Program-made: the position numbers and the translations under genes | Notes under the pieces: generated by a model | Databases searched by the model: none | What the model was told of the DNA's origin: nothing | What the model saw: the letters and a program-made list of their open reading frames with translations, nothing else | Shown here: positions 1-64,000 of the stretch, piece by piece | How positions within the stretch are numbered: position 1 is the first letter of the stretch | How the letters are laid out: each line of letters opens with the position of its first letter | Source of the DNA: a virus | Strand: one strand, 5' to 3' | Length of the DNA: 64,000 nucleotides | Virus record (IMG/VR): IMGVR_UViG_3300043775_002552 | Location: 1-64,000 of that record

Positions 1-163
1 CAGGTCTAAATGAACGTATCGGATATGTAGTTAGCCTTGAAACATCTTCAAGAGTATCTGCTGATGCTTCATTGTCTACATACATCGGAAGTGTAGACAC
101 AGGTCTAAATGAACGTATCGGATATGAAGTTAGCCTTGAAACATCTTCAAGAGTATCTGCTGA
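1..163 (+). repeat. 99-bp-period near-identical tandem duplication in fibre gene
   Basis: Positions 1-64 and 100-163 are identical except for one base (T at 28, A at 127, giving Val versus Glu). The period of 99 bp equals 33 codons, so the reading frame is kept. The high identity suggests a recent duplication or ongoing repeat-number variation. The array may extend left of the window. Confidence 0.85.
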
Positions 164-1361
164 CTTGTCATTGACAAACGCTTTAGATTCTGAATCATCT
201 ATGAGAGTTGAAGGAGACCAATCTCTACAAAACCAAATTGACTTCATTACTTCAAACGTTGATCCAGCTGCTTTAGATTCATTAACTGAAATCGTTAGTG
301 CATTCCAAACTGCCGATGGAGACATCAACAACGCTATCACTACATTGGCTGACGCAGCAGCGGCTTCATTGTCTGCTGAGGTTGTACGTGCTGAAAGTGC
401 TGAAGCATCTTTAGCTTCTGATTTGTCATCTGAAGCATCTGCAAGAATTGCAGACGTTGATGCTGAAGAATCACGTGCTATTGAAGCTGAAGGTTCAATA
501 GTGGATAGAGTTTCTGCAGACCTTAAAGGTGAAATTAATGCTAGACATAGTGCAGATTATTCATTAGAACAATTAATTTCTTCTGAAGTATCTCGTGCTG
601 AAGAAGCTGAAGCTTCATTGGCTACAGAATTGTCTTACGAAGTTTCTTACTTGATATCTAACACAGACTTGACAGCAATCGATTCATTCGCTGAGGTATC
701 TGATGCTGTTGTTGCTGGTAACGAATCATTGTCAACTGAAATATCTTCACAAGTTGAGTCACTTACATCTGTTGACACTTCATTGGAAGCTCAATTGTCT
801 TCTGACATTGATAGTTTAGCTGATGTTGATAACGCAACAATTAGCCTTGATACAGCAACAAACACTATCAAGTTGAAACAAGAGATCGCTGCTCCTGATT
901 CAGGAATGTATACATTCAACAGTAATGTTGAAGTTAGTGATACATTAACTGTTGGTGGTGTTGACGTGATGGCTGAGATTTCTTCTGAAATTTCTGCAAG
1001 AATCGCTGGTGATGAGTCATTGGAAGTTGCATTGTCAACTGAAGTATCTTACTTGTTAGCTAACACAGACCTTACAGCAATCGATTCATTCGCTGAAGTA
1101 TCTAATGAGCTTTCAGTTCAAACTGAAAACTTTGAAACTATTTACTACAGGAAAGCTTCTTTCAGTGGTGATATTGATGGAATAAATTCATCATATACGT
1201 TGTCTGAGGCTGTTAGATTTAGATCTGAGAATGTTTACTTGAATGGTCTATTGCAAGAAGAAAATGTAGATTACACTATTACTGGACCTAATGGTGACAT
1301 AGTTACATTTACTTCTGCTCCTGAAACAGGTGACAAAGTAGTGATCTACGGAGTATATTAA
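1..1361 (+). CDS. Tail fibre-like coiled-coil repeat protein, 5' truncated by window edge
   Basis: The reading frame is open from the first full codon at position 3 and continues without a stop to TAA at 1359-1361, so the gene starts left of the window; the TTG at 72 is only an internal codon. The protein is built of short Ala/Ser/Glu-rich heptad-like units (LSSEASARIADVDAEESRA and similar), which predict a long trimeric coiled coil as in phage fibres. Interspersed are two copies of a NTDLTAIDSFAEVS module and one DPAALDSLTEIV module. The C-terminus (about the last 70 residues) is a compact domain of the pattern ENVYLNGLLQ...DYTI...FTSAPETGDKVVIYGVY. The same modules and C-terminal domain recur in the gene at 9186-11129, so the two are paralogues. 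Receptor-binding fibre or whisker is inferred from architecture; the exact role is unknown. Confidence 0.7.
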   Translation, partial: GLNERIGYVVSLETSSRVSADASLSTYIGSVDTGLNERIGYEVSLETSSRVSADLSLTNALDSESSMRVEGDQSLQNQIDFITSNVDPAALDSLTEIVSAFQTADGDINNAITTLADAAAASLSAEVVRAESAEASLASDLSSEASARIADVDAEESRAIEAEGSIVDRVSADLKGEINARHSADYSLEQLISSEVSRAEEAEASLATELSYEVSYLISNTDLTAIDSFAEVSDAVVAGNESLSTEISSQVESLTSVDTSLEAQLSSDIDSLADVDNATISLDTATNTIKLKQEIAAPDSGMYTFNSNVEVSDTLTVGGVDVMAEISSEISARIAGDESLEVALSTEVSYLLANTDLTAIDSFAEVSNELSVQTENFETIYYRKASFSGDIDGINSSYTLSEAVRFRSENVYLNGLLQEENVDYTITGPNGDIVTFTSAPETGDKVVIYGVY

Positions 1362-1378
1362 TTCCATAGATTAAACAC

Positions 1379-1419
1379 AAGATAAAGGGAGGATGAAATA
1401 CTCCTCCCAATATCTAAAA
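1379..1419 (+). repeat. 41-nt stem-loop element, copy 1
   Basis: The element contains GGGAGGA (1387-1393) and TCCTCCC (1402-1408), with an outer AGATA/TATCT pair separated by an AA/AA internal loop. It lies just downstream of the fibre stop. An identical 41-nt copy follows the next gene (5924-5964). There is no T-run after the stem, so it may be an RNA-processing or stability element, or the stem of an unusual terminator. Confidence 0.7.
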
Positions 1420-1426
1420 TAAAATT

Positions 1427-1457
1427 ACATCAAGGGGGACGCTCCTTGATGTTTTTT
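1427..1457 (+). terminator. Rho-independent terminator after fibre gene
   Basis: ACATCAAGG (1427-1435) pairs with CCTTGATGT (1444-1452) and is followed by a six-T run (1452-1457). It separates the fibre gene from the LRR gene. Confidence 0.8.
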
Positions 1458-1501
1458 AAATAATTATAATAAAAATTAAACGTTTAAAAAATTAAAAAAT
1501 T

Positions 1502-4500
1502 ATGGCAACATTTATAACATCCAAAGCAGTTGGAGAAACAATGATCATCAATGTTCAAACATCAACAACATATTGGAAATATAACCACAACGGAACAGAT
1601 TCAAGTGTATTCTCTGATGGAAATCAAACAATCACAGTAGCAAACGCAAATGGTGAATTTACACTTATTCCATGTTTAGCAGATGGAACTCCAAGTGGAG
1701 ATATAACTTCTTTAGGTTTATCTGGCGATAAAGAATCATCAAACCAAATCACATCATTTGATGGAACAGGTTTAACGAGTTTAACTGGTTTACATTTAAT
1801 GAACAGCCAATTAACATCATTTGATGGTACAGGTTTAACAAGTTTAACTTATTTAAATTTACGAAATAACCAATTAACTTCATTTGATGGTACAGGTTTA
1901 ACAAGTTTACATACTTTAGGTTTAGGTAATAACCAACTAACTTCATTTGACGGAACAGATTTAACATCATTACAACAGTTATCATTAGCCAACAACCTTT
2001 TAACATCACTTGATGTTTCTCCAATGTCTTTGTTGAAAAACCTACATTTGGCGGATCCTTATGGTTTACAAGGTAACCCAATGACAGCGGCAGCCAATGA
2101 CACTATCATGTCCCAATTTGTCACAAATGGATTAACAAACGGTACTTTTTCAACAGACAATGGTAGAACATCTGATGGAACAGCAGACTATAATACATTG
2201 ATTGCTGAAGGTTGGAACTTAGTTGGACTTGAATTGGTTGAAGAAACGACCACAACAACAACTGAAGCTCCGACAACAACTACAACAACAACTGTAGCAC
2301 CATCAAACCCAACATTTATAACGTCCAAAGCAGTTGGACAATCCTTACCAGGGACCTATGCTGTAACCACTTCAGGATATTGGAAAGCCTACCATAATGG
2401 GACATACTCAAGTATTCACCCTAGTGGACAAAAAAGAAATCTTCCAATCACTAACGCTAACGGGGAATTTACACTTGTAGCTTGTGATGTTAATGGGGAT
2501 ATAACAGGAAATATTACAGCAATTGCTTCAAGACTAAACCAAATTATTTCATTTGACGGAACTGGTTTAACTTCATTAACTTCTTTAGATTTAATGAATA
2601 ACCAATTAACATCATTTGATGGGGCAGGTTTAACAAGTTTAAATATTTTAAAATTAAATGGTAACCCACTTACATCATTCATTGGTGGAGATATGGGATT
2701 AATTACTCAATTGAATTTCCCAAGTTGGGGAATTACAACCCTAACTTCATTTGATGGAACAGGTTTAACAAGTTTAACTACTTTAAGTTTAGGAAATAAC
2801 CAATTAACTTCATTTGACGGAACTGATTTATCTAGTTTAACTACTTTAGAATTAACTAATAACCAATTAACCTCATTTGATCCAACAGGTTTAGATGTTC
2901 TTCAATATTTGTATGTTAATGGTAACCTATTAACCCCAACAATCAACAATTCACTACTAGCAAAACTAGCAGCAAACGAATTAGCAAATACATGGGGGTA
3001 TGGTGAATTTTACACAACAGGAGGAAGAACATCTGCTGGTACAACAGACTATGATTATTTGATAGCAAATGGATGGTTCTTGGTTGGTCTTGAATTGGTT
3101 GAAGAAACGACCACAACAACAACAACAACTGCAGCACCATCAAACCCAACATTTATTACATCTTATAATATATTCGGAGAACCTATATTTCAAATCCAAA
3201 CCTCAACAGGATATTGGAAATTTACAGAAAATGGAACACCTGGAACAATTGGCGGAAACGCATCTGGGGGACCTACACCACCAATGGCAGGTGTATTCAT
3301 TGCAAATGGAACAACTACTCAATTTATTGAACTTCAAATTGCTAATTCTGAAATTGAATTATTTTCATGTGATGAATTTGGTAACACATCAGGAAATATT
3401 CAAACATTAACTTTATCAAGTTGCAATATCACTTCATTTTCTGGAACTGGTTTAACAAGTTTAACTGGTTTGTATTTAGGTGATAACCAATTAACTTCAT
3501 TTGATGGAACAGGTTTAACAAGTTTAACTGAGTTAAATTTAGGTAATAACCAATTAACATCATTTGATGGAACTGATTTAACAAGTTTAACTTTTTTAAA
3601 TTTAAATGATAACCAATTAACATCATTTGATGGAACTGGTTTAACAAGTTTAACTGAATTATATTTACAAAATAACCAATTAACTTCATTTGATGGGACA
3701 GGACTATCTGGTTTAACTGAGTTGTATTTAGGGAGTAACCAATTAACATCATTTGACGGAACTGGTTTATCTGGTTTAACTTATTTGTATTTAGATTCCA
3801 ATCAATTAACTTCATTTGATGGGACAGGATTATCTAATTTAAGTGCATTAGTTTTAAATGACAACCCTCTAACCGCTTTTGATGGAACAGGATTATCTAG
3901 CTTAACTAATTTACAACTTATAGGTGGTAAGGACGGAGTATCTGTTTTAACCTCTGTTACTAATCTACCAACTAGTTTAACTACTTTAGAATTGTCTTCT
4001 AACCAACTAAGTACGTTTGATGGATCAGATTTAATAAATTTAACTAGTTTGTATTTAGGAGGCAACCAATTAACATCATTTGACGGAACTGATTTAACAA
4101 GTTTAACTATGTTAAATTTAGGTTATAACCAATTAACTTCATTAAGTGGATTTATTTTTCCAACAAGTTTAACTCAATTGAATTTATATAATAACCAATT
4201 AACTTCATTTGATGGTACAGGTTTAACAAGTTTAAATTATTTATATTTACAAAACAACCAAATTACTTCATTTGATGGAACAGGTTTAACAAGTTTAACC
4301 CAATTAATATTAGTAAACAACCTTTTAACATCAATTGATGTTTCTCCAATGGTTGCTTTAACTAGTCTATTTTTAGCTGATGTATACGGACTCAATGGTA
4401 ACCCAATGACAGCAACTGCTAACAATACTATTTTAGCGGCATTAGTTGCTAAGGGTGTTTCTGGTGGTAACTTTGCAACGTCTGGTGGTAGAACATCCGC

Positions 4501-5920
4501 TGGAACAGCAAACTATGATACATTGAATGCTGATGGATGGAAATTATATGGTCTTGATCTAACAACACCACCACCATCAGGAAATGGTAAATTAAGAATC
4601 AAAGGTGTTAATAGTGGTGGAGGAACGACAACCACAACAACTGTACCAACGTTTAATTTAACATTTGAAAACGGATTATCTGATCAATTGGTTGTATTAA
4701 GTTATTTCACATTAGATAATGGTGGTGGTCATCATTTTAAACCTAGAAGAGGTCCTGGTGGTCATTTTGGACCATCAATCACCGAATACGGATCAATGGT
4801 AACAGACGAAAATGGACAAGTTGTATTTAACGGTTTACCAAATGATGGATCTAACTGGAAAATAGATGTTTATAACACATCACTTCAAGACGGAACGGTA
4901 GTTTATACTACTGTGTTAGCATTAGAACCTTATGGACCTCAATTACATGAGGATACAACACTCACTAGAAATTTCTATAATGTTGATTTCTTAAATCAAG
5001 ATGATAGTGGTATCCTAAGTGGTAAAGATGTTGATATTTATTATATTCCAAAATCATTATTAACTATGGATGTCGATATATTCCCAATTCTAATGTTTAG
5101 TGGAACTACAGACGTTAATGGTACAATTAATACGTCTTTAAGTGATGGTTCTTATATTATCAGAACTTATGAAGATAATGGTGACCTATCTTGGGGTCAA
5201 CGTTTTTATGTTGAAGGTGGTACCGTTTCAATTTATAGACCATTATCTACAGATGTTGAAATTGTTGTTAACAACTTAGCAACAACGATTTGGAATAATA
5301 TGGTTCCAACAAATAACTCACCTGTAGAAGGTATAGATATTTATTATTATGATAATAGTTTTGAAGTTTATTCTTTTGACCCATCACAACCAATTGGAAA
5401 TAATAGTTTCCAATTTGGAAATAATAATTCCCAAGTCATCCCACCTTTAACACTTCTAGGTCAAACTGACTCAAATGGACAATTATCAACAAACGGAACA
5501 CCTGTATCAATTGAATCGGGTTATATCGGTGTTGTTTGGGGATCAACTGATTCAGAAGGTAGACTATATGGTACCGGTAGAACAGAATCATTAATTAATG
5601 ATTTAGGTGTTAATGGTAACGGGGTTAAAACAATTACACTAGATACCGATATTAACATTCGATGGGCCGAATGGCGTCCAGTAATCAACTTAAGTGGTAA
5701 AAGTGTGATATTGTCAAGATTTAATGGAAGTGAATGGGTACCTTTTGACTCATATACATCCATCGCTGATAACACCAATACTTCCTTTGGTTATTTAACT
5801 GGTGGTGTTGAGTATAAACTTGAAGTTTATAACACACAAACAACTGGTGATATAGGTTACAGTGAAACTTGGACTCCGACTTGGGGTGAAAGTAAAACAA
5901 CCAATGTTACTTTAAGTTAA
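1502..5920 (+). CDS. Giant leucine-rich-repeat adhesin-like protein with Thr-rich linkers
   Basis: This 1472-aa protein has three similar modules. Each starts with a short FITS...YWK...G domain and continues into tandem 21-residue leucine-rich repeats of the type LTSFDGTGLTSLTELNLGNNQ. I count roughly 5, 6 and 15 units in modules 1, 2 and 3. The modules are joined by Thr-rich linkers near residues 247-267 and 534-545 (TTTTTTEAP, TTTTTTTVAP); a third Thr/Gly linker near 1040 leads to a C-terminal part of beta-rich, Gly/Asn/Asp-rich repeats (about 1045-1472) resembling Ig-like or CNA-B/carboxypeptidase-regulatory folds. LRRs are binding scaffolds. Position between two fibre paralogues suggests a surface-exposed receptor-binding or decoration protein, which is inference. 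The ATG at 1502 follows an A-rich leader with no Shine-Dalgarno. No signal peptide or membrane anchor is visible, so secretion by the host is not indicated. Confidence 0.75.
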   Translation: MATFITSKAVGETMIINVQTSTTYWKYNHNGTDSSVFSDGNQTITVANANGEFTLIPCLADGTPSGDITSLGLSGDKESSNQITSFDGTGLTSLTGLHLMNSQLTSFDGTGLTSLTYLNLRNNQLTSFDGTGLTSLHTLGLGNNQLTSFDGTDLTSLQQLSLANNLLTSLDVSPMSLLKNLHLADPYGLQGNPMTAAANDTIMSQFVTNGLTNGTFSTDNGRTSDGTADYNTLIAEGWNLVGLELVEETTTTTTEAPTTTTTTTVAPSNPTFITSKAVGQSLPGTYAVTTSGYWKAYHNGTYSSIHPSGQKRNLPITNANGEFTLVACDVNGDITGNITAIASRLNQIISFDGTGLTSLTSLDLMNNQLTSFDGAGLTSLNILKLNGNPLTSFIGGDMGLITQLNFPSWGITTLTSFDGTGLTSLTTLSLGNNQLTSFDGTDLSSLTTLELTNNQLTSFDPTGLDVLQYLYVNGNLLTPTINNSLLAKLAANELANTWGYGEFYTTGGRTSAGTTDYDYLIANGWFLVGLELVEETTTTTTTTAAPSNPTFITSYNIFGEPIFQIQTSTGYWKFTENGTPGTIGGNASGGPTPPMAGVFIANGTTTQFIELQIANSEIELFSCDEFGNTSGNIQTLTLSSCNITSFSGTGLTSLTGLYLGDNQLTSFDGTGLTSLTELNLGNNQLTSFDGTDLTSLTFLNLNDNQLTSFDGTGLTSLTELYLQNNQLTSFDGTGLSGLTELYLGSNQLTSFDGTGLSGLTYLYLDSNQLTSFDGTGLSNLSALVLNDNPLTAFDGTGLSSLTNLQLIGGKDGVSVLTSVTNLPTSLTTLELSSNQLSTFDGSDLINLTSLYLGGNQLTSFDGTDLTSLTMLNLGYNQLTSLSGFIFPTSLTQLNLYNNQLTSFDGTGLTSLNYLYLQNNQITSFDGTGLTSLTQLILVNNLLTSIDVSPMVALTSLFLADVYGLNGNPMTATANNTILAALVAKGVSGGNFATSGGRTSAGTANYDTLNADGWKLYGLDLTTPPPSGNGKLRIKGVNSGGGTTTTTTVPTFNLTFENGLSDQLVVLSYFTLDNGGGHHFKPRRGPGGHFGPSITEYGSMVTDENGQVVFNGLPNDGSNWKIDVYNTSLQDGTVVYTTVLALEPYGPQLHEDTTLTRNFYNVDFLNQDDSGILSGKDVDIYYIPKSLLTMDVDIFPILMFSGTTDVNGTINTSLSDGSYIIRTYEDNGDLSWGQRFYVEGGTVSIYRPLSTDVEIVVNNLATTIWNNMVPTNNSPVEGIDIYYYDNSFEVYSFDPSQPIGNNSFQFGNNNSQVIPPLTLLGQTDSNGQLSTNGTPVSIESGYIGVVWGSTDSEGRLYGTGRTESLINDLGVNGNGVKTITLDTDINIRWAEWRPVINLSGKSVILSRFNGSEWVPFDSYTSIADNTNTSFGYLTGGVEYKLEVYNTQTTGDIGYSETWTPTWGESKTTNVTLS
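1747..4390 (+). repeat. 63-bp LRR-coding repeat arrays
   Basis: Degenerate 63-bp units (21 codons) occur in three blocks (about 1750-2040, 2540-2930 and 3425-4350), with a recurring core of AACCAATTAACTTCATTTGA. Many units are nearly identical at the DNA level, so unequal recombination between them is likely. Confidence 0.85.
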
Positions 5921-5923
5921 TTA

Positions 5924-5964
5924 AAGATAAAGGGAGGATGAAATACTCCTCCCAATATCTAAAA
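5924..5964 (+). repeat. 41-nt stem-loop element, copy 2
   Basis: Perfect copy of the element at 1379-1419, again directly after the stop codon of a large surface-protein gene and 10 nt before the next ATG. See the finding on this repeat. Confidence 0.7.
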
Positions 5965-5974
5965 CAAAAAACTG

Positions 5975-6589
5975 ATGGAAATTAAAGTCTTAAATCTTAA
6001 AACAGAAAAAAGAAGAAGAGAGTATATGGAGTCCCAATTATCAGGGACTCCACACTCCTTCTTTTATGCTTTATCTCCAAATGATATAGATGAAAAATTA
6101 TTTGAAAATAAACCTCATCTATTATCAAAAGAAGCGGTAGCAACATTTGAATCACATAGAAAAATAATTGGATCTTGTGGTGATGAACCTATGTTAGTAT
6201 TAGAAGATGATTCTACCCCATTTAAACCTGATTTTATGGAAAAAATAGAAGAACTTTTAAAAACAGAACATAAATGGGACATTATGATACTTGGATACTT
6301 CCCCGATTATAGAAAACTTGAAAGAAAAGACATATGTGATAAATTTGATAAACTATATAAGTTTATTGGAATGCATGCTTATATCATAAACCCATTAAGT
6401 GTTGATAAAATATTATCTCAACTCGGAGAACCAAATGTACACGTTGATTACAGAATCTCCGAACTAATTGAAGAAGATAAAATCATTGGTATATTCTCTA
6501 AAATAAACATTTTTAGACAAAACAACTGGGACTTTAAAACCCAAATACCTAAAGCAAGAGACATTATAAAGAATGAGGAAAATAAATAA
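5975..6589 (+). CDS. Glycosyltransferase family 25-type (LPS-type) glycosyltransferase
   Basis: 204 aa. The N-terminus VLNLKTEKRRREYM matches the GT25 start, where a strand is followed by basic residues. It is followed by SHRKIIGSCGDEPMLVLEDD, the family pattern of S/H-x-x-hhh and an acidic E-D-D (about residues 70-90), and by GMHAYIINPLSVDKIL further on. GT25 enzymes transfer galactose or related sugars in LPS or to collagen-like proteins. The gene follows the LRR gene and overlaps the next gene by 17 nt, so it is probably co-transcribed with the sulfotransferases. It likely modifies a phage or host surface glycan; the substrate is not deducible. Confidence 0.8.
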   Translation: MEIKVLNLKTEKRRREYMESQLSGTPHSFFYALSPNDIDEKLFENKPHLLSKEAVATFESHRKIIGSCGDEPMLVLEDDSTPFKPDFMEKIEELLKTEHKWDIMILGYFPDYRKLERKDICDKFDKLYKFIGMHAYIINPLSVDKILSQLGEPNVHVDYRISELIEEDKIIGIFSKINIFRQNNWDFKTQIPKARDIIKNEENK

Positions 6590-7139
6590 AATATTTCAAA
6601 TAGGGTTTAACAAGTGTGGAACCGTATCCCTTTACCATTTTTTTGAAGATAACGGGTTAAAACCAATTCATTGGGATATGGGTATGTTAGCAACCACAAT
6701 TAAATATAACCATAATAACAATCTACCTCTTTTAAAAGGATATGAAAAATATGATGTTTTTACAGACATGGAAAATGTCCATCAAAACCTATATATCCAC
6801 CTTACACACTATAAAGAACTAGACAAACAATATCCAAACTCCAAATTTATTTTAAATCTAAGACCTATAGACAATTGGATCAAATCCAGAGTAAACCACC
6901 CAAATTATCTTAATGTATTTAAACAAATGACAGGATTTGATGAGGAAGGTGTTATAAACTTATGGAAAAAACAATGGTACGACCATATAGAATCGGTTAC
7001 AGACCATTTTAAAGATAGAGCAAATGATTTATTGGTCTTTGACATTGAAACAGAACAACATAAATTAGTTGAGTTTATTTCTCAATATATTGAATTAAAA
7101 TCAACAGACTACGGTCATCATAACAAAACTGAAAAATAA
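6573..7139 (+). CDS. Sulfotransferase family protein
   Basis: 188 aa. Residues 9-20 (QIGFNKCGTVSL) match the 5'-phosphosulfate-binding loop of PAPS-dependent sulfotransferases (G-x-x-K-C/S-G-T-x-S/T-L). RPIDNWIKSR near residue 96 matches the 3'-phosphate-binding RxxxxWxxS-type motif. It is shorter than many family members but both cofactor motifs are present. It overlaps the GT25 gene by 17 nt and the next sulfotransferase by 1 nt (TAATG), indicating translational coupling. Expected reaction: transfer of sulfate from PAPS to a carbohydrate hydroxyl, target unknown. Confidence 0.75.
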   Translation: MRKINKIFQIGFNKCGTVSLYHFFEDNGLKPIHWDMGMLATTIKYNHNNNLPLLKGYEKYDVFTDMENVHQNLYIHLTHYKELDKQYPNSKFILNLRPIDNWIKSRVNHPNYLNVFKQMTGFDEEGVINLWKKQWYDHIESVTDHFKDRANDLLVFDIETEQHKLVEFISQYIELKSTDYGHHNKTEK

Positions 7140-7792
7140 TGTTAGTATCTCATAAACACAAATTTATTTATATTAAAAGTATAAAGACTGCCGGAACAAG
7201 TACTGAAATATTTCTAGAACCTTACTGTGTGACCAATGTATTGGAGAGTCATGGAAGAGAAATGATTCAAACCAATGAAGGTATAATCGGAACTAGAATG
7301 AACCAACATCTAGCCGAAATTTCAGAATTCTATAACCATATGCCCCCATATAAAATAAAAAATAGCATAGGTGAAGAAACATTTAACTCTTATACTAAAA
7401 TAATCAACATCAGAAACCCATTTGATATGATGGTTAGTCATTACTATTTCAAACCAACATTTGATTTATATAGTAATAGTGAAATGTCTTTTGAAGATTA
7501 TTTGTTAAAAACAAATGTCGTTGAGGATCTATCCAAAAAATATAGAGACTTAATGTATATAGAAGATGAGTTTATAGTTGATGAAATTGTAAGATTTGAA
7601 AATTTAGAGGAAGATATTTTTAAACTATTAGACAAATTAGAGTTACCTTCCCCTAAAAGGGAATTGGGTGAGTATAAGAAAAATAAAAGAAGACCTGATA
7701 AAGATTGGAAGAAAATGTATTCAAACGAAACAAAAGAATTAGTTGAAAAACATTTTAAATTTTATATGGATCTATTTAACTATTCATTTTAA
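7139..7792 (+). CDS. Sulfotransferase (Sulfotransfer_2-like)
   Basis: 217 aa. HKHKFIYIKSIKTAGTSTEI (residues 5-24) carries the K-T-A-G-T-S phosphosulfate loop typical of carbohydrate sulfotransferases. INIRNPFDMMVSHYY near residue 90 is the 3'-phosphate motif (RNPxxRxxS-type). It starts at the TAATG overlap with the preceding sulfotransferase and ends in an overlapping TAATG with the DUF2061 gene. Two adjacent, clearly divergent sulfotransferases suggest two different acceptor positions rather than a simple duplication; that reading is inference. Confidence 0.8.
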   Translation: MLVSHKHKFIYIKSIKTAGTSTEIFLEPYCVTNVLESHGREMIQTNEGIIGTRMNQHLAEISEFYNHMPPYKIKNSIGEETFNSYTKIINIRNPFDMMVSHYYFKPTFDLYSNSEMSFEDYLLKTNVVEDLSKKYRDLMYIEDEFIVDEIVRFENLEEDIFKLLDKLELPSPKRELGEYKKNKRRPDKDWKKMYSNETKELVEKHFKFYMDLFNYSF

Positions 7793-7998
7793 TGAAAAAT
7801 AAAAAAGAATATACCTTTTTGAAATATACCTTAAAAACAATAAGTTATAGAGTAATGGGTACATTAATCACCTTCTTAACTGCAATGTCATTAAATATCC
7901 CATTTAAAATATCGGCAGTGTTAAGTTTAGGTGAATTGGTTATAAAACCTATATTTTATTTTTTACATGAGATGTTTTGGGATAAAAAATCATTTTGA
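7792..7998 (+). CDS. DUF2061 small membrane protein
   Basis: 68 aa. The pattern KYTLKTISYRVMGTLITF...GELVIKPIFYFLHEMFW matches DUF2061 (start with K-x-x-S/T-x-R, two hydrophobic segments, G-E-x-x-x-K, then Y/F-x-H-E-x-x-W). Two transmembrane helices are likely (about residues 18-36 and 38-58). DUF2061 genes are often found near sulfate-activation (cys) genes in bacteria as far as I recall, which would fit the two sulfotransferases just upstream. The gene starts at a 1-nt overlap with the upstream stop. Its last 43 nt overlap the 3' end of the convergent glycosyltransferase gene. Confidence 0.75.
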   Translation: MKNKKEYTFLKYTLKTISYRVMGTLITFLTAMSLNIPFKISAVLSLGELVIKPIFYFLHEMFWDKKSF

Positions 7999-8975
7999 AT
8001 AAAATCTTTCATTATATCAATGTACTTTATAGTACAACTATTACTATCAATATAATCAAAATGATTTGGGTTCTCCTTTAATTTTTCAATTGGATTTACA
8101 TTGATGTATTCACCCTTATAGAACTTTGTTTTTTTCAAATTATCTGTAACACCAGCCATATGTAAAATAGGTGTTTGTTCATATCTAGATATTGTATCTG
8201 TTGCCCAAGAAAATTCAAGTTCCTTAACCACCTTTGTTTCAATACCAAACTTCCATATGTTCCATAACATTGACCACATCTCAGCAGTCCAAAATTGAAT
8301 TTGTCCTGGATTGATCGGAAAACGTTTTTGATAGTCATTCATTTGGTCATACAACGGTGTACAATCAAGATATATTTTATCCCACAATTCAAAGTTAGTA
8401 TTTTTTAAAAGATATTGTCCACCACCAGAATTTGGTTGATTCTCTTTAACAACATCTATATCAATTTCAACCACATCACACATCTCTTGTAGTAGTTGTA
8501 ATTTTTCAGATGACGGATACTGTCTTTCATATCTATCACAACAATCTTTAATATAGTTATATCCAATATAACCAATGGTATCTGATAGATATGAAATCTC
8601 ATCTTTTAATAAAGAATCAAAATCAGGTAATTCTCTAAAGATGATATCCGCATCGTGTAAAAATATTAACTTACCTAATTTAGGATAATCTTTTATCCAC
8701 CTTGAAACAAGGTATGGTTTTATACTTGGGATGTATGATTTTTTATTTCTATTATCTTTATAGAAATGAATATTACACCCAAGATTATCTAATCGTTTTG
8801 AACCTTCTGTCCTTTCTTTAGACCCGTTTGGTAAAGAAAAAATAACGTGAATCTGTTTTGGGTCTATCCCTAGAGATTTAAAATTATGAACATATAGTTC
8901 CACTTGCCAATGAAAGTAGGGAACATCGGGTTGAGCGGTTACATAAATAATATCTTCCTTATTATAGGTTTTCAT
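7956..8975 (-). CDS. DxD glycosyltransferase-like protein
   Basis: About 339 aa from the ATG at 8975 (MKTYNKEDIIYVTAQPDVPY); an upstream in-frame codon at 8999 could add 8 residues but lies before the TATTTATA motif (8980-8987), so 8975 is preferred. FLHDADIIF near residue 110 is a GT-A-type D-x-D sugar-nucleotide/metal motif. YFHWQVELYVHNF near the start and FWTAEMWSMLW later recall the hydroxyproline/serine glycosyltransferase (HPAT/SERGT) group, but I am not sure of that family. It is transcribed opposite to the cassette and overlaps DUF2061 tail-to-tail. The role would be glycosylation of a fibre or of host surface. Confidence 0.6.
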   Translation of the reverse strand: MKTYNKEDIIYVTAQPDVPYFHWQVELYVHNFKSLGIDPKQIHVIFSLPNGSKERTEGSKRLDNLGCNIHFYKDNRNKKSYIPSIKPYLVSRWIKDYPKLGKLIFLHDADIIFRELPDFDSLLKDEISYLSDTIGYIGYNYIKDCCDRYERQYPSSEKLQLLQEMCDVVEIDIDVVKENQPNSGGGQYLLKNTNFELWDKIYLDCTPLYDQMNDYQKRFPINPGQIQFWTAEMWSMLWNIWKFGIETKVVKELEFSWATDTISRYEQTPILHMAGVTDNLKKTKFYKGEYINVNPIEKLKENPNHFDYIDSNSCTIKYIDIMKDFIQNDFLSQNISCKK

Positions 8976-8979
8976 ATTA

Positions 8980-8987
8980 TATAAATA
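8980..8987 (-). promoter_or_regulatory. TATTTATA motif, 4 nt before ATG
   Basis: On the minus strand the order is TATTTATA, TAAT, then the ATG at 8975. It matches the recurring motif described in the findings. A second copy on the same strand lies at 9039-9046. The rest of the 8976-9185 intergenic stretch is AT-rich, with a small hairpin ATGGTA/TACCAT near 9143-9161. Confidence 0.45.
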
Positions 8988-9096
8988 TTTAAATATCACA
9001 AACTACTAATTTATTAATGTAAATTACTAATTACTACCTATAAATATAGTTATGTGTTTGTTTTAAATTGTATTTATGTTTAGTTAGCTAACAAAA

Positions 9097-9104
9097 TATT
9101 TATA
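9097..9104 (+). promoter_or_regulatory. TATTTATA motif, candidate late promoter of fibre gene
   Basis: TATTTATA preceded by A and followed by T, 81 nt upstream of the ATG at 9186. The spacing is longer than at most other sites, giving a leader that contains the ATGGTA/TACCAT hairpin. Confidence 0.4.
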
Positions 9105-9185
9105 TCCTTATTAAAATTTATCGGTAAAGGGGTTTCTCCTAAATGGTATAAAGTTTACCATTAAACTTGCTAAAAAAAAATAAAA

Positions 9186-11129
9186 ATGGCAGAAACTAAA
9201 ATCGTCTTAAATAGACAGTCCGATTTAATATTGGACAACGCACAAATCACAGCACCTGTTGGTATCGTAGTTGCAGATATTGATGGTTTACAATCCGTTG
9301 TAACCTCAATTGATACAAACGTATCTGAACTATTATCAACTGAATTATCTAATCGTGTTGCTGGTGATGACTCTCTAGCTGCTGGACTTTCTACAGAAGT
9401 AGCTAACCGTGAATCAGATGTTAATGCTGAGGAATCAAGAGCTATCGTAGCAGAAACTTCATTACAAAACAACATTGAAGCTGAAGCTTCTTTAAGAGTT
9501 GTTGGTGATGAAAGTTTAGAAAACGCAATGATGGCGGCAGATAGTTCATTAGCTACTGACTTATCTTCTGAAACTGCTAGAGCAGAATCAGCTGAGGCTT
9601 CATTGAACACTAAAGTTGATTTCGTAATCTCTAACACAGATCCTGCGGCTATTGACTCATTAACTGAGATCGTTGGTGCTTTCCAATCAGCTGATGGTGA
9701 CCTAAATGGTGCTATTACATCTTTGGCTACTGCGGCAACATTGGCGGTTAATAACGAAGCATCTATCCGTTTGGCGGCTGATGACGTATTAACTTCTGAC
9801 TTGTCAACTGAGGTTGCCAATCGTGAAGCTGCGGTATCTTTGGAGGAAGCTGCTCGTATCTCAGGTGATATGTCAGTTAATGCTGATTTGTCTACAGAAG
9901 TAGCAAACAGAGAAGCAGCAGTATCTACTGAAGCATCTGCTCGTGTTGCTGGTGACTCTTCATTGGAAACTAAAATTACAACAGACTTATCATTAGCTAA
10001 TTCATCTATTGATTCTGCTTTAAGTACTGAGACATCTAACAGAATTGCTGATGTTGATGCTGAGGAATCAAGAGCTATGTCTGTGGAGGCAGTATTGACT
10101 TCTGATTTATCTTCTGAGGTTGTTAACAGAACATCTGCAGTCTCTACTGAAGCGTCTTTACGTGGTGTTGCAATTGACAACGAAGCGTCAATTCGTTTGG
10201 TCGCTGATGATTCAATCGCTGCAGGTCTTTCTTCTGAACTTGTGGCTCGTGAATCTGCAGTATCTGCTGAAGCATCTTCAAGAGTATTAGGTGACTCATC
10301 TTTAGCTTCAGGACTTTCTTCTGAAGTGTCTAGAGCGGAATCTGCTGAGGGTTCATTGGCAACAACCATTGCTAATGTAATCTCTAACGCTGACCCAGCT
10401 GCTCTTGATTCACTTGTTGAAATTGTTAATGCATTCCAAAGTGCTGACGGTGACTTAAATGGTGCTATCACTTCATTGGCAACTGATTTATCTTCTGATA
10501 TTTCTACTGAAGTTGATGCTAGAATGTCAGCAGATTTTTCGTTAGAATCTAATTTAACAAATTATATTTCTAATGAATATTATGGTCCTATGCAAACATT
10601 GTACAGAGAGATATCTGACCGTGTATATATGGATCAGTCATTGGCTACGGATTTATCTACTGAAATTTCAAGAGCACAAGAGGCTGAAACATCATTAGAA
10701 ACAGCGTTGTCAACTGAAGTATCTTACTTAATTGCTAACACAGACCTTACGGCAATTGATTCATTTGCTGAAGTATCTGCGACAATAGAACACACATACC
10801 ACCAAGTATTACCTTTATGGTATGATGAGGCAAACCCATTACCTATAAGTCTAAATTACGGAGTTAATTTCAACCAAATAGATGGGTCTAATCCGGTATT
10901 TGTTACACAAACACCAATTAAAGTTGGTTCAGAAAACATCTATTTAAATGGTATGCTTTTGACTAGAGGTAAGGATTATAATACCGCATATATGCCTCAC
11001 CAGATGTCTATTATTGACAATCAGTTAAATGGTGTTAATACTTTTGCGTTTAGGTTTTTGTTCACCTCCCCACAACCAGGTGATACAATCACAATTTATG
11101 GTGTTTATGATAATAGAATGTTGCCTTAA
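9186..11129 (+). CDS. Tail fibre-like coiled-coil repeat protein, complete
   Basis: 647 aa. The N-terminus (AETKIVLNRQSDLILDNAQI) differs from the repeats and probably attaches to the virion. Residues about 40-500 are coiled-coil units rich in S-T-E-V-A-N-R and A-E-E-S-R-A. Embedded are two DPAA(I/L)DSL(T/V)EIV modules (near residues 155 and 400) and one NTDLTAIDSFAEVS module (near 523). The C-terminal domain (SENIYLNGMLL...YGVY) is homologous to that of the fibre at the left edge. The paired fibres bracket the glycan-modifying cassette. The function as fibre/whisker is inferred from repeat architecture. The large antisense frame over it is a mirror of the repeats. Confidence 0.7.
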   Translation: MAETKIVLNRQSDLILDNAQITAPVGIVVADIDGLQSVVTSIDTNVSELLSTELSNRVAGDDSLAAGLSTEVANRESDVNAEESRAIVAETSLQNNIEAEASLRVVGDESLENAMMAADSSLATDLSSETARAESAEASLNTKVDFVISNTDPAAIDSLTEIVGAFQSADGDLNGAITSLATAATLAVNNEASIRLAADDVLTSDLSTEVANREAAVSLEEAARISGDMSVNADLSTEVANREAAVSTEASARVAGDSSLETKITTDLSLANSSIDSALSTETSNRIADVDAEESRAMSVEAVLTSDLSSEVVNRTSAVSTEASLRGVAIDNEASIRLVADDSIAAGLSSELVARESAVSAEASSRVLGDSSLASGLSSEVSRAESAEGSLATTIANVISNADPAALDSLVEIVNAFQSADGDLNGAITSLATDLSSDISTEVDARMSADFSLESNLTNYISNEYYGPMQTLYREISDRVYMDQSLATDLSTEISRAQEAETSLETALSTEVSYLIANTDLTAIDSFAEVSATIEHTYHQVLPLWYDEANPLPISLNYGVNFNQIDGSNPVFVTQTPIKVGSENIYLNGMLLTRGKDYNTAYMPHQMSIIDNQLNGVNTFAFRFLFTSPQPGDTITIYGVYDNRMLP

Positions 11130-11151
11130 TATATTTTATAATTGTAACCAT

Positions 11152-11187
11152 AAAAAAAAGGGACTCAGAAATGAGTCCCCTTTTTTT
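11152..11187. terminator. Bidirectional terminator between convergent genes
   Basis: Stem AAAAAAAAGGGACTCA / TGAGTCCCCTTTTTTT with a GAAA loop (11168-11171) and one unpaired C. It has T-runs on both strands, so it can end the fibre gene (+) and the DUF2827 gene (-). Confidence 0.9.
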
Positions 11188-11202
11188 ATCAATAAATATA
11201 AT

Positions 11203-12435
11203 TTATATTTTATTATAAAGGTTTGTCTTTGGATTGTATTTTAACCCCTTATTTCCACCATTAAATAAGTTCTCAATCAATTTATCATAAGTACGAACAA
11301 TATCCATATTATCAGCGTGATAACGTTGTAGAACCTTATCATTTCTTTCATCATATGATTCAATATTCTTGTCGTGTTCTTTTAGGATATAATCAAGTTG
11401 TTTTGCCCCAGCAATGGTATCAGACCCTTCATAGTAATATCCAAGATCTTTACACATTGGTGCGTTATGTAAAACAGGATAACCTAAGAATACCGCATCC
11501 AAATATAAATAATTTAATGGGTTCAAAATCTGATGACAAATCAAGACATCCAAATGTTGGGTTAACATATATGCGGTTTGATATCTACTTTCAGCAGATA
11601 TTTTACCGTCCTTATATAAGTCAAATGTGGCAATCATTGCCAAAAATTCCTTATGTGATTTAACTTTTTCAGAGTTTGTAATACGTAGTTTATCAATATG
11701 TTCCTTACCAATTTCACCACGATAACATTCTTCAGCAATCATAGTTGGAATCAAACTAAACTTAACGATATTCAAGTTAGGTTCCATAATACCCAAGATT
11801 TTTTTATCTTTTCCAATCTCGTATTGCCAAGACTTTTTATAAGTCCCACGTTTAAATCCTTTTTCAATATCGGTTACACTTTCAAGTAAAAACTTATGGT
11901 GCCAAATGAAAGGAACGATAAGGGCGTTTGTACGATATAAAGTATGGTAATACCCACGATTAACCTCATCTTGTTGGGGTATGTACCATATCTCATCATA
12001 CTGTTCATCAAACTGATATGACTTAGTGGGATTCTCACCAAAAAGAATATTTTCCATTGCGATTACATAGTTATTACCACATTTATAAGCAATAATCTTT
12101 TTATGTTCACCTGATTTTTTAAATGAATCAATTTGGTGATTATGAATTTGAGCACCCATAACAACTAACATATCCATTTCCAAATACTTATCTTCAAAAT
12201 AACTAACATCAATATCATTTAGATAAGATGGTTTAGTTGAGAAATCGGCCTTTAATGTATTCAATAAATGAATTTCATAATTCTTTTCGGAATTTTTTAA
12301 CATATGAATCATCATTAAAACGTTTTGTTTGATTCCATTTGTCCATATTGATTCTTTGTTATCCTTTAAACCTAAAGTGATTCCGATTTTAATTTTTTCG
12401 GTGTTAAACCCTTTTTTTGTTGTTTTTTTAGCCAT
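11203..12435 (-). CDS. DUF2827 glycosyltransferase-like protein
   Basis: 410 aa from the ATG at 12435 (MAKKTTKKGFN); an upstream TTG would add seven residues but the ATG gives the usual small overlap (8 nt) with the upstream J-domain gene. KIKIGITLGLKDNKESIWTN close to the N-terminus, followed by GIKQNV, is the characteristic start of DUF2827. Further on, HQILNPLNYLYLDAVFLGYP and the acidic H-N-A-P segment resemble the donor-binding half of GT-B glycosyltransferases. DUF2827 proteins usually sit in surface-polysaccharide loci. With the genes at 5975-8975 this adds a probable third glycosyltransferase to the region; substrate unknown. Confidence 0.7.
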   Translation of the reverse strand: MAKKTTKKGFNTEKIKIGITLGLKDNKESIWTNGIKQNVLMMIHMLKNSEKNYEIHLLNTLKADFSTKPSYLNDIDVSYFEDKYLEMDMLVVMGAQIHNHQIDSFKKSGEHKKIIAYKCGNNYVIAMENILFGENPTKSYQFDEQYDEIWYIPQQDEVNRGYYHTLYRTNALIVPFIWHHKFLLESVTDIEKGFKRGTYKKSWQYEIGKDKKILGIMEPNLNIVKFSLIPTMIAEECYRGEIGKEHIDKLRITNSEKVKSHKEFLAMIATFDLYKDGKISAESRYQTAYMLTQHLDVLICHQILNPLNYLYLDAVFLGYPVLHNAPMCKDLGYYYEGSDTIAGAKQLDYILKEHDKNIESYDERNDKVLQRYHADNMDIVRTYDKLIENLFNGGNKGLKYNPKTNLYNKI

Positions 12436-13003
12436 GTTTTTTAACAAATAATTCAATTAATTTATTTTTTTCTTCTTCAGTTTTTGCCATGTAGTATAAC
12501 CATATAAAAGAAGCCTCAATACTTTTTAATTCATTTTTTTTCATTTCAATTAAAGCAATTAAAGTTCCCTTATCTTCAAAATCAATTTCAAAATCAATTG
12601 ATAATTGATCACATATTATAAATAGTTCCATAAGATTATATTCATCCGCAGCAATTGTAGCATTCATATAAAGATTTATTAACTCTTCAGAATTTGTCTT
12701 ATCAGGGTGTGTTTTTTTAACTATTTCCCTATATAATTTTTTTACTTTATCTTTAACTGATTTATCTACCGAGTCAGGTTCAATTTTTGGTTTTTTTGGT
12801 AGATTAACTTCTTCTTCCTTTTTTTCCGTTTTTGGTTCAGGATCGTTGTTAATACCAAGTTCGGATCTTAATTTTTGTGTTTTTTCTAAAAATTCAGGTC
12901 TATTCTCTGAGATAACTTCTTTTTTAAATTCATCATCTAATAGTAAAAAATTATACTCCTGTATTAACTTTTTAATTTCTAATCTTTTAAGTTTATCCTC
13001 CAT
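12428..13003 (-). CDS. J-domain (DnaJ-like) protein
   Basis: 191 aa from the ATG at 13003; the longer start at 13006 is a TTG and would put the start inside the 4-nt spacer of the promoter motif. The C-terminal half contains KVKKLYREIVKKTHPDKT, with the HPD tripeptide at residues 99-101 preceded by the basic helix II, as in J domains that stimulate DnaK/Hsp70. The N-terminal half is Lys/Glu-rich and probably disordered. Here the J domain is C-terminal with no zinc-finger or substrate domain. It may recruit host DnaK to virion assembly or to phage proteins. The N-terminus contains KKLIQE, also seen in the phage SOD. Confidence 0.75.
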   Translation of the reverse strand: MEDKLKRLEIKKLIQEYNFLLLDDEFKKEVISENRPEFLEKTQKLRSELGINNDPEPKTEKKEEEVNLPKKPKIEPDSVDKSVKDKVKKLYREIVKKTHPDKTNSEELINLYMNATIAADEYNLMELFIICDQLSIDFEIDFEDKGTLIALIEMKKNELKSIEASFIWLYYMAKTEEEKNKLIELFVKKHG

Positions 13004-13007
13004 CAAT

Positions 13008-13015
13008 TATAAATA
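13008..13015 (-). promoter_or_regulatory. TATTTATA motif, 4 nt before ATG
   Basis: On the minus strand TATTTATA, ATTG, then ATG (13003). Divergent from the motif at 13031-13038, so the pair forms a compact divergent promoter. Confidence 0.45.
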
Positions 13016-13030
13016 TTAAACTTTAAGAGA

Positions 13031-13038
13031 TATTTATA
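13031..13038 (+). promoter_or_regulatory. TATTTATA motif, 5 nt before ATG
   Basis: TATTTATA followed by AGTAA and the ATG at 13044 (a second in-frame ATG is at 13053, 14 nt from the motif). Confidence 0.45.
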
Positions 13039-13043
13039 AGTAA

Positions 13044-13244
13044 ATGGTTAATATGAAAATTTTTAAACACATAATACATTTATTACCTGTCGTAGGTCTT
13101 GGTATTGCTGGTTGTCTTTACCCTACTTGGATAAGAGATGGATACTTAGAGGATTGGTATCCAAGAATCGGAGCGTTCGTAGCAATTTATGGAGGTTTCG
13201 TCGGATCATTAATTTGGTATTTACAAAACAAAAAATATTTTTGA
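13044..13244 (+). CDS. Small two-helix membrane protein
   Basis: 66 aa (63 if the ATG at 13053 is used). Two hydrophobic segments, about residues 10-27 and 42-60, are joined by a short loop with charged and aromatic residues (YPTWIRDGYLEDWYP). The C-terminus is basic. The size and topology would fit a holin or a small inner-membrane effector, but there is no family recognition. Its TGA stop overlaps the next gene's ATG (ATGA), so the two are translationally coupled. Confidence 0.55.
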   Translation: MVNMKIFKHIIHLLPVVGLGIAGCLYPTWIRDGYLEDWYPRIGAFVAIYGGFVGSLIWYLQNKKYF

Positions 13245-13627
13245 TGGAATATATTGGATTTATATTATTTATATTGGCTGGTATGAGTGAAGGTGTTATG
13301 GATACCTTACAATTCCATTATAGTAATTCTATTTTTTATAGTTTAAAAAATAAATTATTTTGGAACCCCCAAATTTCTTGGCAAAATAAATATAAAAATG
13401 GAGACCCGACAGATGGCGCAAAATTTCCTTTATCAACAAATTTACTTGTTGGTTTAACAGATGCTTGGCATTTATTTAAACTTTTAAGAACGTTTTTTAT
13501 ATTTGCTGGAATATTTTTTATGTTTATGTCTTGTCAAACTCCATTCCATTGTTTAATGGATGTTATGATAGCAAGAATAATATTTGGAGTGTCGTTTAGT
13601 TTATCATACGATTATTTATTTAAATAA
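13244..13627 (+). CDS. Membrane protein of unknown function
   Basis: 127 aa from the ATG at 13244 in an ATGA overlap; an apparent longer frame upstream (to 13112) overlaps the preceding gene and is rejected. A hydrophobic N-terminal helix (IGFILFILAGMSEGV) is followed by FWNPQISWQNKYKNGD and LLVGLTDAWHLFKLL. A strong helix (TFFIFAGIFFMFMSC) and a last amphipathic segment follow. The NP-x-x-SW-x-NKYK and TDAWHLFK motifs look conserved and I have the impression of similar proteins in Bacteroidetes genomes, but no function is known to me. Confidence 0.6.
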   Translation: MEYIGFILFILAGMSEGVMDTLQFHYSNSIFYSLKNKLFWNPQISWQNKYKNGDPTDGAKFPLSTNLLVGLTDAWHLFKLLRTFFIFAGIFFMFMSCQTPFHCLMDVMIARIIFGVSFSLSYDYLFK

Positions 13628-13632
13628 TAACT

Positions 13633-13986
13633 ATGGAATTTTTTATTACAAAGGACTCATTACTACCGGTTTTAAAAATGGACGTTGTAAAAGACGGGAG
13701 AACTGACATGCCAAAAAACTTCTATGAAAGTTTGGTTAACTCAAAAGTCAAATTCTCAATGAAAAGTGAGGAAAACGGAATACAAAAAATCTTCATGGAA
13801 GATGCTATTTTTGCTAGAAAAACAAAATCAAATCCCGACTCCAACAACGAATACTATGTTATTTATAAATGGAAAAACAGGGACACAAAAACCAAAGGTA
13901 GATACGTAGGTGAATTTTTAATAACATTAGAAAGTGGAGAGTTAATTTCACCAATTAGAGAAAATCTTTATATCAATATCATTTGA
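13633..13986 (+). CDS. Hypothetical protein
   Basis: 117 aa, soluble, mixed charge, with an ordered alpha/beta pattern (EYYVIYKWKNRDTKTKGRY, GEFLITLESGELISP). No family recognised. It lies 5 nt after the membrane protein gene and just before the promoter of DNA polymerase; TTGACA of that promoter overlaps its last codons. Confidence 0.6.
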   Translation: MEFFITKDSLLPVLKMDVVKDGRTDMPKNFYESLVNSKVKFSMKSEENGIQKIFMEDAIFARKTKSNPDSNNEYYVIYKWKNRDTKTKGRYVGEFLITLESGELISPIRENLYINII

Positions 13987-14011
13987 CAAGGGTAAATTTT
14001 ACCACTATATT
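13983..14011 (+). promoter_or_regulatory. Sigma70-like promoter of DNA polymerase
   Basis: TTGACA (13983-13988), 17-nt spacer, TATATT (14006-14011). This would give a leader of about 55-60 nt to the ATG at 14075. TATATTTAAG also resembles the Bacteroidetes -7 box TAnnTTTG. Confidence 0.6.
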
Positions 14012-14074
14012 TAAGAACGAAGGTAAATGTTACGATTAAGTAACAGCAAATACACCAAACTTAAATAAATAATT

Positions 14075-16903
14075 ATGGTTCCACAAGAAGAGATTGAACG
14101 CTTTCTACTAGGCGAAGACGAAGAAAAATATATCGTAGCAATAGAATACGATTACAAATCAGATAAAATATTTAAAGTAATCCAAGATCCAATCAAAGGA
14201 AAACTCCTTAGAATGGATACATTTATACCTTTTGCTTGGGTTGGAGATCTAAAAAACAAAAACTTTTATAAAGGAAGTAAGGAACTTCAAAAAAAGGCAA
14301 TGTCTGAAAACGGCATCCTTATTGAGAAATTGGAGGATCACGGAGATGAAAGATTAAAAACAGGATTGACCTTTATGGTTAAAACCACCAAATCATATTC
14401 AAACCTTGTTAACTTTTTTAAAGGTGGTGGACTTGATCCTTGGGGTAGAGACAACTCGGATGTTATATCCATTTTATCTCCAGTTGAACAATATTTAATT
14501 CAAAAAAACAAACGACTTTTTAAAGGTTTTGAAGAATACGATGAGATCCATAGATTTGTATTTGATATTGAGACCACAGGTTTGGATCCCAAGACAAGTA
14601 AAATATTCCTTATTGGAATGAAAGACAATCGTGGTTTTATCAAACTTTTATCTGCTCAAAATGAGCAAGAGGAAAAGAAAATGATTGTTGAGTTTTTTGA
14701 AACAATAGACCAATTAAAACCCTCACTTATTGGTGGTTATAACTCGGCATTCTTTGACTTCCCATTTATATTAAAAAGGGCCGAAATATTAAAACTTAAT
14801 ATTAAAAAAATTGCAAAAACTTTAAATCCCGATTATTCATTAAAACAAAAAGAAGGTATTCTAAAGTTAGCAAATGAAATGGAACCCTACACACAAACTC
14901 AAATGTGGGGGTACAACATTGTGGATATTGCACATGCCGTTCGTAGAGCACAAGCAATTAACTCCGATATTAAAAGTTGGTCATTGAAGTATATTACCAA
15001 ATTCATTGAAGCAGAAAAAGAAAACCGTGTATATGTAGAAGGAGATAAGATCGGTAAAATTTATTTTGACAATGATGACTATTGGATGAATAAAGAGAAT
15101 GGTAACTACAAAAGAGTTGGAATTGATTCAAAAGTTGATGAAATCTGTCAAAGAAGATCCGATATATATGATAAAACAACAGGATCTAAAATTATAGAGG
15201 GATACTTGGACGATGACCTTTATGAAACTATGGTTGTTGATGAACAGTTCAACCAAGCAAACTTTCTTCTTTCAAAACTTGTCCCTACAACATATGAAAG
15301 GCTTTCAACAATGGGTACTGCAACACTATGGAAAATGATTATGTGTTCATGGTCTTATAAACATAAACTATCAATACCTAGAAAGTTAGAAAAGAGAAAA
15401 TTCACAGGAGGACTTTCAAGATTACTTCAAGTTGGATATTCAAGAAACGTATTAAAACTTGACTACTCTTCTCTTTATCCGTCAATTCAGCTCGTTCACG
15501 ACGTGTTTCCTCAATGTGATGTGATGGGTGCAATGAAAAGTATGTTAAAGTATTTCCGTGATACTCGTATCAAATACAAAAATTTGGCGGGACAATACAA
15601 AAAATCAGACCCAAAACTTGCCGTATCATACGATAGAAAACAATTACCAATTAAGATCTTTATTAACGCATTTTTTGGTTCCCTTTCTGCCCCTCACGTA
15701 TTTCCTTGGGGTGATATTGATATGGGTGAACAAATTACTTGTACAGGAAGACAATATCTTCGTCAGATGATTATGTTTTTTATGAAAAGAGGTTATATTC
15801 CGTTGGTGCTTGATACTGATGGTGTGAACTTTGAAACTCCATCTGACAGGAATGAATATACTTACGTAGGTAAAGGACTTAATGGTCTTGTAGAAGAAGG
15901 TAAAGTATATGTCGGTGAAGAGGCGGATGTTGCCGAATACAATGACTTATTTATGAGAAATGAAATGGGTCTTGACATTGATGGTGTATGGCCAGCAACA
16001 ATTAATGTGGCTCGTAAAAACTACGCACTTTTAACAGATAAAGGTAAAGTAAAACTTACGGGTAATACCATCAAATCTAAAAAACTTCAAACATATGTTG
16101 CTGAATTTTTGGATACAGGACTTAGAATGTTATTGGATGGTAGAGGTAGTGAATTTTTAGATTTTTATTATGAGTATGTTGATAAGATCTATAATAAACA
16201 AATTCCTCTTGCAAAAATTGCAAACAAAGCTCGTGTTAAACAATCGGTAGAAGATTATAAAGTTCACGTTACAAAAAGGACAAAATCAGGTAATTTAATG
16301 TCCCGACAGGCACATATGGAACTTTTGTTAAAAGAAAATAAAACCGCAGGTCTTGGTGATACAATTTATTATGTAAATAATGGAACCAAAAAATCACACG
16401 GGGATGTTCAAAAGAAAAAAGATGAAATAATACTAAACTGTTATTTAGTTGATGACAAGGAGTTTGAGTTAAACCCAGATATCATTGGTGAATATAATGT
16501 TCCTAGAACTTTATCGGCATTTAACAAAAGAATTGAACCATTACTTGTTGTGTTTAATCCAGAAATTAGAAACGATATTATAATTGAGGATCCCAAAGAT
16601 AGACCCATTTTTACGAAGTCACAAACAGAATTAACAAGGGGGTTCCCTTACAAAGAAAAAGATCAGGACGGATTAGATGAGTTATTAACTATATCAGACA
16701 CTGAAATTGTTTTTTGGAAAAATGTTAATATTGACCCATATTATATGTATATTGACAACACGATTGAATTAGTTAATCACGAATATGTGGAAAAAAATAA
16801 AACTTTAATGCAAAATGTTAACACCTCTAATTATAGGTTATCAGACGACGATGCGTATGAATTTGATACCGATGGGGATTTAATGTCCTTAGCGTTAGAT
16901 TAA
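14075..16903 (+). CDS. Family B DNA polymerase (T4 gp43-like)
   Basis: 942 aa. It has the proofreading exonuclease: FDIETTG (D164, E166) and NSAFFDFPF near residue 223. Polymerase motif A is LDYSSLYPS with D463. Motif B is KIFINAFFGS with K527. Motif C is DTDG (D580, D582), where most family members have DTDS. It replicates the phage genome with the SSB, helicase and nuclease encoded at 44-49 kb. The length is close to T4 gp43 (about 900 aa) with no inteins visible. Its 3' end overlaps the convergent neck gene by 4 nt. Transcription is probably early from the TTGACA promoter upstream. Confidence 0.95.
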   Translation: MVPQEEIERFLLGEDEEKYIVAIEYDYKSDKIFKVIQDPIKGKLLRMDTFIPFAWVGDLKNKNFYKGSKELQKKAMSENGILIEKLEDHGDERLKTGLTFMVKTTKSYSNLVNFFKGGGLDPWGRDNSDVISILSPVEQYLIQKNKRLFKGFEEYDEIHRFVFDIETTGLDPKTSKIFLIGMKDNRGFIKLLSAQNEQEEKKMIVEFFETIDQLKPSLIGGYNSAFFDFPFILKRAEILKLNIKKIAKTLNPDYSLKQKEGILKLANEMEPYTQTQMWGYNIVDIAHAVRRAQAINSDIKSWSLKYITKFIEAEKENRVYVEGDKIGKIYFDNDDYWMNKENGNYKRVGIDSKVDEICQRRSDIYDKTTGSKIIEGYLDDDLYETMVVDEQFNQANFLLSKLVPTTYERLSTMGTATLWKMIMCSWSYKHKLSIPRKLEKRKFTGGLSRLLQVGYSRNVLKLDYSSLYPSIQLVHDVFPQCDVMGAMKSMLKYFRDTRIKYKNLAGQYKKSDPKLAVSYDRKQLPIKIFINAFFGSLSAPHVFPWGDIDMGEQITCTGRQYLRQMIMFFMKRGYIPLVLDTDGVNFETPSDRNEYTYVGKGLNGLVEEGKVYVGEEADVAEYNDLFMRNEMGLDIDGVWPATINVARKNYALLTDKGKVKLTGNTIKSKKLQTYVAEFLDTGLRMLLDGRGSEFLDFYYEYVDKIYNKQIPLAKIANKARVKQSVEDYKVHVTKRTKSGNLMSRQAHMELLLKENKTAGLGDTIYYVNNGTKKSHGDVQKKKDEIILNCYLVDDKEFELNPDIIGEYNVPRTLSAFNKRIEPLLVVFNPEIRNDIIIEDPKDRPIFTKSQTELTRGFPYKEKDQDGLDELLTISDTEIVFWKNVNIDPYYMYIDNTIELVNHEYVEKNKTLMQNVNTSNYRLSDDDAYEFDTDGDLMSLALD

Positions 16904-18021
16904 ATAGGTGTGAAAGGACTATTAAATGGTCTAAACCTCAACAGTTTATTTAGATTTTCTGCTTGTAGTCCTTTCATTTCCATTAACTTATCAGGTCTCA
17001 ACCTTTCAAGACGCAATTTTAATTCTTCCCAAAGAATTGCCTTTTCGTCTTTTGCTTCAGTAAATAATGATTGGTAATCCATAGTTAATTCAGAATCTGG
17101 TGTTTTTAAATTACCACTATACTTTCCTCTAACTCTACCAAGAGCCTCTTTACAATATGCCACAAACCATCTTCTGACCCAAGTTTGTGCAGGGCTATTT
17201 AATTCGTCCCACCTCATCTCATCAATTGGAACATCAGAAGGTAATCTAACTATATCAGGGTTTTGTGCCAAACAAGTATCACGGTCATCGGTTTCATAAT
17301 ACCAATACCAAACCCTATACTGATGGAATTTAATCATACCAAAGTCAAATCTACCACCAGGAACATTCATTAAATGTACTGCTTTTTTTCCTTCAGGAAG
17401 TGCGGTTACTCTATACGTAAGATCTCCCGTTATGATTCTTCTTTTAATATTGATGTCTTGCATTCTTAAAAGAATGTCAAATGCTGGTGTGATAAAATAG
17501 TTTCCTGTTGTTCCCATTTGTGAAAAACCGGCACCACCACCAAGACCAATACCACCAAATCCACCAAATCCACCCATAAACGGATCAAAGTACGCAGCAT
17601 CTAATTCAGGACGAGAAAACCATAAAAGTTCATTTATTTCTCTTCCTGCAGGTATTTCATATATTTGTTGTCCGGGAACCAAATCAATATAATCCTTTTT
17701 TAAAACAGAATCTCCACCTGCCTGCAGCCCCACAATTTTAGAATAAGCATATGTGTATTGGGTTTCCCAATCCATACTTCTTGTGGTAAATGCCCTTGTT
17801 AATGATTGTTCGTCCAAGTTCAATCCATTAAGGGACACCCATTGTGATTCTATTAACCAATCTTGTACGTATTGTGCATAATCTCCAATTGATAACTCAA
17901 GCATAGAGTCCATCATTTCATCCTCAAGTTCAACCGAACGAAGTGGTGCACCCAAAAGGTGTTTTACTCTTTTATAGAGTTTTGATCTTTCAGGTTCTGT
18001 AATTATTGATGTTGTTGGCAT
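16900..18021 (-). CDS. Neck/head-completion protein (T4 gp13-like, tentative)
   Basis: 373 aa. The N-terminal helices (LLGAPLRSVELEDEMMDSML) and the C-terminal segment AQTWVRRWFVAYCKEALGRV, followed by an acidic/basic helical tail, match the pattern of T4-like neck or connector proteins as I know them. A Gly-rich low-complexity stretch (FGGFGGIGLGGGAG, near residues 148-165) and aromatic-rich strands (YRVWYWYYE) lie in the middle. It sits on the minus strand, apart from the gp14/gp15-like pair at 20.6-22.2 kb. Alternative: another head-tail adaptor. Role assignment is by pattern only. Confidence 0.5.
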   Translation of the reverse strand: MPTTSIITEPERSKLYKRVKHLLGAPLRSVELEDEMMDSMLELSIGDYAQYVQDWLIESQWVSLNGLNLDEQSLTRAFTTRSMDWETQYTYAYSKIVGLQAGGDSVLKKDYIDLVPGQQIYEIPAGREINELLWFSRPELDAAYFDPFMGGFGGFGGIGLGGGAGFSQMGTTGNYFITPAFDILLRMQDINIKRRIITGDLTYRVTALPEGKKAVHLMNVPGGRFDFGMIKFHQYRVWYWYYETDDRDTCLAQNPDIVRLPSDVPIDEMRWDELNSPAQTWVRRWFVAYCKEALGRVRGKYSGNLKTPDSELTMDYQSLFTEAKDEKAILWEELKLRLERLRPDKLMEMKGLQAENLNKLLRFRPFNSPFTPI

Positions 18022-18033
18022 AAGATTTTTCTA

Positions 18034-18041
18034 TATAAATA
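18034..18041 (-). promoter_or_regulatory. TATTTATA motif upstream of neck gene
   Basis: TATTTATA on the minus strand, 12 nt before the ATG at 18021, followed by an A-rich leader without Shine-Dalgarno. Confidence 0.5.
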
Positions 18042-18061
18042 TCTTTTGATATGTAAATAGT

Positions 18062-18781
18062 TTAGTTTGTCTTCTTTTTTGTTTGTCCCTCCAAACATTC
18101 ATTAACAAATTCCCAATTTACAACCTTCCAAAAGTTATTCACATACTTGTCTCTTTCATTCTTATATTTTAAATAATAGGCATGTTCCCATAAATCTAAC
18201 CCTAAAAGAGGAAACCCACCATTTGTTTCTGTATCCATAAGGGGGTTATCTTGGTTGGGGGTTGTCATAATTTTTAGTCTGCCGTTTTTTGTTAAAACAA
18301 GCCATACCCAACCAGATCCAAAATTACTTTTTGCGGATTCTTCAAACTTTTCTTTAAATTTATCAAATGAACCAAAAGATGACTCAATTTTTTTAAGTAT
18401 TGACCCTGAAATTGTTTGTTTTTTAGGTGAAAGCATTCTCCAAAAAAGAGCGTGATTAAACGCACCCCCACCATTATTTTTTACCTTTTTATTATATTTT
18501 GAAATTCTTTTTATAATATCTTCAAGTTCAACATCGTCCCCTTTTATCTTTTCAAGTTCCTTATTTAACTTTTCAACATACCCTTTATAGTGTTTTGAAT
18601 AGTGGGTTTTCATTGTTTCTGAATCAACAAATCTTTCAAGTGAATCATAACTATATGGAAGTTTTTCAACACTAATTGATTTTATTTCAGAAATAATTGA
18701 TTTGTTAGAAATTAAATTGACCCCAATAGATTCTTGGATTAATTCAATTTTTTTTAAAAGTGGATCATAAACGGATTTCAT
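18062..18781 (-). CDS. Fe/Mn superoxide dismutase, Mn-type signature, with N-terminal extension
   Basis: 239 aa; dismutates superoxide to oxygen and peroxide. The core starts at LPYSYDSLE (residue 41). All four metal ligands are visible: H60 (THYSKHY), the His of NNGGGAFNHALFW, and the Asp and His of LLGLDLWEHAYY; the second-shell Tyr is Y68. GGG before the second ligand and PNQDNP follow the Mn-type rather than Fe-type signature, so Mn or cambialistic use is likely. The first ~38 residues are an extra helical stretch absent from standard enzymes and contain LIQESIG, similar to LIKESLG in the tiny ORF at 25736. It is unusual in a phage. It sits between neck and helicase genes, has its own TATTTATA motif and may be a virion or late protein. 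Confidence 0.93.
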   Translation of the reverse strand: MKSVYDPLLKKIELIQESIGVNLISNKSIISEIKSISVEKLPYSYDSLERFVDSETMKTHYSKHYKGYVEKLNKELEKIKGDDVELEDIIKRISKYNKKVKNNGGGAFNHALFWRMLSPKKQTISGSILKKIESSFGSFDKFKEKFEESAKSNFGSGWVWLVLTKNGRLKIMTTPNQDNPLMDTETNGGFPLLGLDLWEHAYYLKYKNERDKYVNNFWKVVNWEFVNECLEGQTKKKTN

Positions 18782-18785
18782 AATA

Positions 18786-18793
18786 TATAAATA
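18786..18793 (-). promoter_or_regulatory. TATTTATA motif, 4 nt before ATG of SOD
   Basis: On the minus strand TATTTATA, TATT, ATG (18781). Same geometry as at 8980, 13008, 20632, 22357 and 51637. Confidence 0.45.
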
Positions 18794-18806
18794 TATGAAA
18801 AGTTGA

Positions 18807-20582
18807 TTATGATCTTTGGGATATTCTATTTAGGATTTCTTCTAATGTGTCTCCCATATCATCATCTATTTGATCACCCATAACAGTATTTATGATTTTT
18901 TTCTTTCTATTTAAAATATCATATATTGCACCTTCAATTGTGTTTTCAAATAATGGGTAATAAACAAGGACATTATTTTTTTGTCCATATCTATAAGCTC
19001 TATCTTCTGCTTGTGCGTGTTCAGCAGGAACAAATGATAAGTCATTCATAATAACAACCTCTGCCGATGTTAATGTTAGCCCAACTCCCGCAGCTTTTAA
19101 ATTTCCAATAAAAACATTAATTTTATCGTTTTCTTGAAATTGATCAACGGCAAATTGTCTTTGTACTTTTGAACAACTACCATCCAAATAAACAGATGAT
19201 TTTCCAAAATGATTATGAAGTAGTTGTAATGTTTCGGTAAAGTTTGTAAATATGATTACTTTTTTTCCTTGTTCAATAATATTTTCAGCAATTTCAATTG
19301 TATTATTTATTTTTTCATCTGCAATTACCTTTCTTACTTTCATTAGTTTTGAAAACTGAACGGTAAGCGATGATGATTCCTCACTTTTATTTTCATACCA
19401 ATTAAAATACTCACCCATAAGGTCTTCGTATTCTTTTGATTTTAATCTTAAATAAATTGGGGTAATAATTTTATCAGGTAGATCTAACACGTCTTCTTTT
19501 AATCTCCTAAGAATTTGTTTTGAAGTTCTTTCTCTTAACTCATCAAGATTTGAGGCTCCTTGAACGTTCCAAACTTTTCTTTTTCCCGCATTAAATTGAT
19601 AACCTTGACAATATCTAATGGCATATGCCATCCAGTTAGCGGCAACGGGGCTTTCAATAATATTTAAAATATTATAATAATTAATTGGTCTTGATGTCAT
19701 TGGGGTTCCCGTCAATAACCAAACCCTTTCAATTTTTTTAACAAATGTATTTATGATTTTTGTTCTTTGAGCTTGCGGATTTGAGATCATATGCGCTTCA
19801 TCAAGTATAACAAGATCAAAATTAGAAGTAGAAATTAAAGAATTGTCCTTATCTTTAATATCATAAAAGTTTTTTAATATATCGTAATTAATAATGGTAA
19901 ATTCTTCGTCTGTTGAAAACTTTTTTCCTTCACATATATAAACACTTTTATCTGAATAGTTTTGTATTTCTCTTTGCCAGTTAATTTTAAGTGACGCTGG
20001 ACATATAATTAAAATCTTTTTTGCTCCTGTTTCTAATGCTGCTATAATTGTGGAGGTCGTTTTCCCGAGCCCCATATCGTCTGCCAAAATAAATCTTTTT
20101 GACCCCGCAAGTTTTTCTATTGCTTCTTTTTGATGTGAAAGTGGAGGTCTATGATCGTATTTTGAATAATCAATATTAACTTTTTCTGTTGTGTGGGTTT
20201 TTATAATTGCCGTTTTTGGAAGCCAAAAATCATAAAGAGTTTGACCACTAAACATCTTACCCCAAATATGATAGGACTTATCTTTTTCAACCAAAAGTTT
20301 TTCAACATAAATTTCTTTTGGTTCCGTAGGTAGAAGTTTTTCCTCCATCAATTTTTTTGAAAAATAAGAATCAACTTCAACCCATTTTTTTGCAACTTTT
20401 GGTATTACGTTTTCGTAGTTAATTATGTATTCTGCTTGAGATCTTGTTATGACATAATTTTTATTTGTCAAACCTTTCTTTTTGATATTCAAAATATAAT
20501 TGTTGGAACCTTCATAAGTTTCCAATATATTTTTTGCCCTAATTTCGGGTAAAGAATTTAAAGAGTCGGTGTCTTTACTCAC
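18807..20582 (-). CDS. SNF2-family DNA helicase/translocase (SMARCAL1-like)
   Basis: 591 aa. Helicase motifs in order: FILADDMGLGKTT (Walker A, about residue 172), LIICPASLKINWQREI (Ia), LVILDEAHMI (DEAH, about 258), WLLTGTPM (III), and in the second RecA-like domain VIIFTNFTE, GVGLTLTSA and AQAEDRAYRYGQ (VI, about 522). The last motif and compact size are typical of SNF2 annealing helicases such as SMARCAL1. It probably remodels replication forks or recombination intermediates, the niche of UvsW in T4. The start is GTG at 20582; no nearby ATG exists. Confidence 0.93.
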   Translation of the reverse strand: MSKDTDSLNSLPEIRAKNILETYEGSNNYILNIKKKGLTNKNYVITRSQAEYIINYENVIPKVAKKWVEVDSYFSKKLMEEKLLPTEPKEIYVEKLLVEKDKSYHIWGKMFSGQTLYDFWLPKTAIIKTHTTEKVNIDYSKYDHRPPLSHQKEAIEKLAGSKRFILADDMGLGKTTSTIIAALETGAKKILIICPASLKINWQREIQNYSDKSVYICEGKKFSTDEEFTIINYDILKNFYDIKDKDNSLISTSNFDLVILDEAHMISNPQAQRTKIINTFVKKIERVWLLTGTPMTSRPINYYNILNIIESPVAANWMAYAIRYCQGYQFNAGKRKVWNVQGASNLDELRERTSKQILRRLKEDVLDLPDKIITPIYLRLKSKEYEDLMGEYFNWYENKSEESSSLTVQFSKLMKVRKVIADEKINNTIEIAENIIEQGKKVIIFTNFTETLQLLHNHFGKSSVYLDGSCSKVQRQFAVDQFQENDKINVFIGNLKAAGVGLTLTSAEVVIMNDLSFVPAEHAQAEDRAYRYGQKNNVLVYYPLFENTIEGAIYDILNRKKKIINTVMGDQIDDDMGDTLEEILNRISQRS

Positions 20583-20596
20583 AATATTTTTTTTAT

Positions 20597-20625
20597 AATA
20601 TAGTAAAATTTAATTAAAAAATCAA
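20597..20625 (-). promoter_or_regulatory. Sigma70-like promoter of SNF2 helicase
   Basis: On the minus strand TTGATT (20625-20620), 17-nt spacer, TATATT (20602-20597), then 14 nt to the GTG start. It is back-to-back with the TATTTATA motif (20632-20639) of the divergent neck gene, so an early-type and a late-type promoter face away from each other. Confidence 0.5.
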
Positions 20626-20631
20626 TTATGA

Positions 20632-20639
20632 TATTTATA
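20632..20639 (+). promoter_or_regulatory. TATTTATA motif, 4 nt before ATG
   Basis: TATTTATA, TTAT, ATG (20644); first gene of the neck/terminator pair. Confidence 0.5.
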
Positions 20640-20643
20640 TTAT

Positions 20644-21159
20644 ATGACACAAAATAGAGTACCAATAACAAGATTAAATAAATTTTTCTCGGCGGAAGAT
20701 TTTGATTTAGATATAAATATGGGCGAAGAGTGGCTTCACGGCGACATGAATTTTACCTTAGTCCTTTATAGAATTGATAGGCAGCGCACCGACTCTGACG
20801 ATGTATATGGTGAAACGTCAAGTGATTCTATACAATTTTTACCTCCTGTTGAATTTAAAGGATACGTTCAAATTGAGGCTCCAACCAATGTTGATTACGG
20901 ATCATCAAGATTATCACAAACAGAACCTGGTAACTTAAAAGTTGGGGTTTATCAAAAACAACTTGAAGAGTTGGGTATTGATATTAACTATGGTGATTAT
21001 ATCGGATACTATGAGACCGAAACAAGAGTTCGTTATTATAGTGTTGTTGATGATGGTCGTGTACTTAGTGATAATAAACACACATATGGAGGGTACAAAC
21101 CATTTTATCGTTCAATTAACGCTGCCCCTGTTACAGATAATGAATTTAGAGGAATTTAA
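20644..21159 (+). CDS. Neck protein (T4 gp14-like, tentative)
   Basis: 171 aa. LYRIDRQRTDSDDVYGETSS is the kind of D-x-Y-G-E motif found in T4-like neck proteins, and a beta-rich middle (PVEFKGYVQIEAP) is followed by DYIGYYETETRVRYYSV and a YGGYKPFYRSI region. It is directly upstream (2-nt gap) of the gp15-like gene, as gp14 precedes gp15 in T4. It is expected in the head-tail connector. Assignment rests on motif and gene order. Confidence 0.55.
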   Translation: MTQNRVPITRLNKFFSAEDFDLDINMGEEWLHGDMNFTLVLYRIDRQRTDSDDVYGETSSDSIQFLPPVEFKGYVQIEAPTNVDYGSSRLSQTEPGNLKVGVYQKQLEELGIDINYGDYIGYYETETRVRYYSVVDDGRVLSDNKHTYGGYKPFYRSINAAPVTDNEFRGI

Positions 21160-21161
21160 TA

Positions 21162-22202
21162 ATGGCACTTCCAAAAAAAGAAAAAAAATATTTACCACTT
21201 ACACCAGTCAAAACTCTTTTAGAAAGAAGAGAAGAAATGGTTGATGAAATAATGGACGGAGGAACTTACCTACCAAAAGGGGTTTTACATGCAGATTTAG
21301 ATAAAGGGATGCTTGATTTTGTTAAGGATTCTCTTAAAACGGTTGTTGAAGGAAAAGTTGTACCAAATATTGAAAGAATAATTACAAACCAAAATTGGGC
21401 TCAATTTGTTACCTCTTGGAACTTTCAGGATTTAGATAAAAACGTTTCATTACCATTTATCACTACCGTTAGAATGCCTGAAGTAAAATACGGAACAAAC
21501 CCATCAACAAAATATAACATTCCTGATAGAAAAGAATTTTTATACGCGACAGTTCCAACTTGGGATGGACAAAGAAAGGGGGTTGATGTTTATAAAATAC
21601 CTCAACCAGTTCCTGTAGATATTACTTACAATGTTAAATTTTTTGCAAATAGAATGAGAGAGATCAATGAGTTCAATAAAATTGTAATGCAAAAATTCAC
21701 ATCAAGACAAGCATATACACAAATAAAAGGAAACTATATTCCAATTATTTTAGAAGATGTTTCAGATGAGTCGGCAAAAGATCTTGAAAAAAGAAAGTAT
21801 TATATTTCAAATTATAAGTTTTTAATGCAAGGTATTTTAATTGATGAAGAGGAATTTCAAGTATCTCCAGCAGTGACAAGACAAGTATCTATGTTTGAAG
21901 TTGATTTTAAAACAAAGGCAAGATATGCAAAAGGAGAACCCGCAAGACCTAACTTTTTTGATTTAAATATTAATTTTATTTCAGGAGTTACACAATTAAG
22001 TGAAGTGTTTAGATATACTGCAGATTTAAAAGTCAATTCAACTGACAATGTTGATTCATATTCTGTTTATATAAATAACAATTATGTTGGTGATGATTTT
22101 TCACCAATACAAGTAACTGATCATGATTTAGTAAGATTTGAAGTAGTGAAAATAGATAATAATCAGGAGGCGTTTATAAATACAACTGCATATCTTCAGT
22201 AG
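21162..22202 (+). CDS. Tail terminator/sheath stabiliser (T4 gp15-like, tentative)
   Basis: 346 aa. The central region with LPFITTVRMPEVKYG, DRKEFLYATVPTWDG, and VYKIPQPVPVDITYNVKFF, followed by a helical NEFNKIVMQKFTSRQAY segment, matches the pattern of gp15/tail-completion proteins (a strand pair, then a helix packing on the tube end). The C-terminal ~90 residues are an extra beta-rich domain. T4 gp15 has 272 aa, so this homologue is longer. It lies between gp14-like and sheath genes, in the T4 order. It would cap tube and sheath before head joining. Confidence 0.55.
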   Translation: MALPKKEKKYLPLTPVKTLLERREEMVDEIMDGGTYLPKGVLHADLDKGMLDFVKDSLKTVVEGKVVPNIERIITNQNWAQFVTSWNFQDLDKNVSLPFITTVRMPEVKYGTNPSTKYNIPDRKEFLYATVPTWDGQRKGVDVYKIPQPVPVDITYNVKFFANRMREINEFNKIVMQKFTSRQAYTQIKGNYIPIILEDVSDESAKDLEKRKYYISNYKFLMQGILIDEEEFQVSPAVTRQVSMFEVDFKTKARYAKGEPARPNFFDLNINFISGVTQLSEVFRYTADLKVNSTDNVDSYSVYINNNYVGDDFSPIQVTDHDLVRFEVVKIDNNQEAFINTTAYLQ

Positions 22203-22352
22203 TTATTCTCCGTAGATGTCGGTTGTTTCTCTGCAAGATTCTTTAATTAAGGTTTCTAAAAACTTATAAATTTTTAATCCTTTTTTATCACAATACTTTT
22301 TAAGCTGATTATGGCTTTCTTCTGAAATCTTTATATTTTTAATTTTTTTCAT
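22203..22352 (-). CDS. Small ribbon-helix-helix-type protein, antisense in tail operon
   Basis: 49 aa (MKKIKNIKISEESHNQLKKY, ends CRETTDIYGE). The stretch KNIKISEESHNQLKKYC followed by KFLETLIKE has the strand-helix-helix pattern of CopG/Arc-type DNA-binding proteins. The stop abuts the stop of the gp15-like gene (22202/22203). It has TATTTATC four nt before the ATG. It may be a DNA-binding regulator or a small phage accessory protein. Confidence 0.65.
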   Translation of the reverse strand: MKKIKNIKISEESHNQLKKYCDKKGLKIYKFLETLIKESCRETTDIYGE

Positions 22353-22356
22353 ATTA

Positions 22357-22364
22357 GATAAATA
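22357..22364 (-). promoter_or_regulatory. TATTTATC motif, 4 nt before ATG
   Basis: On the minus strand TATTTATC, TAAT, ATG (22352); a one-base variant with the same spacer as at 8980. Confidence 0.4.
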
Positions 22365-22450
22365 ATTTAAAGGTGAGAAAAAAGGCAGAATTTTTTCATA
22401 CTACCCATAAAATATATTTCTGGCGGTCAGTTTTTTACGTTTTTTGTAAG

Positions 22451-22458
22451 TATTTATA
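22451..22458 (+). promoter_or_regulatory. TATTTATA motif, candidate late promoter of tail sheath
   Basis: TATTTATA 32 nt upstream of the sheath ATG (22491), followed by an A-rich leader. The spacing allows a normal 5' leader of about 25 nt. Confidence 0.55.
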
Positions 22459-22490
22459 GTTAAAATAAAACTTAAAAGAACTTTTAAAAA

Positions 22491-25400
22491 ATGGCATCAA
22501 GTAACAAAGTATTCGTTTCACCTGGAGTATACACTTCAGAGAGAGATTTAACATTTGTGGCACAAAGTGTAGGGGTTACAACATTAGGCATTGTTGGAGA
22601 AACTCTACAAGGACCGGCTTTCGAACCAATATTCATCAGAAACTTTGATGAATTCCAAGTTTATTTCGGGGGTACAAGTCCTGAGAAATTTGTTAACACT
22701 CAAATCCCAAAATATGAAGCAGCGTACATCGCTAAATCATATTTATCACAATCAAACCAATTATTCGTAACAAGAGTATTGGGCCTTTCAGGTTATGATG
22801 CGGGTCCATCATGGTCAATTAAAACCATAGGGAATATTGACCCAGCAACTTTAGGGGCAACAGGTAATACTGGTCCTGTGTATTTAAATTTTACAGGAAC
22901 AACAGGTAATAGTGGTAATGTTACAATAACTACGGTTCCTACTGCGTTATCATCAGTGTTTTATCAAACATATGAAACTAACACTAACACAACATCGTCA
23001 ATTGATTATGACTTTAAAGTTGCGATTTCAGAACAACTTAATTTGGTTGCAACATCTGCATCAACTTCAGCTACAACCTCTTATTTTTGGGGTTCAGTTA
23101 GTGGAGGAACTTTATCAGATATTACAGGAGATTCTTTAAATACTGTTACTACTTTGTCAAATGTTTTAAGTGTTGATAATGTTAATTTAACAAATGCAGA
23201 TTTGTCATCATACAAAAATGATGCATGGTACTACTCATTATTTAACTACGCATCAGGAGATTATTCAGGTTTTGGTTTTGGAGCATCTTTATCATCAATA
23301 TCAGCTATAACGGCATCTGTTTATTCAGGTTCAATGGCTGTTTATTTAACAAATTATTCAGGTACCTCATACTCTGAATACGATAATTTAGTGGTTGCCA
23401 CCCTTAGATCGAGAGGTATTTCACAATATACTAGTTCTCAAAAAGGACCGGCTTATGAAGTAACGGGAACTTCTGATGTTGTTTTAGTAACTAATGGTGT
23501 TTATTCAGGAGTTTCCGAAAACCCACTTTCAACATTTGTGGTATCTGGGGTTTCTGCTGATGGAGACACATTTAATTTTGAAACAAGCCTTCAATCAACT
23601 GATGTAAATTCATTAACAAATGTATTTGGAAGATCTAACTTTGGAAAAGATAGAGAAGAAGTTCCGTTATTTGTTGAAGAATGTTACTACTCTTTATTAC
23701 TAACAGGTTATAGAAATGGTAAAATTAGAGGTATAAATAATAGTTTAGTATCATTGCCGGGAGCAAGGTCTTTAGACGGTGATACTTTAGGTTTTTATCT
23801 TGAACAATATCAAACACCAGAAACACCTTATGTTGTATCTGAATTAAGAGGTAATAAAACTTACAATTTATTTAAGTTTAAACTTATTTCTGATGGTAAT
23901 GCAGCTAACAGATTGGTTAAAATTTCAATTGCTAACATGTCATTCAATAATGGAACATTTGATGTGTTCATTAGAGATTATTTTGATACAGATAGAAATG
24001 TTGTTGTTCTTGAAAGTTTTACAAATTGTTCAATGGATCCAACATTAAACAATTATGTGGCAAATAAAATAGGTACATCTAATGGTGAATTTGCACTTAA
24101 ATCTAAATTTATAATGTTAGATATGAGTGAAGATGCTCCGGCAGACGCACTACCTTGTGGATTTGAGGGGTACATATCAAGAGAATATGAAAATGACACA
24201 CCTCCGTTTGTGGTTTACAAAACTAAATATTTAAAGGCTGGTGATGTGATTTATAACCCACCGTTCGGAGCATCTTCAGGGGGAGACAATACGGTTATCT
24301 CAAGTGGAGAAAATCCAAGATTTGCATATTTAGGTATTTCAAACATCACGGGTTATGACTCTGATTTCTTCCAATATAAAGGTAAACAATTACCTGCTAA
24401 TCTTGGAACCGATACTGTAGGAATAGATTGGGGTTATGTTACTAAAGGTTTCCACCTTGATAGTGGGGCGACTGTTGTGACAATTATTTCAGGTCCGACA
24501 TCAGGACAATCGGCTTATGAAGTAGGTGTTGGGTCATTTAGAACCGAACCATCGGAAACTGACGATCCTTATTACAAACTTAACACTCGTAAATTTACAT
24601 TACTAGCTTACGGAGGGTTTGATGGATGGGATATTTATAGAGAATATAGAACTAACGATGACAGATTTATCTTAGGTGCTAGTGGTTTTAAGAATGGAGC
24701 TGAAGCGTCGATCACTTATCCTACAGCATCAGGATGGGGAGCGTTTAAACAAATTTCAGGACCTAACCAAGAAGTTTGGGCTAATACTGACTACTACGCT
24801 TACCTTTTTGGACAAAAAACATTGGCTAATCCTGAGGCAGTTAACATTAACGTATTTGTTACTCCTGGTATTGACTACGTAAATAACTCAAACCTTGTGG
24901 AAGAAGCGGTTACTATGATTGAAACTGATAGAGCTGATTCAATTTACATCTGTACTACACCTGACTTTGATTTATTCTCACCAACTTTAGATCCGGTATT
25001 AACTAACACAATCTACCCTCAAGAGGCTGTAGATAATTTAGAAGCAACAGGTTTAGATTCTAACTACACCGCAACTTACTATCCTTGGGTACTTACAAGA
25101 GATAGTGTAAATAATACTCAAATCTACTTACCGGCAACGGCTGAAGTGACAAGAAACTTAGCGTTAACTGACAACATCGCATTCCCTTGGTTCGCATCAG
25201 CGGGTTACACAAGAGGTATTGTGAATTCAATTAAAGCACGTAAAACTTTAACTCAAGAAGATAGAGACACCCTTTACAAAGGAAGAATCAATCCAATTGC
25301 GACTTTTAACGATGTGGGTACAGTAATTTGGGGTAACAAAACTCTTCAAGTTAGACAATCGGCACTTGATAGAATCAATGTTAGAAGATTGTTGTTACAA

Positions 25401-25679
25401 GCTCGTAAATTGATTTCAGCAGTTGCAGTTAGATTATTGTTTGAACAAAACGACAATAAAGTAAGACAAGATTTCTTGGATTCAGTTAACCCAATCTTAG
25501 ATTCAATCAGAAGAGATAGAGGTTTAATTGATTTCCGTGTGACAGTTTCAAACACACCTGAGGATCTTGACTCAAACACTCTTACAGGTAAAATATTCTT
25601 GAAACCGACAAGAGCACTTGAATTTATTGACATAGAGTTCATCATTACTCCAACAGGGGCATCGTTTGATAACATCTAA
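22491..25679 (+). CDS. Contractile tail sheath protein (T4 gp18-like)
   Basis: 1062 aa. The N-terminus VFVSPGVYTSERDLT is the hallmark SPGVY...E of sheath proteins. The C-terminal part (LTQEDRDTLYKGRINPI, VNPILDSIRRDRGL, then strands TGKIFLKPTRALEFIDIEF) is the conserved sheath core that forms the interlocking beta-sheet. At 1062 aa it is clearly longer than T4 gp18 (659). The extra length lies in a Ser/Thr/Gly-rich middle (about residues 115-420) that should be a surface-exposed decoration of the sheath. It is followed by a terminator (25690-25713). Confidence 0.93.
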   Translation: MASSNKVFVSPGVYTSERDLTFVAQSVGVTTLGIVGETLQGPAFEPIFIRNFDEFQVYFGGTSPEKFVNTQIPKYEAAYIAKSYLSQSNQLFVTRVLGLSGYDAGPSWSIKTIGNIDPATLGATGNTGPVYLNFTGTTGNSGNVTITTVPTALSSVFYQTYETNTNTTSSIDYDFKVAISEQLNLVATSASTSATTSYFWGSVSGGTLSDITGDSLNTVTTLSNVLSVDNVNLTNADLSSYKNDAWYYSLFNYASGDYSGFGFGASLSSISAITASVYSGSMAVYLTNYSGTSYSEYDNLVVATLRSRGISQYTSSQKGPAYEVTGTSDVVLVTNGVYSGVSENPLSTFVVSGVSADGDTFNFETSLQSTDVNSLTNVFGRSNFGKDREEVPLFVEECYYSLLLTGYRNGKIRGINNSLVSLPGARSLDGDTLGFYLEQYQTPETPYVVSELRGNKTYNLFKFKLISDGNAANRLVKISIANMSFNNGTFDVFIRDYFDTDRNVVVLESFTNCSMDPTLNNYVANKIGTSNGEFALKSKFIMLDMSEDAPADALPCGFEGYISREYENDTPPFVVYKTKYLKAGDVIYNPPFGASSGGDNTVISSGENPRFAYLGISNITGYDSDFFQYKGKQLPANLGTDTVGIDWGYVTKGFHLDSGATVVTIISGPTSGQSAYEVGVGSFRTEPSETDDPYYKLNTRKFTLLAYGGFDGWDIYREYRTNDDRFILGASGFKNGAEASITYPTASGWGAFKQISGPNQEVWANTDYYAYLFGQKTLANPEAVNINVFVTPGIDYVNNSNLVEEAVTMIETDRADSIYICTTPDFDLFSPTLDPVLTNTIYPQEAVDNLEATGLDSNYTATYYPWVLTRDSVNNTQIYLPATAEVTRNLALTDNIAFPWFASAGYTRGIVNSIKARKTLTQEDRDTLYKGRINPIATFNDVGTVIWGNKTLQVRQSALDRINVRRLLLQARKLISAVAVRLLFEQNDNKVRQDFLDSVNPILDSIRRDRGLIDFRVTVSNTPEDLDSNTLTGKIFLKPTRALEFIDIEFIITPTGASFDNI

Positions 25680-25689
25680 TAATAAAAAT

Positions 25690-25713
25690 GTGGGGGTAGG
25701 AAACTATCCCCAC
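25690..25713 (+). terminator. Hairpin after sheath gene
   Basis: GTGGGG (25690-25695) pairs with CCCCAC (25708-25713), extendable inward through UA pairs. It is followed by TTATATTTAT rather than a clean T-run, so it may attenuate rather than fully stop transcription. Confidence 0.6.
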
Positions 25714-25716
25714 TTA

Positions 25717-25724
25717 TATTTATA
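25717..25724 (+). promoter_or_regulatory. TATTTATA motif upstream of tiny ORF/HAD gene
   Basis: TATTTATA 11 nt before the ATG at 25736, directly after the sheath hairpin. Confidence 0.5.
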
Positions 25725-25735
25725 AAATAAAAGTT

Positions 25736-25873
25736 ATGAAAATTACAAAAAAATTAATTAAAGAATCTTTGGGTTATAAAAATGAGGGTAAAAAATCATA
25801 CTCTGAAAAAAAACAAAACATTATTATAACTGAAAAACAACTTGAAAAACTTTTAGAATATTATAAGAAATAA
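25736..25873 (+). CDS. 45-aa basic peptide, unknown
   Basis: 45 aa starting MKITKKLIKESLG and ending TEKQLEKLLEYYKK; very Lys-rich and helical. The frame runs cleanly from an ATG behind a TATTTATA motif and ends 2 nt before the HAD gene. The N-terminus resembles the SOD extension (LIQESIG) and may be a head-targeting peptide processed at I-K-E|S; this is speculative. No family is known to me. Confidence 0.55.
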   Translation: MKITKKLIKESLGYKNEGKKSYSEKKQNIIITEKQLEKLLEYYKK

Positions 25874-25875
25874 TT

Positions 25876-26742
25876 ATGAATTTAAAAAGACTAATTAGAA
25901 ACGAAGTATTCAAGATTGTTAAAGAAGGTATTTCTGAAGAAGGAGTTCCTGATTTAAAATATTATGCTTTTGACTGGGACGACAATATTTTATTTATGCC
26001 GACAACAATTATTGTTTTAGACGATAATGATGATGAGGTAAAAATGAGTACAGAAGATTTTGCTGAATATAGAGGTCAAATCGGTAATGAAAATTTTGAA
26101 TATAAAGGTAAAACTATTGTTGGTTACGCAAATAATCCTTATCGTAATTTTACAGTAGAGGGTGATAAAAACTTTTTAACTGATTGTATGTTAGCAAAAA
26201 CAGGTCCGTCTTGGGGAGATTTTGTCGAATGTATAAACGGAGGATCAATTTTTGCAATAATTACAGCAAGAGGACATTCTCCCGAAGTGATGAAAGAAGC
26301 AACATATAATCTCATTATAAGCAATCATCAAGGAATTGATTCAAAAAGATGTGTTGAAAACTTAAAAAAATATATTGAACTTATAATGGATCAAGACGCA
26401 AGTGGTCTTTCAGATAAGGAAGTGATAGATGACTATTTAGAACTTTGTTATTTTGCTCCTGTTACAAATCCTGGTTTTGGAGGCGGTTCAGCATCAAATC
26501 CCGAAGAAGGGAAAATAATCGCTTTAAGATCGTTCATTTCGTATTGTAAAGAACTTTCAAATGAGATTGGAGTAAAAGGATTATTCAAAAATGATATGTT
26601 AAATAAAGAACCAAAAATTGGGTTTTCAGACGATGACCCAAGAAACATAGAAAAGATATCGGGGTTTTTAGAAAAAGAATATCCAGAAAAACCAGTAGAT
26701 ATATATTTAACTAAAGGAGGAGAAAAAAGAAAAGTTAATTAA
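25876..26742 (+). CDS. HAD-superfamily phosphohydrolase-like protein
   Basis: 288 aa. HAD motif I is FDWDDN (D33 nucleophile, D35 general acid; the fifth motif position is Asn37 instead of Thr). Motif II is ITARG (T130), a conserved Lys (motif III) should lie in between, and motif IV is GFSDDDPRN (D252-D254). A helical cap with GPSWGDFVECI and a Gly-rich loop (NPGFGGGSASNPEEGK) lies between motifs. The first ~25 residues (MNLKRLIRNEVFKIVKEG) are an amphipathic extension before the fold. Substrate unknown; it could be a nucleotide, sugar phosphate or a polynucleotide end. It lies inside the tail gene block, which is unusual for an enzyme. Confidence 0.75.
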   Translation: MNLKRLIRNEVFKIVKEGISEEGVPDLKYYAFDWDDNILFMPTTIIVLDDNDDEVKMSTEDFAEYRGQIGNENFEYKGKTIVGYANNPYRNFTVEGDKNFLTDCMLAKTGPSWGDFVECINGGSIFAIITARGHSPEVMKEATYNLIISNHQGIDSKRCVENLKKYIELIMDQDASGLSDKEVIDDYLELCYFAPVTNPGFGGGSASNPEEGKIIALRSFISYCKELSNEIGVKGLFKNDMLNKEPKIGFSDDDPRNIEKISGFLEKEYPEKPVDIYLTKGGEKRKVN

Positions 26743-26751
26743 TATAATTAT

Positions 26752-26793
26752 TTTCTAGTTTATATATAATATATAATTTTTAAAAACTAGAAA
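26752..26793. repeat. 10-bp perfect inverted repeat
   Basis: TTTCTAGTTT (26752-26761) and AAACTAGAAA (26784-26793) flank a 22-nt AT-rich loop. The region 26743-26860 between HAD and tube genes is otherwise AT-rich leader. It could be a terminator stem or an operator; no T-run follows. Confidence 0.5.
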
Positions 26794-26821
26794 GTAAATA
26801 GAAAAAAATTAAACGAACTAA

Positions 26822-26829
26822 TATTTATA
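26822..26829 (+). promoter_or_regulatory. TATTTATA motif, candidate late promoter of tail tube
   Basis: TATTTATA 31 nt before the tube ATG; almost the same spacing as at the sheath gene (32 nt). Confidence 0.55.
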
Positions 26830-26860
26830 AATAAAATAAAATTTTTTAAAACAAATAGAC

Positions 26861-27349
26861 ATGGCTGACTTATTAATGAAAATGCCTTTACAGTACGAAC
26901 CTAAAAGACAAAACAGGTTTATACTTTCTTTCCCAAATTCACTTGGGATTAACTCTTGGTATGTTGAATCAACTACTAGGCCTAAAATTAAAATCGCTGA
27001 AGTTCCAATTCCATTTTTAAATACTGAAACTTATGTTGCTGGCAAATTCAATTGGGAGCCAATGGATGTTACTTTCCGTGATCCAATTGGTCCTTCTGCG
27101 TCTCAAGCACTTATGGAATGGGTTCGTTTACATGCTGAATCTGTTACAGGTCGTATGGGTTATGCTGCAGGATACAAAAAAGACCTCACACTTGAAATGT
27201 TAGACCCAACAGGTGTGGCCGTTGAAAAGTGGTTACTTATTGGTACATTTTTAACTGGTGTTGATTTTGACTCTTTAAGTTATGACTCAGATAAGTTAGT
27301 TACCGTTAAGGCAACACTTAGACCTGATAGATGTATTTTGGTATACTAA
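26861..27349 (+). CDS. Tail tube protein (T4 gp19-like)
   Basis: 162 aa, the usual size of gp19. QNRFILSFPNSLGINSWYVE, followed by PKIKIAEVPIPF, is the characteristic N-terminal beta-hairpin region; LNTETYVAGKFNWEPMDVTF and the helix SQALMEWVRLHAESVTG follow. The C-terminus (DLTLEMLDPTGVAVEKWLLI ... TVKATLRPDRCILVY) completes the tube fold. It forms the inner tube through which DNA passes. A GAAA-loop terminator ends the unit. Confidence 0.93.
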   Translation: MADLLMKMPLQYEPKRQNRFILSFPNSLGINSWYVESTTRPKIKIAEVPIPFLNTETYVAGKFNWEPMDVTFRDPIGPSASQALMEWVRLHAESVTGRMGYAAGYKKDLTLEMLDPTGVAVEKWLLIGTFLTGVDFDSLSYDSDKLVTVKATLRPDRCILVY

Positions 27350-27371
27350 AATAAAATTAAATATTCAAGAG

Positions 27372-27398
27372 AATCCTACAGAAATGTGGGATTTTTTT
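27372..27398 (+). terminator. GAAA-loop terminator after tube gene
   Basis: AATCCTACA (27372-27380), GAAA loop, TGTGGGATT (27385-27393, one G-U pair), T-run to 27398. Confidence 0.85.
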
Positions 27399-27440
27399 AT
27401 TTACATACCTTTTAATTAAATTATTTTTAAAATAAAAACT

Positions 27441-28193
27441 ATGAGCGACGCAGCAATTTATGGACAAGAAATGTTTTCATTACCACATGATGTGGTGGTA
27501 TTACCATCAAAAGGTAAGTTTTATACACAAAAAAAAGAATCAATAAAAGTTGGTTATTTAACAGCGCAAGATGAAAATATACTCCTTTCACCTAACCAAA
27601 CAAAAGACGGACTTATTAATACTCTTTTAAGAAATAAAATTTATGAACCGGGTTTTGACATAAACCAACTTATTGATGTTGACGTACAAGCAGTACTTAT
27701 ATTTTTAAGAAACACATCTTTTGGTCCTGAATATAATTTTAAAATAAAAGATCCCTCAACAGGAAGAGATTTTGAACAAGTTATTTTGTTAGAACAATTA
27801 AGTTATGTGGAACCTGAAATTGAACCTACCGAAGACGGACTTTTTACTTTTTCACTACCAAAAAGTAATGTACAAGTAAAATGTAAAATTTTAAATTTAG
27901 GGGACCAAAAAGAGTTGGATAAATTAAAAGACTTTTATCCTCCAAATATGACAATTCCTGTTGTTACAAAAAAATTAGAAAAACAAATTGTAGAATTGGA
28001 TGGTAGTAGAGATAGAGAAAAAATAGCACAGTTCATATCACAAATGCCAATTGCAGATTCAAAACACATAAGAAACACCCTTACTAAATGTGAGCCAAGA
28101 TTAGATTTAGAAAGAACAATTATAGCCCCGTCAGGAGAAAAGGTAACTATTGATGTTTCCTTTGGGGCTGAATTTTTTCGTCCTTTCTTTTGA
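27441..28193 (+). CDS. Baseplate/tail assembly protein (T4 gp26-like, PF12322 type)
   Basis: 250 aa. VVLPSKGKFYTQKKESIKVG, then LTAQDENILLSPN, is the signature of T4 gp26-like proteins (L-P-S-x-G-x-x-Y, then E-D/E-x-L). LINTLLRNKI and VDVQAVLIFLRNTSFGPEY are the matching helices. PNMTIPVVTKKLEKQIVEL follows, and the C-terminal part ends AEFFRPFF before TGA at 28191. It lies just before the tape-measure candidate, where tail assembly chaperones with programmed frameshifts are usually found. The ending TTT TGA is a potential +1 slip site into the next frame (see the frameshift feature). Confidence 0.7.
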   Translation: MSDAAIYGQEMFSLPHDVVVLPSKGKFYTQKKESIKVGYLTAQDENILLSPNQTKDGLINTLLRNKIYEPGFDINQLIDVDVQAVLIFLRNTSFGPEYNFKIKDPSTGRDFEQVILLEQLSYVEPEIEPTEDGLFTFSLPKSNVQVKCKILNLGDQKELDKLKDFYPPNMTIPVVTKKLEKQIVELDGSRDREKIAQFISQMPIADSKHIRNTLTKCEPRLDLERTIIAPSGEKVTIDVSFGAEFFRPFF

Positions 28194-28332
28194 GTATAAG
28201 AAAATACTTTTGGACGAAATTTATTATTTATCAAAATATGCGAATTTTTCATATTCCGATATTTTGAATATACCAACCTACGAAAGAAAATACTTTGTTG
28301 ATAAGCTTGTTGAAGAGTTTTCCAAAAAATAA
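28153..28332 (+). CDS. Short ORF, possible C-terminal extension of the gp26-like protein by +1 frameshift
   Basis: The frame is open from 28153 (ATG) to TAA at 28330-28332, overlapping the previous gene by 41 nt in the +1 frame. The part after the overlap (EYKKILLDEIYYLSKYANFS, then DILNIPTYERKYFVDKLVEE) is helical and resembles the second frame of tail assembly chaperone pairs (S-x-x-x-I-L-x-x-P-x-x-E-R). It could be made separately or as a fusion of about 296 aa. The arrangement immediately before a tape measure supports a real protein. Confidence 0.55.
   Translation: MFPLGLNFFVLSFEYKKILLDEIYYLSKYANFSYSDILNIPTYERKYFVDKLVEEFSKK
28188..28192 (+). other. Candidate +1 programmed frameshift site
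   Basis: The last sense codon TTT (28188-28190) is followed by TGA. The P-site Phe codon can re-pair at +1 (TTT at 28189-28191) and continue with GAG in the ORF ending at 28332. The layout (slippery codon directly before UGA) resembles bacterial prfB. Confidence 0.4.
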
Positions 28333-28342
28333 GGTTTCATTC

Positions 28343-28350
28343 TATTTATA
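28343..28350 (+). promoter_or_regulatory. TATTTATA motif upstream of tape measure
   Basis: TATTTATA 16 nt before the ATG at 28367, followed by AAATAAAATAATT. Confidence 0.5.
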
Positions 28351-28366
28351 AAATAAAATAATTATT

Positions 28367-30340
28367 ATGATGTTTTTACAATCAACACCGTCCTCTGCCG
28401 GTTTTGGAACCGATGAAACTGGTGAAAATTTAGGTCTTTCACAATGGGTTACAGACACAAAAGAGGCTATAAAAGATGCCTTTAGTATTGATCGTTTTGT
28501 AACCTTTTTTTCTAAACTTGAAGATACTGCGATTAAAACTAACAGAACTGTTTCTGCAGGATTTAAAGATTACGGGGTACAAATGGAAAAATCAATGTAC
28601 AACGTTTTTATTGCTACCCAAAGTATTGGAGGTGAAATAACAGATACTAGTGATTATTTATCTTCTTTAGCTGCTACAATGGGAACTTTACCGTCAATTC
28701 AAGAAGATGTTATTACAAATGCAATTTCATTTTCAAAATTAAGTGGGATGGCATTGAAAGATGTTGCTCAGTATGTTGGAGAATATACCCATATTGGTTT
28801 AGGTCAAAAAGATGCATTAGATAGATTAAATAAAATTTATACAAATGCGAAAAAATTCGGAGTGGACGCTAATAAATTAACTAAATCGGTAAATGAGAAT
28901 TTATTAAAATCAAATTCTTACGGATTCAAAGGGGGTGTTGAAGGTCTTACTAAAATGGCAATTCAGGCACAAAAATTAGGAATGTCTATGAGTAGTGTAT
29001 TTCAAATTGCTGATAAGGCCTTAGACCCTGAAAAGGCGATTGAAATGGCAGCAGAAATGCAAATGTTAGGTGGTAACGTTGGGGCGTTGGCGGACCCATT
29101 TAGGTTAATGTATTTAGCGCAAAACGATGTAAAAGGATTACAAGATGAATTTGTAAAGGCCGCTGAATCATCTGCAATATTTAACGAACAAACGGGGGAG
29201 TTTCAAATAACGGGGGAACAAATGAGAAGGTTAAGGGCACAGGCAGAACAACTTGGTGTTTCTTATGATGAAATTGCGGAAACGGCGATAAGAGCAAAAA
29301 AGGAACAAATGGTGATGTCAAAAGTACCGATGAATTTAAAAGTATCTGACGAAACAAAAGGAATAATTTCAAGCTTAGCCGAAATTAAAGGAGGTAAAGT
29401 ACAAATTCAAATACCGGGAACTCAAAATATGGTTGATGTTGCAAACCTTACTCAAAATCAAATAAAAGAGATTGAGCAGATGGGTGTTGATGCAAAAACT
29501 GCCGAAACAAAAGGGGCTACGGACCTATTAGGTACTGCAAGGGCACAATTATCAGCGGCAGAAAAGCAAACAGTTGCAATGAATCAGATGAGAGACGCTG
29601 TGGTGACAATGACAGGAGCGTTTACCACTGGAAAAAATATTTTAGATTATGCTGCTAGTTTAGCTAAGGCTGCCGGTGGTAAAGGTAACGACGAAGGTGT
29701 TGGTGTTATACAAGATGAAGCTAATAAATTAGGTGTGTTGGGTAAATTAGATACAGGGCTGGCAAATACTGTCGCAGGAATGAAACAATATATTGCAGAC
29801 CCTATGGAGGGGTTACGTAAAGACCTTAATAAATTGAGTCAAAGTATGAGTGGGAAATCAAACACGGACTTTAAAATTCATGATGCTACTTTTCCTTCGG
29901 GAGGAGCTCCTACTGTTATGTCAGAAGGTAAAGTGTATAAAGGTATTGTTGGGGATCAAGTGATTGTTGGTACTGAATTAGATAAAGCGTTTAAAATTTC
30001 ACAAGAACAAATGCAAAAGGCTAAAGATATCGCAAACGCTCTTGGAACTAATTTGGAATATATGGGAAATCCATTTTCTATGATGGCAAATGCTACCGTA
30101 CAAAATAAAATGGGATCTCCGACATCAAAACTTCAAGAAATGTCAACAACAACAAATAACAATATTAATATAAGTGGAGGTGCAAATGTAAGCGGATCGG
30201 TTGAAGTTAAAGTTAATGGAAGTGGAATAAATATGGACGACCCAAAACTATCATCTTTGATTACCGCAAAAGTTTCGGCAATGATTGAAGAAAGATTAAG
30301 TAAAGGTTGGAATCAAAAACAAGGTAACGTTGTATCTTAA
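28367..30340 (+). CDS. Tape measure protein candidate
   Basis: 657 aa, mostly helical. Features expected of tape measures are present: long helices with MQMLGGNVGALADPFRLMY and EMAAEMQM, Gln/Lys/Ala-rich stretches, a hydrophobic helix near residues 410-440, and a C-terminal beta-like repeat (NNNINISGGANVSGSVEVKV). FGVDANKLTKSVNENL recalls the phage TMP module. The length is modest for a myovirus tape measure. It follows the gp26-like/frameshift pair and precedes giant baseplate proteins. Alternative: a baseplate hub component equivalent to T4 gp29. Confidence 0.6.
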   Translation: MMFLQSTPSSAGFGTDETGENLGLSQWVTDTKEAIKDAFSIDRFVTFFSKLEDTAIKTNRTVSAGFKDYGVQMEKSMYNVFIATQSIGGEITDTSDYLSSLAATMGTLPSIQEDVITNAISFSKLSGMALKDVAQYVGEYTHIGLGQKDALDRLNKIYTNAKKFGVDANKLTKSVNENLLKSNSYGFKGGVEGLTKMAIQAQKLGMSMSSVFQIADKALDPEKAIEMAAEMQMLGGNVGALADPFRLMYLAQNDVKGLQDEFVKAAESSAIFNEQTGEFQITGEQMRRLRAQAEQLGVSYDEIAETAIRAKKEQMVMSKVPMNLKVSDETKGIISSLAEIKGGKVQIQIPGTQNMVDVANLTQNQIKEIEQMGVDAKTAETKGATDLLGTARAQLSAAEKQTVAMNQMRDAVVTMTGAFTTGKNILDYAASLAKAAGGKGNDEGVGVIQDEANKLGVLGKLDTGLANTVAGMKQYIADPMEGLRKDLNKLSQSMSGKSNTDFKIHDATFPSGGAPTVMSEGKVYKGIVGDQVIVGTELDKAFKISQEQMQKAKDIANALGTNLEYMGNPFSMMANATVQNKMGSPTSKLQEMSTTTNNNINISGGANVSGSVEVKVNGSGINMDDPKLSSLITAKVSAMIEERLSKGWNQKQGNVVS

Positions 30341-30361
30341 TAAAAAAAACCTAAAACCCGC

Positions 30362-30369
30362 TATTTATA
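30362..30369 (+). promoter_or_regulatory. TATTTATA motif upstream of giant baseplate gene
   Basis: TATTTATA 17 nt before the ATG at 30387. Confidence 0.5.
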
Positions 30370-30386
30370 TAAAAAATATAAATTGA

Positions 30387-33300
30387 ATGGAAAGCCCATT
30401 ATCGTTTGACTCGTCAGAGAATTTTAGAAAAAAATTATTAGTAAGAAATCTTAAACCTTACAGTGTAGATCAATCTTTTAATTCTTCTGATGTACCTGGA
30501 ATTAGTGACATTACACTAATTGATTATTCAGTTATTGATTCACCATCAATAGATGAAATAGGTCAAAAACAAGAAGGCATACTTTATGTACAAAATCAAT
30601 ATGCACCAAATGATCAAAAAGAACTTTATGGGAATGTTGTAAACATCAACTTAAATCAAAATACAAAATCTAATGATGGAATATATGATTTTTCTAAAAC
30701 AATAGGAAGTCAGTTAGAAACAAGAGGTAATAGTCAAGAAATGTTACTTTATGTTAATAATTTATATGGACCAAATGGTGACGATAAATTTGGTAATACA
30801 GTTAACATAAATGAAAATTTACAAACAAATGGTAATTTAGGTGAGTACAATTTAAATTTTACAAACCAAAGTAAATTAGAACTTTTTGGAAATCAACAAG
30901 AAATATTTTTATATACCAATAATATTTATGGTCCACAAAATAATAATAGTTATGGAGAAACCGTAGATATAAATCAAAATTTACAATTAACAACTAATGT
31001 CGGTGAATATGATTTTACTGATAGTATTGGAAGTAAATTAGAATCAATTGGTAATTTTCAAGAACAAGTATTATATACAAATAACATTTATGGTCCTTCA
31101 GATAACACAAGTTATGGTGACTCAGTAAATATTAATCAAAACAAACAATTTACGGCGAATGTTGGTGAATACGGACCTACAACAGGTACCAATCCAAAAA
31201 CAACAGATCAATCAAGAAATGATTCATATGTTTTAAACGAATATGGTCCTGAAGATAATGATGGTTATGGTACTGACATAAACCCAGTCATTGAATCAAA
31301 CCTACAAACAACTTCAAATAGAGGTTTTTATGATAGTAATATTGGTTTATATGGTGATGATTTATCTTTAACTTTAACGCCAACACCAAAAACACCAAGT
31401 CAATATAGAGATGACCTTTACGTAGTAAACGAATATGGTCCTGACAATATTGATGGTTATGGTTTTGATGTAAATCCAAGATTTGGTGCAAACCTACAAA
31501 CAACATCAAATCAAGGACCATATAATGAAGGTGCTAGTTCAGGTCCCGAATTAACTAGTGACCAATCAAGAACATTTGCATATGTTAAAAATGAGTATGG
31601 ACCAGAATCTGACAATGGATACGGGGATCAAATAAATTCAATCATTGACACCAATTTACAAACAACATCAAATCAAGGAGAATATGATTATGTTTTATCA
31701 CCTTTACCTTTAACTTCTACACAATCACAAGCAGAAGCATATGGTGATAACAAATATGTTAATGGTGATGGTAGTTATGAAGAAGTGACCATTTCAGATT
31801 TAACTGAAATTATTGAAAGAACATTCTTACCATATGCTGAAAGTGAAACAACATTCATTTTTGTCCCTTCCATTTACACTCCTTTTGAAATATTAGAAAA
31901 ACAAAACCCACAAGGAAGTGATGGATCGTTGTCACAAGATTCAAGTTTGGCACAATTAGGTGCTGAAAGATTACAAAAAGAATTTAAAGCAAGAGTTGCG
32001 TTAGAACTATTACAACAAACAGTAAATAGAGTTAATGCGTTTGATACGTCAATTAATACCGATACAGGAAATGTGTCTGTAAAACCAAATACTGATCCAT
32101 TTAACGTGATTGGTATTGTTTCTGGAAATATTCCATTACTTGCAAGAGATTTTACAGTAACAAGACCTGATTTATTTTTAGGTCAGGGTATTAACTTCGC
32201 AGCTAAATTGGCGGGTCTTTATTCTCCATATTCTTACATTCCGGGAGAATATTTTGATTACCCTAAAAAAAGATTGGTAAATCAAGCACTTGAAAATCCT
32301 ATTGGTGCCGCAACACAGGCAATAGCTGGATTAGTAAATAAAGTTACAAGTTTAAATATTGAAAATGGTTCTGAATTGTTTTTGGCAAATACGTCACAGG
32401 CGACAAGTGATTTATTATTTGAACAACTATCATATAACCCGTATAGACCAGATTATAGAGGTAATTCATTAAGAGATCCTAATTTATTGGCACCAAAACC
32501 AATATATTATATTGGTGATAGAAAATCACTTCTTAAAAGTATAACACCAATAAATCAACAACCTGAAAACAGATTTGGAGATATTACTGATGCTGCGGTT
32601 TTTGGACACGGAGGGTTAGGTACTGATTATGAAACTTATAAAGAAAGAAGTGTTGGTAAAAACTTTTTATTTGGTTTAAATTCAAGAGGTTATTATGATG
32701 GGGCAAATAACCCAAATGGTACGGATGCCGGAACTATATATGGTGGGTTTACTTGGGGTTCGTCAGATAGTGGTACGATTGGTAAAAAAATAGGATATAA
32801 CAACGAGGTTTATGGAGAGGCAGGTCAAGATGAGGTTTTACTTTCAGGTCTTAGAGGAACTTTAGCTGGTGATTACGGTAGTTTTAGACCCGACTCAATA
32901 TTAGACGTTACAAATAAATTAGTTTTAAAATCCGAAGAAGCGAGCGGTCTTTACAAACAAAGACACGTAGGTAATGCTATTAGTCAAGTAAGTAAAGTTT
33001 TTAATGACGGAAATATAGAATTAACAAAAGGATCAAGAGTTATTAGATATTCAACACCTACTTCAAAAAATAGTGAAAACGCAAATGATGTTGTTGGGTA
33101 TGAGTATTGTCGAGTATTTACAAAAGATAACCCATATTACCTATATAGTAATTTACAAAAAACGGCAAAAAATATTAGAGGATTTGACAATTCAGTTTTA
33201 ACTAACACATATAATTTAAATATTGCACCGACTTCCGACTTTAATTCATCAACGATTGATTATGCCAATAGAAAAGTAAAAAAGTATATGTTTTCACTTG

Positions 33301-36300
33301 AAAATTTAGCATGGAGAACATCTAATAGTCCTGGATTTACCGTTGAAGATTTGCCAGTTTCAGAAATAGGTCCAAATGGTGGAAGGATTATGTGGTTTCC
33401 TCCGTATGATTTAACTTTTAGTGAAGACGTTAAAACCAATTGGACCGATCACACATTCTTAGGTAGAACAGAACCTATATATACATATGGTAGTACATCA
33501 AGATCAGGAAGTATAGGTTTTAAGATTTTAGTCGATCACCCATCTATTTTAAATACAATAGTTAAAAAAGAATTAGCGAAGACATCACCTGAATCTAAAT
33601 TAACAAAAGTTGTAGATTCATTTTTTGCGGGATGTACTCAATACGATATATACGATTTACTTAAAAAGTTTGCTGAATTTTCAATAAGTGATGTTTATGC
33701 GGTTAGACAAGAGTTAGGTGATATCGCATCTGGTGCCGGTGTTCCTGAAACGACACAAGAAACAAAATCAGGTGATTTTTCAGTATATTTTAATAAGGTT
33801 TCTTTATTTTTTGATAACAATTCACCTACAGATGATACAACAAGTTATGATACTTTATTGACTGAGTATAAAAATAAAATTGATGGGGAATATCAAACAA
33901 GATGTAAAAATATTTTTATAAACTATAGTAATAAAGATTACGAAGCGGATATCGTGGCTCAAAAACAAGATGTTAACTTTTTTGAAGATACTATTGATGC
34001 AACGGTTGCGGGTATAAATGATTTTAAAAAATATATAGAAAGTAATTACGATACTTTTAACACTAAACTTTTAAAAGATATTAAGGGCTTTTTAAAACAA
34101 AAAGAAGGTAATGAACTAACTTTAGAAGTTAAAGGTAATGCATTACCATATCTTTCAAAAAGTGATAATAAAAAGTTGTCAGAAAAAAGATTTAACTCAC
34201 TAAAAGAATATCTTAAAAAAGACAAAGATATTGGAAAATTAGTTGATAAACAATTTATAATTGTCGATAAGTCAGATGGAAAACCAATATTTTCATTAAA
34301 CAACGAAAATAATTATGATAAGATAGATTGTAATACTCCGTTTAAAGGTCAAGATGCCGATAAAGAAACTGGGGTTTATTCTGTAAATGCGATGTTTTGT
34401 AGATCACTACAGATAACAAATATTTTATTAAAAGAAAACAACAAACCAAACGGAGATAATCCCGATAGTGAAAATACAAGTACACTACCTGAAAATGGAA
34501 TAGAACAAAAAGAAGGTACCGAAACGACACCTCAAGAAATTAAACCACAAATACCACCAAACACTAGAAAAGACATTGTTAAAAGGTTATTAAGAAAATT
34601 ATTAAAAGAATCTGATTATTTTGAAATGATTCAAGAAAATGAACCAATGTTGTATGATGGCATAAAACAAAAACTTAGGCATTTTGATCCCGCGTTTCAC
34701 TCAATGACACCTGAAGGATTAAACTCAAGGCTTACATTTTTACAACAATGTATGAGACCTGGAGATACCATACCAACCGTTAAAAATGTTGAAGGAGAAA
34801 CGACCAAACTTGATTATAGTGATGCTTTCAATAGTGCGTTTGGATCCCCTCCAATTTGTATTTTAAGGATTGGTGATTTTTATCATACAAAAATTGTTAT
34901 AGATAGTTTAGGGTTTACATATGATGATGTTGCTTTTGATTTAAATCCAGAAGGGATTGGAGTACAGCCAATGATTGTTGATGTAAAAATGAGTTTTAAT
35001 TTCATTGGTGGACAAGGGTTAAGAGAGCCAATAGAAAAATTACAAAACGCTTTAAGTTTTAATTATTATGCAAATACAGAAATGTATGATGAAAGAGCAG
35101 ATGAAACAGAACCTGTAAGTGATAAATTAACTGCTGAACTTATTGCTTTAGGTCAAGAGGCTCTTGGAATTAGAACAAATACCACAACAAAACCAAATAC
35201 GGATGGTGGAGATCCTATTGGTACTATTGTAAATCAAATTGTAGATCCAAATAATGGTGCAGTTACAGGGGACATCTTTTATGAAAAACCTTTCAACGAT
35301 TACGTTAACACAACTAAAAATTATTTTGAATCTGTAATCGATGGATTGTCACAAATAAATAATGATTTTTTATATGGTGGATTAATATTGGCAACAAAAG
35401 AAAGAAATTATGTTGAGGGTACAATTAGAGGTGGAGGTACAGGAGCAACCGAAACTAAACTATTTGGTCACAATGTAAACTTACAACAAAAAGTTGATAC
35501 TCTATTTGAAAAAACAAATAAAGACGTGAAAGATGATGTTTCACCTTTACTTGAAGATATAAATACTAAAAACTTTAAAAATTCTGATATTCGTGACTAT
35601 AAGAAAAAAATAGAAGAGTTGTTAAATACAAAACAACAAGATTATTTATCAAATTTAAAAAAATCACTTCTTAAATCAGACCAAGAACAATTAAATCTTA
35701 TAAAATTAATAGATAAATTAAGTTTTGTTTCTGGAGATAAAGATGGTTATAAAACAAGTAAAGGGGTTGCTGTTATTTATCAAATATCAGGAAAAACAGA
35801 AGGGGGTACAACAAACACTTTAGTTGATTATAAAAAAGATATGGATACCATAATTGGGGATACCCAAAAATTTTATAGCACACTATACAAATATAAATTG
35901 ATACCATCAGGTACAACTGAAGAGTATAATGAAAATTTTGATTTTGAAATACCTTTCTTTCCTTATACTAATGTTGATACAACAAAACCGGTAGAAAATA
36001 GATTATATATGACATTAGGGGTTGATATTATAGACAAAAAAATTGATGTGATAAATAATTTATATTCTTCTGTTGAAAATTCAGATAATAGTGCCGATTG
36101 GAAACTATATATTGAAAATACGGTAAATAAATTAAGTACAAAATATATTAAATGTAGTAGTGATTTTGCAATTTCTAATAATAAATTTATAAATGACGAA
36201 TTTATTTTATCGATTAAAACAAATTATAGAAAAGATTTAACAAGTAAGAAAAGGACTATGAATTATTCTGTTCAAACACCGACAAACACAACGGACGGAA

Positions 36301-36377
36301 ATAATTTAATTAAATTATACCAAGCAAAAGGGGAGAATGGTCCTAAATATAATTTTGTAAAAGATTTTAGAGGATAG
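30387..36377 (+). CDS. Giant tail/baseplate protein with YGP repeats and OmpA-like segment
   Basis: 1996 aa. Residues about 55-470 hold eight imperfect ~50-residue repeats of the form LYTNNIYGP...YG..VNINQN...GEY. A tail-tube-like region (GRTEPIYTYGSTSRSGSIGF, about residues 1030-1050) and a second conserved block (CILRIGDFYHTKIVIDSLGF, about 1490-1570) with GVQPMIVDVKMSF and LQNALSFNYYANTEMYDER resemble baseplate tube-junction proteins (gp48/gp54 group), tentatively. Residues about 1241-1290 (LTLEVKGNALPYLS...NKKLSEKRFNSLKEYL) match an OmpA-like peptidoglycan-binding pattern. It is followed 4 nt later by the gp53-like gene. No enzyme motif was seen. Confidence 0.65.
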   Translation: MESPLSFDSSENFRKKLLVRNLKPYSVDQSFNSSDVPGISDITLIDYSVIDSPSIDEIGQKQEGILYVQNQYAPNDQKELYGNVVNINLNQNTKSNDGIYDFSKTIGSQLETRGNSQEMLLYVNNLYGPNGDDKFGNTVNINENLQTNGNLGEYNLNFTNQSKLELFGNQQEIFLYTNNIYGPQNNNSYGETVDINQNLQLTTNVGEYDFTDSIGSKLESIGNFQEQVLYTNNIYGPSDNTSYGDSVNINQNKQFTANVGEYGPTTGTNPKTTDQSRNDSYVLNEYGPEDNDGYGTDINPVIESNLQTTSNRGFYDSNIGLYGDDLSLTLTPTPKTPSQYRDDLYVVNEYGPDNIDGYGFDVNPRFGANLQTTSNQGPYNEGASSGPELTSDQSRTFAYVKNEYGPESDNGYGDQINSIIDTNLQTTSNQGEYDYVLSPLPLTSTQSQAEAYGDNKYVNGDGSYEEVTISDLTEIIERTFLPYAESETTFIFVPSIYTPFEILEKQNPQGSDGSLSQDSSLAQLGAERLQKEFKARVALELLQQTVNRVNAFDTSINTDTGNVSVKPNTDPFNVIGIVSGNIPLLARDFTVTRPDLFLGQGINFAAKLAGLYSPYSYIPGEYFDYPKKRLVNQALENPIGAATQAIAGLVNKVTSLNIENGSELFLANTSQATSDLLFEQLSYNPYRPDYRGNSLRDPNLLAPKPIYYIGDRKSLLKSITPINQQPENRFGDITDAAVFGHGGLGTDYETYKERSVGKNFLFGLNSRGYYDGANNPNGTDAGTIYGGFTWGSSDSGTIGKKIGYNNEVYGEAGQDEVLLSGLRGTLAGDYGSFRPDSILDVTNKLVLKSEEASGLYKQRHVGNAISQVSKVFNDGNIELTKGSRVIRYSTPTSKNSENANDVVGYEYCRVFTKDNPYYLYSNLQKTAKNIRGFDNSVLTNTYNLNIAPTSDFNSSTIDYANRKVKKYMFSLENLAWRTSNSPGFTVEDLPVSEIGPNGGRIMWFPPYDLTFSEDVKTNWTDHTFLGRTEPIYTYGSTSRSGSIGFKILVDHPSILNTIVKKELAKTSPESKLTKVVDSFFAGCTQYDIYDLLKKFAEFSISDVYAVRQELGDIASGAGVPETTQETKSGDFSVYFNKVSLFFDNNSPTDDTTSYDTLLTEYKNKIDGEYQTRCKNIFINYSNKDYEADIVAQKQDVNFFEDTIDATVAGINDFKKYIESNYDTFNTKLLKDIKGFLKQKEGNELTLEVKGNALPYLSKSDNKKLSEKRFNSLKEYLKKDKDIGKLVDKQFIIVDKSDGKPIFSLNNENNYDKIDCNTPFKGQDADKETGVYSVNAMFCRSLQITNILLKENNKPNGDNPDSENTSTLPENGIEQKEGTETTPQEIKPQIPPNTRKDIVKRLLRKLLKESDYFEMIQENEPMLYDGIKQKLRHFDPAFHSMTPEGLNSRLTFLQQCMRPGDTIPTVKNVEGETTKLDYSDAFNSAFGSPPICILRIGDFYHTKIVIDSLGFTYDDVAFDLNPEGIGVQPMIVDVKMSFNFIGGQGLREPIEKLQNALSFNYYANTEMYDERADETEPVSDKLTAELIALGQEALGIRTNTTTKPNTDGGDPIGTIVNQIVDPNNGAVTGDIFYEKPFNDYVNTTKNYFESVIDGLSQINNDFLYGGLILATKERNYVEGTIRGGGTGATETKLFGHNVNLQQKVDTLFEKTNKDVKDDVSPLLEDINTKNFKNSDIRDYKKKIEELLNTKQQDYLSNLKKSLLKSDQEQLNLIKLIDKLSFVSGDKDGYKTSKGVAVIYQISGKTEGGTTNTLVDYKKDMDTIIGDTQKFYSTLYKYKLIPSGTTEEYNENFDFEIPFFPYTNVDTTKPVENRLYMTLGVDIIDKKIDVINNLYSSVENSDNSADWKLYIENTVNKLSTKYIKCSSDFAISNNKFINDEFILSIKTNYRKDLTSKKRTMNYSVQTPTNTTDGNNLIKLYQAKGENGPKYNFVKDFRG
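30560..31800 (+). repeat. Eight-fold YGP protein repeat array (DNA level)
   Basis: About eight diverged units of roughly 130-190 bp encode Y-x-x-N-x-Y-G-P, then Y-G-x-x-(V/I)-N, then L-Q-T-x-x-N-x-G-x-Y. The units differ in linker length, so they are old duplications rather than a recent tandem array. Confidence 0.75.
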
Positions 36378-36381
36378 TATT

Positions 36382-36699
36382 ATGCAGTATTATGATAGAT
36401 ATGGGAATTTTTTAATAAATGGGCAACAAAGTGTTGTCCCTTATGTAACGTTACCATTAAAAGCCACAGACCAAAGATATGTATATCGAACTAATAGAAG
36501 TCGATTAGACAAAATAAGTTTTGAAAAATACGGAACACCATCATTTGGGTGGTTAATTTTACAGGCCAATCCAATTTATGGTGGATTAGAAAGTAATATA
36601 CCTGATGGAACAAATTTAATTATACCATTTCCTTTAATCTCTTCTCTTCAAGACTACAAATCGGCAATAGATAACTATATATTTTATTATGGCAGGTAA
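36382..36699 (+). CDS. Baseplate wedge protein (T4 gp53-like)
   Basis: 105 aa. YVYRTNRSRLDKISFEKYGT, then PSFGWLILQANPIYG and IPDGTNLIIPFPL, matches the gp53/LysM-like pattern (R-x-D-x-I-S/A-Y-x-x-Y-G, a W, N-P/N, then I-P-x-G-x-x-L-x-I-P). gp53 joins baseplate wedges at the centre in T4. T4 gp53 is 196 aa, so this one is a minimal core. It overlaps the next gene by 11 nt, indicating coupling. Confidence 0.7.
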   Translation: MQYYDRYGNFLINGQQSVVPYVTLPLKATDQRYVYRTNRSRLDKISFEKYGTPSFGWLILQANPIYGGLESNIPDGTNLIIPFPLISSLQDYKSAIDNYIFYYGR

Positions 36700-39600
36700 G
36701 ATTCAAACAAAAAATGTATACGTAGATACTGAATATGATAATATAATCATTATAGATCCAAATCTAATTAGAGAGGCTGATGGGTCACCATCAAAAAGAT
36801 TAGTTGATCACGAAGATTTAGTTTACTATGCGAATTTAGAAACCAAAGTGGTTCCTAGAACTAAATTTGCGGCTGGAGAAGATTTAGAGCTGGTTAATAC
36901 CGGTATTGCAAGTTTTATTGGAGGTAATTCTAACGAGTCATTAAATTTTTTACAACCAAAAAAAAATTTAGGAGAAAACGAAAGAAATTATTTTGACACT
37001 AGTTGGTCTGATCAGTTAACGGGAAAAGGATCAAGAAATCAACAAGGGGCTAATCAAACGGTTTCCAACACGTCATTTAATGATGTTACCGATGCGTTAG
37101 GAAATAAAACAATAAAAGAAAAAACAACTCGTACTGTTGCAAATTATAAAGACACACAAACTTTAGGTATAAAGTCAATAAAAGTAACCGTAAATGCCGC
37201 TGGAGTACCAAGTGTCGATATGACTTTAGTTGATATACAAGGTAGAACTCTTTTTGAACAAGGAGAAAATTCACTATATTCAGTATTTTTTAATTTACCA
37301 TATCCTGCGTTTTATTTAACCCTTAAAGGTTATTATGGTAAGGCAATTAGATACCAACTGGCATTAATATCATTTAATGCTAAATTAGATTCAAGTAACG
37401 GAAATTTTGATATAAGTTTAAAACTTATAGGTAGACCAAGTGCTCTTTTATTTGACACACTTTTAACTTATGGTAAAACTTTACCAAAAATGTATAAAAA
37501 AGAAATTGTTCAAAATGGGAAAACTTTCACAAGTGACCAAGTTGGTACTGGATCACAAGGTCAAAGAAATGTAGATTACAGCCTTGGACGACAATATTTA
37601 GAATCAACGTATGCATATTACGAGTCAAAAGGATTAATACCTGAAGGTTTCCCAAGATTGGGTATAGAAGATTTTACAATGAAAGTAGAGTCTTTTAGTG
37701 AGTGGTTAAAACAAGAAACGGGTAAAGGTAATTTTAATGTTTTATCCGATGTTTATAAATTTAGAACTGATCTTTTAGGTTTAAAAACTGAAGTATATGA
37801 CTTAGCTATATCAAAATATTTGGATTTAAATAATCCTTTTGTTATAAACGACGAAATATATTATCCATTTCTTAGTGGTATCAATGAGACAACACAAAAG
37901 GCGTTTAATTCTCAAGTTAGAAGTGCAATCACACAATATAAGGCAGATTTAGAAGCAAACCCATCACTTGGGAAAGGTGGAGTAATCCAAGTTTATAAAG
38001 ATCCGAAAAAGGTAAATAGTACACCAACAAGAATTGGAGAAATAAAAATAACAATTGATGATGATATCATACAAGAAAGAGAATTTTCAACAGCACCTTT
38101 AACACAAAAAGATTATGAACAAACATATACCCAAAGATTTGGAAAAAACCCAAGTGAAAACCCAAATGATTTTAGTGAGTTTGTAATAAATCTTACAAAT
38201 CAAATACAAGCGGTTGGATACAAAATTGAAAACGGAAAATTAGTGGCTAAACCTTTTTATTTTTACAAATACGGAACAAAAGATAAGTTTGGCAACCTAT
38301 TAGTTGAAACACCAAAACCCGGATTTTTAAAAAAATGGAAGGACATTAATGCAGAACTTGATATAAAAGAAATAGAAATAGAAGAAGAACTAGGTACTTT
38401 TATAGCCAAAACGGCTTCTGTTGACACAACAAACGGTTTAGGGTTTGTTCCGTCCATAAGAAATATTTTTGCAGTTTTATTTGCCGGAGTTGATTCTTTT
38501 TATCGTTTAATGGATAAAACACATAGGGATGCTTGGAATTTAAGGGAAAACGCAAAAAGATTAGAAACAATACAAGAAGGAAAAAGTAAATTCATAGGTA
38601 ACGATAGAATTATTTATCCTTGGCCATTATATTATGCCGAAGAGTTTGATTCGAAAAATAATAAAAAATCATATGTAGTACAATATATTGGAGACCCAAA
38701 ATACACAAGTTTAACTAACGGTACTAACTACACGGTATGGCCTGAGGTAGAATTTACCGAAGAGTTTTTAACCGGTATGGCTAGTAAACTTGTAAGTAAA
38801 CCATCAAATGCTGGTAACCCAACAACAGTAGTTAAAAAAAATCAAGTAAATTCAATTTACAATAAAGATTTTGCGTATCCTACAAACACTACCGCAAACT
38901 TTTTAACTGAATTTTTAGAAAGATCATATATAAATGCACATTACGGGAAATTCAACTCAGACAAGTTACAAAATATTATTAAAATTCAAATGGCTGATTT
39001 GGAGGGTGAAAACATAAAAGAAAGTGTTAATGGAGATTTTGAAATAATTGATTTTTTTCAAAACCAAGTAAAAAATGCTTCCGATTTTTATACGTTTATG
39101 GAAAGAACTTTTCCAAATAGTACGTGGTTCAGGTATAAAAATAATATTTTCTCAACAAATTATTTAGTTAATCAATTAAGTACTGGAGGTACTCAAACAA
39201 TATTAAGTACCGATTATATTAGTTCTATAACGGTAGATACTACTGCCGATTTAAGAGATAAAGTTTCTGAATATTTAGAAGACACTATTTCAAATGAAAA
39301 ATCATTATTGGACCTATATCCATTTACCGAAAATAGTTGGATGATAAAAAACATGGGTAATAGTGTTGTTGGTGGGTTTAAAGAGACAACAAAAATTTAC
39401 ACAATAGAGGATAATATAGAAAAAATAATCAGAGACAGTAAAGATAAAAACGGAAACGAAATAAACCTTATTACTAATAGTAGGGTATTTGTAAACGCAC
39501 TAAATAATATATCAAACCCAACAAATGGTGGGGAAGTTGCAGTTAAGGATGCTCAGTCATTAAAACAATTTTTTGATAATAGAGTTACTGATGTTGAGCA

Positions 39601-42600
39601 AAGAGATTTCTTTTTAACTGAGTCAGTAATAAATTATGGTGCATCATATAGTGGTCAGGTTCAAACAAAAAAACAAACAAATACAATATTAAATACGCCA
39701 TATTTTGTTAATGCGATAAGTAAAGGGGTTGAGTTAGAAAAAATTAGCGGTGATACTCCATATGCAACTTTAGGTTATTTATTTCTTAATTCTTTACCAC
39801 TTATAACAACAAGAGAAAGATTAAAAAATAGAGTATTAGGTGACCAAGAAGATTTAGATTATTTATCTACATCATTTAATAAAATATCAGCTTACCATAA
39901 ATTACCATATGCTTGGGTTTTAAAATATGGATCAATTTGGCATAGATATAAAAGATACGTTGAAGATCAAGTTGATATTTTAGACGACGTATGGAAAGAT
40001 TTGGATTATGCAAAAAATTATGACCCAATAACAAATGATAAAACAAAAACATATCAATTAAAGTTAACCAGTTTAACAGGCACAAGTAGTGTAATGTTAC
40101 AAAACATTATAACACCACCAATTCCGTTGTCTAATACGAACAATTATAATGTGGGGTTTTATCCAAAAATTATTAACGATGTTTATTATTACTTTTCTAA
40201 AAAAGATCTTTTTGTTGACCCTACAACAAAAAAATTTGACGTTACAGATGCAACAATACTTTCTGCTCAGAATGACAAAAATTTAGAAATAAATAAAAAT
40301 AGTAAGTCATCATATTTAATTGCGCCTTTAGATGTTAATGGAAATCAACAATATTTGGTTAATACATTTTACTCCACGATGAGAGTAAATGGTAATACAG
40401 ATTTACCATTTTACACTGAAGATTTAACTTTACTATTCCCGTCTATGGGGTCATTTGGAATTAATTTTACAGGTAACACATCATTCAATCAATCACTGTT
40501 TGAATGTTTTGACGATCAAAAGAAAAATAAAATTTCTTTAACAGATAATCCGGCATTTTATAATGGAACCGTAAGGTCGCTATGGAAAGGACCAAATTTT
40601 GGTTATTTTGATAATAGTAATATTAAAAAACCACAACCATATGAGTACATGAAAAAAGTCAAATCGTTGGTTGAAATACAAAGTTCTTATGATTTATTAA
40701 ATTACGACGAAGATTATTCTACAATTGAAGAAATATTTGGAATTTTTAATAAAGAAACATTGGATTTGTTTGAAAAGTATTTTTTATTATTTGTTTCACC
40801 TGTCGCATCTAACGAAGGTATTGTATTAGAAAACGAATTGTTTGGAGCTACATTAGAGAGTCCACCTGTAAATATCCCCGTTCAGTCAAGAAGATTATTT
40901 TATTATATGAAATCATTGTTCTGTGTGGAACAAATAGGTTCTGATTACACAAATAGACAAATGGAGACATTCACTTCAAATATACTGTTTTTATTTCAAA
41001 ACGTATTATTTAGAAATGGAAATCCAGGAAACTTTAACAGAAAATTGTTTAATGACTTTTCAGAATCAACAAATTATGCAACACAGGCTGAATTTTTAAA
41101 AACAACACCTGATCCGTATTTAAATAACTTACCGCCAAGTATAACAATACAAACATCTAAATCGTCATACCCCGATGAATGGAAAACCCTTCAACTATAT
41201 GTTGGGTTTTCAACTATTAATAATATGTCCTATAGTGCTCAATCATATATTACGGATTTCTTTAGTGATAATAATATTGGATTTAATGAAAATAACATTA
41301 TAAAATATGCGCCACTTATAAAATTATACGCAACGTATAAATTAGACGACCCAACATTTAATAATATTAAATTCAAAACAATAATTCTTGATTTTTTAAA
41401 TTCAACACAAAAATATCAAGATGATATGATTACAGAAACAATAAGGTATTTGAAAAAAAATCTACCTTCTGTAACACCTGTAAGCGCAGTTAACCCAATT
41501 TCAACAGTTAGTGGTAACGTTATAAAATTAGAAACATATTCAACACTTAAGACATTAAACGATAAATGGATTGCCGGAAGTGACTTTCAAACTAAAACAT
41601 TGTTTGAGGATTTCTTATTTATGGATAGGGCAAATAACGACATTGGGGATAAATTCACAATAGATTTATTTGCGGTTAAGAGTCTTATAGAAAATAACGA
41701 TAAGGCGACCATGATGGATATTGTAAGTAAAATATTAGGAGACAACAACTTTATATTTTTTGCAATGCCGGCGTACATAAACTTTTATAACTTACAAAAG
41801 TCGGTAAGAGACAATGAAGAAATACCATATGACATACCTAATTCACTTTTTGGTACTTATCTTAATGTGGACTATATAAATTCGAAACCAAAGTTTTTAT
41901 GTATGTACACTGGTAAAGGATCTGAGAACTTACCAAGTGATGCAGAATTTAATAAGTTTGATAGTGACTCAATGGATTTAACAAAACCTGCACAACAAAC
42001 AGTTTCTTCAAGTAATGTTAATTTAGATAAAGAAAAGTCAAATGTATTGGTCGGGTTTAATGTTGATTTTGGAATCCAACACCAAAACATTTTTAAAGAT
42101 TTATCATTAGATATGTCTGAAAATAAAAATACCGCTGAGACATTTAAAATACAATCACAAATTGCAAATTCGGCATCGGGAGATAAAGTTGCTCAACAAT
42201 CAACATCATTATATAGTATATATAGAACAAGATCATATACTTGTGGTGTTAATTCTATGGGTAATGTAATGATACAACCCACTATGTATTTTAACCTTAG
42301 ACACGTTCCTCTTTTTAGAGGTGCTTATTGGATACAGGAAGTGTCTCATGACATTAACGACAAAGAATTTAAAACGGACTTTAAAGGAATTAGAATGCCA
42401 ATATTTAGTTTTCCTGATCCTGATAGTTATACTGCGTCGATTAATAAAAGTTTAGTTGAAAGAATAAAACCTGACGCAATTGCTACTGGAACTACAAATT
42501 GGCCTATGGGTGCTGGTTTTAAAAGAGACCCTGACGCGACATTAAACAATACACCATTAAAAAGTACAGAACAGGAATGTAAAGATAATTTAAATGCTGC

Positions 42601-43201
42601 TTATAGTACTTATTCAGGTATACCTGCTGAAACAAGAATTATAAGTGGGGATGATTTGAAAAATAAACTTAGTGCGTACACAGTAAACTTAAAAGCTTTA
42701 CTATATGGTACTGCGATGAGAAACCCCTCAAATAGAAGAAACGGAGACAACCAAGAACAAATCAGCACATTTAATTACAACATATTTGGTTTTGATCTTA
42801 AAAATAAATACGGAGGAAGTATTGCAACCGCATACCTAAATGCATCTTATGCTTGTGTTGCCATTGAAAATATAACAACACCGATCGTTAACTTCAAAAG
42901 TTACAAACAGTGTATTGAAATGGCAAATGCATTATATGGTACATGGATTGCAATAATACCTGACGTTGCGGCATTAAGTACTGAAACCACACCTGAAAGA
43001 AAAACGGCAGATGCCCTTGCGAGATTTTATATAACATTAATTGAAAATAAATGGACAAAAAATACTGCACCAACTAAAAATGATATATATAATAATAGTG
43101 ATGTTATACAGACAACTCAGGCTTACGGACCTGACCAGCCAAATGGGGCATTAGATGCGTATATTGACGTTTTTGAGTATGCGTTGAAAAAAGTTTCTTA
43201 A
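36689..43201 (+). CDS. Giant baseplate hub-like protein (gp27/gpD-like segments)
   Basis: 2170 aa, the longest gene here. A segment at about residues 160-260 (VDMTLVDIQGRTLFEQGENS, NLPYPAFYLTLKGYYGKAI, FDISLKLIGRPSALLFDTL) looks like a tail-tube/hub barrel. Near residues 1848-1905, CGVNSMGNVMIQPTMYFNLR, then VPLFRGAYWIQEVSHDI and FKTDFKGIRMP, follows the pattern of hub proteins of the gp27/gpD class (entry into a cylinder wall). The rest is low-similarity structural sequence. The last ~230 residues (after SFPDPDSYTASINKS) hold a separate helical domain with FNYNIFGFDLKNKYGG and YKQCIEMANALYGTW, which could be a lysozyme-like or other domain; I cannot identify it. It starts inside the gp53-like gene. 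Confidence 0.6.
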   Translation: MAGKIQTKNVYVDTEYDNIIIIDPNLIREADGSPSKRLVDHEDLVYYANLETKVVPRTKFAAGEDLELVNTGIASFIGGNSNESLNFLQPKKNLGENERNYFDTSWSDQLTGKGSRNQQGANQTVSNTSFNDVTDALGNKTIKEKTTRTVANYKDTQTLGIKSIKVTVNAAGVPSVDMTLVDIQGRTLFEQGENSLYSVFFNLPYPAFYLTLKGYYGKAIRYQLALISFNAKLDSSNGNFDISLKLIGRPSALLFDTLLTYGKTLPKMYKKEIVQNGKTFTSDQVGTGSQGQRNVDYSLGRQYLESTYAYYESKGLIPEGFPRLGIEDFTMKVESFSEWLKQETGKGNFNVLSDVYKFRTDLLGLKTEVYDLAISKYLDLNNPFVINDEIYYPFLSGINETTQKAFNSQVRSAITQYKADLEANPSLGKGGVIQVYKDPKKVNSTPTRIGEIKITIDDDIIQEREFSTAPLTQKDYEQTYTQRFGKNPSENPNDFSEFVINLTNQIQAVGYKIENGKLVAKPFYFYKYGTKDKFGNLLVETPKPGFLKKWKDINAELDIKEIEIEEELGTFIAKTASVDTTNGLGFVPSIRNIFAVLFAGVDSFYRLMDKTHRDAWNLRENAKRLETIQEGKSKFIGNDRIIYPWPLYYAEEFDSKNNKKSYVVQYIGDPKYTSLTNGTNYTVWPEVEFTEEFLTGMASKLVSKPSNAGNPTTVVKKNQVNSIYNKDFAYPTNTTANFLTEFLERSYINAHYGKFNSDKLQNIIKIQMADLEGENIKESVNGDFEIIDFFQNQVKNASDFYTFMERTFPNSTWFRYKNNIFSTNYLVNQLSTGGTQTILSTDYISSITVDTTADLRDKVSEYLEDTISNEKSLLDLYPFTENSWMIKNMGNSVVGGFKETTKIYTIEDNIEKIIRDSKDKNGNEINLITNSRVFVNALNNISNPTNGGEVAVKDAQSLKQFFDNRVTDVEQRDFFLTESVINYGASYSGQVQTKKQTNTILNTPYFVNAISKGVELEKISGDTPYATLGYLFLNSLPLITTRERLKNRVLGDQEDLDYLSTSFNKISAYHKLPYAWVLKYGSIWHRYKRYVEDQVDILDDVWKDLDYAKNYDPITNDKTKTYQLKLTSLTGTSSVMLQNIITPPIPLSNTNNYNVGFYPKIINDVYYYFSKKDLFVDPTTKKFDVTDATILSAQNDKNLEINKNSKSSYLIAPLDVNGNQQYLVNTFYSTMRVNGNTDLPFYTEDLTLLFPSMGSFGINFTGNTSFNQSLFECFDDQKKNKISLTDNPAFYNGTVRSLWKGPNFGYFDNSNIKKPQPYEYMKKVKSLVEIQSSYDLLNYDEDYSTIEEIFGIFNKETLDLFEKYFLLFVSPVASNEGIVLENELFGATLESPPVNIPVQSRRLFYYMKSLFCVEQIGSDYTNRQMETFTSNILFLFQNVLFRNGNPGNFNRKLFNDFSESTNYATQAEFLKTTPDPYLNNLPPSITIQTSKSSYPDEWKTLQLYVGFSTINNMSYSAQSYITDFFSDNNIGFNENNIIKYAPLIKLYATYKLDDPTFNNIKFKTIILDFLNSTQKYQDDMITETIRYLKKNLPSVTPVSAVNPISTVSGNVIKLETYSTLKTLNDKWIAGSDFQTKTLFEDFLFMDRANNDIGDKFTIDLFAVKSLIENNDKATMMDIVSKILGDNNFIFFAMPAYINFYNLQKSVRDNEEIPYDIPNSLFGTYLNVDYINSKPKFLCMYTGKGSENLPSDAEFNKFDSDSMDLTKPAQQTVSSSNVNLDKEKSNVLVGFNVDFGIQHQNIFKDLSLDMSENKNTAETFKIQSQIANSASGDKVAQQSTSLYSIYRTRSYTCGVNSMGNVMIQPTMYFNLRHVPLFRGAYWIQEVSHDINDKEFKTDFKGIRMPIFSFPDPDSYTASINKSLVERIKPDAIATGTTNWPMGAGFKRDPDATLNNTPLKSTEQECKDNLNAAYSTYSGIPAETRIISGDDLKNKLSAYTVNLKALLYGTAMRNPSNRRNGDNQEQISTFNYNIFGFDLKNKYGGSIATAYLNASYACVAIENITTPIVNFKSYKQCIEMANALYGTWIAIIPDVAALSTETTPERKTADALARFYITLIENKWTKNTAPTKNDIYNNSDVIQTTQAYGPDQPNGALDAYIDVFEYALKKVS

Positions 43202-43219
43202 TTTATTCAACTATTATGA

Positions 43220-43227
43220 TATTTATT
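43220..43227 (+). promoter_or_regulatory. TATTTATT motif variant
   Basis: TATTTATT 11 nt before the ATG at 43239. Confidence 0.4.
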
Positions 43228-43238
43228 ATTAAAAGATT

Positions 43239-43463
43239 ATGGATATGAAAAATTTATTAGATAATTATTTGAAAAAAGATACACGTATTTCAGAAAAACA
43301 AATTGAAAATGGGTATAAAGAAGTGTGCGATCTTGATACAGGTGATTGCTACACAGTAAGAATGAAGGATGGTCTTATTGAAAGAGTTGATAACACCAAA
43401 AATGTTAATAGAACATTAAGAGTTGAAACACCTACGGGAGTTAAAACATTATTAAACGGATAA
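43239..43463 (+). CDS. Small hypothetical protein
   Basis: 74 aa, charged; an alternative ATG at 43245 removes two residues. The N-terminal helix (KNLLDNYLKKDTRISEKQIE) precedes a short beta-rich segment (CDLDTGDCYTVRMKDGLIER) with two Cys that could bond or bind metal. No family recognised. It ends 10 nt before the next gene. Confidence 0.55.
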   Translation: MDMKNLLDNYLKKDTRISEKQIENGYKEVCDLDTGDCYTVRMKDGLIERVDNTKNVNRTLRVETPTGVKTLLNG

Positions 43464-43473
43464 AAATAAAGAT

Positions 43474-44163
43474 ATGTCTATAGATAAAAAAATATTAGAA
43501 GAATTAAAAAGGTTTAATCAAATTAACACTTATGTTCTTAAAGAACAGGCAGAAGATGTACCACCTCCACCTGACGCGGCGGGAGGGTTACCTACTGATT
43601 TGCCTCCACCACCGGCAGATGCTGCAGGTGATATTCCTCCACCACCGGCAGATGCGGCTGCAGGGGCACCACCAGCAGATGCTGCGGCAACTGAGGTTCC
43701 TGAACCTGTTGATGTTGAAAACGATCCTGATGTTGACGTTGTTGACGATAAAAAAGAAGATGAGGGTGAAGGTGATACTGAGGAATTAGATATTACTGAT
43801 TTGGTAACCACACAACAAGAAATTAGAGATAAACAAGACGAGTTTATGGATAATATCTTTTCTAAATTAGACGATTTACAAGGTAAATTGGAAGCAATGG
43901 ACGGTATACTTCAAAAAATAGACGGTTTAGAATCTAAGATTGAAAAAATGAGACCAAAAACTCCTGAAGAAAAATTGGAACTTAGAAGTTTAGATTCTGG
44001 TCCATTCAAACAAAAATTAAGTGATTTTTTTGATGAGAAAAAAAGTGAAATGGAAGAAACAGGAAAAAATGAATATGTTTTAACTTCTGACGAAGTTGAA
44101 AGTTTTTCACCATCCGAAATCAAAAAAACATTTAATAAGTATGATATAGAAGAAGAGTTATAA
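43474..44163 (+). CDS. Pro/Ala-rich acidic coiled-coil protein
   Basis: 229 aa. After an N-terminal helix (MSIDKKILEELKRFNQI) comes a Pro/Ala/Asp repeat region (PPPPADAAG-type units, about residues 28-75), then a very acidic stretch, then a coiled coil (about 95-160: LDDLQGKLEAMDGILQKIDG) and a charged C-terminal helix. The composition suggests a disordered spacer joined to an oligomerising part, as in scaffold/internal head proteins or linkers in the tail. Family not recognised. It is ended by a strong terminator. Confidence 0.6.
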   Translation: MSIDKKILEELKRFNQINTYVLKEQAEDVPPPPDAAGGLPTDLPPPPADAAGDIPPPPADAAAGAPPADAAATEVPEPVDVENDPDVDVVDDKKEDEGEGDTEELDITDLVTTQQEIRDKQDEFMDNIFSKLDDLQGKLEAMDGILQKIDGLESKIEKMRPKTPEEKLELRSLDSGPFKQKLSDFFDEKKSEMEETGKNEYVLTSDEVESFSPSEIKKTFNKYDIEEEL

Positions 44164-44184
44164 TTATTTTTTAAATAATAAATT

Positions 44185-44209
44185 AAGGGGTTTTTTAACC
44201 CCTTTTTTT
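44185..44209 (+). terminator. Strong terminator before the replication operon
   Basis: AAGGGGTT (44185-44192), loop TTTT, AACCCCTT (44197-44204), T-run to 44209. Confidence 0.9.
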
Positions 44210-44220
44210 GTTTTATCAAT

Positions 44221-44248
44221 TTGACAATTTAAGAAAATCACTTATAAT
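44221..44248 (+). promoter_or_regulatory. Consensus sigma70-like promoter of SSB/replication operon
   Basis: TTGACA (44221-44226), 16-nt spacer, TATAAT (44243-44248). It sits 38 nt before the ATG at 44287. TTG and TATAATTG also fit the Bacteroidetes -33/-7 elements (TTG and TAnnTTTG with one mismatch). It is the best promoter match in the window. Confidence 0.75.
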
Positions 44249-44286
44249 TGTATAAAGATAAAAGAGTAATAATTAAAAATTAATTT

Positions 44287-45141
44287 ATGGCAAATTCAGT
44301 ATTAGATTCAGTACTTGCGCAGTACGAAAAGAATTCAAATCCTACGGGAAACTCAACACCAAGAATGTCTGAACAAGACAGATTAAAAAGGTATTTCACA
44401 ACCCTTTTAGGTAAAAACGAAAAATCAGGACAAAAAAGAGTTAGAATCCTACCAACTAAAGACGGATCATCACCATTTGTTGAAGTATGGTATCACGAAG
44501 TTTTGGTTGATGGTAAATGGCAAAAACTTTATGATCCGGGAAAAAACGACGGAGAAAGATCACCACTTAATGAAGTTTATGAAGAACTTATGTCAACAGG
44601 TAAAGACAGTGATAAAAAGTTGGCGTCTGAATACAGATCAAGATTGTTTTATATTGTAAAATTAGTTGACCGTGACAACGAACAAGACGGACCTAAGTTT
44701 TGGCGTTTTAAACACAACTATAAGCAAGAAGGTATCTTGGATAAGATCCTACCTATTTGGAAAGCTAAAGGAAATGTAACAGACGCTGAAAATGGTAGAG
44801 ACCTTATCATTGAATTATCAAAGGCAAAAACACCACAAGGTAAAGAGTACACAGTTGTTCAAACTATTATGTATGACGATCCCGCACCACTACACACTGA
44901 CAATGGTCAAATGAAAGAGTGGGTGGGCGATGAAACAACTTGGAATGATGTTTACGCTAAAAAACCTGTAGAATATTTAGAGGCAATTGCAAGTGGACAA
45001 ACACCAATTTGGAACTCTGAACTTAAAAAGTATGTTTATGGTGAAAACGCTGAAATTTCTTTAGGTGGATCTAAAACTGAAGAATTGGTAATTGTTGACC
45101 CACAGGCTAACGACGAGGCAGACGAGGAACTTCCTTTCTAA
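44287..45141 (+). CDS. Single-stranded DNA-binding protein (T4 gp32-like)
   Basis: 284 aa. The layout is that of T4-like gp32: a basic N-terminal region with RMSEQDRLKRYFTTLLGKNE, an OB-fold core (RVRILPTKDGSSPFVEVWYH, FYIVKLVDRDNEQDGPKFWR) and an acidic tail (DPQANDEADEELPF). The zinc-binding Cys/His cluster of T4 gp32 is not visible. The C-terminal EELPF resembles the DIPF tip that bacterial SSB uses to recruit partners. It covers ssDNA at the fork and works with UvsX, helicase and polymerase. First gene of an operon running to about 51.6 kb. Confidence 0.8.
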   Translation: MANSVLDSVLAQYEKNSNPTGNSTPRMSEQDRLKRYFTTLLGKNEKSGQKRVRILPTKDGSSPFVEVWYHEVLVDGKWQKLYDPGKNDGERSPLNEVYEELMSTGKDSDKKLASEYRSRLFYIVKLVDRDNEQDGPKFWRFKHNYKQEGILDKILPIWKAKGNVTDAENGRDLIIELSKAKTPQGKEYTVVQTIMYDDPAPLHTDNGQMKEWVGDETTWNDVYAKKPVEYLEAIASGQTPIWNSELKKYVYGENAEISLGGSKTEELVIVDPQANDEADEELPF

Positions 45142-45151
45142 AAAAAACATT

Positions 45152-45182
45152 TGGGCATTGAGTTGATTAATGCCCATTTTTT
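45152..45182 (+). terminator. Terminator after SSB
   Basis: TGGGCATT (45152-45159) pairs with AATGCCCA (45169-45176), then a six-T run. Likely partial read-through allows less expression of the downstream genes than of SSB, a sensible arrangement for a stoichiometric protein. Confidence 0.8.
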
Positions 45183-45205
45183 ATTTAATTTTTTAAAAAA
45201 ACAAT

Positions 45206-45502
45206 ATGAATAAAATATCAGAAAAAATGTATGAAGCATTGATCTTAAAATATAGATCAGAAATGGCGGAAGCCGAAGCAACACTTCTTGTTTATTTTAA
45301 CAACCCTGTGGGTATTGGAGAACACCCACAACATTTGGAAGAAATGGATAAAATGGTTGAAAAAATGACAACAGCTAAAGATAAACTTGATATGCTTGAA
45401 ACAGTATATAGGTATAACCTTAAAAAGGATAGTGAGTTTTTGGTTACCGAAGATATGTTGAAAATAATTAACGAACAAAACAGAGAAGAAAATGGCAATT
45501 AA
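45206..45502 (+). CDS. Helical hypothetical protein ahead of uvsX
   Basis: 98 aa, mostly charged helix (KYRSEMAEAEATLLVYF, EEMDKMVEKMTTAKDKLDML). The 11-nt overlap with uvsX suggests coupling and a role in recombination or replication. No family recognised. Confidence 0.6.
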   Translation: MNKISEKMYEALILKYRSEMAEAEATLLVYFNNPVGIGEHPQHLEEMDKMVEKMTTAKDKLDMLETVYRYNLKKDSEFLVTEDMLKIINEQNREENGN

Positions 45503-46499
45503 GAAGAGTGACTTCGGTTCATTAAAAAAGAAATTCTCCACATCGGCAAAATATAAACCACAAAGATTTTTTGATCTTGGTGAACCATTTTTGGATGCGG
45601 TTGGTCTTCCGGGACCTGCGATGGGACATATAAATATGTTTCTTGGACATTCAGATACGGGTAAGACAACGGCACTTGTAAAAACGGCAGTTGACGCGCA
45701 AAAGAAAGGTATTCTACCTGTGTTTATTATTACAGAACAAAAATGGAGTTTTGAACATGCCAAACTTATGGGTTTTGAATGTGAAGAAGTTGTTGATACA
45801 GAAACTGGTGAATTAGAGTGGGATGGCTTTTACATCTTTAATAATAACTTTGATTACATTGAACAAATTACAGATTACATTAATGAATTATTAGATGCTC
45901 AAGAAAAAGGTGATTTAGATTATTCATTATGTATTATGTGGGATTCTGTTGGATCCGTACCTTGTAAAATGACTTATGAAGGTAAAGGTGGAAAACAACA
46001 CAATGCTAGTGTTTTAGCGGACAAAATTGGTATGGGAATCAACCAAAGAATATCGGGATCACGTAAATCTGATTCTAAATTTGAAAACACCCTGATCATT
46101 GTTAATCAGCCTTGGGTGGAATTACCTGACAATCCTTTTGGACAACCAAAGATTAAGGCAAAAGGTGGTGAAGCAATTTGGTTAAACTCATCATTGGTAT
46201 TTTTATTTGGAAATCAAAAAGGTGCTGGCACAACTAAGATTACCGCAACAAAAGACAAACGAACAGTTAAGTTTGCATCAAGAACAAAAGTGTCTGTAAT
46301 GAAAAATCACATTAACGGACTTGGGTTTGAAGATGGTAAGATCATTGTAACACCACACGGGTTTTTGCCGGGTAAAGAAGCTGCTGAAGAAAAGGTATCA
46401 ATTGAACAATACAAAAAAGATTATGCCGAATATTGGAAAGAAATTATTGGAGTTGACGGTGACTTTGATTTGAAAGCGGAAAAAGAAGAAGTTGAGTAG
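45492..46499 (+). CDS. uvsX: UvsX/RecA-like recombinase
   Basis: 335 aa. LGHSDTGKTTALV (Walker A, about residues 51-60), LCIMWDSVGSVP (Walker B, about 146-155) and IIVNQPWVELPDNPFGQPK (loop 2 region) place it in the RecA/UvsX family. GHINMFLGHSD and the MGxGxNQRISGS-type region are typical of T4-like UvsX. It catalyses strand exchange for recombination-dependent replication and repair. It starts within the end of the preceding small gene. Length is slightly below T4 UvsX (about 390). Confidence 0.92.
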   Translation: MAIKKSDFGSLKKKFSTSAKYKPQRFFDLGEPFLDAVGLPGPAMGHINMFLGHSDTGKTTALVKTAVDAQKKGILPVFIITEQKWSFEHAKLMGFECEEVVDTETGELEWDGFYIFNNNFDYIEQITDYINELLDAQEKGDLDYSLCIMWDSVGSVPCKMTYEGKGGKQHNASVLADKIGMGINQRISGSRKSDSKFENTLIIVNQPWVELPDNPFGQPKIKAKGGEAIWLNSSLVFLFGNQKGAGTTKITATKDKRTVKFASRTKVSVMKNHINGLGFEDGKIIVTPHGFLPGKEAAEEKVSIEQYKKDYAEYWKEIIGVDGDFDLKAEKEEVE

Positions 46500-46520
46500 A
46501 AACCTTATAAGAAAAAATTA

Positions 46521-47531
46521 ATGACTAAAACTTTATTAGTCGATGGGAACAATTTATTAAAAATTGGATTTCACGGAGTTAAAGATTATTTTAATGGAAC
46601 GGAGCATGTGGGTGGTATTTGGCACTTTTTAAATACCATCCGCAAGTTTTTAGAAGAAACCAATTATAATAAGGTTGTGGTCTTTTGGGATGGAGAATTA
46701 TCAACCGCACAAAGAAGAGTCCTGTACCCAAAATACAAACTTAACAGAAAAGGGGTAACTGAAGATTTTAAAGAAGAATCATTTGGTAAACAAAAACAAC
46801 GGGTTAAACAATATTTGGAAGAAATGTTTGTTAGACAAGTTGAGTTTGAAAATTCAGAAGCTGACGACCTAATCGCATATTATTGCAAAATTTCAAAAAA
46901 CGAACACAAAACAATTTTTAGTGGTGATAGAGACCTTACACAACTTATTTCTGAAGATGTGACCATCTATTCGCCAAACACAAAAAAGTACTATAAGAAC
47001 GGAGATAAGATCAAATTAAAAGAAATTGAAATTCCCCATTATAATGTAAAGACCTATAAAATAATAGCCGGTGATATGTCGGATAATATTGATGGTATAT
47101 ATTATTTGGGTGAGAAAACAATAGTTAAATTATTTCCTGAGATACTTGAAAAAGAAATATCTTTTGACGATATTTTAAAAAAGGGTGAAGAACTATTAAA
47201 AGAACAAAAAGATAATGTAGCCTTGAAAAATCTTCTTACTGGTAAAACTAAAGAAGGGATATTTGGAGAAGAATTCTTTGTCATTAACAAAAAAATCGTA
47301 GATTTGTCCGAACCACTAATTAGTGACGAGGGAAAAGAATTGGTTGAACTATATTACTCTGAGTCATTGGATCCTGACGGAAGAGGGTATAAGAATCTGA
47401 TTAAAATGATGATGGAGGATGGACTTTTTAAATATCTACCTAAAAGTGATGATCAGTGGGTTTATTTTTTAAGACCATTTTTAAAGTTAACAAGAAAAGA
47501 AAAATCAAAATTTAAAAACAAAAAAGTATGA
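46521..47531 (+). CDS. 5'-3' exonuclease/flap endonuclease (T4 RNase H-like)
   Basis: 336 aa. FEN/PIN motifs are complete: LLVDGNNLL (first Asp), VVFWDGEL, ENSEADDLIAYY (acidic pair), FSGDRDLTQLISEDV and GDMSDNIDGI with the helix-hairpin-helix region. These acidic residues bind the two metal ions. It removes RNA primers and flaps during lagging-strand maturation. It overlaps the next gene by 4 nt (ATGA). Confidence 0.9.
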   Translation: MTKTLLVDGNNLLKIGFHGVKDYFNGTEHVGGIWHFLNTIRKFLEETNYNKVVVFWDGELSTAQRRVLYPKYKLNRKGVTEDFKEESFGKQKQRVKQYLEEMFVRQVEFENSEADDLIAYYCKISKNEHKTIFSGDRDLTQLISEDVTIYSPNTKKYYKNGDKIKLKEIEIPHYNVKTYKIIAGDMSDNIDGIYYLGEKTIVKLFPEILEKEISFDDILKKGEELLKEQKDNVALKNLLTGKTKEGIFGEEFFVINKKIVDLSEPLISDEGKELVELYYSESLDPDGRGYKNLIKMMMEDGLFKYLPKSDDQWVYFLRPFLKLTRKEKSKFKNKKV

Positions 47532-47980
47532 AAGAACAAAATGACGTAACAAAGGTTGAATTTTTGATCACATTAAATGATAATTTTGTGGTACAAAGAT
47601 TTTTCAATGTTAAAGGGTATAACCCAAACGTTAAAAATAGTGTTGATCTTTATGATTTGATGTGTGAGATATCAAATGACGTAAAAAGGATATTAAGAAA
47701 CAAAACGGTAGATTACATGCTGGATAATCAATATGTAATTGAGTCAGACCCTACGGCTCTTGAAACCTCAAATACTGATGGTCCAGAGCTATTTAACATT
47801 TATTTAAAGGCCGAAAATGAGACAATTTATCATAGAGTGATTGATGCCAAGTTATACCCGCCAAAGATAAGATACACTCTGGATACCCGCCCAATCCTAA
47901 AATCGGTATTGAAGAACCTAACTGACATTTTGTCAGAGAAAAAAATTACTACAAAATATCTTGAATATACACTAGCTTAA
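47528..47980 (+). CDS. Hypothetical protein of the replication operon
   Basis: 150 aa, soluble. Features: NDVTKVEFLITLNDNFVVQR, a helix NSVDLYDLMCEISNDVKRIL and DTRPILKSVLKNLTDIL near the C-terminus. No family recognised. ATGA overlap with the nuclease gene implies translational coupling, so a replication or nucleotide role is plausible. Confidence 0.6.
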   Translation: MKEQNDVTKVEFLITLNDNFVVQRFFNVKGYNPNVKNSVDLYDLMCEISNDVKRILRNKTVDYMLDNQYVIESDPTALETSNTDGPELFNIYLKAENETIYHRVIDAKLYPPKIRYTLDTRPILKSVLKNLTDILSEKKITTKYLEYTLA

Positions 47981-47983
47981 AGA

Positions 47984-47991
47984 TATTTATT
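47984..47991 (+). promoter_or_regulatory. TATTTATT motif variant upstream of helicase
   Basis: TATTTATT 27 nt before the helicase ATG. May be fortuitous because the gene is inside the early operon. Confidence 0.3.
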
Positions 47992-48018
47992 AAAAACAGG
48001 AAACAAACTTAAAACTAT

Positions 48019-49398
48019 ATGTCAGACAAGAAAAATTTCGGTTATTTAGGGAACACATTTCAGATCCAATTACTTAACAATATTATACTTTACAAAGATT
48101 TCTCAAACACAATTATTGATGTAATTGACCCTCACTATTTTGATAACCAATACTTTCGTCTGATTTGTCAAATGATTAAAGAGTATTATACAAAGTACGA
48201 ACACACACCTACTTTTGATACTTTAGAACAACTCGCAAAATCTGAGATTACATCACCTATGGCACAAAAAAGTGTCTTGGATATGGTAGAACAAATTAAA
48301 TCAACTCCTGATGATGGGTATGAGTTTGTTCAAGAAAAATCATTAAAATTTTGTAAACAACAAGAACTTCAAAAAGTAATGGGTAAGGCTCAAAAAATCA
48401 TTGACAAAGGTGATTTTGAAAGTTATGACAGATTGGAAGAAATGGTTAGAGGCGCACTTCAAGTTGGGGAAGTGGATAAAGGGACTAACGATGTGTTTTA
48501 CGATTTAGACGAAGTATTAAATGAAGATTATAGACACCCAATTCCAATTGGGGTTGCAGGAATTGACAATCTACTTAAAGGTGGTTTGGCGAAAGGAGAG
48601 ATAGGAGTAATATTAGCACCAACAGGGGTTGGAAAAAGTACGTTTACAACAAAGATCGCAAACCACGCTTTTAATTTAGGTTACAATGTTTTACAGATTT
48701 TCTTTGAAGACAACCCAAAAATTATTCAAAGAAAACATTTTACTTTATGGACAGGAATTGCACCTGACGATTTATCAGACCATAAAGATGAGGTAATGGA
48801 AACGGTTAAACAAATTCAAAAACAAAGAAAAAACAAATTAATTTTGAAAAAATTACCGTCTGATACCGTAACAATGAATCAAATAAAAAATCAGGTAAGA
48901 AAAATGATTGCGGATGGGACAAGAATTGATATGATTATTTTGGATTATATTGATTGTGTCGTTCCTGACAAAATGCTTGGAGATGAATGGAAGAGTGAGG
49001 GATCTGTTATGAGATCATTTGAAGCTCTATGTCACGAATTAAATATTGCCGGATGGACAGCAACACAAGGTAACAGAAACTCTATATCTTCTGAAGTTGT
49101 AACAACCGATCAAATGGGTGGATCCATTAAAAAAGCACAAGTAGGTCACGTTATCATTACTGTCGCGAAATCATTACAACAAAAAGAAATGAATTTAGCA
49201 ACTATTGCGATTACAAAATCAAGAATTGGAAAAGATGGTATCATCTTTGAAAATTGTAAATTTGACAACGGAATGTTAGAAATTGACACGGAACAAAGTG
49301 TTACATTTTTAGGGCATGAAGAGCAAAAAGAAGAAAAAAATCGTAATAGAATCAAAGAACTTCTTGAACAAAGAAGACAAAGAGAAAATCAAGTTTAA
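48019..49398 (+). CDS. DnaB-type replicative helicase (T4 gp41-like)
   Basis: 459 aa. The N-terminal helical region is followed by PIPIGVAGIDNLLKGGLAKG and the Walker A APTGVGKST (about residues 200-208). MIILDYIDCV (about 306-315) is Walker B, and the Q of WTATQGNR fits the DnaB H3/H4 motif. Ring-shaped 5'-3' helicase that unwinds DNA ahead of the polymerase. Primase activity is not encoded in this gene and no primase was found in the window. Confidence 0.92.
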   Translation: MSDKKNFGYLGNTFQIQLLNNIILYKDFSNTIIDVIDPHYFDNQYFRLICQMIKEYYTKYEHTPTFDTLEQLAKSEITSPMAQKSVLDMVEQIKSTPDDGYEFVQEKSLKFCKQQELQKVMGKAQKIIDKGDFESYDRLEEMVRGALQVGEVDKGTNDVFYDLDEVLNEDYRHPIPIGVAGIDNLLKGGLAKGEIGVILAPTGVGKSTFTTKIANHAFNLGYNVLQIFFEDNPKIIQRKHFTLWTGIAPDDLSDHKDEVMETVKQIQKQRKNKLILKKLPSDTVTMNQIKNQVRKMIADGTRIDMIILDYIDCVVPDKMLGDEWKSEGSVMRSFEALCHELNIAGWTATQGNRNSISSEVVTTDQMGGSIKKAQVGHVIITVAKSLQQKEMNLATIAITKSRIGKDGIIFENCKFDNGMLEIDTEQSVTFLGHEEQKEEKNRNRIKELLEQRRQRENQV

Positions 49399-49425
49399 CA
49401 AATAAATTTAATAAATTAATACAAA

Positions 49426-51285
49426 ATGGATATTTCGCAAAAAATATTAAGTGACATCACTGTCTTTATGAAATACGCTAAGTTTCAACCTGAATTGAAC
49501 AGAAGAGAGACTTGGGAGGAGTTGGTTACTCGTAATAAAGAAATGCACCAAAAGAAATACCCTCAAATTAAAAATGAGATTGAGGAAGTATATAAAATGG
49601 TGTATGACAAAAAAGTTTTACCGTCAATGAGATCGTTACAATTTGGTGGAAAACCAATTGAGATTTCACCAAACAGAATTTACAATTGTGCGTATATGCC
49701 AATTGATCACGTAGATGCATTTTCTGAAACAATGTTTCTTTTATTAGGTGGTACGGGTGTTGGTTATTCAGTTCAAAAACATCACGTTGAAAAATTGCCA
49801 GACATTAAAAAACCAAATGCTGAAAGAACAAGACGTTATCTAATTGGAGATTCTATTGAAGGATGGGCAGATGCGATCAAAGTACTTATGGAGTCTTATT
49901 TAGGGTACAAATCATCAACACCTATTTTTGATTTTTCAGATATTAGACACAAGGGGGCAAATCTTGTAACATCAGGAGGAAAGGCGCCGGGTCCCCAACC
50001 ATTAAAAGATTGTATTCATAACATTACAAAAGTGTTGGATAACAAAAAAGATGGTGAAAAATTAACACCAATTGAAACTCACGATATCGTATGCCATGTT
50101 GCTGATGCGGTACTAGCGGGTGGTATTAGAAGAGCTGCACTTATTTCATTATTCTCTGCCGACGATGAAGAAATGATTTCTTGTAAATCTGGATCTTGGT
50201 GGGAACAAAACCCACAAAGAGGTAGAGCAAATAACTCAGCAGTACTTCTTCGTCACAAAATCACAAAAGAATTCTTTATGGGTCTTTGGAAACGTATTGA
50301 ACTTTCAGGAGCAGGAGAGCCAGGAATCTACTTATCTAACGATAAAGATTGGGGAACAAACCCTTGTTGTGAGATTGCACTTAGACCTTTCCAATTCTGT
50401 AACTTGTGTGAGGTTAATGCTTCTGATATTGAATCACAAGAAGATTTTGACGCAAGAGTTAAGGCAGCATCATTCATCGGTACACTACAGGCGGGATATA
50501 CTGACTTCCATTATTTAAGAGATATTTGGAAAAGAACAACTGAAAAAGACGCACTTATCGGTGTAGGTATGACAGGAATTGGTTCAGGTGTTGTACTTGG
50601 TTATGATATGAAAAAGGCGGCTAAAGCAGTTAAAGAAGAAAATGAAAGAGTTGCTGGTCTTATTGGAATTAACAAATCTGCAAGAACAACAACAGTTAAA
50701 CCATCAGGTACTTCATCATTGGTATTGGGTACGTCATCAGGAATCCACGCATGGCATAATGATTACTACTTAAGAAGAATACGTGTTGGTAAAAATGAAT
50801 CAATCTACTCTTATCTTGCAATTTACCATCCTGAACTTATTGAAGATGAGTTTTTCCGTCCTCATGATACTGCGGTAATTACAATCCCACAAAAGGCACC
50901 TGAAGGGTCTATTGTTAGACACGAGTCAGTATTCCAAATGTTGGAACGAGTTAAAAAAGTATCTCAAGAATGGATTAAGTCTGGTCATAGAAATGGTCAA
51001 AATACCCACAACGTATCTGCAACTGTTTCAATTAAAGAAGACGAATGGGATCTAGTTGGTGATTGGATGTGGAATAACAGAGATTTTTATAACGGACTTT
51101 CAGTATTACCATATAATGGAGGGACATATACACAAGCACCTTTTGAAGATTGTACAAAAGAAGACTTTGAAAAATTGGTTAAAACATTAACAGATGTTGA
51201 TCTTACAAAAGTTATTGAGTTACAAGATAATACCGATTTAAGAGGTGAAGCTGCGTGTGCGGGAGGTGCTTGTGAAATAGTATAG
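49426..51285 (+). CDS. Class II (adenosylcobalamin-dependent) ribonucleotide reductase
   Basis: 619 aa. PSMRSLQFGGKPIE and NRIYNCAYMP (C88) start the catalytic barrel. TNPCCEIAL carries the thiyl Cys314 and Glu316, with Asn312, and QFCNLCEVN gives Cys325 as the redox partner. The C-terminal CAGGAC (C611, C616) is the mobile disulfide pair. FLLLGGTGVGYSVQ and VKPSGTSSLVLGTSSGIHAW are family signatures. The pattern fits the monomeric RTPR group, though at 619 aa it is shorter than the ~740-aa Lactobacillus enzyme. No N-terminal ATP-cone is apparent. It supplies dNTPs and needs host or environmental cobalamin. Confidence 0.88.
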   Translation: MDISQKILSDITVFMKYAKFQPELNRRETWEELVTRNKEMHQKKYPQIKNEIEEVYKMVYDKKVLPSMRSLQFGGKPIEISPNRIYNCAYMPIDHVDAFSETMFLLLGGTGVGYSVQKHHVEKLPDIKKPNAERTRRYLIGDSIEGWADAIKVLMESYLGYKSSTPIFDFSDIRHKGANLVTSGGKAPGPQPLKDCIHNITKVLDNKKDGEKLTPIETHDIVCHVADAVLAGGIRRAALISLFSADDEEMISCKSGSWWEQNPQRGRANNSAVLLRHKITKEFFMGLWKRIELSGAGEPGIYLSNDKDWGTNPCCEIALRPFQFCNLCEVNASDIESQEDFDARVKAASFIGTLQAGYTDFHYLRDIWKRTTEKDALIGVGMTGIGSGVVLGYDMKKAAKAVKEENERVAGLIGINKSARTTTVKPSGTSSLVLGTSSGIHAWHNDYYLRRIRVGKNESIYSYLAIYHPELIEDEFFRPHDTAVITIPQKAPEGSIVRHESVFQMLERVKKVSQEWIKSGHRNGQNTHNVSATVSIKEDEWDLVGDWMWNNRDFYNGLSVLPYNGGTYTQAPFEDCTKEDFEKLVKTLTDVDLTKVIELQDNTDLRGEAACAGGACEIV

Positions 51286-51288
51286 GTT

Positions 51289-51369
51289 ATGAAAGTACAA
51301 TGGGGAAATAATATAACGCTAACATACCAAGTTTTGTTAGCGTTCTATAACCAAAGAAAAACAAACTAA
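51289..51369 (+). CDS. Possible 26-aa mini-ORF
   Basis: ATG at 51289 to TAA at 51367-51369 (MKVQWGNNITLTYQVLLAFY and six more residues). It fills the 85-nt gap between the reductase and the DUF5522 gene almost exactly and contains the hairpin at 51315-51344. It could be a real small protein or a chance ORF within a regulatory RNA. Confidence 0.25.
   Translation: MKVQWGNNITLTYQVLLAFYNQRKTN
51315..51344 (+). other. 9-bp inverted-repeat hairpin between RNR and DUF5522
   Basis: AACGCTAAC (51315-51323) and GTTAGCGTT (51336-51344) are perfectly complementary with a 12-nt loop. No T-run follows. Candidate regulatory RNA structure. Confidence 0.6.
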
Positions 51370-51370
51370 A

Positions 51371-51592
51371 ATGAATGTAAATGCATCAAAAGATTGGGTA
51401 CAAGAGTTATTTGTGAGGGAGTTTATGTCACCAAAACTCCTTCCAACTGACTTTTATTATGATAGGGATGGTCGTATGGTTATGACTGAATCATATCATA
51501 AAAGACGAGGAAGATGTTGTGGAAATGGATGTTTACATTGTCCGTATGAACCAAAACATGAAAGAGGAACAACTAAATTAGAAAATCACTGA
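51371..51592 (+). CDS. DUF5522 Cys-rich small protein
   Basis: 73 aa. Core KRRGRCCGNGCLHCPYEP matches DUF5522: R-G-x-C-C-G-x-G-C-x-H-C-P-Y, with four Cys that may bind a metal or cluster. Upstream half: PTDFYYDRDGRMVMTESYHK. DUF5522 is typical of Bacteroidetes chromosomes. Function unknown. Its stop codon lies inside the terminator stem. Confidence 0.85.
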   Translation: MNVNASKDWVQELFVREFMSPKLLPTDFYYDRDGRMVMTESYHKRRGRCCGNGCLHCPYEPKHERGTTKLENH

Positions 51593-51611
51593 GAAATCAG
51601 TGATTTTTTTT
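51583..51611 (+). terminator. GAAA-loop terminator ending replication operon
   Basis: AAATCACTGA (51583-51592), GAAA loop, TCAGTGATTT (51597-51606), T-run to 51611. Confidence 0.9.
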
Positions 51612-51636
51612 ATTTATATAAAATATCATAAGAATA

Positions 51637-51644
51637 TATTTATG
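51637..51644 (+). promoter_or_regulatory. TATTTATG motif, 4 nt before ATG of gp25-like gene
   Basis: TATTTATG, TTAT, ATG (51649). A perfect TATTTATA copy is also present at 51611-51618, 30 nt upstream of the ATG. Confidence 0.5.
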
Positions 51645-51648
51645 TTAT

Positions 51649-52113
51649 ATGGCAAATGGTGTGACTTTTGGAATTATTTACCCTTTTAGGGAAACTACTA
51701 AGGGTACGTATTTTAAGTTATCTGAATTTCCTTCTGATGAAATAAGAAGTAATTTACTTCATTTAATTTTAACAAGAAGGGGTAGTAGGTATTATTTACC
51801 TGACTTTGGAACAAGAATATATGAATATATATTTGAACCATTGGATGGATTGACTTTTGAGTCAATAAAATCCGAAATTGAAGAACAAGTAAATAAGTTT
51901 ATTCCAAATGTTACTATAAATAACATAACGGTAGAGCCATATATTGATAGTGAAGAAGCGGAAGGTAAAATTAATACTGATCTTTTAGGTACTGCAGATA
52001 TCTATAAAATCCCTGGTTTAGCCACTCAAGAATATACTGCTAAACTAAAAATTGATTATACTGATAATACAAATGGTTTTGGATCAAGTCAATTTATAAT
52101 AATTAACATTTAA
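51649..52113 (+). CDS. Baseplate wedge protein (T4 gp25-like)
   Basis: 154 aa. SNLLHLILTRRGSRYYLPDF followed by GTRIYEYIFEPLDGLTFESI is the GPW/gp25 signature (L-L-x-T-x-x-G-x-R-x-x-x-P-x-F-G-T-x-I-x-x-x-x-F-E/D). NVTINNITVEPY and the C-terminal beta-strands complete the fold. gp25 starts sheath polymerisation on the baseplate. Four nt upstream of the gp6-like gene. Confidence 0.9.
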   Translation: MANGVTFGIIYPFRETTKGTYFKLSEFPSDEIRSNLLHLILTRRGSRYYLPDFGTRIYEYIFEPLDGLTFESIKSEIEEQVNKFIPNVTINNITVEPYIDSEEAEGKINTDLLGTADIYKIPGLATQEYTAKLKIDYTDNTNGFGSSQFIIINI

Positions 52114-52117
52114 AAAA

Positions 52118-53959
52118 ATGGCAAATAAAAAAATATCATATACTGAAAGGGAATTTGCAGGACTAAGACAAGACCTAATAAATTATACGCAACAGTATTA
52201 TCCCGATTTAATCAACAACTTCAACGACGCTTCAATATTTTCAGTTTTGATGGATTTAAATGCAGCAATTGGAGACAATTTAAATTACCATATTGATCGA
52301 AGTATACAAGAAACTGTTTTACAATACGCTCAACAAAGAATTTCAGTATTTAACATTGCAAGAACATATGGATTAAAAATACCGGGTTATCGACCCTCAG
52401 TTACTGTATTGAATTTATCGATTACGGTAAATGCGGTTAATGGAGATAAAGAAGATACTCAATATTTGGGAGTGTTAAGGGCAGGATCACAATTTTTAGG
52501 TGCTGGTACGGTTTTTGAAAATTTATATGATGTTGATTTTTCATCAGAATATAGTGCCTTAGGGTTTCAAAATAGAATTAAAATACCCATTAAAAATTCC
52601 CAAAACACAACTGTTGCATATAGAATAACAAAACAAGAAGTAGTAGTTAATGGTACGACTAAAGTATTTAAAAAACCTATTAATAGTATCGATGTTGTCC
52701 CTTTCTATAATTTATTCCTTCCTGAAAGAAATATATTAAATGTTTCTGCTATTATACAAAAAGAGGGGACCAACTACCAAACAGTACCCGGATACTCGGA
52801 TTTCATTAATTCAACAAGTAAATGGTACGAAGTTGATGCATTGGCGCAGGATACTGTATTTTTAGAAGACCCAACAAAACCCGTCGACAATACAGGAATT
52901 AAGGTTGGTAAATATTTTAGAACCGATAATAGATTTATAACAGAATACACACCAGAAGGGTTTATGAGAGTTCAATTTGGAGGAGGTACAACAACCCCTA
53001 ATGAACAATTAAAAGAATTTACAAGAATAGGAATACCCCTTAACATTCAAAACTTTCAAAATAATATAGGTTTAGGTTTAACTGTACAACCAAATACAAC
53101 ATTATTTATTCAGTATAGGGTTGGTGGAGGATTGGCGTCTAACGTCGGTGTCGGAGCAATCAATCAAGTTGGTACTATAGATTTTGTAGTAAACGGACAA
53201 TCAAATACTGAAAACCAAAAAGTAATACAATCTTTAACCGTAAATAATGTAACTGCAGCGATTGGAGGGGCTAATCCACCTACAATAGAAGAAATAAGAA
53301 ATATGGTTACATTTAACTTTGCTGCACAAAAAAGGGCAGTAACTATAAATGATTATAAATCAATAATAGATACAATGCCTGGTAAATTTGGCGCACCATC
53401 TAAAGCTGCTGTTTCAGAAAAAGACAATAAAATATTAGTAAAAGTTTTGTCATTAGATAGTGGAAAAAAATTAACACAAACGGTTTCATCTAATTTGATT
53501 AAAAATATTGCAACATATTTGTCAAATTATAGAATGATAAATGACTACGTTTCAGTTGAGGTTGCAAAAGTTATTGATTTAGAATTTGAAATATTTGTAG
53601 TTTTAGAAGGGGGGGTTAATCAAGGACAAGTTATAACACAAGTCATTAATTCAGTGTCGGACTATATGCAGCCAAGTAATAGGGAAATGGGTCAAAACTT
53701 AAATGTTTCAGATATTAGAAGATTAATACAAAATGTGGCAGGTGTGTCTACATTGGCTAATTTAAACATATATAATAAAGTTGGGGGTCAATACTCATCA
53801 TCTGAAACATCACAGAGATATATTGATCCTGAGGCCAAACAAATTGAAATTATAGACGATACTATTTTTGCTGAACCCGATCAAATTTATCAAATAAGAT
53901 TTGATAACGTTGATATTAAAGTTAGAGTAAAAAATTTAAACTCAGTCAATTTTTCATAG
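52118..53959 (+). CDS. Baseplate wedge protein (T4 gp6-like/baseplate J)
   Basis: 613 aa. The N-terminal SIFSVLMDLNAAIGDNLNYH, followed by RSIQETVLQYAQQRISVFNI and the ARTYGLKIPGYRPS segment, is typical of gp6/baseplate J (D-x-S-x-x-x-x-L-L/M-x-x-x-A, then D-x-L-x-Y, Gly-Y). A beta domain follows (FRTDNRFITEYTPEGFMRVQ, with FGGG). The C-terminal AITINDY-like segment (RAVTINDYKSIIDTMPGKFG) is also characteristic. gp6 forms the ring of the baseplate wedge. T4 gp6 is 660 aa, so length is right. Confidence 0.88.
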   Translation: MANKKISYTEREFAGLRQDLINYTQQYYPDLINNFNDASIFSVLMDLNAAIGDNLNYHIDRSIQETVLQYAQQRISVFNIARTYGLKIPGYRPSVTVLNLSITVNAVNGDKEDTQYLGVLRAGSQFLGAGTVFENLYDVDFSSEYSALGFQNRIKIPIKNSQNTTVAYRITKQEVVVNGTTKVFKKPINSIDVVPFYNLFLPERNILNVSAIIQKEGTNYQTVPGYSDFINSTSKWYEVDALAQDTVFLEDPTKPVDNTGIKVGKYFRTDNRFITEYTPEGFMRVQFGGGTTTPNEQLKEFTRIGIPLNIQNFQNNIGLGLTVQPNTTLFIQYRVGGGLASNVGVGAINQVGTIDFVVNGQSNTENQKVIQSLTVNNVTAAIGGANPPTIEEIRNMVTFNFAAQKRAVTINDYKSIIDTMPGKFGAPSKAAVSEKDNKILVKVLSLDSGKKLTQTVSSNLIKNIATYLSNYRMINDYVSVEVAKVIDLEFEIFVVLEGGVNQGQVITQVINSVSDYMQPSNREMGQNLNVSDIRRLIQNVAGVSTLANLNIYNKVGGQYSSSETSQRYIDPEAKQIEIIDDTIFAEPDQIYQIRFDNVDIKVRVKNLNSVNFS

Positions 53960-54012
53960 CATTATTTATTTTGGGGGTTTATTCTTTATCTTATTAAAAA
54001 TAAGATCATAAC

Positions 54013-54020
54013 TATTTATT
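54013..54020 (+). promoter_or_regulatory. TATTTATT motif upstream of the 1653-aa gene
   Basis: TATTTATT 12 nt before the ATG at 54033. A second TATTTATT lies at 53963-53970. Between them is a hairpin ATCTTATT/AATAAGAT (53988-54006). Confidence 0.4.
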
Positions 54021-54032
54021 TTAAAAGAATTC

Positions 54033-57000
54033 ATGTCCAAAAGTTATAGGCTTCGCACAAAACCAGGTGTCGATCAAAACATAAGAATTAACATAAATCA
54101 AGATTTTGACTTTCTTGAAATTTTATCATTAAAATTAAAACAAGAGGACGTATATACAAGATTTTGTGCTGACTACGGAGTTGTTGTTGGTAGGGTTATT
54201 GCTAACGGAGGGTTTGGAATACCAAACGCAAATGTCTCAATTTTTGTACCATTAAGTAATATTGATGAAAACGATCCTGTTATATCGACACTTTACCCAT
54301 ATAAGTTTTTAGAGCAAAAAAACGAAGACGGTTATAGATATAATCTGTTACCATACGTTCAAGAATATAATGGACATACACCTACCGGAACATTCCCATC
54401 AAGAGAAGATGTTTTAACAAGAAAAGAAGTATTAGAGATTTACGAAAAATATTATAAATACACCGTAAAAACTAACGAAAGCGGTGATTTTATGATTGTA
54501 GGGGTACCATTGGGAAGTCAAAAAATAGTTTTGGATTTAGACCTTTCAAATATGGGATGTTTTTCTCTACGTCCTGCAGATCTAATTAGAATGGGTAGGG
54601 GAACACCCGAACAATTTAACGGACAAAGATTTAAGTCATCTGAAGATTTAGCATCACTACCACAAATATTAAATGCGGCAAAAGATATTGACGTTGCACC
54701 TTTTTGGGGACAAGATGAAATTTGTAATATTGGAATAACTAGAACTGATTTTGATCTTAGAGATTATAATATAGATATCAAACCACAGGCAACATTTATG
54801 GGGTCTATTTTTTCTTCATCAGAAGAAGATTATTTAAGAACAAATTGTAAACCAAAAAATGATGTAGGAAATCTTTGTGATCTAGTAACGGGGCCAGGTC
54901 GTATTTTAGCAATAAGACAAACAAAAGATTACGATGTTGATGGAAGACCCGTCTTAGAACAATATAATTTAGAAGAAGGGGGTAATGTAATCGATGAAAA
55001 TGGTGCTTGGCTTGTAGAAGTACCGATGAACTTAGATTATGTCACAACAAATGAATTTGGAGAACAAGTGTTATCTGCAGACCCAAAAGTCGGAGTACCA
55101 ACAAAAGGTAAGTACAGATTCAGAATTAAATATCAAAACGAGTCAGGGTTGGCATCACCAATTCAAAGAGCCGATTATTTGGTACCTAATGTAAAAGAAT
55201 GGGGATGGACTGGATCTTCAGAAAACACAACTTCAGCACCACCACTTGATACCGTTACACAATTAAAAAACTATGCGTTTAGTTTAGATTGGGCAGATTA
55301 TGGTAATACCGGAACTACTCTTGGCCTTGCAATGATACAAGAAGCAATTGAGTGTAAAGATAGATTTTATGAATTTAATTATAATAAAGTTTATACCGTT
55401 GCGTCTTTTATTGATAGATGGAAGTGGGGTTATGGTAGAGCAAGACACTTGGGGATAAAAGAAATCACAGATAGATCTTGTTTAACATCAACAAATAGAT
55501 TTCCTGTTAATGATGGTGTAAGAAATTTTGATTTTATTTTTTTCCTATTTAACTTGTTTATATCTATTTCTGCATTGATTATATATCCTCTTTTGGTTTT
55601 GATGCATGTTTTGGCGTCTTTATATCCGATTTTAAGAGTTATTGTTAATATAATAATATGGATTATAAACGTTATTGTTTATGCGATATGTGTTGTTGTC
55701 GCAGCTCTTAGCTCAAAACTTAAAAAGGAAGATTGTAAAAAATCAACAATAAAGCCATTGTCTGAGGATAACCCTTTTAAAAGGTTATCATTTCCAATGA
55801 TATCATATCCTGATTGTGAGGCGTGTGCTTGTGAGGCATCAGATTTAACAACCGATGGTGGTGATTTTGCACAGCAAGCATCTACAACTGTTTCATCTGT
55901 TAATGTTTCACTTTTGTCTGATATTAATTCGGTGGCATCTTTTAATAGAGATTTTTATGCCGTTGAAGGAGGAATAGGTAATAGTGTTAATTATAATACA
56001 GGGGCCAACCAACTTTTTTCTGGATACCAAAGACAAGGGACTTCTGCGAGTAGAGATAAATTAGTTAAATTACCTTTAGTTGAGGTGCCGGAGCAGGGAG
56101 GTGGTGATTTATATTTAGGTGCTGATGTGACATTATCGCAATCATTAAATTTAATGAATTTAAGATCTCGTTATTTTAGTGGTACCGGACCAAACAGAAT
56201 AAAAACGATAGTTTATAATAATAACCCAGTAACTAATGTTCCTGAACCATCACAACCATTTGAGGATAGTATTTTAATTATTCTTTGTGATCCGGGAACT
56301 TTAAGTAATTTAACGCCAGGACAAATACTTAGTTTCAACAATCCGGCAAGTATAAATGACCCAAATATTACAGGTTTAACTGTTGCAAATCAGTTTAATA
56401 CTAATTCAATTACAGGTACCACGCCATATAATGCAACCCAATTAGTTACTAAAACAATAAGTAGTATAGGTCCTAATTCGATTATCACGACTTCAACACT
56501 AAAACTTAAAATAAGTGAAAACGGAAAACAATACAAGTTTAAATCAGGTATAGAATATTTCCAAGTATTAACAGGAGACACATATGTAAATTACCAAAAC
56601 TTAGTAAGTCAAGCCGTTACGGGTTCGGGTGGTGCGGCAAGATGGAACTCAATTTTAAATGAATATTTGTTTAAAAAAATACAATCCGTTAGATATTCAA
56701 CGGTGGGATATCCGTCTGCAGGTGCAGGGTTTAGAATAAATGATTACTCAACGGAATATTTAGAGGGTAGGGATGACTATGAAATAATATTTTTAACGAG
56801 AGGTGTTGATCCATATACCGAAAAACAAAAAATAAAATACGATTTATCAAAAATATTTGGGTATAATTATGGATCAGGTCCAATAATTGAGGGTGATTAT
56901 TATTTAAATATACCAATACAACCTAACACAGGATCCGGTAACTGGTATAATAATTTGTTAACTCCTGAATCTCACGATGTTAGTAATAACACCAATACAA

Positions 57001-58994
57001 AGTTATATCACGAACCATTTGGTTTTAATGTGGACACCTCAGCATTTACGGCATTTACAAATAATTCACCACATTATTACAACTCAACGGATAAATCAAG
57101 ATCAAATCACGTTGCGTATAATGGAGATATAATAACGTTGGGACAAATAACATCCCCAGCAAATCCGTCGAATGGAGGAATATCAACAAGTAATAATAAA
57201 CTATGGTTTCAAGTTTATTATGTTCCACCAACAGGAGGGGCCGGATATGATATAAATAAACAACAAGGTTTAATAGAAGGAGGTTCTTTACAGGCTAGTA
57301 CGTTTGTTCCTGATTTAAATATTGATCAAGCAATAAATTCAGTAGAATTACCACCAAACAACATTTTAAGAACTTATTCGCCAGCATATCATTTAGAAAC
57401 GCTCAATAATCCAAATATAACAATAACTGCAAATAATAGATTGGTGTTTAGATCTGATCGTTTACCTACTTCTGATATTACTGAGGTTTATGGAAACACA
57501 TCTTTTTCATTACATTTAAATGATAACTTTGGATTTTATTTAATAGATGATACTGGTGGATTTACAACTCCTGCAATGTCAAATAATGCTACTGACAACA
57601 CAGGTTCTGCCGCAAACTTTGCAGAAGATGGGGGAGCATTTACCGATGTTGTGGATTCTCTTTCTTGTGAAAATATGGTACCACTTGGTTGTTACGAAGG
57701 GTCTGGAACCAATTTTGGAATTAATGAAGATTGTGATGAAAACAAAATGGGTAAAGATGATACGAACCGAAGAGTTGTTGGTGGTTGTTATTATTTTGTT
57801 GACAATCCATTAATTTTTTCTTTACCTAAAGATATTAAAGCATTTGAAGAATGGAAAAGTAGATTTAGATTTCAGTTTGCCGCGTGTAGAGGAGTAATAA
57901 GTCACGTTTTTCAAAACAATTGGGTTAATGGATCGTTATATATGTTTTCATTTAAAAACGCAAAAAGATTTACAATACTTGGGGATTTAAAAAGATATAA
58001 ATATTGTGGAGACCCATTAAGTGTTAGACCGAGTCAGGGACCATTAATTTTTACATTTGGAACCACTAATTCGTTTTTTTATAGGGCAACTCCGTACTAT
58101 TACCAAACAGATAAATTTATTGGTCAATTACCCAAAAAGATTGATGTCAATCCTATTTTAAATGATCCTTGGGAAAGTGCTGATAACTACGGAGGAATGA
58201 ACACAAAGAATATTTTCTTCCCTACAACCGTTATGGATTTAGGACCAAGAGATGAATTTACAAAAGAAATTTGTTTTAATCCCCAATTTGAAGGTTATTT
58301 AGTCGATACAATAAGAACAACGTCGTTTAATGATGGATCGGACATACTTCAGTTATTTATCTTATCTAGACTTATAAATTCAAACTTTTGGGGACAAGCA
58401 TTGGCGTTGGGTGACGCATCAATTAATAGAATATTTAGTAGAAGTGAAGATAGAGTTGATGGTGATTTTGCACAAACAATGAGTATTAATTCAGAATATG
58501 GTGTTGAAGGGTTTAGTAGTGATGATTATGATCAAAATGATATATATGTAGAAAATAGTGGAGGTGATCCATTATTTGGTATTTTATTTTCTTCTGATAC
58601 TGCAAGTAGACAATTACTATCCCCTGGTAAAACAAGTTATACAAATTTTGGATACCCTAAGACGCAAGTTGTACCATTATATAAATGGAAAAGTCAAAGT
58701 CAGACAACAATTTTTGGAAAAGACACAAATGAATGGGTAACGGGAGGGTCAAACTTTTATTCTCAACCATACCAATCAATGGATTTTACACAAACAGAAT
58801 ATTTTAAACCAGGAAATGGAGAAAAATTGGGATACATCTATAATAGAACATCAGGATTAGTTCCTACGGTTACTTGGCCAAACGGACAACCAACATCATA
58901 TGTTGTTGGTGCTCCTTATCACTTCTATTTTGGGTTAACAAAAGGGGCAAGTGCCATGAATAGATACATAACTAAATATATTTTTAATCAATAA
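54033..58994 (+). CDS. Giant baseplate/tail protein with internal membrane segments
   Basis: 1653 aa. The N-terminal ~160 residues contain a beta-sandwich of carboxypeptidase-regulatory type (GRVIANGGFGIPNANVSIFV, VKTNESGDFMIVGVPLGS). Residues about 499-561 are a very hydrophobic stretch (FFLFNLFISISALIIYPLLV ... IIIWIINVIVYAICVVVAAL), two or three transmembrane helices, followed by a Cys-rich motif (DCEACACEA). The rest is beta-rich. The C-terminal third has aromatic, Gly-rich structural segments (CGDPLSVRPSQGPLIFTFGT, KRFTILGDLKRYKYCG). The position after gp25 and gp6 suggests a baseplate or fibre-base protein. Membrane segments in a tail protein may reach the host envelope on injection; this is inference. 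Confidence 0.55.
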   Translation: MSKSYRLRTKPGVDQNIRININQDFDFLEILSLKLKQEDVYTRFCADYGVVVGRVIANGGFGIPNANVSIFVPLSNIDENDPVISTLYPYKFLEQKNEDGYRYNLLPYVQEYNGHTPTGTFPSREDVLTRKEVLEIYEKYYKYTVKTNESGDFMIVGVPLGSQKIVLDLDLSNMGCFSLRPADLIRMGRGTPEQFNGQRFKSSEDLASLPQILNAAKDIDVAPFWGQDEICNIGITRTDFDLRDYNIDIKPQATFMGSIFSSSEEDYLRTNCKPKNDVGNLCDLVTGPGRILAIRQTKDYDVDGRPVLEQYNLEEGGNVIDENGAWLVEVPMNLDYVTTNEFGEQVLSADPKVGVPTKGKYRFRIKYQNESGLASPIQRADYLVPNVKEWGWTGSSENTTSAPPLDTVTQLKNYAFSLDWADYGNTGTTLGLAMIQEAIECKDRFYEFNYNKVYTVASFIDRWKWGYGRARHLGIKEITDRSCLTSTNRFPVNDGVRNFDFIFFLFNLFISISALIIYPLLVLMHVLASLYPILRVIVNIIIWIINVIVYAICVVVAALSSKLKKEDCKKSTIKPLSEDNPFKRLSFPMISYPDCEACACEASDLTTDGGDFAQQASTTVSSVNVSLLSDINSVASFNRDFYAVEGGIGNSVNYNTGANQLFSGYQRQGTSASRDKLVKLPLVEVPEQGGGDLYLGADVTLSQSLNLMNLRSRYFSGTGPNRIKTIVYNNNPVTNVPEPSQPFEDSILIILCDPGTLSNLTPGQILSFNNPASINDPNITGLTVANQFNTNSITGTTPYNATQLVTKTISSIGPNSIITTSTLKLKISENGKQYKFKSGIEYFQVLTGDTYVNYQNLVSQAVTGSGGAARWNSILNEYLFKKIQSVRYSTVGYPSAGAGFRINDYSTEYLEGRDDYEIIFLTRGVDPYTEKQKIKYDLSKIFGYNYGSGPIIEGDYYLNIPIQPNTGSGNWYNNLLTPESHDVSNNTNTKLYHEPFGFNVDTSAFTAFTNNSPHYYNSTDKSRSNHVAYNGDIITLGQITSPANPSNGGISTSNNKLWFQVYYVPPTGGAGYDINKQQGLIEGGSLQASTFVPDLNIDQAINSVELPPNNILRTYSPAYHLETLNNPNITITANNRLVFRSDRLPTSDITEVYGNTSFSLHLNDNFGFYLIDDTGGFTTPAMSNNATDNTGSAANFAEDGGAFTDVVDSLSCENMVPLGCYEGSGTNFGINEDCDENKMGKDDTNRRVVGGCYYFVDNPLIFSLPKDIKAFEEWKSRFRFQFAACRGVISHVFQNNWVNGSLYMFSFKNAKRFTILGDLKRYKYCGDPLSVRPSQGPLIFTFGTTNSFFYRATPYYYQTDKFIGQLPKKIDVNPILNDPWESADNYGGMNTKNIFFPTTVMDLGPRDEFTKEICFNPQFEGYLVDTIRTTSFNDGSDILQLFILSRLINSNFWGQALALGDASINRIFSRSEDRVDGDFAQTMSINSEYGVEGFSSDDYDQNDIYVENSGGDPLFGILFSSDTASRQLLSPGKTSYTNFGYPKTQVVPLYKWKSQSQTTIFGKDTNEWVTGGSNFYSQPYQSMDFTQTEYFKPGNGEKLGYIYNRTSGLVPTVTWPNGQPTSYVVGAPYHFYFGLTKGASAMNRYITKYIFNQ

Positions 58995-58996
58995 GA

Positions 58997-60709
58997 ATGA
59001 GTCAGGAAAGTGAAGTTAGAATAGTTTTAGGATCAAAAAGAAATGCAACAACACCAAATAGGGATGTAGAATTACAAGTACCACTTTTTGGTGACCAAAA
59101 TTCTTATACAGAAAATGACAGAACGGTACTTATAAATTTACAAGAAAGATTTAATCTTGAAAGACAAAAAAGCGATAAAATTAGATTGTCAGGTAAACTT
59201 GTAAATTTATTTGATAACACTTTAAGTGGTAAAACTAATTACACTCCTTTTAAAAACAATCTTTATTACTTAAATCCTGAAGAATCTATAGTAACTAATG
59301 TGTGGCAAGGTTTTCCACAATATAGTGAATTTACTTTTGGTAGATCACAAGGAATAGAAGGTCATATTCCATTTGTTCCTAAAAGTGCAAATACGTATAA
59401 TTGGACCGTTTATGCTTCATATGCGTATTCTAGTACTACCGCGCAAACAATGTCATATACTGATGAAAGAAATGGTGTCACAATTAATAGTTTTCTTTGT
59501 TCTGATGGAATACCTTTTGTTATAAAAAAAGGAAGTTATAATGGAAAAAAAGTTATTTATTTTTATTGTGGAACTAACCATAATTTATCGGTTGGTCAGT
59601 GGGTAGAGTTGTCATCTCCGATAAATAATAAAACGGTTTTTAGTGTTTTTGGTTTAGGGGATGGAACATATGGATCTGAAAATAAAGTATTTTATATTTT
59701 CAATTTAAAGTTTTCTAATTTAAACGTATATAATGGAAAATCAGGAACATTTAAAAGAATAACAAATTTACAAAATAGTGGGGAAACAAAATCTAGATAC
59801 TATGTTAGATTACATAAAATTTTAACAGATGTTGATGAAGTAAATCTGACAAAAATTGCATTTGAAAATAACCCATTTGGTATTAAGAAAAAATTAGAAT
59901 ATTCTGGATTAACACCAAACCAAACACAGAGAGTTTCAATAAAGGAAGATTCACAATCTTTTTCTTTTACGTTTAATAAAGATATACAGGTTAACCCTTT
60001 GGTTGATAATAATGGAAAACCGGTAACAGAGCTTTTTGTGACAATTTTAAACAAAGGTTATATGGGTTGGTTTAATAAACCGGGATATGATCAAAAAGCG
60101 ATTGACATTGGGTGGGAGTTTAATTTTTTAAAAGATAGCGTTGATAATTGGTGGAACCATACCTCCATAAATAATAAAGATAATATACCAACAGGTAGTT
60201 ATAATTTTAATGGAAATACTTTTTTCTATAATAGAGATCTTAAAACAGGTAGTGTTATAAAAGGTGATTTTTGTGAGTTTAATGATATGGAACAAAAAGA
60301 ATATGTGATATCAAAACTTTATCATAAATACTCTTTTAATCCCATTTTATTTCTTGACAATTCACCATTTAATTTACCTGCAGGGTATTGTTATATTCCA
60401 CATCATTCAATACCAATAAGACAATATAGTGATTATATTGAAAGTTATACTCAAGAAGGTACAACAAATTTACCTGTAGTAGATATACCTAATTATTCTT
60501 GGTATTCAGATTATGAAAAAAATTGGTATTGGAGGGATATATATGATTATGGGTTTATTGATGCCGAAAATAGAGGTATTGACTTTCCTTTTACAAATGA
60601 CGCACATTACCCATTTACGACAATAAATTTTTTACAGACGCCAATAAAACGAATTACTTATGTTGAAACAACTTTAGTCAATTCACCAATATTTGATAAT
60701 TGTGAGTAG
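58997..60709 (+). CDS. Virion structural protein, unknown
   Basis: 570 aa, beta-rich and Asn/Gly/Tyr-rich, starting SQESEVRIVLGSKRNATTPN two nt after the previous stop. Notable: TNVWQGFPQYSEFTFGRSQG, FYCGTNHNLSVGQWVEL and DNWWNHTSINNKDNIPTGSY. No membrane segment. It overlaps the next gene by 17 nt. Co-directional, tightly packed genes from 51.6 kb on imply one late transcription unit. Probably a baseplate or fibre-connector protein. Confidence 0.5.
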   Translation: MSQESEVRIVLGSKRNATTPNRDVELQVPLFGDQNSYTENDRTVLINLQERFNLERQKSDKIRLSGKLVNLFDNTLSGKTNYTPFKNNLYYLNPEESIVTNVWQGFPQYSEFTFGRSQGIEGHIPFVPKSANTYNWTVYASYAYSSTTAQTMSYTDERNGVTINSFLCSDGIPFVIKKGSYNGKKVIYFYCGTNHNLSVGQWVELSSPINNKTVFSVFGLGDGTYGSENKVFYIFNLKFSNLNVYNGKSGTFKRITNLQNSGETKSRYYVRLHKILTDVDEVNLTKIAFENNPFGIKKKLEYSGLTPNQTQRVSIKEDSQSFSFTFNKDIQVNPLVDNNGKPVTELFVTILNKGYMGWFNKPGYDQKAIDIGWEFNFLKDSVDNWWNHTSINNKDNIPTGSYNFNGNTFFYNRDLKTGSVIKGDFCEFNDMEQKEYVISKLYHKYSFNPILFLDNSPFNLPAGYCYIPHHSIPIRQYSDYIESYTQEGTTNLPVVDIPNYSWYSDYEKNWYWRDIYDYGFIDAENRGIDFPFTNDAHYPFTTINFLQTPIKRITYVETTLVNSPIFDNCE

Positions 60710-61538
60710 TAATTATTATAGATATAAAATAGACGGACCGCCAAAAACGGCATACATCAATATCCCAATTCAAATTACTTTTGATAATTTAGGTAGAGAA
60801 GATGGTATTAAAGAATTTGAAGAAGAGGTTATTGAAGATATAATAAATCCAATATCTGATTTTGAAACCACAAGATTTGCACATGCCACTTGGGGGACTG
60901 ATTCTGAAACTAATATAAATTATAATTTTTATTTTTATAATGGGGGTTCTTCACAAACGGTAACTGCGACCACCAACGCAAACAATTGGGTTATAGATTA
61001 CGAGGCTGCCGGATTTTTAGATAAAGAAATATATTATTTTGCAAATTCATTTAAAGGGAGTTTTTTCAAGCTTGATTTTTATGATAGTAGTTCACCAACA
61101 GAACAAAAAATATTATTTAGTTTAATATTGCCGACACAACAAGGACTTTTAGAAGACGGTTTTATCGGACCAAGTGTAAACCAAACTCCAGTGAAAGTTA
61201 AAAGACCTAAATTCGTATTAGATTATACGGGAGCAGATAAAGAAGGTTTTTTTATTTATTGGTTAAAAAATATTTCGTATTTGGATCAAAAAGAATTTTA
61301 TATGAGCGCAAAATTTTTTGATGCAAAAATTGGTCAGTTTGTTAGAATGATTAACAAACCGCAAGGGTTATTGTTTAACAAATTTAATTTTGATAAAAAA
61401 TATCTTTTTTATTATAAATGTGTTTTGGATTATAATAATTATGAATATAAGATATATTTAGAAAATACAACAGGAGGACTAACAAGGGTTGGAACAACGT
61501 CAAGTCCGATAAAATGGTATGAATACGTCAACCCATAA
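60693..61538 (+). CDS. Virion structural protein, unknown
   Basis: 281 aa, beta-rich. Starts MIIVSSNYYRYKIDGPPKTA; contains HATWGTDSETNINYNFYFYN and GADKEGFFIYWLKN. No family recognised. Overlaps the previous gene by 17 nt and shares the TAATG start (61538) with the next. Same tail/baseplate unit. Confidence 0.5.
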   Translation: MIIVSSNYYRYKIDGPPKTAYINIPIQITFDNLGREDGIKEFEEEVIEDIINPISDFETTRFAHATWGTDSETNINYNFYFYNGGSSQTVTATTNANNWVIDYEAAGFLDKEIYYFANSFKGSFFKLDFYDSSSPTEQKILFSLILPTQQGLLEDGFIGPSVNQTPVKVKRPKFVLDYTGADKEGFFIYWLKNISYLDQKEFYMSAKFFDAKIGQFVRMINKPQGLLFNKFNFDKKYLFYYKCVLDYNNYEYKIYLENTTGGLTRVGTTSSPIKWYEYVNP

Positions 61539-62668
61539 TGGATGCTATCAAATATTCAATTGTCATATCTCCAGAAAATGTAAAAGGAGATTTAGTATTT
61601 TTACCATATAGTGGTACGTACTATTCAGAGCAGTGTGGTATACCGACAGATGAGGACAAAGTTTTTAACTTTGGTCTTTATTCTGCATTCACAGAAGTCA
61701 TTAGTTCAGGACCCAACGGGAGTTCATCATTAACAGGTCTCACAATACCAATATTATTTACTCAATCAATAAATGATATTGGGTATTATTCAGAATTTGA
61801 CGGATTTATTTTACAAAAAGACGTTGCTTGTAATTTTGTATATACGGGAAACACTTCAAATAGTTACAACATAACATTATATAATAAATCAGGAAGTTTA
61901 TTTCAAAGTTTTTTACAACTTTCAAACTACGAAGTTAATTGGGGGGATGGTACACCCGCATCAACCTTCAATCAAGGAGATGCGATTTTAAATCATACTT
62001 ATCCTTCCTTACCATCAGGATACACAATAACGTTAAAACAGATAAATCCTTGGGGAATAACAACCATTAATAAAAAAGTTAAGATCCCTTTTACAGGTGT
62101 CACGGTAGATAACCAACAAGGTGAAATATTTTTCACACCACAAGGTGGGAGTTGGTCGGGGATACCGTTAAGTTATGATTATATTTTTACAGGTGATTCA
62201 GGATATGATATATCCCAATATTTAAGTGAAAACTATACTGACGTTCCTTTTGTTGTTTCAGGTTACACTAAATCTAAACTAATTGACTTAAAAAAATATG
62301 GACCAACACCATATACGATCGGATATATAAAATATTCTAAAGGGATCCCTGTTGGACAAATAAATGAAATTACTCAATTATATACCGCATATACAATAAA
62401 TAGCGTACAATATTACGACTTCAGCGATGGTACAACTTTCTTTATGGCAGAATCATCAGGGATTACAAGTAATGAATTTGTCGTTTCAGCGCTTACTAAA
62501 AACGAATATTTGTTAGATTTTGTTATGGCACCTGAAATAAACTCAAATGTTTATATAGAAAGAGGAAAGTTTTCGGCCTATGAACCATTACAAAGATTAG
62601 GTGAAGTTGATAACATTGGAGATTTGGTGAGGTACGGATATGGTTATTATAAAATAAATGTAATATAA
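61538..62668 (+). CDS. Virion protein with PKD-like domain
   Basis: 376 aa. Around residues 125-190, YEVNWGDGTPASTFN and ILNHTYPSLPSGYTITLKQI followed by NPWGITTINKKVKIPF match the PKD fold (W-G-D-G, H-x-Y, G-x-Y-x-I/V-x-L, G). PKD domains bind or space surface polymers. The N- and C-terminal parts are beta-rich and unassigned. Starts at an overlapping TAATG. Confidence 0.6.
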   Translation: MDAIKYSIVISPENVKGDLVFLPYSGTYYSEQCGIPTDEDKVFNFGLYSAFTEVISSGPNGSSSLTGLTIPILFTQSINDIGYYSEFDGFILQKDVACNFVYTGNTSNSYNITLYNKSGSLFQSFLQLSNYEVNWGDGTPASTFNQGDAILNHTYPSLPSGYTITLKQINPWGITTINKKVKIPFTGVTVDNQQGEIFFTPQGGSWSGIPLSYDYIFTGDSGYDISQYLSENYTDVPFVVSGYTKSKLIDLKKYGPTPYTIGYIKYSKGIPVGQINEITQLYTAYTINSVQYYDFSDGTTFFMAESSGITSNEFVVSALTKNEYLLDFVMAPEINSNVYIERGKFSAYEPLQRLGEVDNIGDLVRYGYGYYKINVI

Positions 62669-62682
62669 AAAATAGGATAAAC

Positions 62683-62690
62683 TATTTATA
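62683..62690 (+). promoter_or_regulatory. TATTTATA motif upstream of structural gene
   Basis: TATTTATA 10 nt before the ATG at 62701, followed by AAATAAAAAT. Confidence 0.5.
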
Positions 62691-62700
62691 AAATAAAAAT

Positions 62701-63609
62701 ATGGCTTTAGGAACTTACGGAATAAATAGACCTGCAGACGTATCACCACAAGATGTTGAGATACTTTTACATTACACCCCATCAAGGGACGTGACTAATA
62801 ATTTTATTTTAAAAAAATTAGACGCTTCAACCATTTTAACTCCGTATTTTCATAATGACAATACTGGAGGTAATGCAAACGTTGAAATATTAGGTGGTCT
62901 TTACAACTTAAAACTCCCATCATCAGAATTTAATAATTTGGGAATATACACTCTTTACATTAGACCTGCGGAAATAAGAACAACTATTCTTGATTGTGGG
63001 GTTTTGTCTGCACTTCCAAATGTTAAAGGTATTGTAATAGATATAAATCAAGTACCATCACAATATCGTAATAAATTTATAAATCAAGGCCTTGTAGGAT
63101 TCAGAGTTGAATATTTAAATGCTGATGGAACAAAAATACCTAATTTTTATAGAATAATTACCTCGTCTTTTTATTGCGAGCCGGTACTTACAAATCAAAC
63201 AAATACATCACAAAAGGCGATTAGATATCGTTATGTTAATTCAGGGTCGGATTTAATATTTTGCACACTTTCACCATCCGCATCCCCAACAAACAAACCA
63301 AACGCATTACCATTTATTGGGCAACCTGATCAAAGTATTATTATTACAAATACCTTTTTCAATCCAATTACGATAGACATTCAAATGGCAGAACACGACA
63401 TTGATACATTAGCGATTGCCCTTTATGGTAATCAAACTAAAAGTATCGACGATGGTATTTATACACTTTACGATAGTTCGGGTAATATCTATAAACAATA
63501 CAACTTGTTTGAAATTAGAGATAACTTTAATGAGTTACTTTATGAGGTTAGACAAGATAGAGGTTCTTCTATCGACTTCAGTAAGAACTTTACAAATATT
63601 ATTAGTTAA
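62701..63609 (+). CDS. Virion structural protein, unknown
   Basis: 302 aa. Start MALGTYGINRPADVSPQDVE; then EILLHYTPSRDVTNNFIL and GLYNLKLPSSEFNNLGIYTL. Two Cys-containing strands (ILDCGVLSALPNVKG, SFYCEPVLTNQTN). No family recognised. TAATG overlap with the next gene. Confidence 0.5.
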   Translation: MALGTYGINRPADVSPQDVEILLHYTPSRDVTNNFILKKLDASTILTPYFHNDNTGGNANVEILGGLYNLKLPSSEFNNLGIYTLYIRPAEIRTTILDCGVLSALPNVKGIVIDINQVPSQYRNKFINQGLVGFRVEYLNADGTKIPNFYRIITSSFYCEPVLTNQTNTSQKAIRYRYVNSGSDLIFCTLSPSASPTNKPNALPFIGQPDQSIIITNTFFNPITIDIQMAEHDIDTLAIALYGNQTKSIDDGIYTLYDSSGNIYKQYNLFEIRDNFNELLYEVRQDRGSSIDFSKNFTNIIS

Positions 63610-64000
63610 TGGCTAGAAAGAAGTTTTTTTATCCACCTGTACCTCCTGTAGGATCACAAACGTTTTCTGATAATTTAGTCGGTCTTCAGTTAGTGCAAGG
63701 TGGGGGGTTAACTCTCGGTACTTTTGAGTTTACAAGTGCGATATTTGAAAAAAGTAATCGTAATTTCGATACGGGAATATTTTCACAACCGTATAATTTA
63801 ACAAATCTTGACATAAGTAGTGTTGAAGAGAGTAAGTTATTAGTTCAAAAGAACTTTCAGGTTTATCCTAATTTTGACATTTCACAAATTACAAGTTTTT
63901 CACTTTATGGGTCTTTACAAAAAAGGTTAGAGGTTTCAATAACAAAATCCATTAATTATTTTCCGGCGGCTATTATAGCTAAAAAAAATATAGGTACTGG
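63609..64000 (+). CDS. Structural protein, 3' truncated by window edge
   Basis: The frame starts at the ATG at 63609 (overlapping the previous TAA) and stays open for 130 codons to the end of the window. N-terminus MARKKFFYPPVPPVGSQTFS; a later part reads NFDISQITSFSLYGSLQKRL. It continues the baseplate/fibre unit. No family recognised. Confidence 0.6.
   Translation, partial: MARKKFFYPPVPPVGSQTFSDNLVGLQLVQGGGLTLGTFEFTSAIFEKSNRNFDTGIFSQPYNLTNLDISSVEESKLLVQKNFQVYPNFDISQITSFSLYGSLQKRLEVSITKSINYFPAAIIAKKNIGT

Follow-up and report, generated by a model that had tools for sequence, protein, structure and literature searches.

Variable lymphocyte receptors (VLRs) recognise their targets through the concave sheet of a leucine-rich-repeat (LRR) fold, and their variable residues are the concave ones. 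By gene position, the closest described phage protein is gp38 of T2, PP01 and S16, a tail-fibre-tip adhesin whose gene lies right behind the distal fibre gene, which carries hypervariable recognition elements, determines receptor choice, and folds as a poly-glycine-II sandwich with a beta-helix (PMC12892980). LRR-like proteins have also been described in phages: vibriophage P. lipares encodes one in its tail module that varies more between its strains than any other protein and has a weak LRR assignment (10% HHpred probability) (PMC10945359), and ORF 287 of jumbo vibriophage pir03 is a BspA/DUF285 LRR-like surface protein (PMC7765460).

We analysed a window of 64,000 nucleotides from a 68,603-base IMG/VR virus record that carries genes of the T4 myovirus type, namely sheath, tube, baseplate wedge, UvsX, and DnaB, and in which a large LRR gene lies directly behind a fibre gene (Table 1). 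We consider it likely that its product serves a large T4-like freshwater Bacteroidota myophage as a receptor-binding adhesin, gp38-like and presumably riding on the fibre. The likeness to gp38 rests on analogous gene position rather than on gp37 homology of the fibre gene, and extends to hypervariable recognition elements, with control of receptor choice shown for gp38 and inferred for the LRR protein. Unlike gp38, the LRR protein is a modular solenoid of variable length with an unrelated fold; no gp38-type family matches it, and a glycine-rich poly-glycine-II domain is absent. With VLRs and internalins, both among the fold matches of its first module, it shares the LRR fold and, putatively, concave-sheet recognition, but it comes from a phage gene, its N-cap is of beta type, its C-cap is of another kind, and it lacks both signal peptide and anchor. 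The InlJ model scores 117 bits against a cut-off of 1700, and the internalin signal peptide and cell-wall anchor are missing. Slot LRRs also differ from VLRs in that they appear to be diversified by unit duplication and selection, without VLR-type assembly. The P. lipares protein is comparable in being LRR-like and encoded among phage tail genes, but modules, a swapped slot and an analysis of concave sites are missing there. DUF285 genes fill the same slot in relatives, but they are of another repeat type, Pfam finds no DUF285 repeats in the window's LRR protein, and their PKD-like cap, considered as a homologue of the LRR cap, is unrelated to it by profile comparison with hhalign.

Table 1. 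Features of the LRR locus, in window coordinates.
Feature	Position	Strand	Basis
Fibre-like coiled gene 1, 5' end lost at contig end; terminates ...GDKVVIYGVY	3..1361	+	homology to relatives' fibre genes
Intergenic hairpin copy 1, GGGAGGA-TGAAATAC-TCCTCCC within AGATA/TATCT	1379..1424	+	repeat D6; fold z-score
Intrinsic-terminator-like hairpin, fibre/LRR gene interval	1427..1452	+	T run after it
Three-module LRR protein, 1472 aa	1502..5920	+	ORF list, Pfam, unit regex, module comparison
Module 1 N-terminal beta cap domain (FITS..YWK), residues 1-72	1502..1717	+	module comparison, AF2
Module 1 LRR solenoid	1703..2071	+	AF2 pLDDT 95; Foldseek/VIA matches are LRR proteins
Module 1 C-cap (helix-strand-helix-strand, ..GRTS..DY..L...GW)	2072..2239	+	module comparison, AF2
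Thr-rich linker 1, TTTTTTEAPTTTTTTTVAPSN; T6-EAP-T7-VAPSNP, residues 249-268	2240..2305	+	
Module 2: cap, LRRs, C-cap; residues 269-533	2306..3100	+	
Thr-rich linker 2; T-run-AAPSNP, residues about 536-547	3101..3142	+	
Module 3: cap, 13 regular and irregular LRRs, C-cap; residues 548-1021	3143..4564	+	
KLRIKG motif, residues 1030-1035	4589..4606	+	
Third poly-Thr tract, T6, residues 1042-1047	4625..4642	+	
C-terminal region, about 425-430 aa	4643..5917	+	no Pfam, SpaA E=0.22, AF2 pLDDT 37
Intergenic hairpin copy 2, 98% identity to copy 1	5924..5969	+	
GT25 glycosyltransferase	5975..6589	+	PF01755 E=5e-12
Sulfotransferase (Sulfotransfer_4)	6573..7139	+	PF17784 E=6e-12
Sulfotransferase (Sulfotransfer_2)	7139..7792	+	PF03567 E=2e-5
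DUF2061 small membrane protein	7792..7998	+	PF09834 E=2e-10
Second fibre-like gene (MAETKIVLNRQSDLILDNAQITAPV..), empty slot behind	9186..11129	+	
DUF2827 protein, conserved far border of slot	11203..12456	-	PF10933 E=2e-98

Architecture of the three-module LRR protein

The LRR open reading frame is intact and starts with ATG, and its product matches Pfam LRR_4 (E=3e-75, 246.9 bits against a cut-off of 27) and LRR_8 (E=3e-45) far beyond chance, which makes it a member of the LRR family. A unit regex finds 22 regular 21-residue units (4, 5, and 13 in modules 1, 2, and 3) and a count by eye that includes irregular beta-turns gives about 29, so the figure of about 26 in the preliminary description is a fair one. 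The three modules it reported are confirmed, each opening with a FITS…YWK beta-type cap (at residues 3, 271, and 550), as are the Thr-rich linkers between them. Each module also closes with a conserved C-cap, GGRTSAGT.DY..L...GW.L.GL.L, which that description lacks. It likewise missed the region past residue 1021, comprising KLRIKG and the C-terminal region.

AlphaFold2 confidently predicts module 1 to be an LRR solenoid with strands regular every 21 residues, and the model matches many LRR structures in VIA at Z 15-17, showing the capped parallel-beta solenoid of LRR proteins. On this module 1 model, each module is predicted to be a self-contained LRR solenoid with a beta cap and a C-cap at its ends. 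Neither cap nor C-cap finds a match among 50,697 phage records. LRR matches in Listeria phages, faecal phages, and Tenacibaculum phage PTm1, whose LRR gene is a 98-aa ORF close to neck genes, were rejected as relatives because the similarity is confined to the LRR, as was an identity with SlrP/SspH2 suggested by family models, where the matches are LRR-only. The C-terminal region, probably several beta-sandwich domains, is unassigned: it has no Pfam match at E 0.01 (SpaA gives E=0.22) and no relatives found in IMG/VR, and its single-sequence AlphaFold2 model is unusable. By inspection no signal peptide is evident, the protein starting MATFITSKAVGETM... with no hydrophobic leader, and LPXTG is absent.

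A variable slot behind the fibre gene

The comparison set comprised related aquatic myophage contigs with predicted Bacteroidota hosts and 21 distinct slots. Across contigs the slot lies between the same long fibre gene and DUF2827, and the genes upstream include the major head protein, neck Ad2, and a tail-fibre family. The window's first fibre gene is homologous to the full-length fibre genes 5' of the slot in relatives, and a protein of phage C48C1 related to these is annotated 'tail fiber protein'. LRR genes with 1-6 modules and 2-31 units occupy 12 of the 21 slots, so the suggestion that LRRs are rare is unsupported for this lineage. Six slots hold other genes, for DUF285/BspA proteins, CBM5/12, or unassigned products, and three are empty (L132 and L133 have empty slots). 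Slot occupants also include a gene with a LamG/ConA-lectin domain. DUF285 genes in the slot were established by test for L101 and L129 and by eye for L011, L095, and L096. Between L011 and L012, identity is 95-97% at the outer edges of the slot and 84-92% in the distal fibre gene, and falls to 53-79% with large gaps inside it. These comparisons show the position of the slot and the swapping of its contents between relatives.

Two features around the gene had invited more specific readings. The enzymes modifying the Thr-rich linkers had been placed in the next genes; these do encode a GT25 glycosyltransferase and two sulfotransferases, but homologues of the GT25-ST-ST cassette also lie behind LRR genes without Thr linkers (L007-L009 and L012), and linker modification is therefore unsupported. 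In L012 the DUF2061 homologue comes after an APS kinase. The repeated hairpin flanking the LRR gene (fold z-score -8.5 for 1379-1470) was considered as a slot-specific recombination site and rejected: its 22-nt core also lies behind stop codons in unrelated phages, and it is therefore a general intergenic hairpin. An Rfam scan of the window gave no matches.

Slot context also bears on whether the protein could instead be an intracellular effector, its LRRs binding and neutralising host defence or regulatory proteins and its concave diversity reflecting an arms race. The LRR is a general protein-binding scaffold, secreted LRR effectors are among the sequence matches, and the apparent lack of a signal peptide would suit such a role, though it counts for the adhesin reading as well. 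We nevertheless regard it as unlikely, because the slot keeps its place behind the fibre gene and in relatives encodes a carbohydrate-binding module, BspA-type surface repeats, or a lectin-like protein, and because up to six flexibly linked modules suit multivalent surface binding. Thr-Pro linkers are, moreover, also present in the tail-sheath proteins of relatives, and therefore look like ordinary virion-protein spacers.

Concave-face diversification and unit number

Over 216 units, variability is 3.3-3.5 bits at positions 6, 8, and 10 and 2.75 at position 11, against at most 2.1 elsewhere, and these four hypervariable positions lie on the concave face. There, pN/pS is 1.9 (bootstrap over genes 1.37-2.66) versus 0.3 elsewhere, values computed among paralogous units, where codon bias and gene conversion may inflate them; the window's LRR gene taken alone gives a ratio of only about 1.1. 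Codon positions 1 and 2 outchange position 3 at the four concave positions only. Judged from these substitution patterns, the concave residues bear a signature of diversifying selection.

Such a signature is more readily expected of binding to a receptor that coevolves than to a polymer that stays constant, which makes it improbable that the protein plays a decorative part on the virion or a surface, binding environmental polymers (mucus, exopolysaccharide, or particles) instead of the infection receptor and raising host encounters with host range unaffected. CBM5/12 and LamG modules in the same slot would agree with decoration, as would the empty slots of L132 and L133, which show that some phages can do without the function. 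Mutagenesis of the concave codons as a diversity-generating retroelement target is very improbable: these codons are mostly AAT, TAT, GGT, GAT, AGT, and ACT, as expected from adenine-directed mutagenesis of AAT, but CAA/GAA/GAG are also common there, codons ending in T may simply reflect an AT-rich genome, and no RVT_1 reverse transcriptase turned up in 16 lineage records, contigs of 281 and 296 kb included, although the window's own record is a 68.6-kb fragment.

Unit number is evolutionarily labile, ranging from 2 to 31, and L011 carries three 63-bp units in tandem that are identical to one another, which shows recent unit duplication. The suggestion that specificity changes with unit number thus holds as regards lability, but nothing ties number to specificity. 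Comparing close strains, as had been proposed, revealed no change in number in five near-identical sets (L005/L006, L007-L009, L099/L100/L102, L123/L143, and L124/L142).

Proposed role in host recognition

To our knowledge, no receptors are established for large freshwater Bacteroidota phages. A fibre-adjacent gene, a diversified binding face, and a slot that holds other binding proteins together indicate that the LRR slot protein is probably the part recognising the host cell, in agreement with the receptor-recognition role first suggested for it. We hypothesize that the adhesin would most likely ride on the long tail fibre, as the T2-type tip adhesin gp38 does, and that its concave beta-sheet would grip a cell-surface protein or glycan, four exposed positions per unit having been diversified by selection. 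Affinity and footprint could be tuned by gain or loss of tandem 63-bp units and whole cap-LRR modules, and further by concave-face residue changes and wholesale slot-gene swap, with the Thr-rich stretches serving as flexible spacers between modules.

KLR[VI]KG, with 25 matches versus 0.2 in shuffles, nearly all in slot proteins, is common to nearly all slot occupants and sits at the N-terminus, the C-terminus, or a domain junction. It may join domains and is a candidate dock to the fibre. In the window's protein the motif is internal, and a simple terminal dock is therefore a poor description of that protein. Several observations count against the adhesin reading: the first fibre gene is truncated in the window, the second has an empty slot behind it, close strains show no unit-number variation, KLRIKG is internal, the 50,697 phage records yielded no isolate, and pN/pS may be inflated and is near 1 for the window's gene by itself.

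More tentatively, and with somewhat less confidence than doubt, the locus can be seen as a universal adhesin slot, in which any binding domain bearing the KLR[VI]KG docking motif could be mounted on the tail fibre and the LRR versions would be a phage counterpart of VLRs, gaining new specificities through concave diversification and unit duplication. The single-module, 222-aa protein of L008 is an easily testable form, and the slot LRR genes would amount to a collection of LRR binders evolved in nature, together with a candidate docking motif. The locus would also indicate where to look for receptor recognition in metagenomic genomes of this phage group. If the adhesin reading is true, LRR recognition would extend beyond immune receptors and host proteins, and phages would recognise their hosts with the same scaffold, diversified on the same face.

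The LRR protein and its variable unit positions

The three-module LRR protein with caps and Thr-rich linkers recognized in the preliminary description is borne out: the ORF is intact, LRR models match its product with a best E=3e-75, and three modules are seen. Each module opens with a 'TFITS...YWK' cap, continues with successive 21-residue LRR units (4, 5, and 13 regular ones, counted by regular expression) and ends in a conserved C-cap, the last a feature that description had not named. Thr-rich tracts connect the modules, and module 3 is followed by a KLRIKG motif, another T6 tract and a ~430-aa C-terminal part for which family searches returned no match. Structure prediction, proposed earlier as a check, gave an LRR solenoid for module 1; this AlphaFold2 model, built with 22 related modules, has a pLDDT of 95 and comprises a β cap, a regular solenoid with one strand per 21 residues, and an α/β C-cap. 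Its matches in Foldseek and VIA-align are LRR proteins, including Leptospira LRR proteins, internalins, SDS22, and VLRs.

The unit consensus is L-x-x-L-x-X6-L-X8-L-X10-X11-N-x-L-T-S-F-D-G-T-G, in which, given the established geometry of LRRs, X6, X8, and X10 (and X11) face solvent on the concave sheet. Across 216 units from 15 proteins, entropy is 3.3–3.5 bits at positions 6, 8, and 10 and 2.75 at position 11, with all others at or below 2.1. Among close unit pairs, pN/pS is 1.9 at these four codons (1.37–2.66, bootstrap over genes) vs 0.3 at the other 17, but this compares paralogous units, is no formal phylogenetic test, and may be skewed by codon bias or gene conversion. Changes at codon positions 1/2/3 amount to 0.64/0.50/0.37 in the four codons and 0.06/0.06/0.12 elsewhere, and within the window's LRR gene alone pN/pS is ~1.1 at the four against 0.19. 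Such variability is what diversifying selection on a concave binding surface would be expected to give. A diversity-generating retroelement is an alternative source of concave variation, but a search of 16 records turned up no reverse transcriptase.

Slot LRR proteins range from 1 to 6 modules and from 2 to 31 regular units. The related contig L011 has three identical 63-bp units in a row and a two-unit block that recurs at 97–100%, so units duplicate in tandem. The preliminary description had suggested comparing repeat number among close isolates or in long-read metagenomes; near-identical contig pairs show no difference, and unit lability is therefore evolutionary-scale, not strain-scale, in the data at hand.

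Features of the window and of related loci (L-numbers)
Feature	Position	Strand	Remark
LRR gene	1502-5920	+	uninterrupted ORF, 1472 aa
LRR modules 1 / 2 / 3	residues 1-246 / 269-533 / 548-1021
KLRIKG motif	residues 1030-1035		C-terminal to module 3
Hairpin GGGAGGA-TGAAATAC-TCCTCCC	1387-1408; 5932-5953	+	invariant loop
DUF2061 gene	7792-7998
Second fibre-like gene	9186-11129	+	complete; slot 3' of gene empty
DUF2827 gene	11203-12456	-	adjoins slot
APS (adenylylsulfate) kinase	L012:14389-14847	+	3' of GT25-sulfotransferase-sulfotransferase cassette
SET-domain gene	L097:14654-15031; L124 reverse complement 5604-5978		Pfam SET match on L097 copy
Last gene of the window's record	L004:6582-8603		runs off record

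A variable slot beside the long fibre gene

In relatives, the slot is bordered by a long coiled fibre gene on one side and a DUF2827 gene on the opposite strand on the other. The fibre protein starts M..TKIVLNRQSDLILDNA.ITAPV and mostly ends GDKV..YG.Y; its PHROG matches are weak (phrog_13589, phrog_21602), phage C48C1 has a distant relative that carries the annotation 'tail fiber protein', and the upstream genes in L100 include those for the major head protein, for neck Ad2, and for a member of a tail-fibre family. The window's fibre gene preceding the LRR gene is a truncated copy, additional to the complete one. DUF2827 lies beside the slot in nearly all relatives (56–97% identity); no solved-structure relative was found, and its product is perhaps a glycosyltransferase.

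Among 21 distinct slots, each read wholly or in part, 12 hold LRR-cap genes (window, L005, L008, L010, L011, L012, L013, L097, L100, L123, L124, L147), six only other genes (L095, L096, L101, L108, L121, L129), and three are empty (L132, L133, L135). Non-LRR occupants include DUF285/BspA-type and CBM5/12 proteins, and a LamG/ConA-lectin-domain protein adjoins the LRR genes of L097; occupants of L108 and L121 and a small L010 gene had no family match. The identified occupants are binding modules, except the sulfation genes and a SET-domain gene (lysine methyltransferase type, 124–125 aa), which lies immediately 3' of the fibre gene in two phages. L011 and L012 share 95–97% DNA identity at the fibre-gene start and in DUF2827 and beyond, 84–92% in the remainder of the fibre gene, and only 53–79%, with large gaps, within the slot, where L011 carries LRR and DUF285 genes and L012 two LRR genes and sulfation genes.

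Among 1116 distinct proteins encoded by the loci, the motif [KR][LI]R[VIL][KR]G has 25 hits, nearly always in slot proteins, vs 0.2 in shuffles. Most LRR proteins carry it C-terminally and the rest N-terminally (the two L147 LRR genes, at either end); in the window, L005, L097, and L124 it lies where a further C-terminal domain is joined on. We infer two possible readings: it may dock the protein to the fibre, or it may mark a recombination/fusion joint. In many relatives the GGGAGGA/TCCTCCC hairpin, which has no Rfam match, separates slot genes, and in unrelated phages (L165, L167, L168, L176, L181) it sits just 3' of stop codons; a short ATG ORF (MKYSS..) lies inside it.

Sulfation genes and the Thr-rich linkers

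The window encodes a GT25 protein, two sulfotransferases, and DUF2061. In L012, an APS kinase (PF01583), the maker of the sulfate donor PAPS, comes after a homologous GT25-sulfotransferase-sulfotransferase cassette, so that L012 has a phage-encoded sulfation module including its own donor-making enzyme; no such kinase lies beside the window cassette. Sulfation by these phages is therefore likely. The proposal that the Thr linkers are the enzymes' substrates is not supported: of 23 records, just 3 carry the first sulfotransferase, and the LRR proteins of two of these (L008, L012) lack a Thr linker; moreover, similar Thr-Pro tracts (e.g., NPTTTTTTSPTTTTTTNPCVTPTP) are found in tail-sheath proteins of the relatives L084, L086, L087, L089, and L091. 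The targets may be virion or host glycans.

The virus, its host and the proposed adhesin

The source record, a 68.6-kb IMG/VR fragment, encodes sheath, tube, baseplate-wedge, UvsX, DnaB-type helicase, and ribonucleotide reductase genes, and thus comes from a T4-type myovirus. Its last gene encodes a large protein whose sequence, by eye, looks similar to SprB-type repeats, which are typical of Bacteroidota adhesins. The sheath has at least ~600 relatives in IMG/VR. Sequence comparisons point to a Bacteroidota host: the single match among genome contigs is a phage-like contig within a Flavobacteriaceae MAG, which shares the gene order as fibre-LRR-LRR-DUF2827, and bS21 occurs in 3 of 17 related records, as it does in the freshwater Bacteroidetes bS21 phages (PMC9723584).

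Earlier papers mention LRR-like proteins from phage tail modules (PMC10945359) and, from a jumbo vibriophage, DUF285 (PMC7765460). Neither a modular LRR adhesin slot nor diversification of the concave face in phages turned up in the literature searched, which lacked most subscription journals; priority is not established. T2-type gp38 is positioned at the gp37 tip and carries hypervariable recognition elements (PMC12892980). The window's LRR protein has a different fold and so falls outside the gp38 family, although the proposed function is alike. The simplest account is that the LRR slot protein is a candidate tail-fibre-associated receptor-binding adhesin, which would act like T2-type gp38.

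Follow-up and report, generated by a model that had tools for sequence, protein, structure and literature searches.

The window analysed in this study comprises 64 kb of the 68,603-bp virus record IMGVR_UViG_3300043775_002552, which is itself a fragment. It encodes a tail sheath of T4 type, with the nearest sheath matches in the 484-kb uncultured phage LR756508.1 and in a Microcystis phage, and includes a T4-like tail locus of an uncultured virus of bacteria. A near-DNA search of a phage collection yielded no match. Four co-directional genes, encoding a GT25-family glycosyltransferase, two sulfotransferases (ST4 and ST2) and a DUF2061 protein, are placed between the gene of an LRR protein and a fibre gene, in the following arrangement:

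72–1361, plus strand: fibre paralogue 1 (34% identity to 9186–11129)
1502–5920, plus strand: LRR virion-type protein, the proposed acceptor (PF12799/PF13855)
5932–5953, no strand given: 7-bp GC-rich hairpin between the LRR stop and the GT25 start
5975–6589, plus strand: GT25-family glycosyltransferase, 204 aa, LEDD motif at aa 76–79 (PF01755, E 5.4e-12)
6573–7139, plus strand: sulfotransferase 1 (ST4, Sulfotransfer_4 type), 188 aa (PF17784, E 5.9e-12)
7139–7792, plus strand: sulfotransferase 2 (ST2, Sulfotransfer_2 type), 217 aa (PF03567, E 1.7e-5, above cut-off)
7792–7998, plus strand: DUF2061 small hydrophobic protein, 68 aa, sulfate-activation-linked (PF09834, E 2.4e-10)
7956–8975, minus strand: predicted GT-A-like glycosyltransferase of phrog_4417, 339 aa, HDADI at aa 107 (PHROG, E 4.2e-71)
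9186–11129, plus strand: fibre paralogue 2 (homologues precede the LRR gene in the related contigs L001 and L004)
11203–12456, minus strand: DUF2827 protein (PF10933, E 1.5e-98)

All four co-directional genes score above the curated Pfam cut-offs. GT25 and ST4 overlap by 17 nt (6573–6589), while ST4/ST2 and ST2/DUF2061 share 1 nt each, at 7139 and 7792; the base at 7139 is the A of a TAATG, and the junction at 7792 is alike. The phrog_4417 ORF starts with an ATG at 8975, is convergent and overlaps DUF2061 by 43 nt at its end. The gap between the LRR gene and GT25 measures 54 nt and contains the GC-rich hairpin, compared with 5–7 nt in L001 and L004, and an Rfam search of positions 5500–9300 gave no matches. 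The initial annotation had described the ORFs, strands and overlaps of the four genes exactly. Its account of the surroundings, with two paralogous fibres, the LRR protein and DUF2827 just beyond, was likewise borne out by the fibre match (34% over 467 aa, 2e-46) and by the Pfam matches to LRR families and PF10933. The DUF2827 protein, probably a GT-B glycosyltransferase judging from its sequence, is 92% identical in L001 and adjoins the cassette in L001 and L004.

The first gene product belongs to the GT25 family, since PF01755 was matched over positions 4–197 of 199 (E 5e-12) together with the acidic LEDD motif. In ST4, the PAPS loop GFNKCGT (aa 11–17) and the 3′-phosphate motif R97..W102..S105 are present, and an alignment with 18 viral homologues revealed conservation of both the loop and the 3′-phosphate Arg/Ser motifs. 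ST2 carries the PAPS loop IKTAGTS (aa 15–21) and RNPFD at aa 92; the PAPS-binding motifs are kept in the alignment, and the homologue in L004 matches PF03567 with E 4e-7. An AlphaFold2 model of ST4 (pLDDT 93) had sulfotransferases as best Foldseek matches, with E-values down to 7e-7, and all 19 matches in the PDB at E ≤ 0.001 are sulfotransferases (TM 0.55–0.66), so that the model predicts a sulfotransferase fold. By their motifs, ST4 and ST2 are predicted PAPS-dependent sulfotransferases. A PF13469 search of the window's own record found none. Adenylate kinases also appeared among the Foldseek matches of ST4, at weaker E-values; this is explained by the shared P-loop fold, and an adenylate kinase role was not adopted.

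These enzymes might sulfate protein (tyrosine) or a small molecule instead of a glycan, as the stronger fold matches of ST4 include small-molecule sulfotransferases and the weaker ones tyrosylprotein sulfotransferases. We consider this improbable, because glycosyltransferases constantly accompany the sulfotransferases, namely GT25 here and GT8/GT9 in the virus G164.

Conservation in related phages, proposed as a check in the initial annotation, was found in four other contigs of two further lineages. Searching IMG/VR with ST2 retrieved L001–L003, which form a single lineage at 86% identity, L004 at 79% and a further two viruses that are distant, and an ST2 homologue is also present in LR756508.1. 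The order GT25-ST4-ST2 directly after the LRR gene is common to L001–L004, where the genes follow as fibre, LRR, GT25, ST4, ST2, further genes in part, DUF2827 on the minus strand and a weakly DnaJ-like protein, a match that refers to the window copy. GT25 of the window is 69–75% conserved in L001 and L004, and the 17-nt GT25/ST4 overlap is retained in the relatives. For the cassette enzymes, dN is about 0.09–0.21 and dS 0.9–2.1 (dN/dS about 0.06–0.19); since synonymous change far exceeds amino-acid change, they are under purifying selection. The recurring order and overlap together with these ratios argue against a chance arrangement. L002 has a third sulfotransferase situated between the fibres, and G164 encodes a different cassette, GT8-GT9-GT9-ST3-DUF2061, next to fibre-type genes, which suggests that cassette versions are interchangeable among related viruses. 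All viral records compared may be fragments.

The position of the cassette also bears on the acceptor. The initial annotation suggested that a sulfated glycan is built or altered either on the virion (fibres or LRR protein) or on the host surface. A conserved set of glycosyltransferase and sulfotransferases in a tail-fibre locus is in line with such a glycan, and because the cassette is linked to the LRR gene, the evidence leans towards virion proteins (the LRR protein or the fibres) as likelier acceptors than the host surface. Remodelling of the host, in which LPS or capsule would be glycosylated and sulfated during infection, thereby blocking superinfection or releasing trapped virions, would agree with the Pfam description of GT25 as classically an LPS glycosyltransferase family. 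It would also agree with the DegT/PglD/GT clusters of relatives, a type of cluster employed in making surface polysaccharides; in G140 and G141, these sugar clusters lie away from the fibre locus and could serve a host-surface glycan. We nevertheless regard host remodelling as rather unlikely for the cassette itself, as its site directly after the LRR gene in the tail-fibre locus, kept in three lineages, better fits virion modification, and as nothing seen next to it, for instance a flippase, pointed to O-antigen conversion.

DUF2061 was analysed via its gene neighbourhoods in bacteria and viruses. A first sample comprised 40 genomes with ST2 relatives, in which DUF2061 occurred in eight Bacteroidota and four Gammaproteobacteria. 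In seven of the eight Bacteroidota, it directly adjoins cysC or stands next to cysH/cysD-like genes with a PAPS-reductase domain, and in none of the four Gammaproteobacteria was it beside cys genes. An even draw of 99 genomes of the same phylum (Bacteroidota) added seven carriers, four of which have DUF2061 preceding cysH-cysD-cysN-like genes (Pfam-checked for L129 and L147, by eye for the others). Combined, DUF2061 stands beside cysC, cysD or cysH in 11 of 15 Bacteroidota genomes. Strict specificity for sulfation would be too strong a claim, given that the remaining four Bacteroidota copies and all four gammaproteobacterial ones are not beside cys genes.

Among the viral contigs, DUF2061 was detected in 8 of 41 (the window, G141, G169, G164, G174, G171, G147 and G146), and in six of seven phage lineages a sulfotransferase, an APS kinase or both are encoded a few genes away at most. 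The order is ST2, APS kinase, DUF2061 in G169, whose APS kinase is full length (PF01583, 4e-68). G174 has ST3 followed at some distance by APS kinase, a HIGH-motif nucleotidyltransferase and DUF2061, and G171 has a DUF2061 score near-identical to that of G174. G147 shows APS kinase, nucleotidyltransferase and DUF2061, with ST4 elsewhere in the record, and the sole candidate near DUF2061 of G146 is a sulfotransferase-like protein that has no Pfam match to back it. As G164, G169, G171 and G174 were sampled via phrog_4417 and not via sulfotransferases, the link is no selection effect in G164, G169 and G174. L004 (identical to G141) carries an APS-kinase-like gene (PF01583, 4.5e-22) between ST2 and DUF2061, with P-loop, DGDxxR and an SPY-type motif (APY in phage copies). 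Its product scores 78.6 bits, below the NCBI apsK equivalog cut-off of 138.7, is not full length in that the segment around KGLYxKARxGEIKxxTG found in bacterial enzymes is missing, and may act on another substrate. No APS kinase was found in the 68.6-kb fragment of the window record, and the L001–L003 lineage, as far as sequenced, has neither DUF2061 nor APS kinase. Overall, the neighbourhoods support DUF2061 as a neighbour of sulfate activation that would functionally be part of the cassette.

A further question concerned the glycosyltransferase on the opposite strand, which had been counted as part of one cassette. The union of GT25, the sulfotransferases and DUF2061 held, whereas this fifth gene belongs to a separate, poly-Thr-linked family. 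Its product has no Pfam match and is a member of phrog_4417 (profile E 4e-71 over 314 residues). One IMG/VR scan gave 208 confirmed relatives, the best 80 of 208 being 63–71% identical, and HDAD is invariant in 18 sequences. The structure model (pLDDT 83) had UGGT, glycogenin and beta-1,3-GlcNAc transferases as best PDB matches (E from 2e-6, TM about 0.4), consistent with a predicted GT-A-like glycosyltransferase with DxD. In the seven loci examined, the gene is flanked by virion-type genes on the same strand, and in many carriers among isolated phages it adjoins a major head or tail gene.

Threonine runs of at least 5 are encoded in 75 of 80 phrog_4417 loci, which are related to each other, compared with none of 17 other viral and none of 80 bacterial loci, controls that are unmatched for virion genes. 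Among 14 isolated phages carrying phrog_4417, 13 show Thr runs of 6–16 in proteins encoded nearby, mostly C-terminal in head or tail proteins, while control phages of the same host genera have such tracts in none of seven cases (Fisher p 7e-5, the phages not being independent). These seven were chosen without knowledge of the outcome, and phrog_4417 was absent from their annotation and not among the matches listed. The window's LRR protein contains four runs of 6–8 Thr (2246–2263, 2273–2293, 3107–3130 and 4625–4642). Conversely, no phrog_4417 gene was found in the records of L001, L002 and L004 or of the relatives G139–G141, nor at the locus of the four relatives keeping GT25-ST4-ST2; the LRR proteins of L001 and L004 have no poly-Thr tracts, and there are none in the 100 kb examined of G140 and three short ones in G141. 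From this association of gene and tracts, we predict that phrog_4417 is probably a virion poly-Thr O-glycosyltransferase and forms a module separate from the sulfation set. A single unit including it was rejected in view of G139–G141 and of the flanks of the 80 IMG/VR phrog_4417 loci, none of which contains GT25, ST4, ST2, DUF2061 or DUF2827. Poly-Thr linkers as acceptor of the sulfation set were weakened as a candidate by L001 and L004, which keep GT25-ST4-ST2 with tract-free LRR proteins.

From the gene content, the motifs, their conservation, the placement among LRR and fibre genes, and the linkage of DUF2061 to PAPS-synthesis genes, we infer activity, substrates, reaction order, acceptor, timing, host and benefit as follows. 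The fibre locus is best read as containing an exchangeable module for PAPS-dependent sulfation of a glycan. More specifically, we assign a probability of roughly 60% to a late module of this kind, linked to the fibre genes of a T4-like phage with a probable Bacteroidota host and with a virion surface protein as likeliest acceptor. A Bacteroidota host is suggested by the phrog_4417 homologue of a Chryseobacterium phage and by the neighbourhoods of DUF2061 and APS kinase. GT25 would add a sugar, thereby priming or extending a glycan carried by the LRR protein or the fibres, and ST4 and ST2 would move sulfate from PAPS onto that glycan. DUF2061 may be an accessory membrane protein aiding sulfate activation, accompanied in sister phages by the phage-encoded APS-kinase-like enzyme, and phrog_4417 would independently glycosylate Thr tracts. 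The particles would then bear a negatively charged sulfated glycan, which could affect adsorption, shielding or interaction with polysaccharides.

Modified DNA bases were weighed as a different target of the glycosyltransferase and sulfotransferases, since nucleotide modification systems based on such enzymes are reported in phages, according to a statement in PMC10829341 citing Iyer et al. 2013. Hypermodification is very improbable here: the cassette sits in a tail locus, no member of the thymidylate synthase/dCMP hydroxymethylase family (PF00303) was found in the records of the window and of three relatives, which may be fragments, and the QueC/PTPS genes of the relative G140 point to 7-deazaguanine chemistry.

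If the module does sulfate virion glycans, the charge and chemistry of the particle surface are under the control of the phages themselves, and some phages may decorate their own particles (or the host) with sulfated sugars. The DUF2061 link provides a testable role for an uncharacterised family. The rule connecting phrog_4417 with poly-Thr tracts makes it possible to predict purely from sequence where glycans should occur among the virion proteins of cultured lactic-acid, enterococcal and staphylococcal phages. It is possible, if doubtful, that the cassettes with which freshwater T4-like phages would make sulfated virion glycans are interchangeable, and that some of them include genes for supplying PAPS, namely those of APS kinase, DUF2061 and a small nucleotidyltransferase with a HIGH motif, conceivably a minimal ATP sulfurylase. 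The phage studied here would combine its cassette with a second system, the very widespread phrog_4417, which would O-glycosylate poly-threonine tails of head, tail and fibre proteins.

Few phage systems are known in which virions are glycosylated, and we know of no reports of sulfated virion glycans. The initial annotation had called sulfotransferases in tail-fibre loci unusual, which was too broad: one IMG/VR scan of viral contigs yielded 37 ST4 loci (with an alignment as query; a single-sequence search gave no matches), and PHROGs includes a galactose-3-O-sulfotransferase family. What stands is that isolated-phage records contain almost none, as tblastn there gave no match for ST4, one for ST2 and none for GT25 and DUF2827, and that the ST4 loci examined, cassette relatives aside, lie among DNA-metabolism or sugar genes and mostly outside fibre loci. 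Searches of the open-access literature turned up no account of a sulfation cassette linked to fibres, of a DUF2061 role in sulfation or of phage poly-Thr glycosylation. Sulfotransferases as such are not rare among viral contigs; it is their fibre-linked cassettes that appear undescribed.

Compared with known PAPS-dependent sulfotransferases (Pfam Sulfotransfer_4, _2 and _3), the enzymes share PAPS loops, 3′-phosphate motif and fold, but are viral and sited in a tail-fibre locus. ST2 gave a weak full-length match (E 0.008) to the galactose-3-O-sulfotransferase family phrog_3347, too weak for membership. For mycobacteriophage virion glycosylation, we know of no sulfation or sulfate-activation genes that have been described. 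According to the summary of Freeman et al. 2023 in PMC12619734, that system places glycans on capsid and tail-tube proteins at their C-termini. As far as this summary goes, the likeness lies in glycans on virion proteins, and the poly-Thr tails linked to phrog_4417, here derived from genes alone, are closely similar; the candidate acceptors of the sulfation set differ in being LRR or fibre proteins. With the cys operons of Bacteroidota, the locus has in common the family that stands beside cysC, cysD or cysH, whereas the partners of phage DUF2061 are sulfotransferases and fibre genes, not the genes of the reductive pathway.

Around the cassette, the following features were noted in the window:
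5932-5953: perfect 7-bp GC-rich hairpin, after the LRR stop and before the GT25 start
7956-8975, minus strand: phrog_4417 glycosyltransferase (further loci L154-L247)
11203-12456, minus strand: DUF2827 protein

The terminator scan detected the hairpin on the minus strand alone. Across unrelated phages, phrog_4417 was accompanied by virion proteins with poly-Thr tracts (13/14 isolates versus 0/7 controls), and phrog_4417 is a candidate family of virion poly-Thr O-glycosyltransferases. DUF2827 was the most conserved of the locus proteins (92% to the related viral contig L001); isolated phages gave no match to it. Towards the C-terminus it resembles a GT-B glycosyltransferase.

Further stretches contained:
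L256:13020-15486 (phage G140): QueC, PTPS and a QueE-like gene
L255:4814-9713 and L261:6638-12707: DegT/PglD/GT/methyltransferase sugar clusters
L145:1977-2375, L271:2544-2942 and L005:12629-13048: a small nucleotidyltransferase with a HIGH motif, either flanked by APS kinase and DUF2061 or in the vicinity of sulfotransferases
L001:17157-19952, versus L002:17157-17975: third sulfotransferase (Sulfotransfer_3), flanked by two fibre genes
L268:3314-6902 (phage G164): alternative cassette GT8-GT9-GT9-Sulfotransfer_3-DUF2061, adjoining fibre-type genes

The genes in G140, a relative, represent 7-deazaguanine synthesis. The sugar clusters are present in both sister phages, outside the fibre locus. 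The predicted nucleotidyltransferase, with weak, sub-threshold ATP-sulfurylase matches in two of the three cases, might serve as APS source. In L001, Sulfotransfer_3 runs in frame into the next fibre, the L001 and L002 sequences parting at 17901; this joining is either a real deletion or an assembly artefact. The fibre-type genes adjoining the G164 cassette resemble those of L004 (phage G141).
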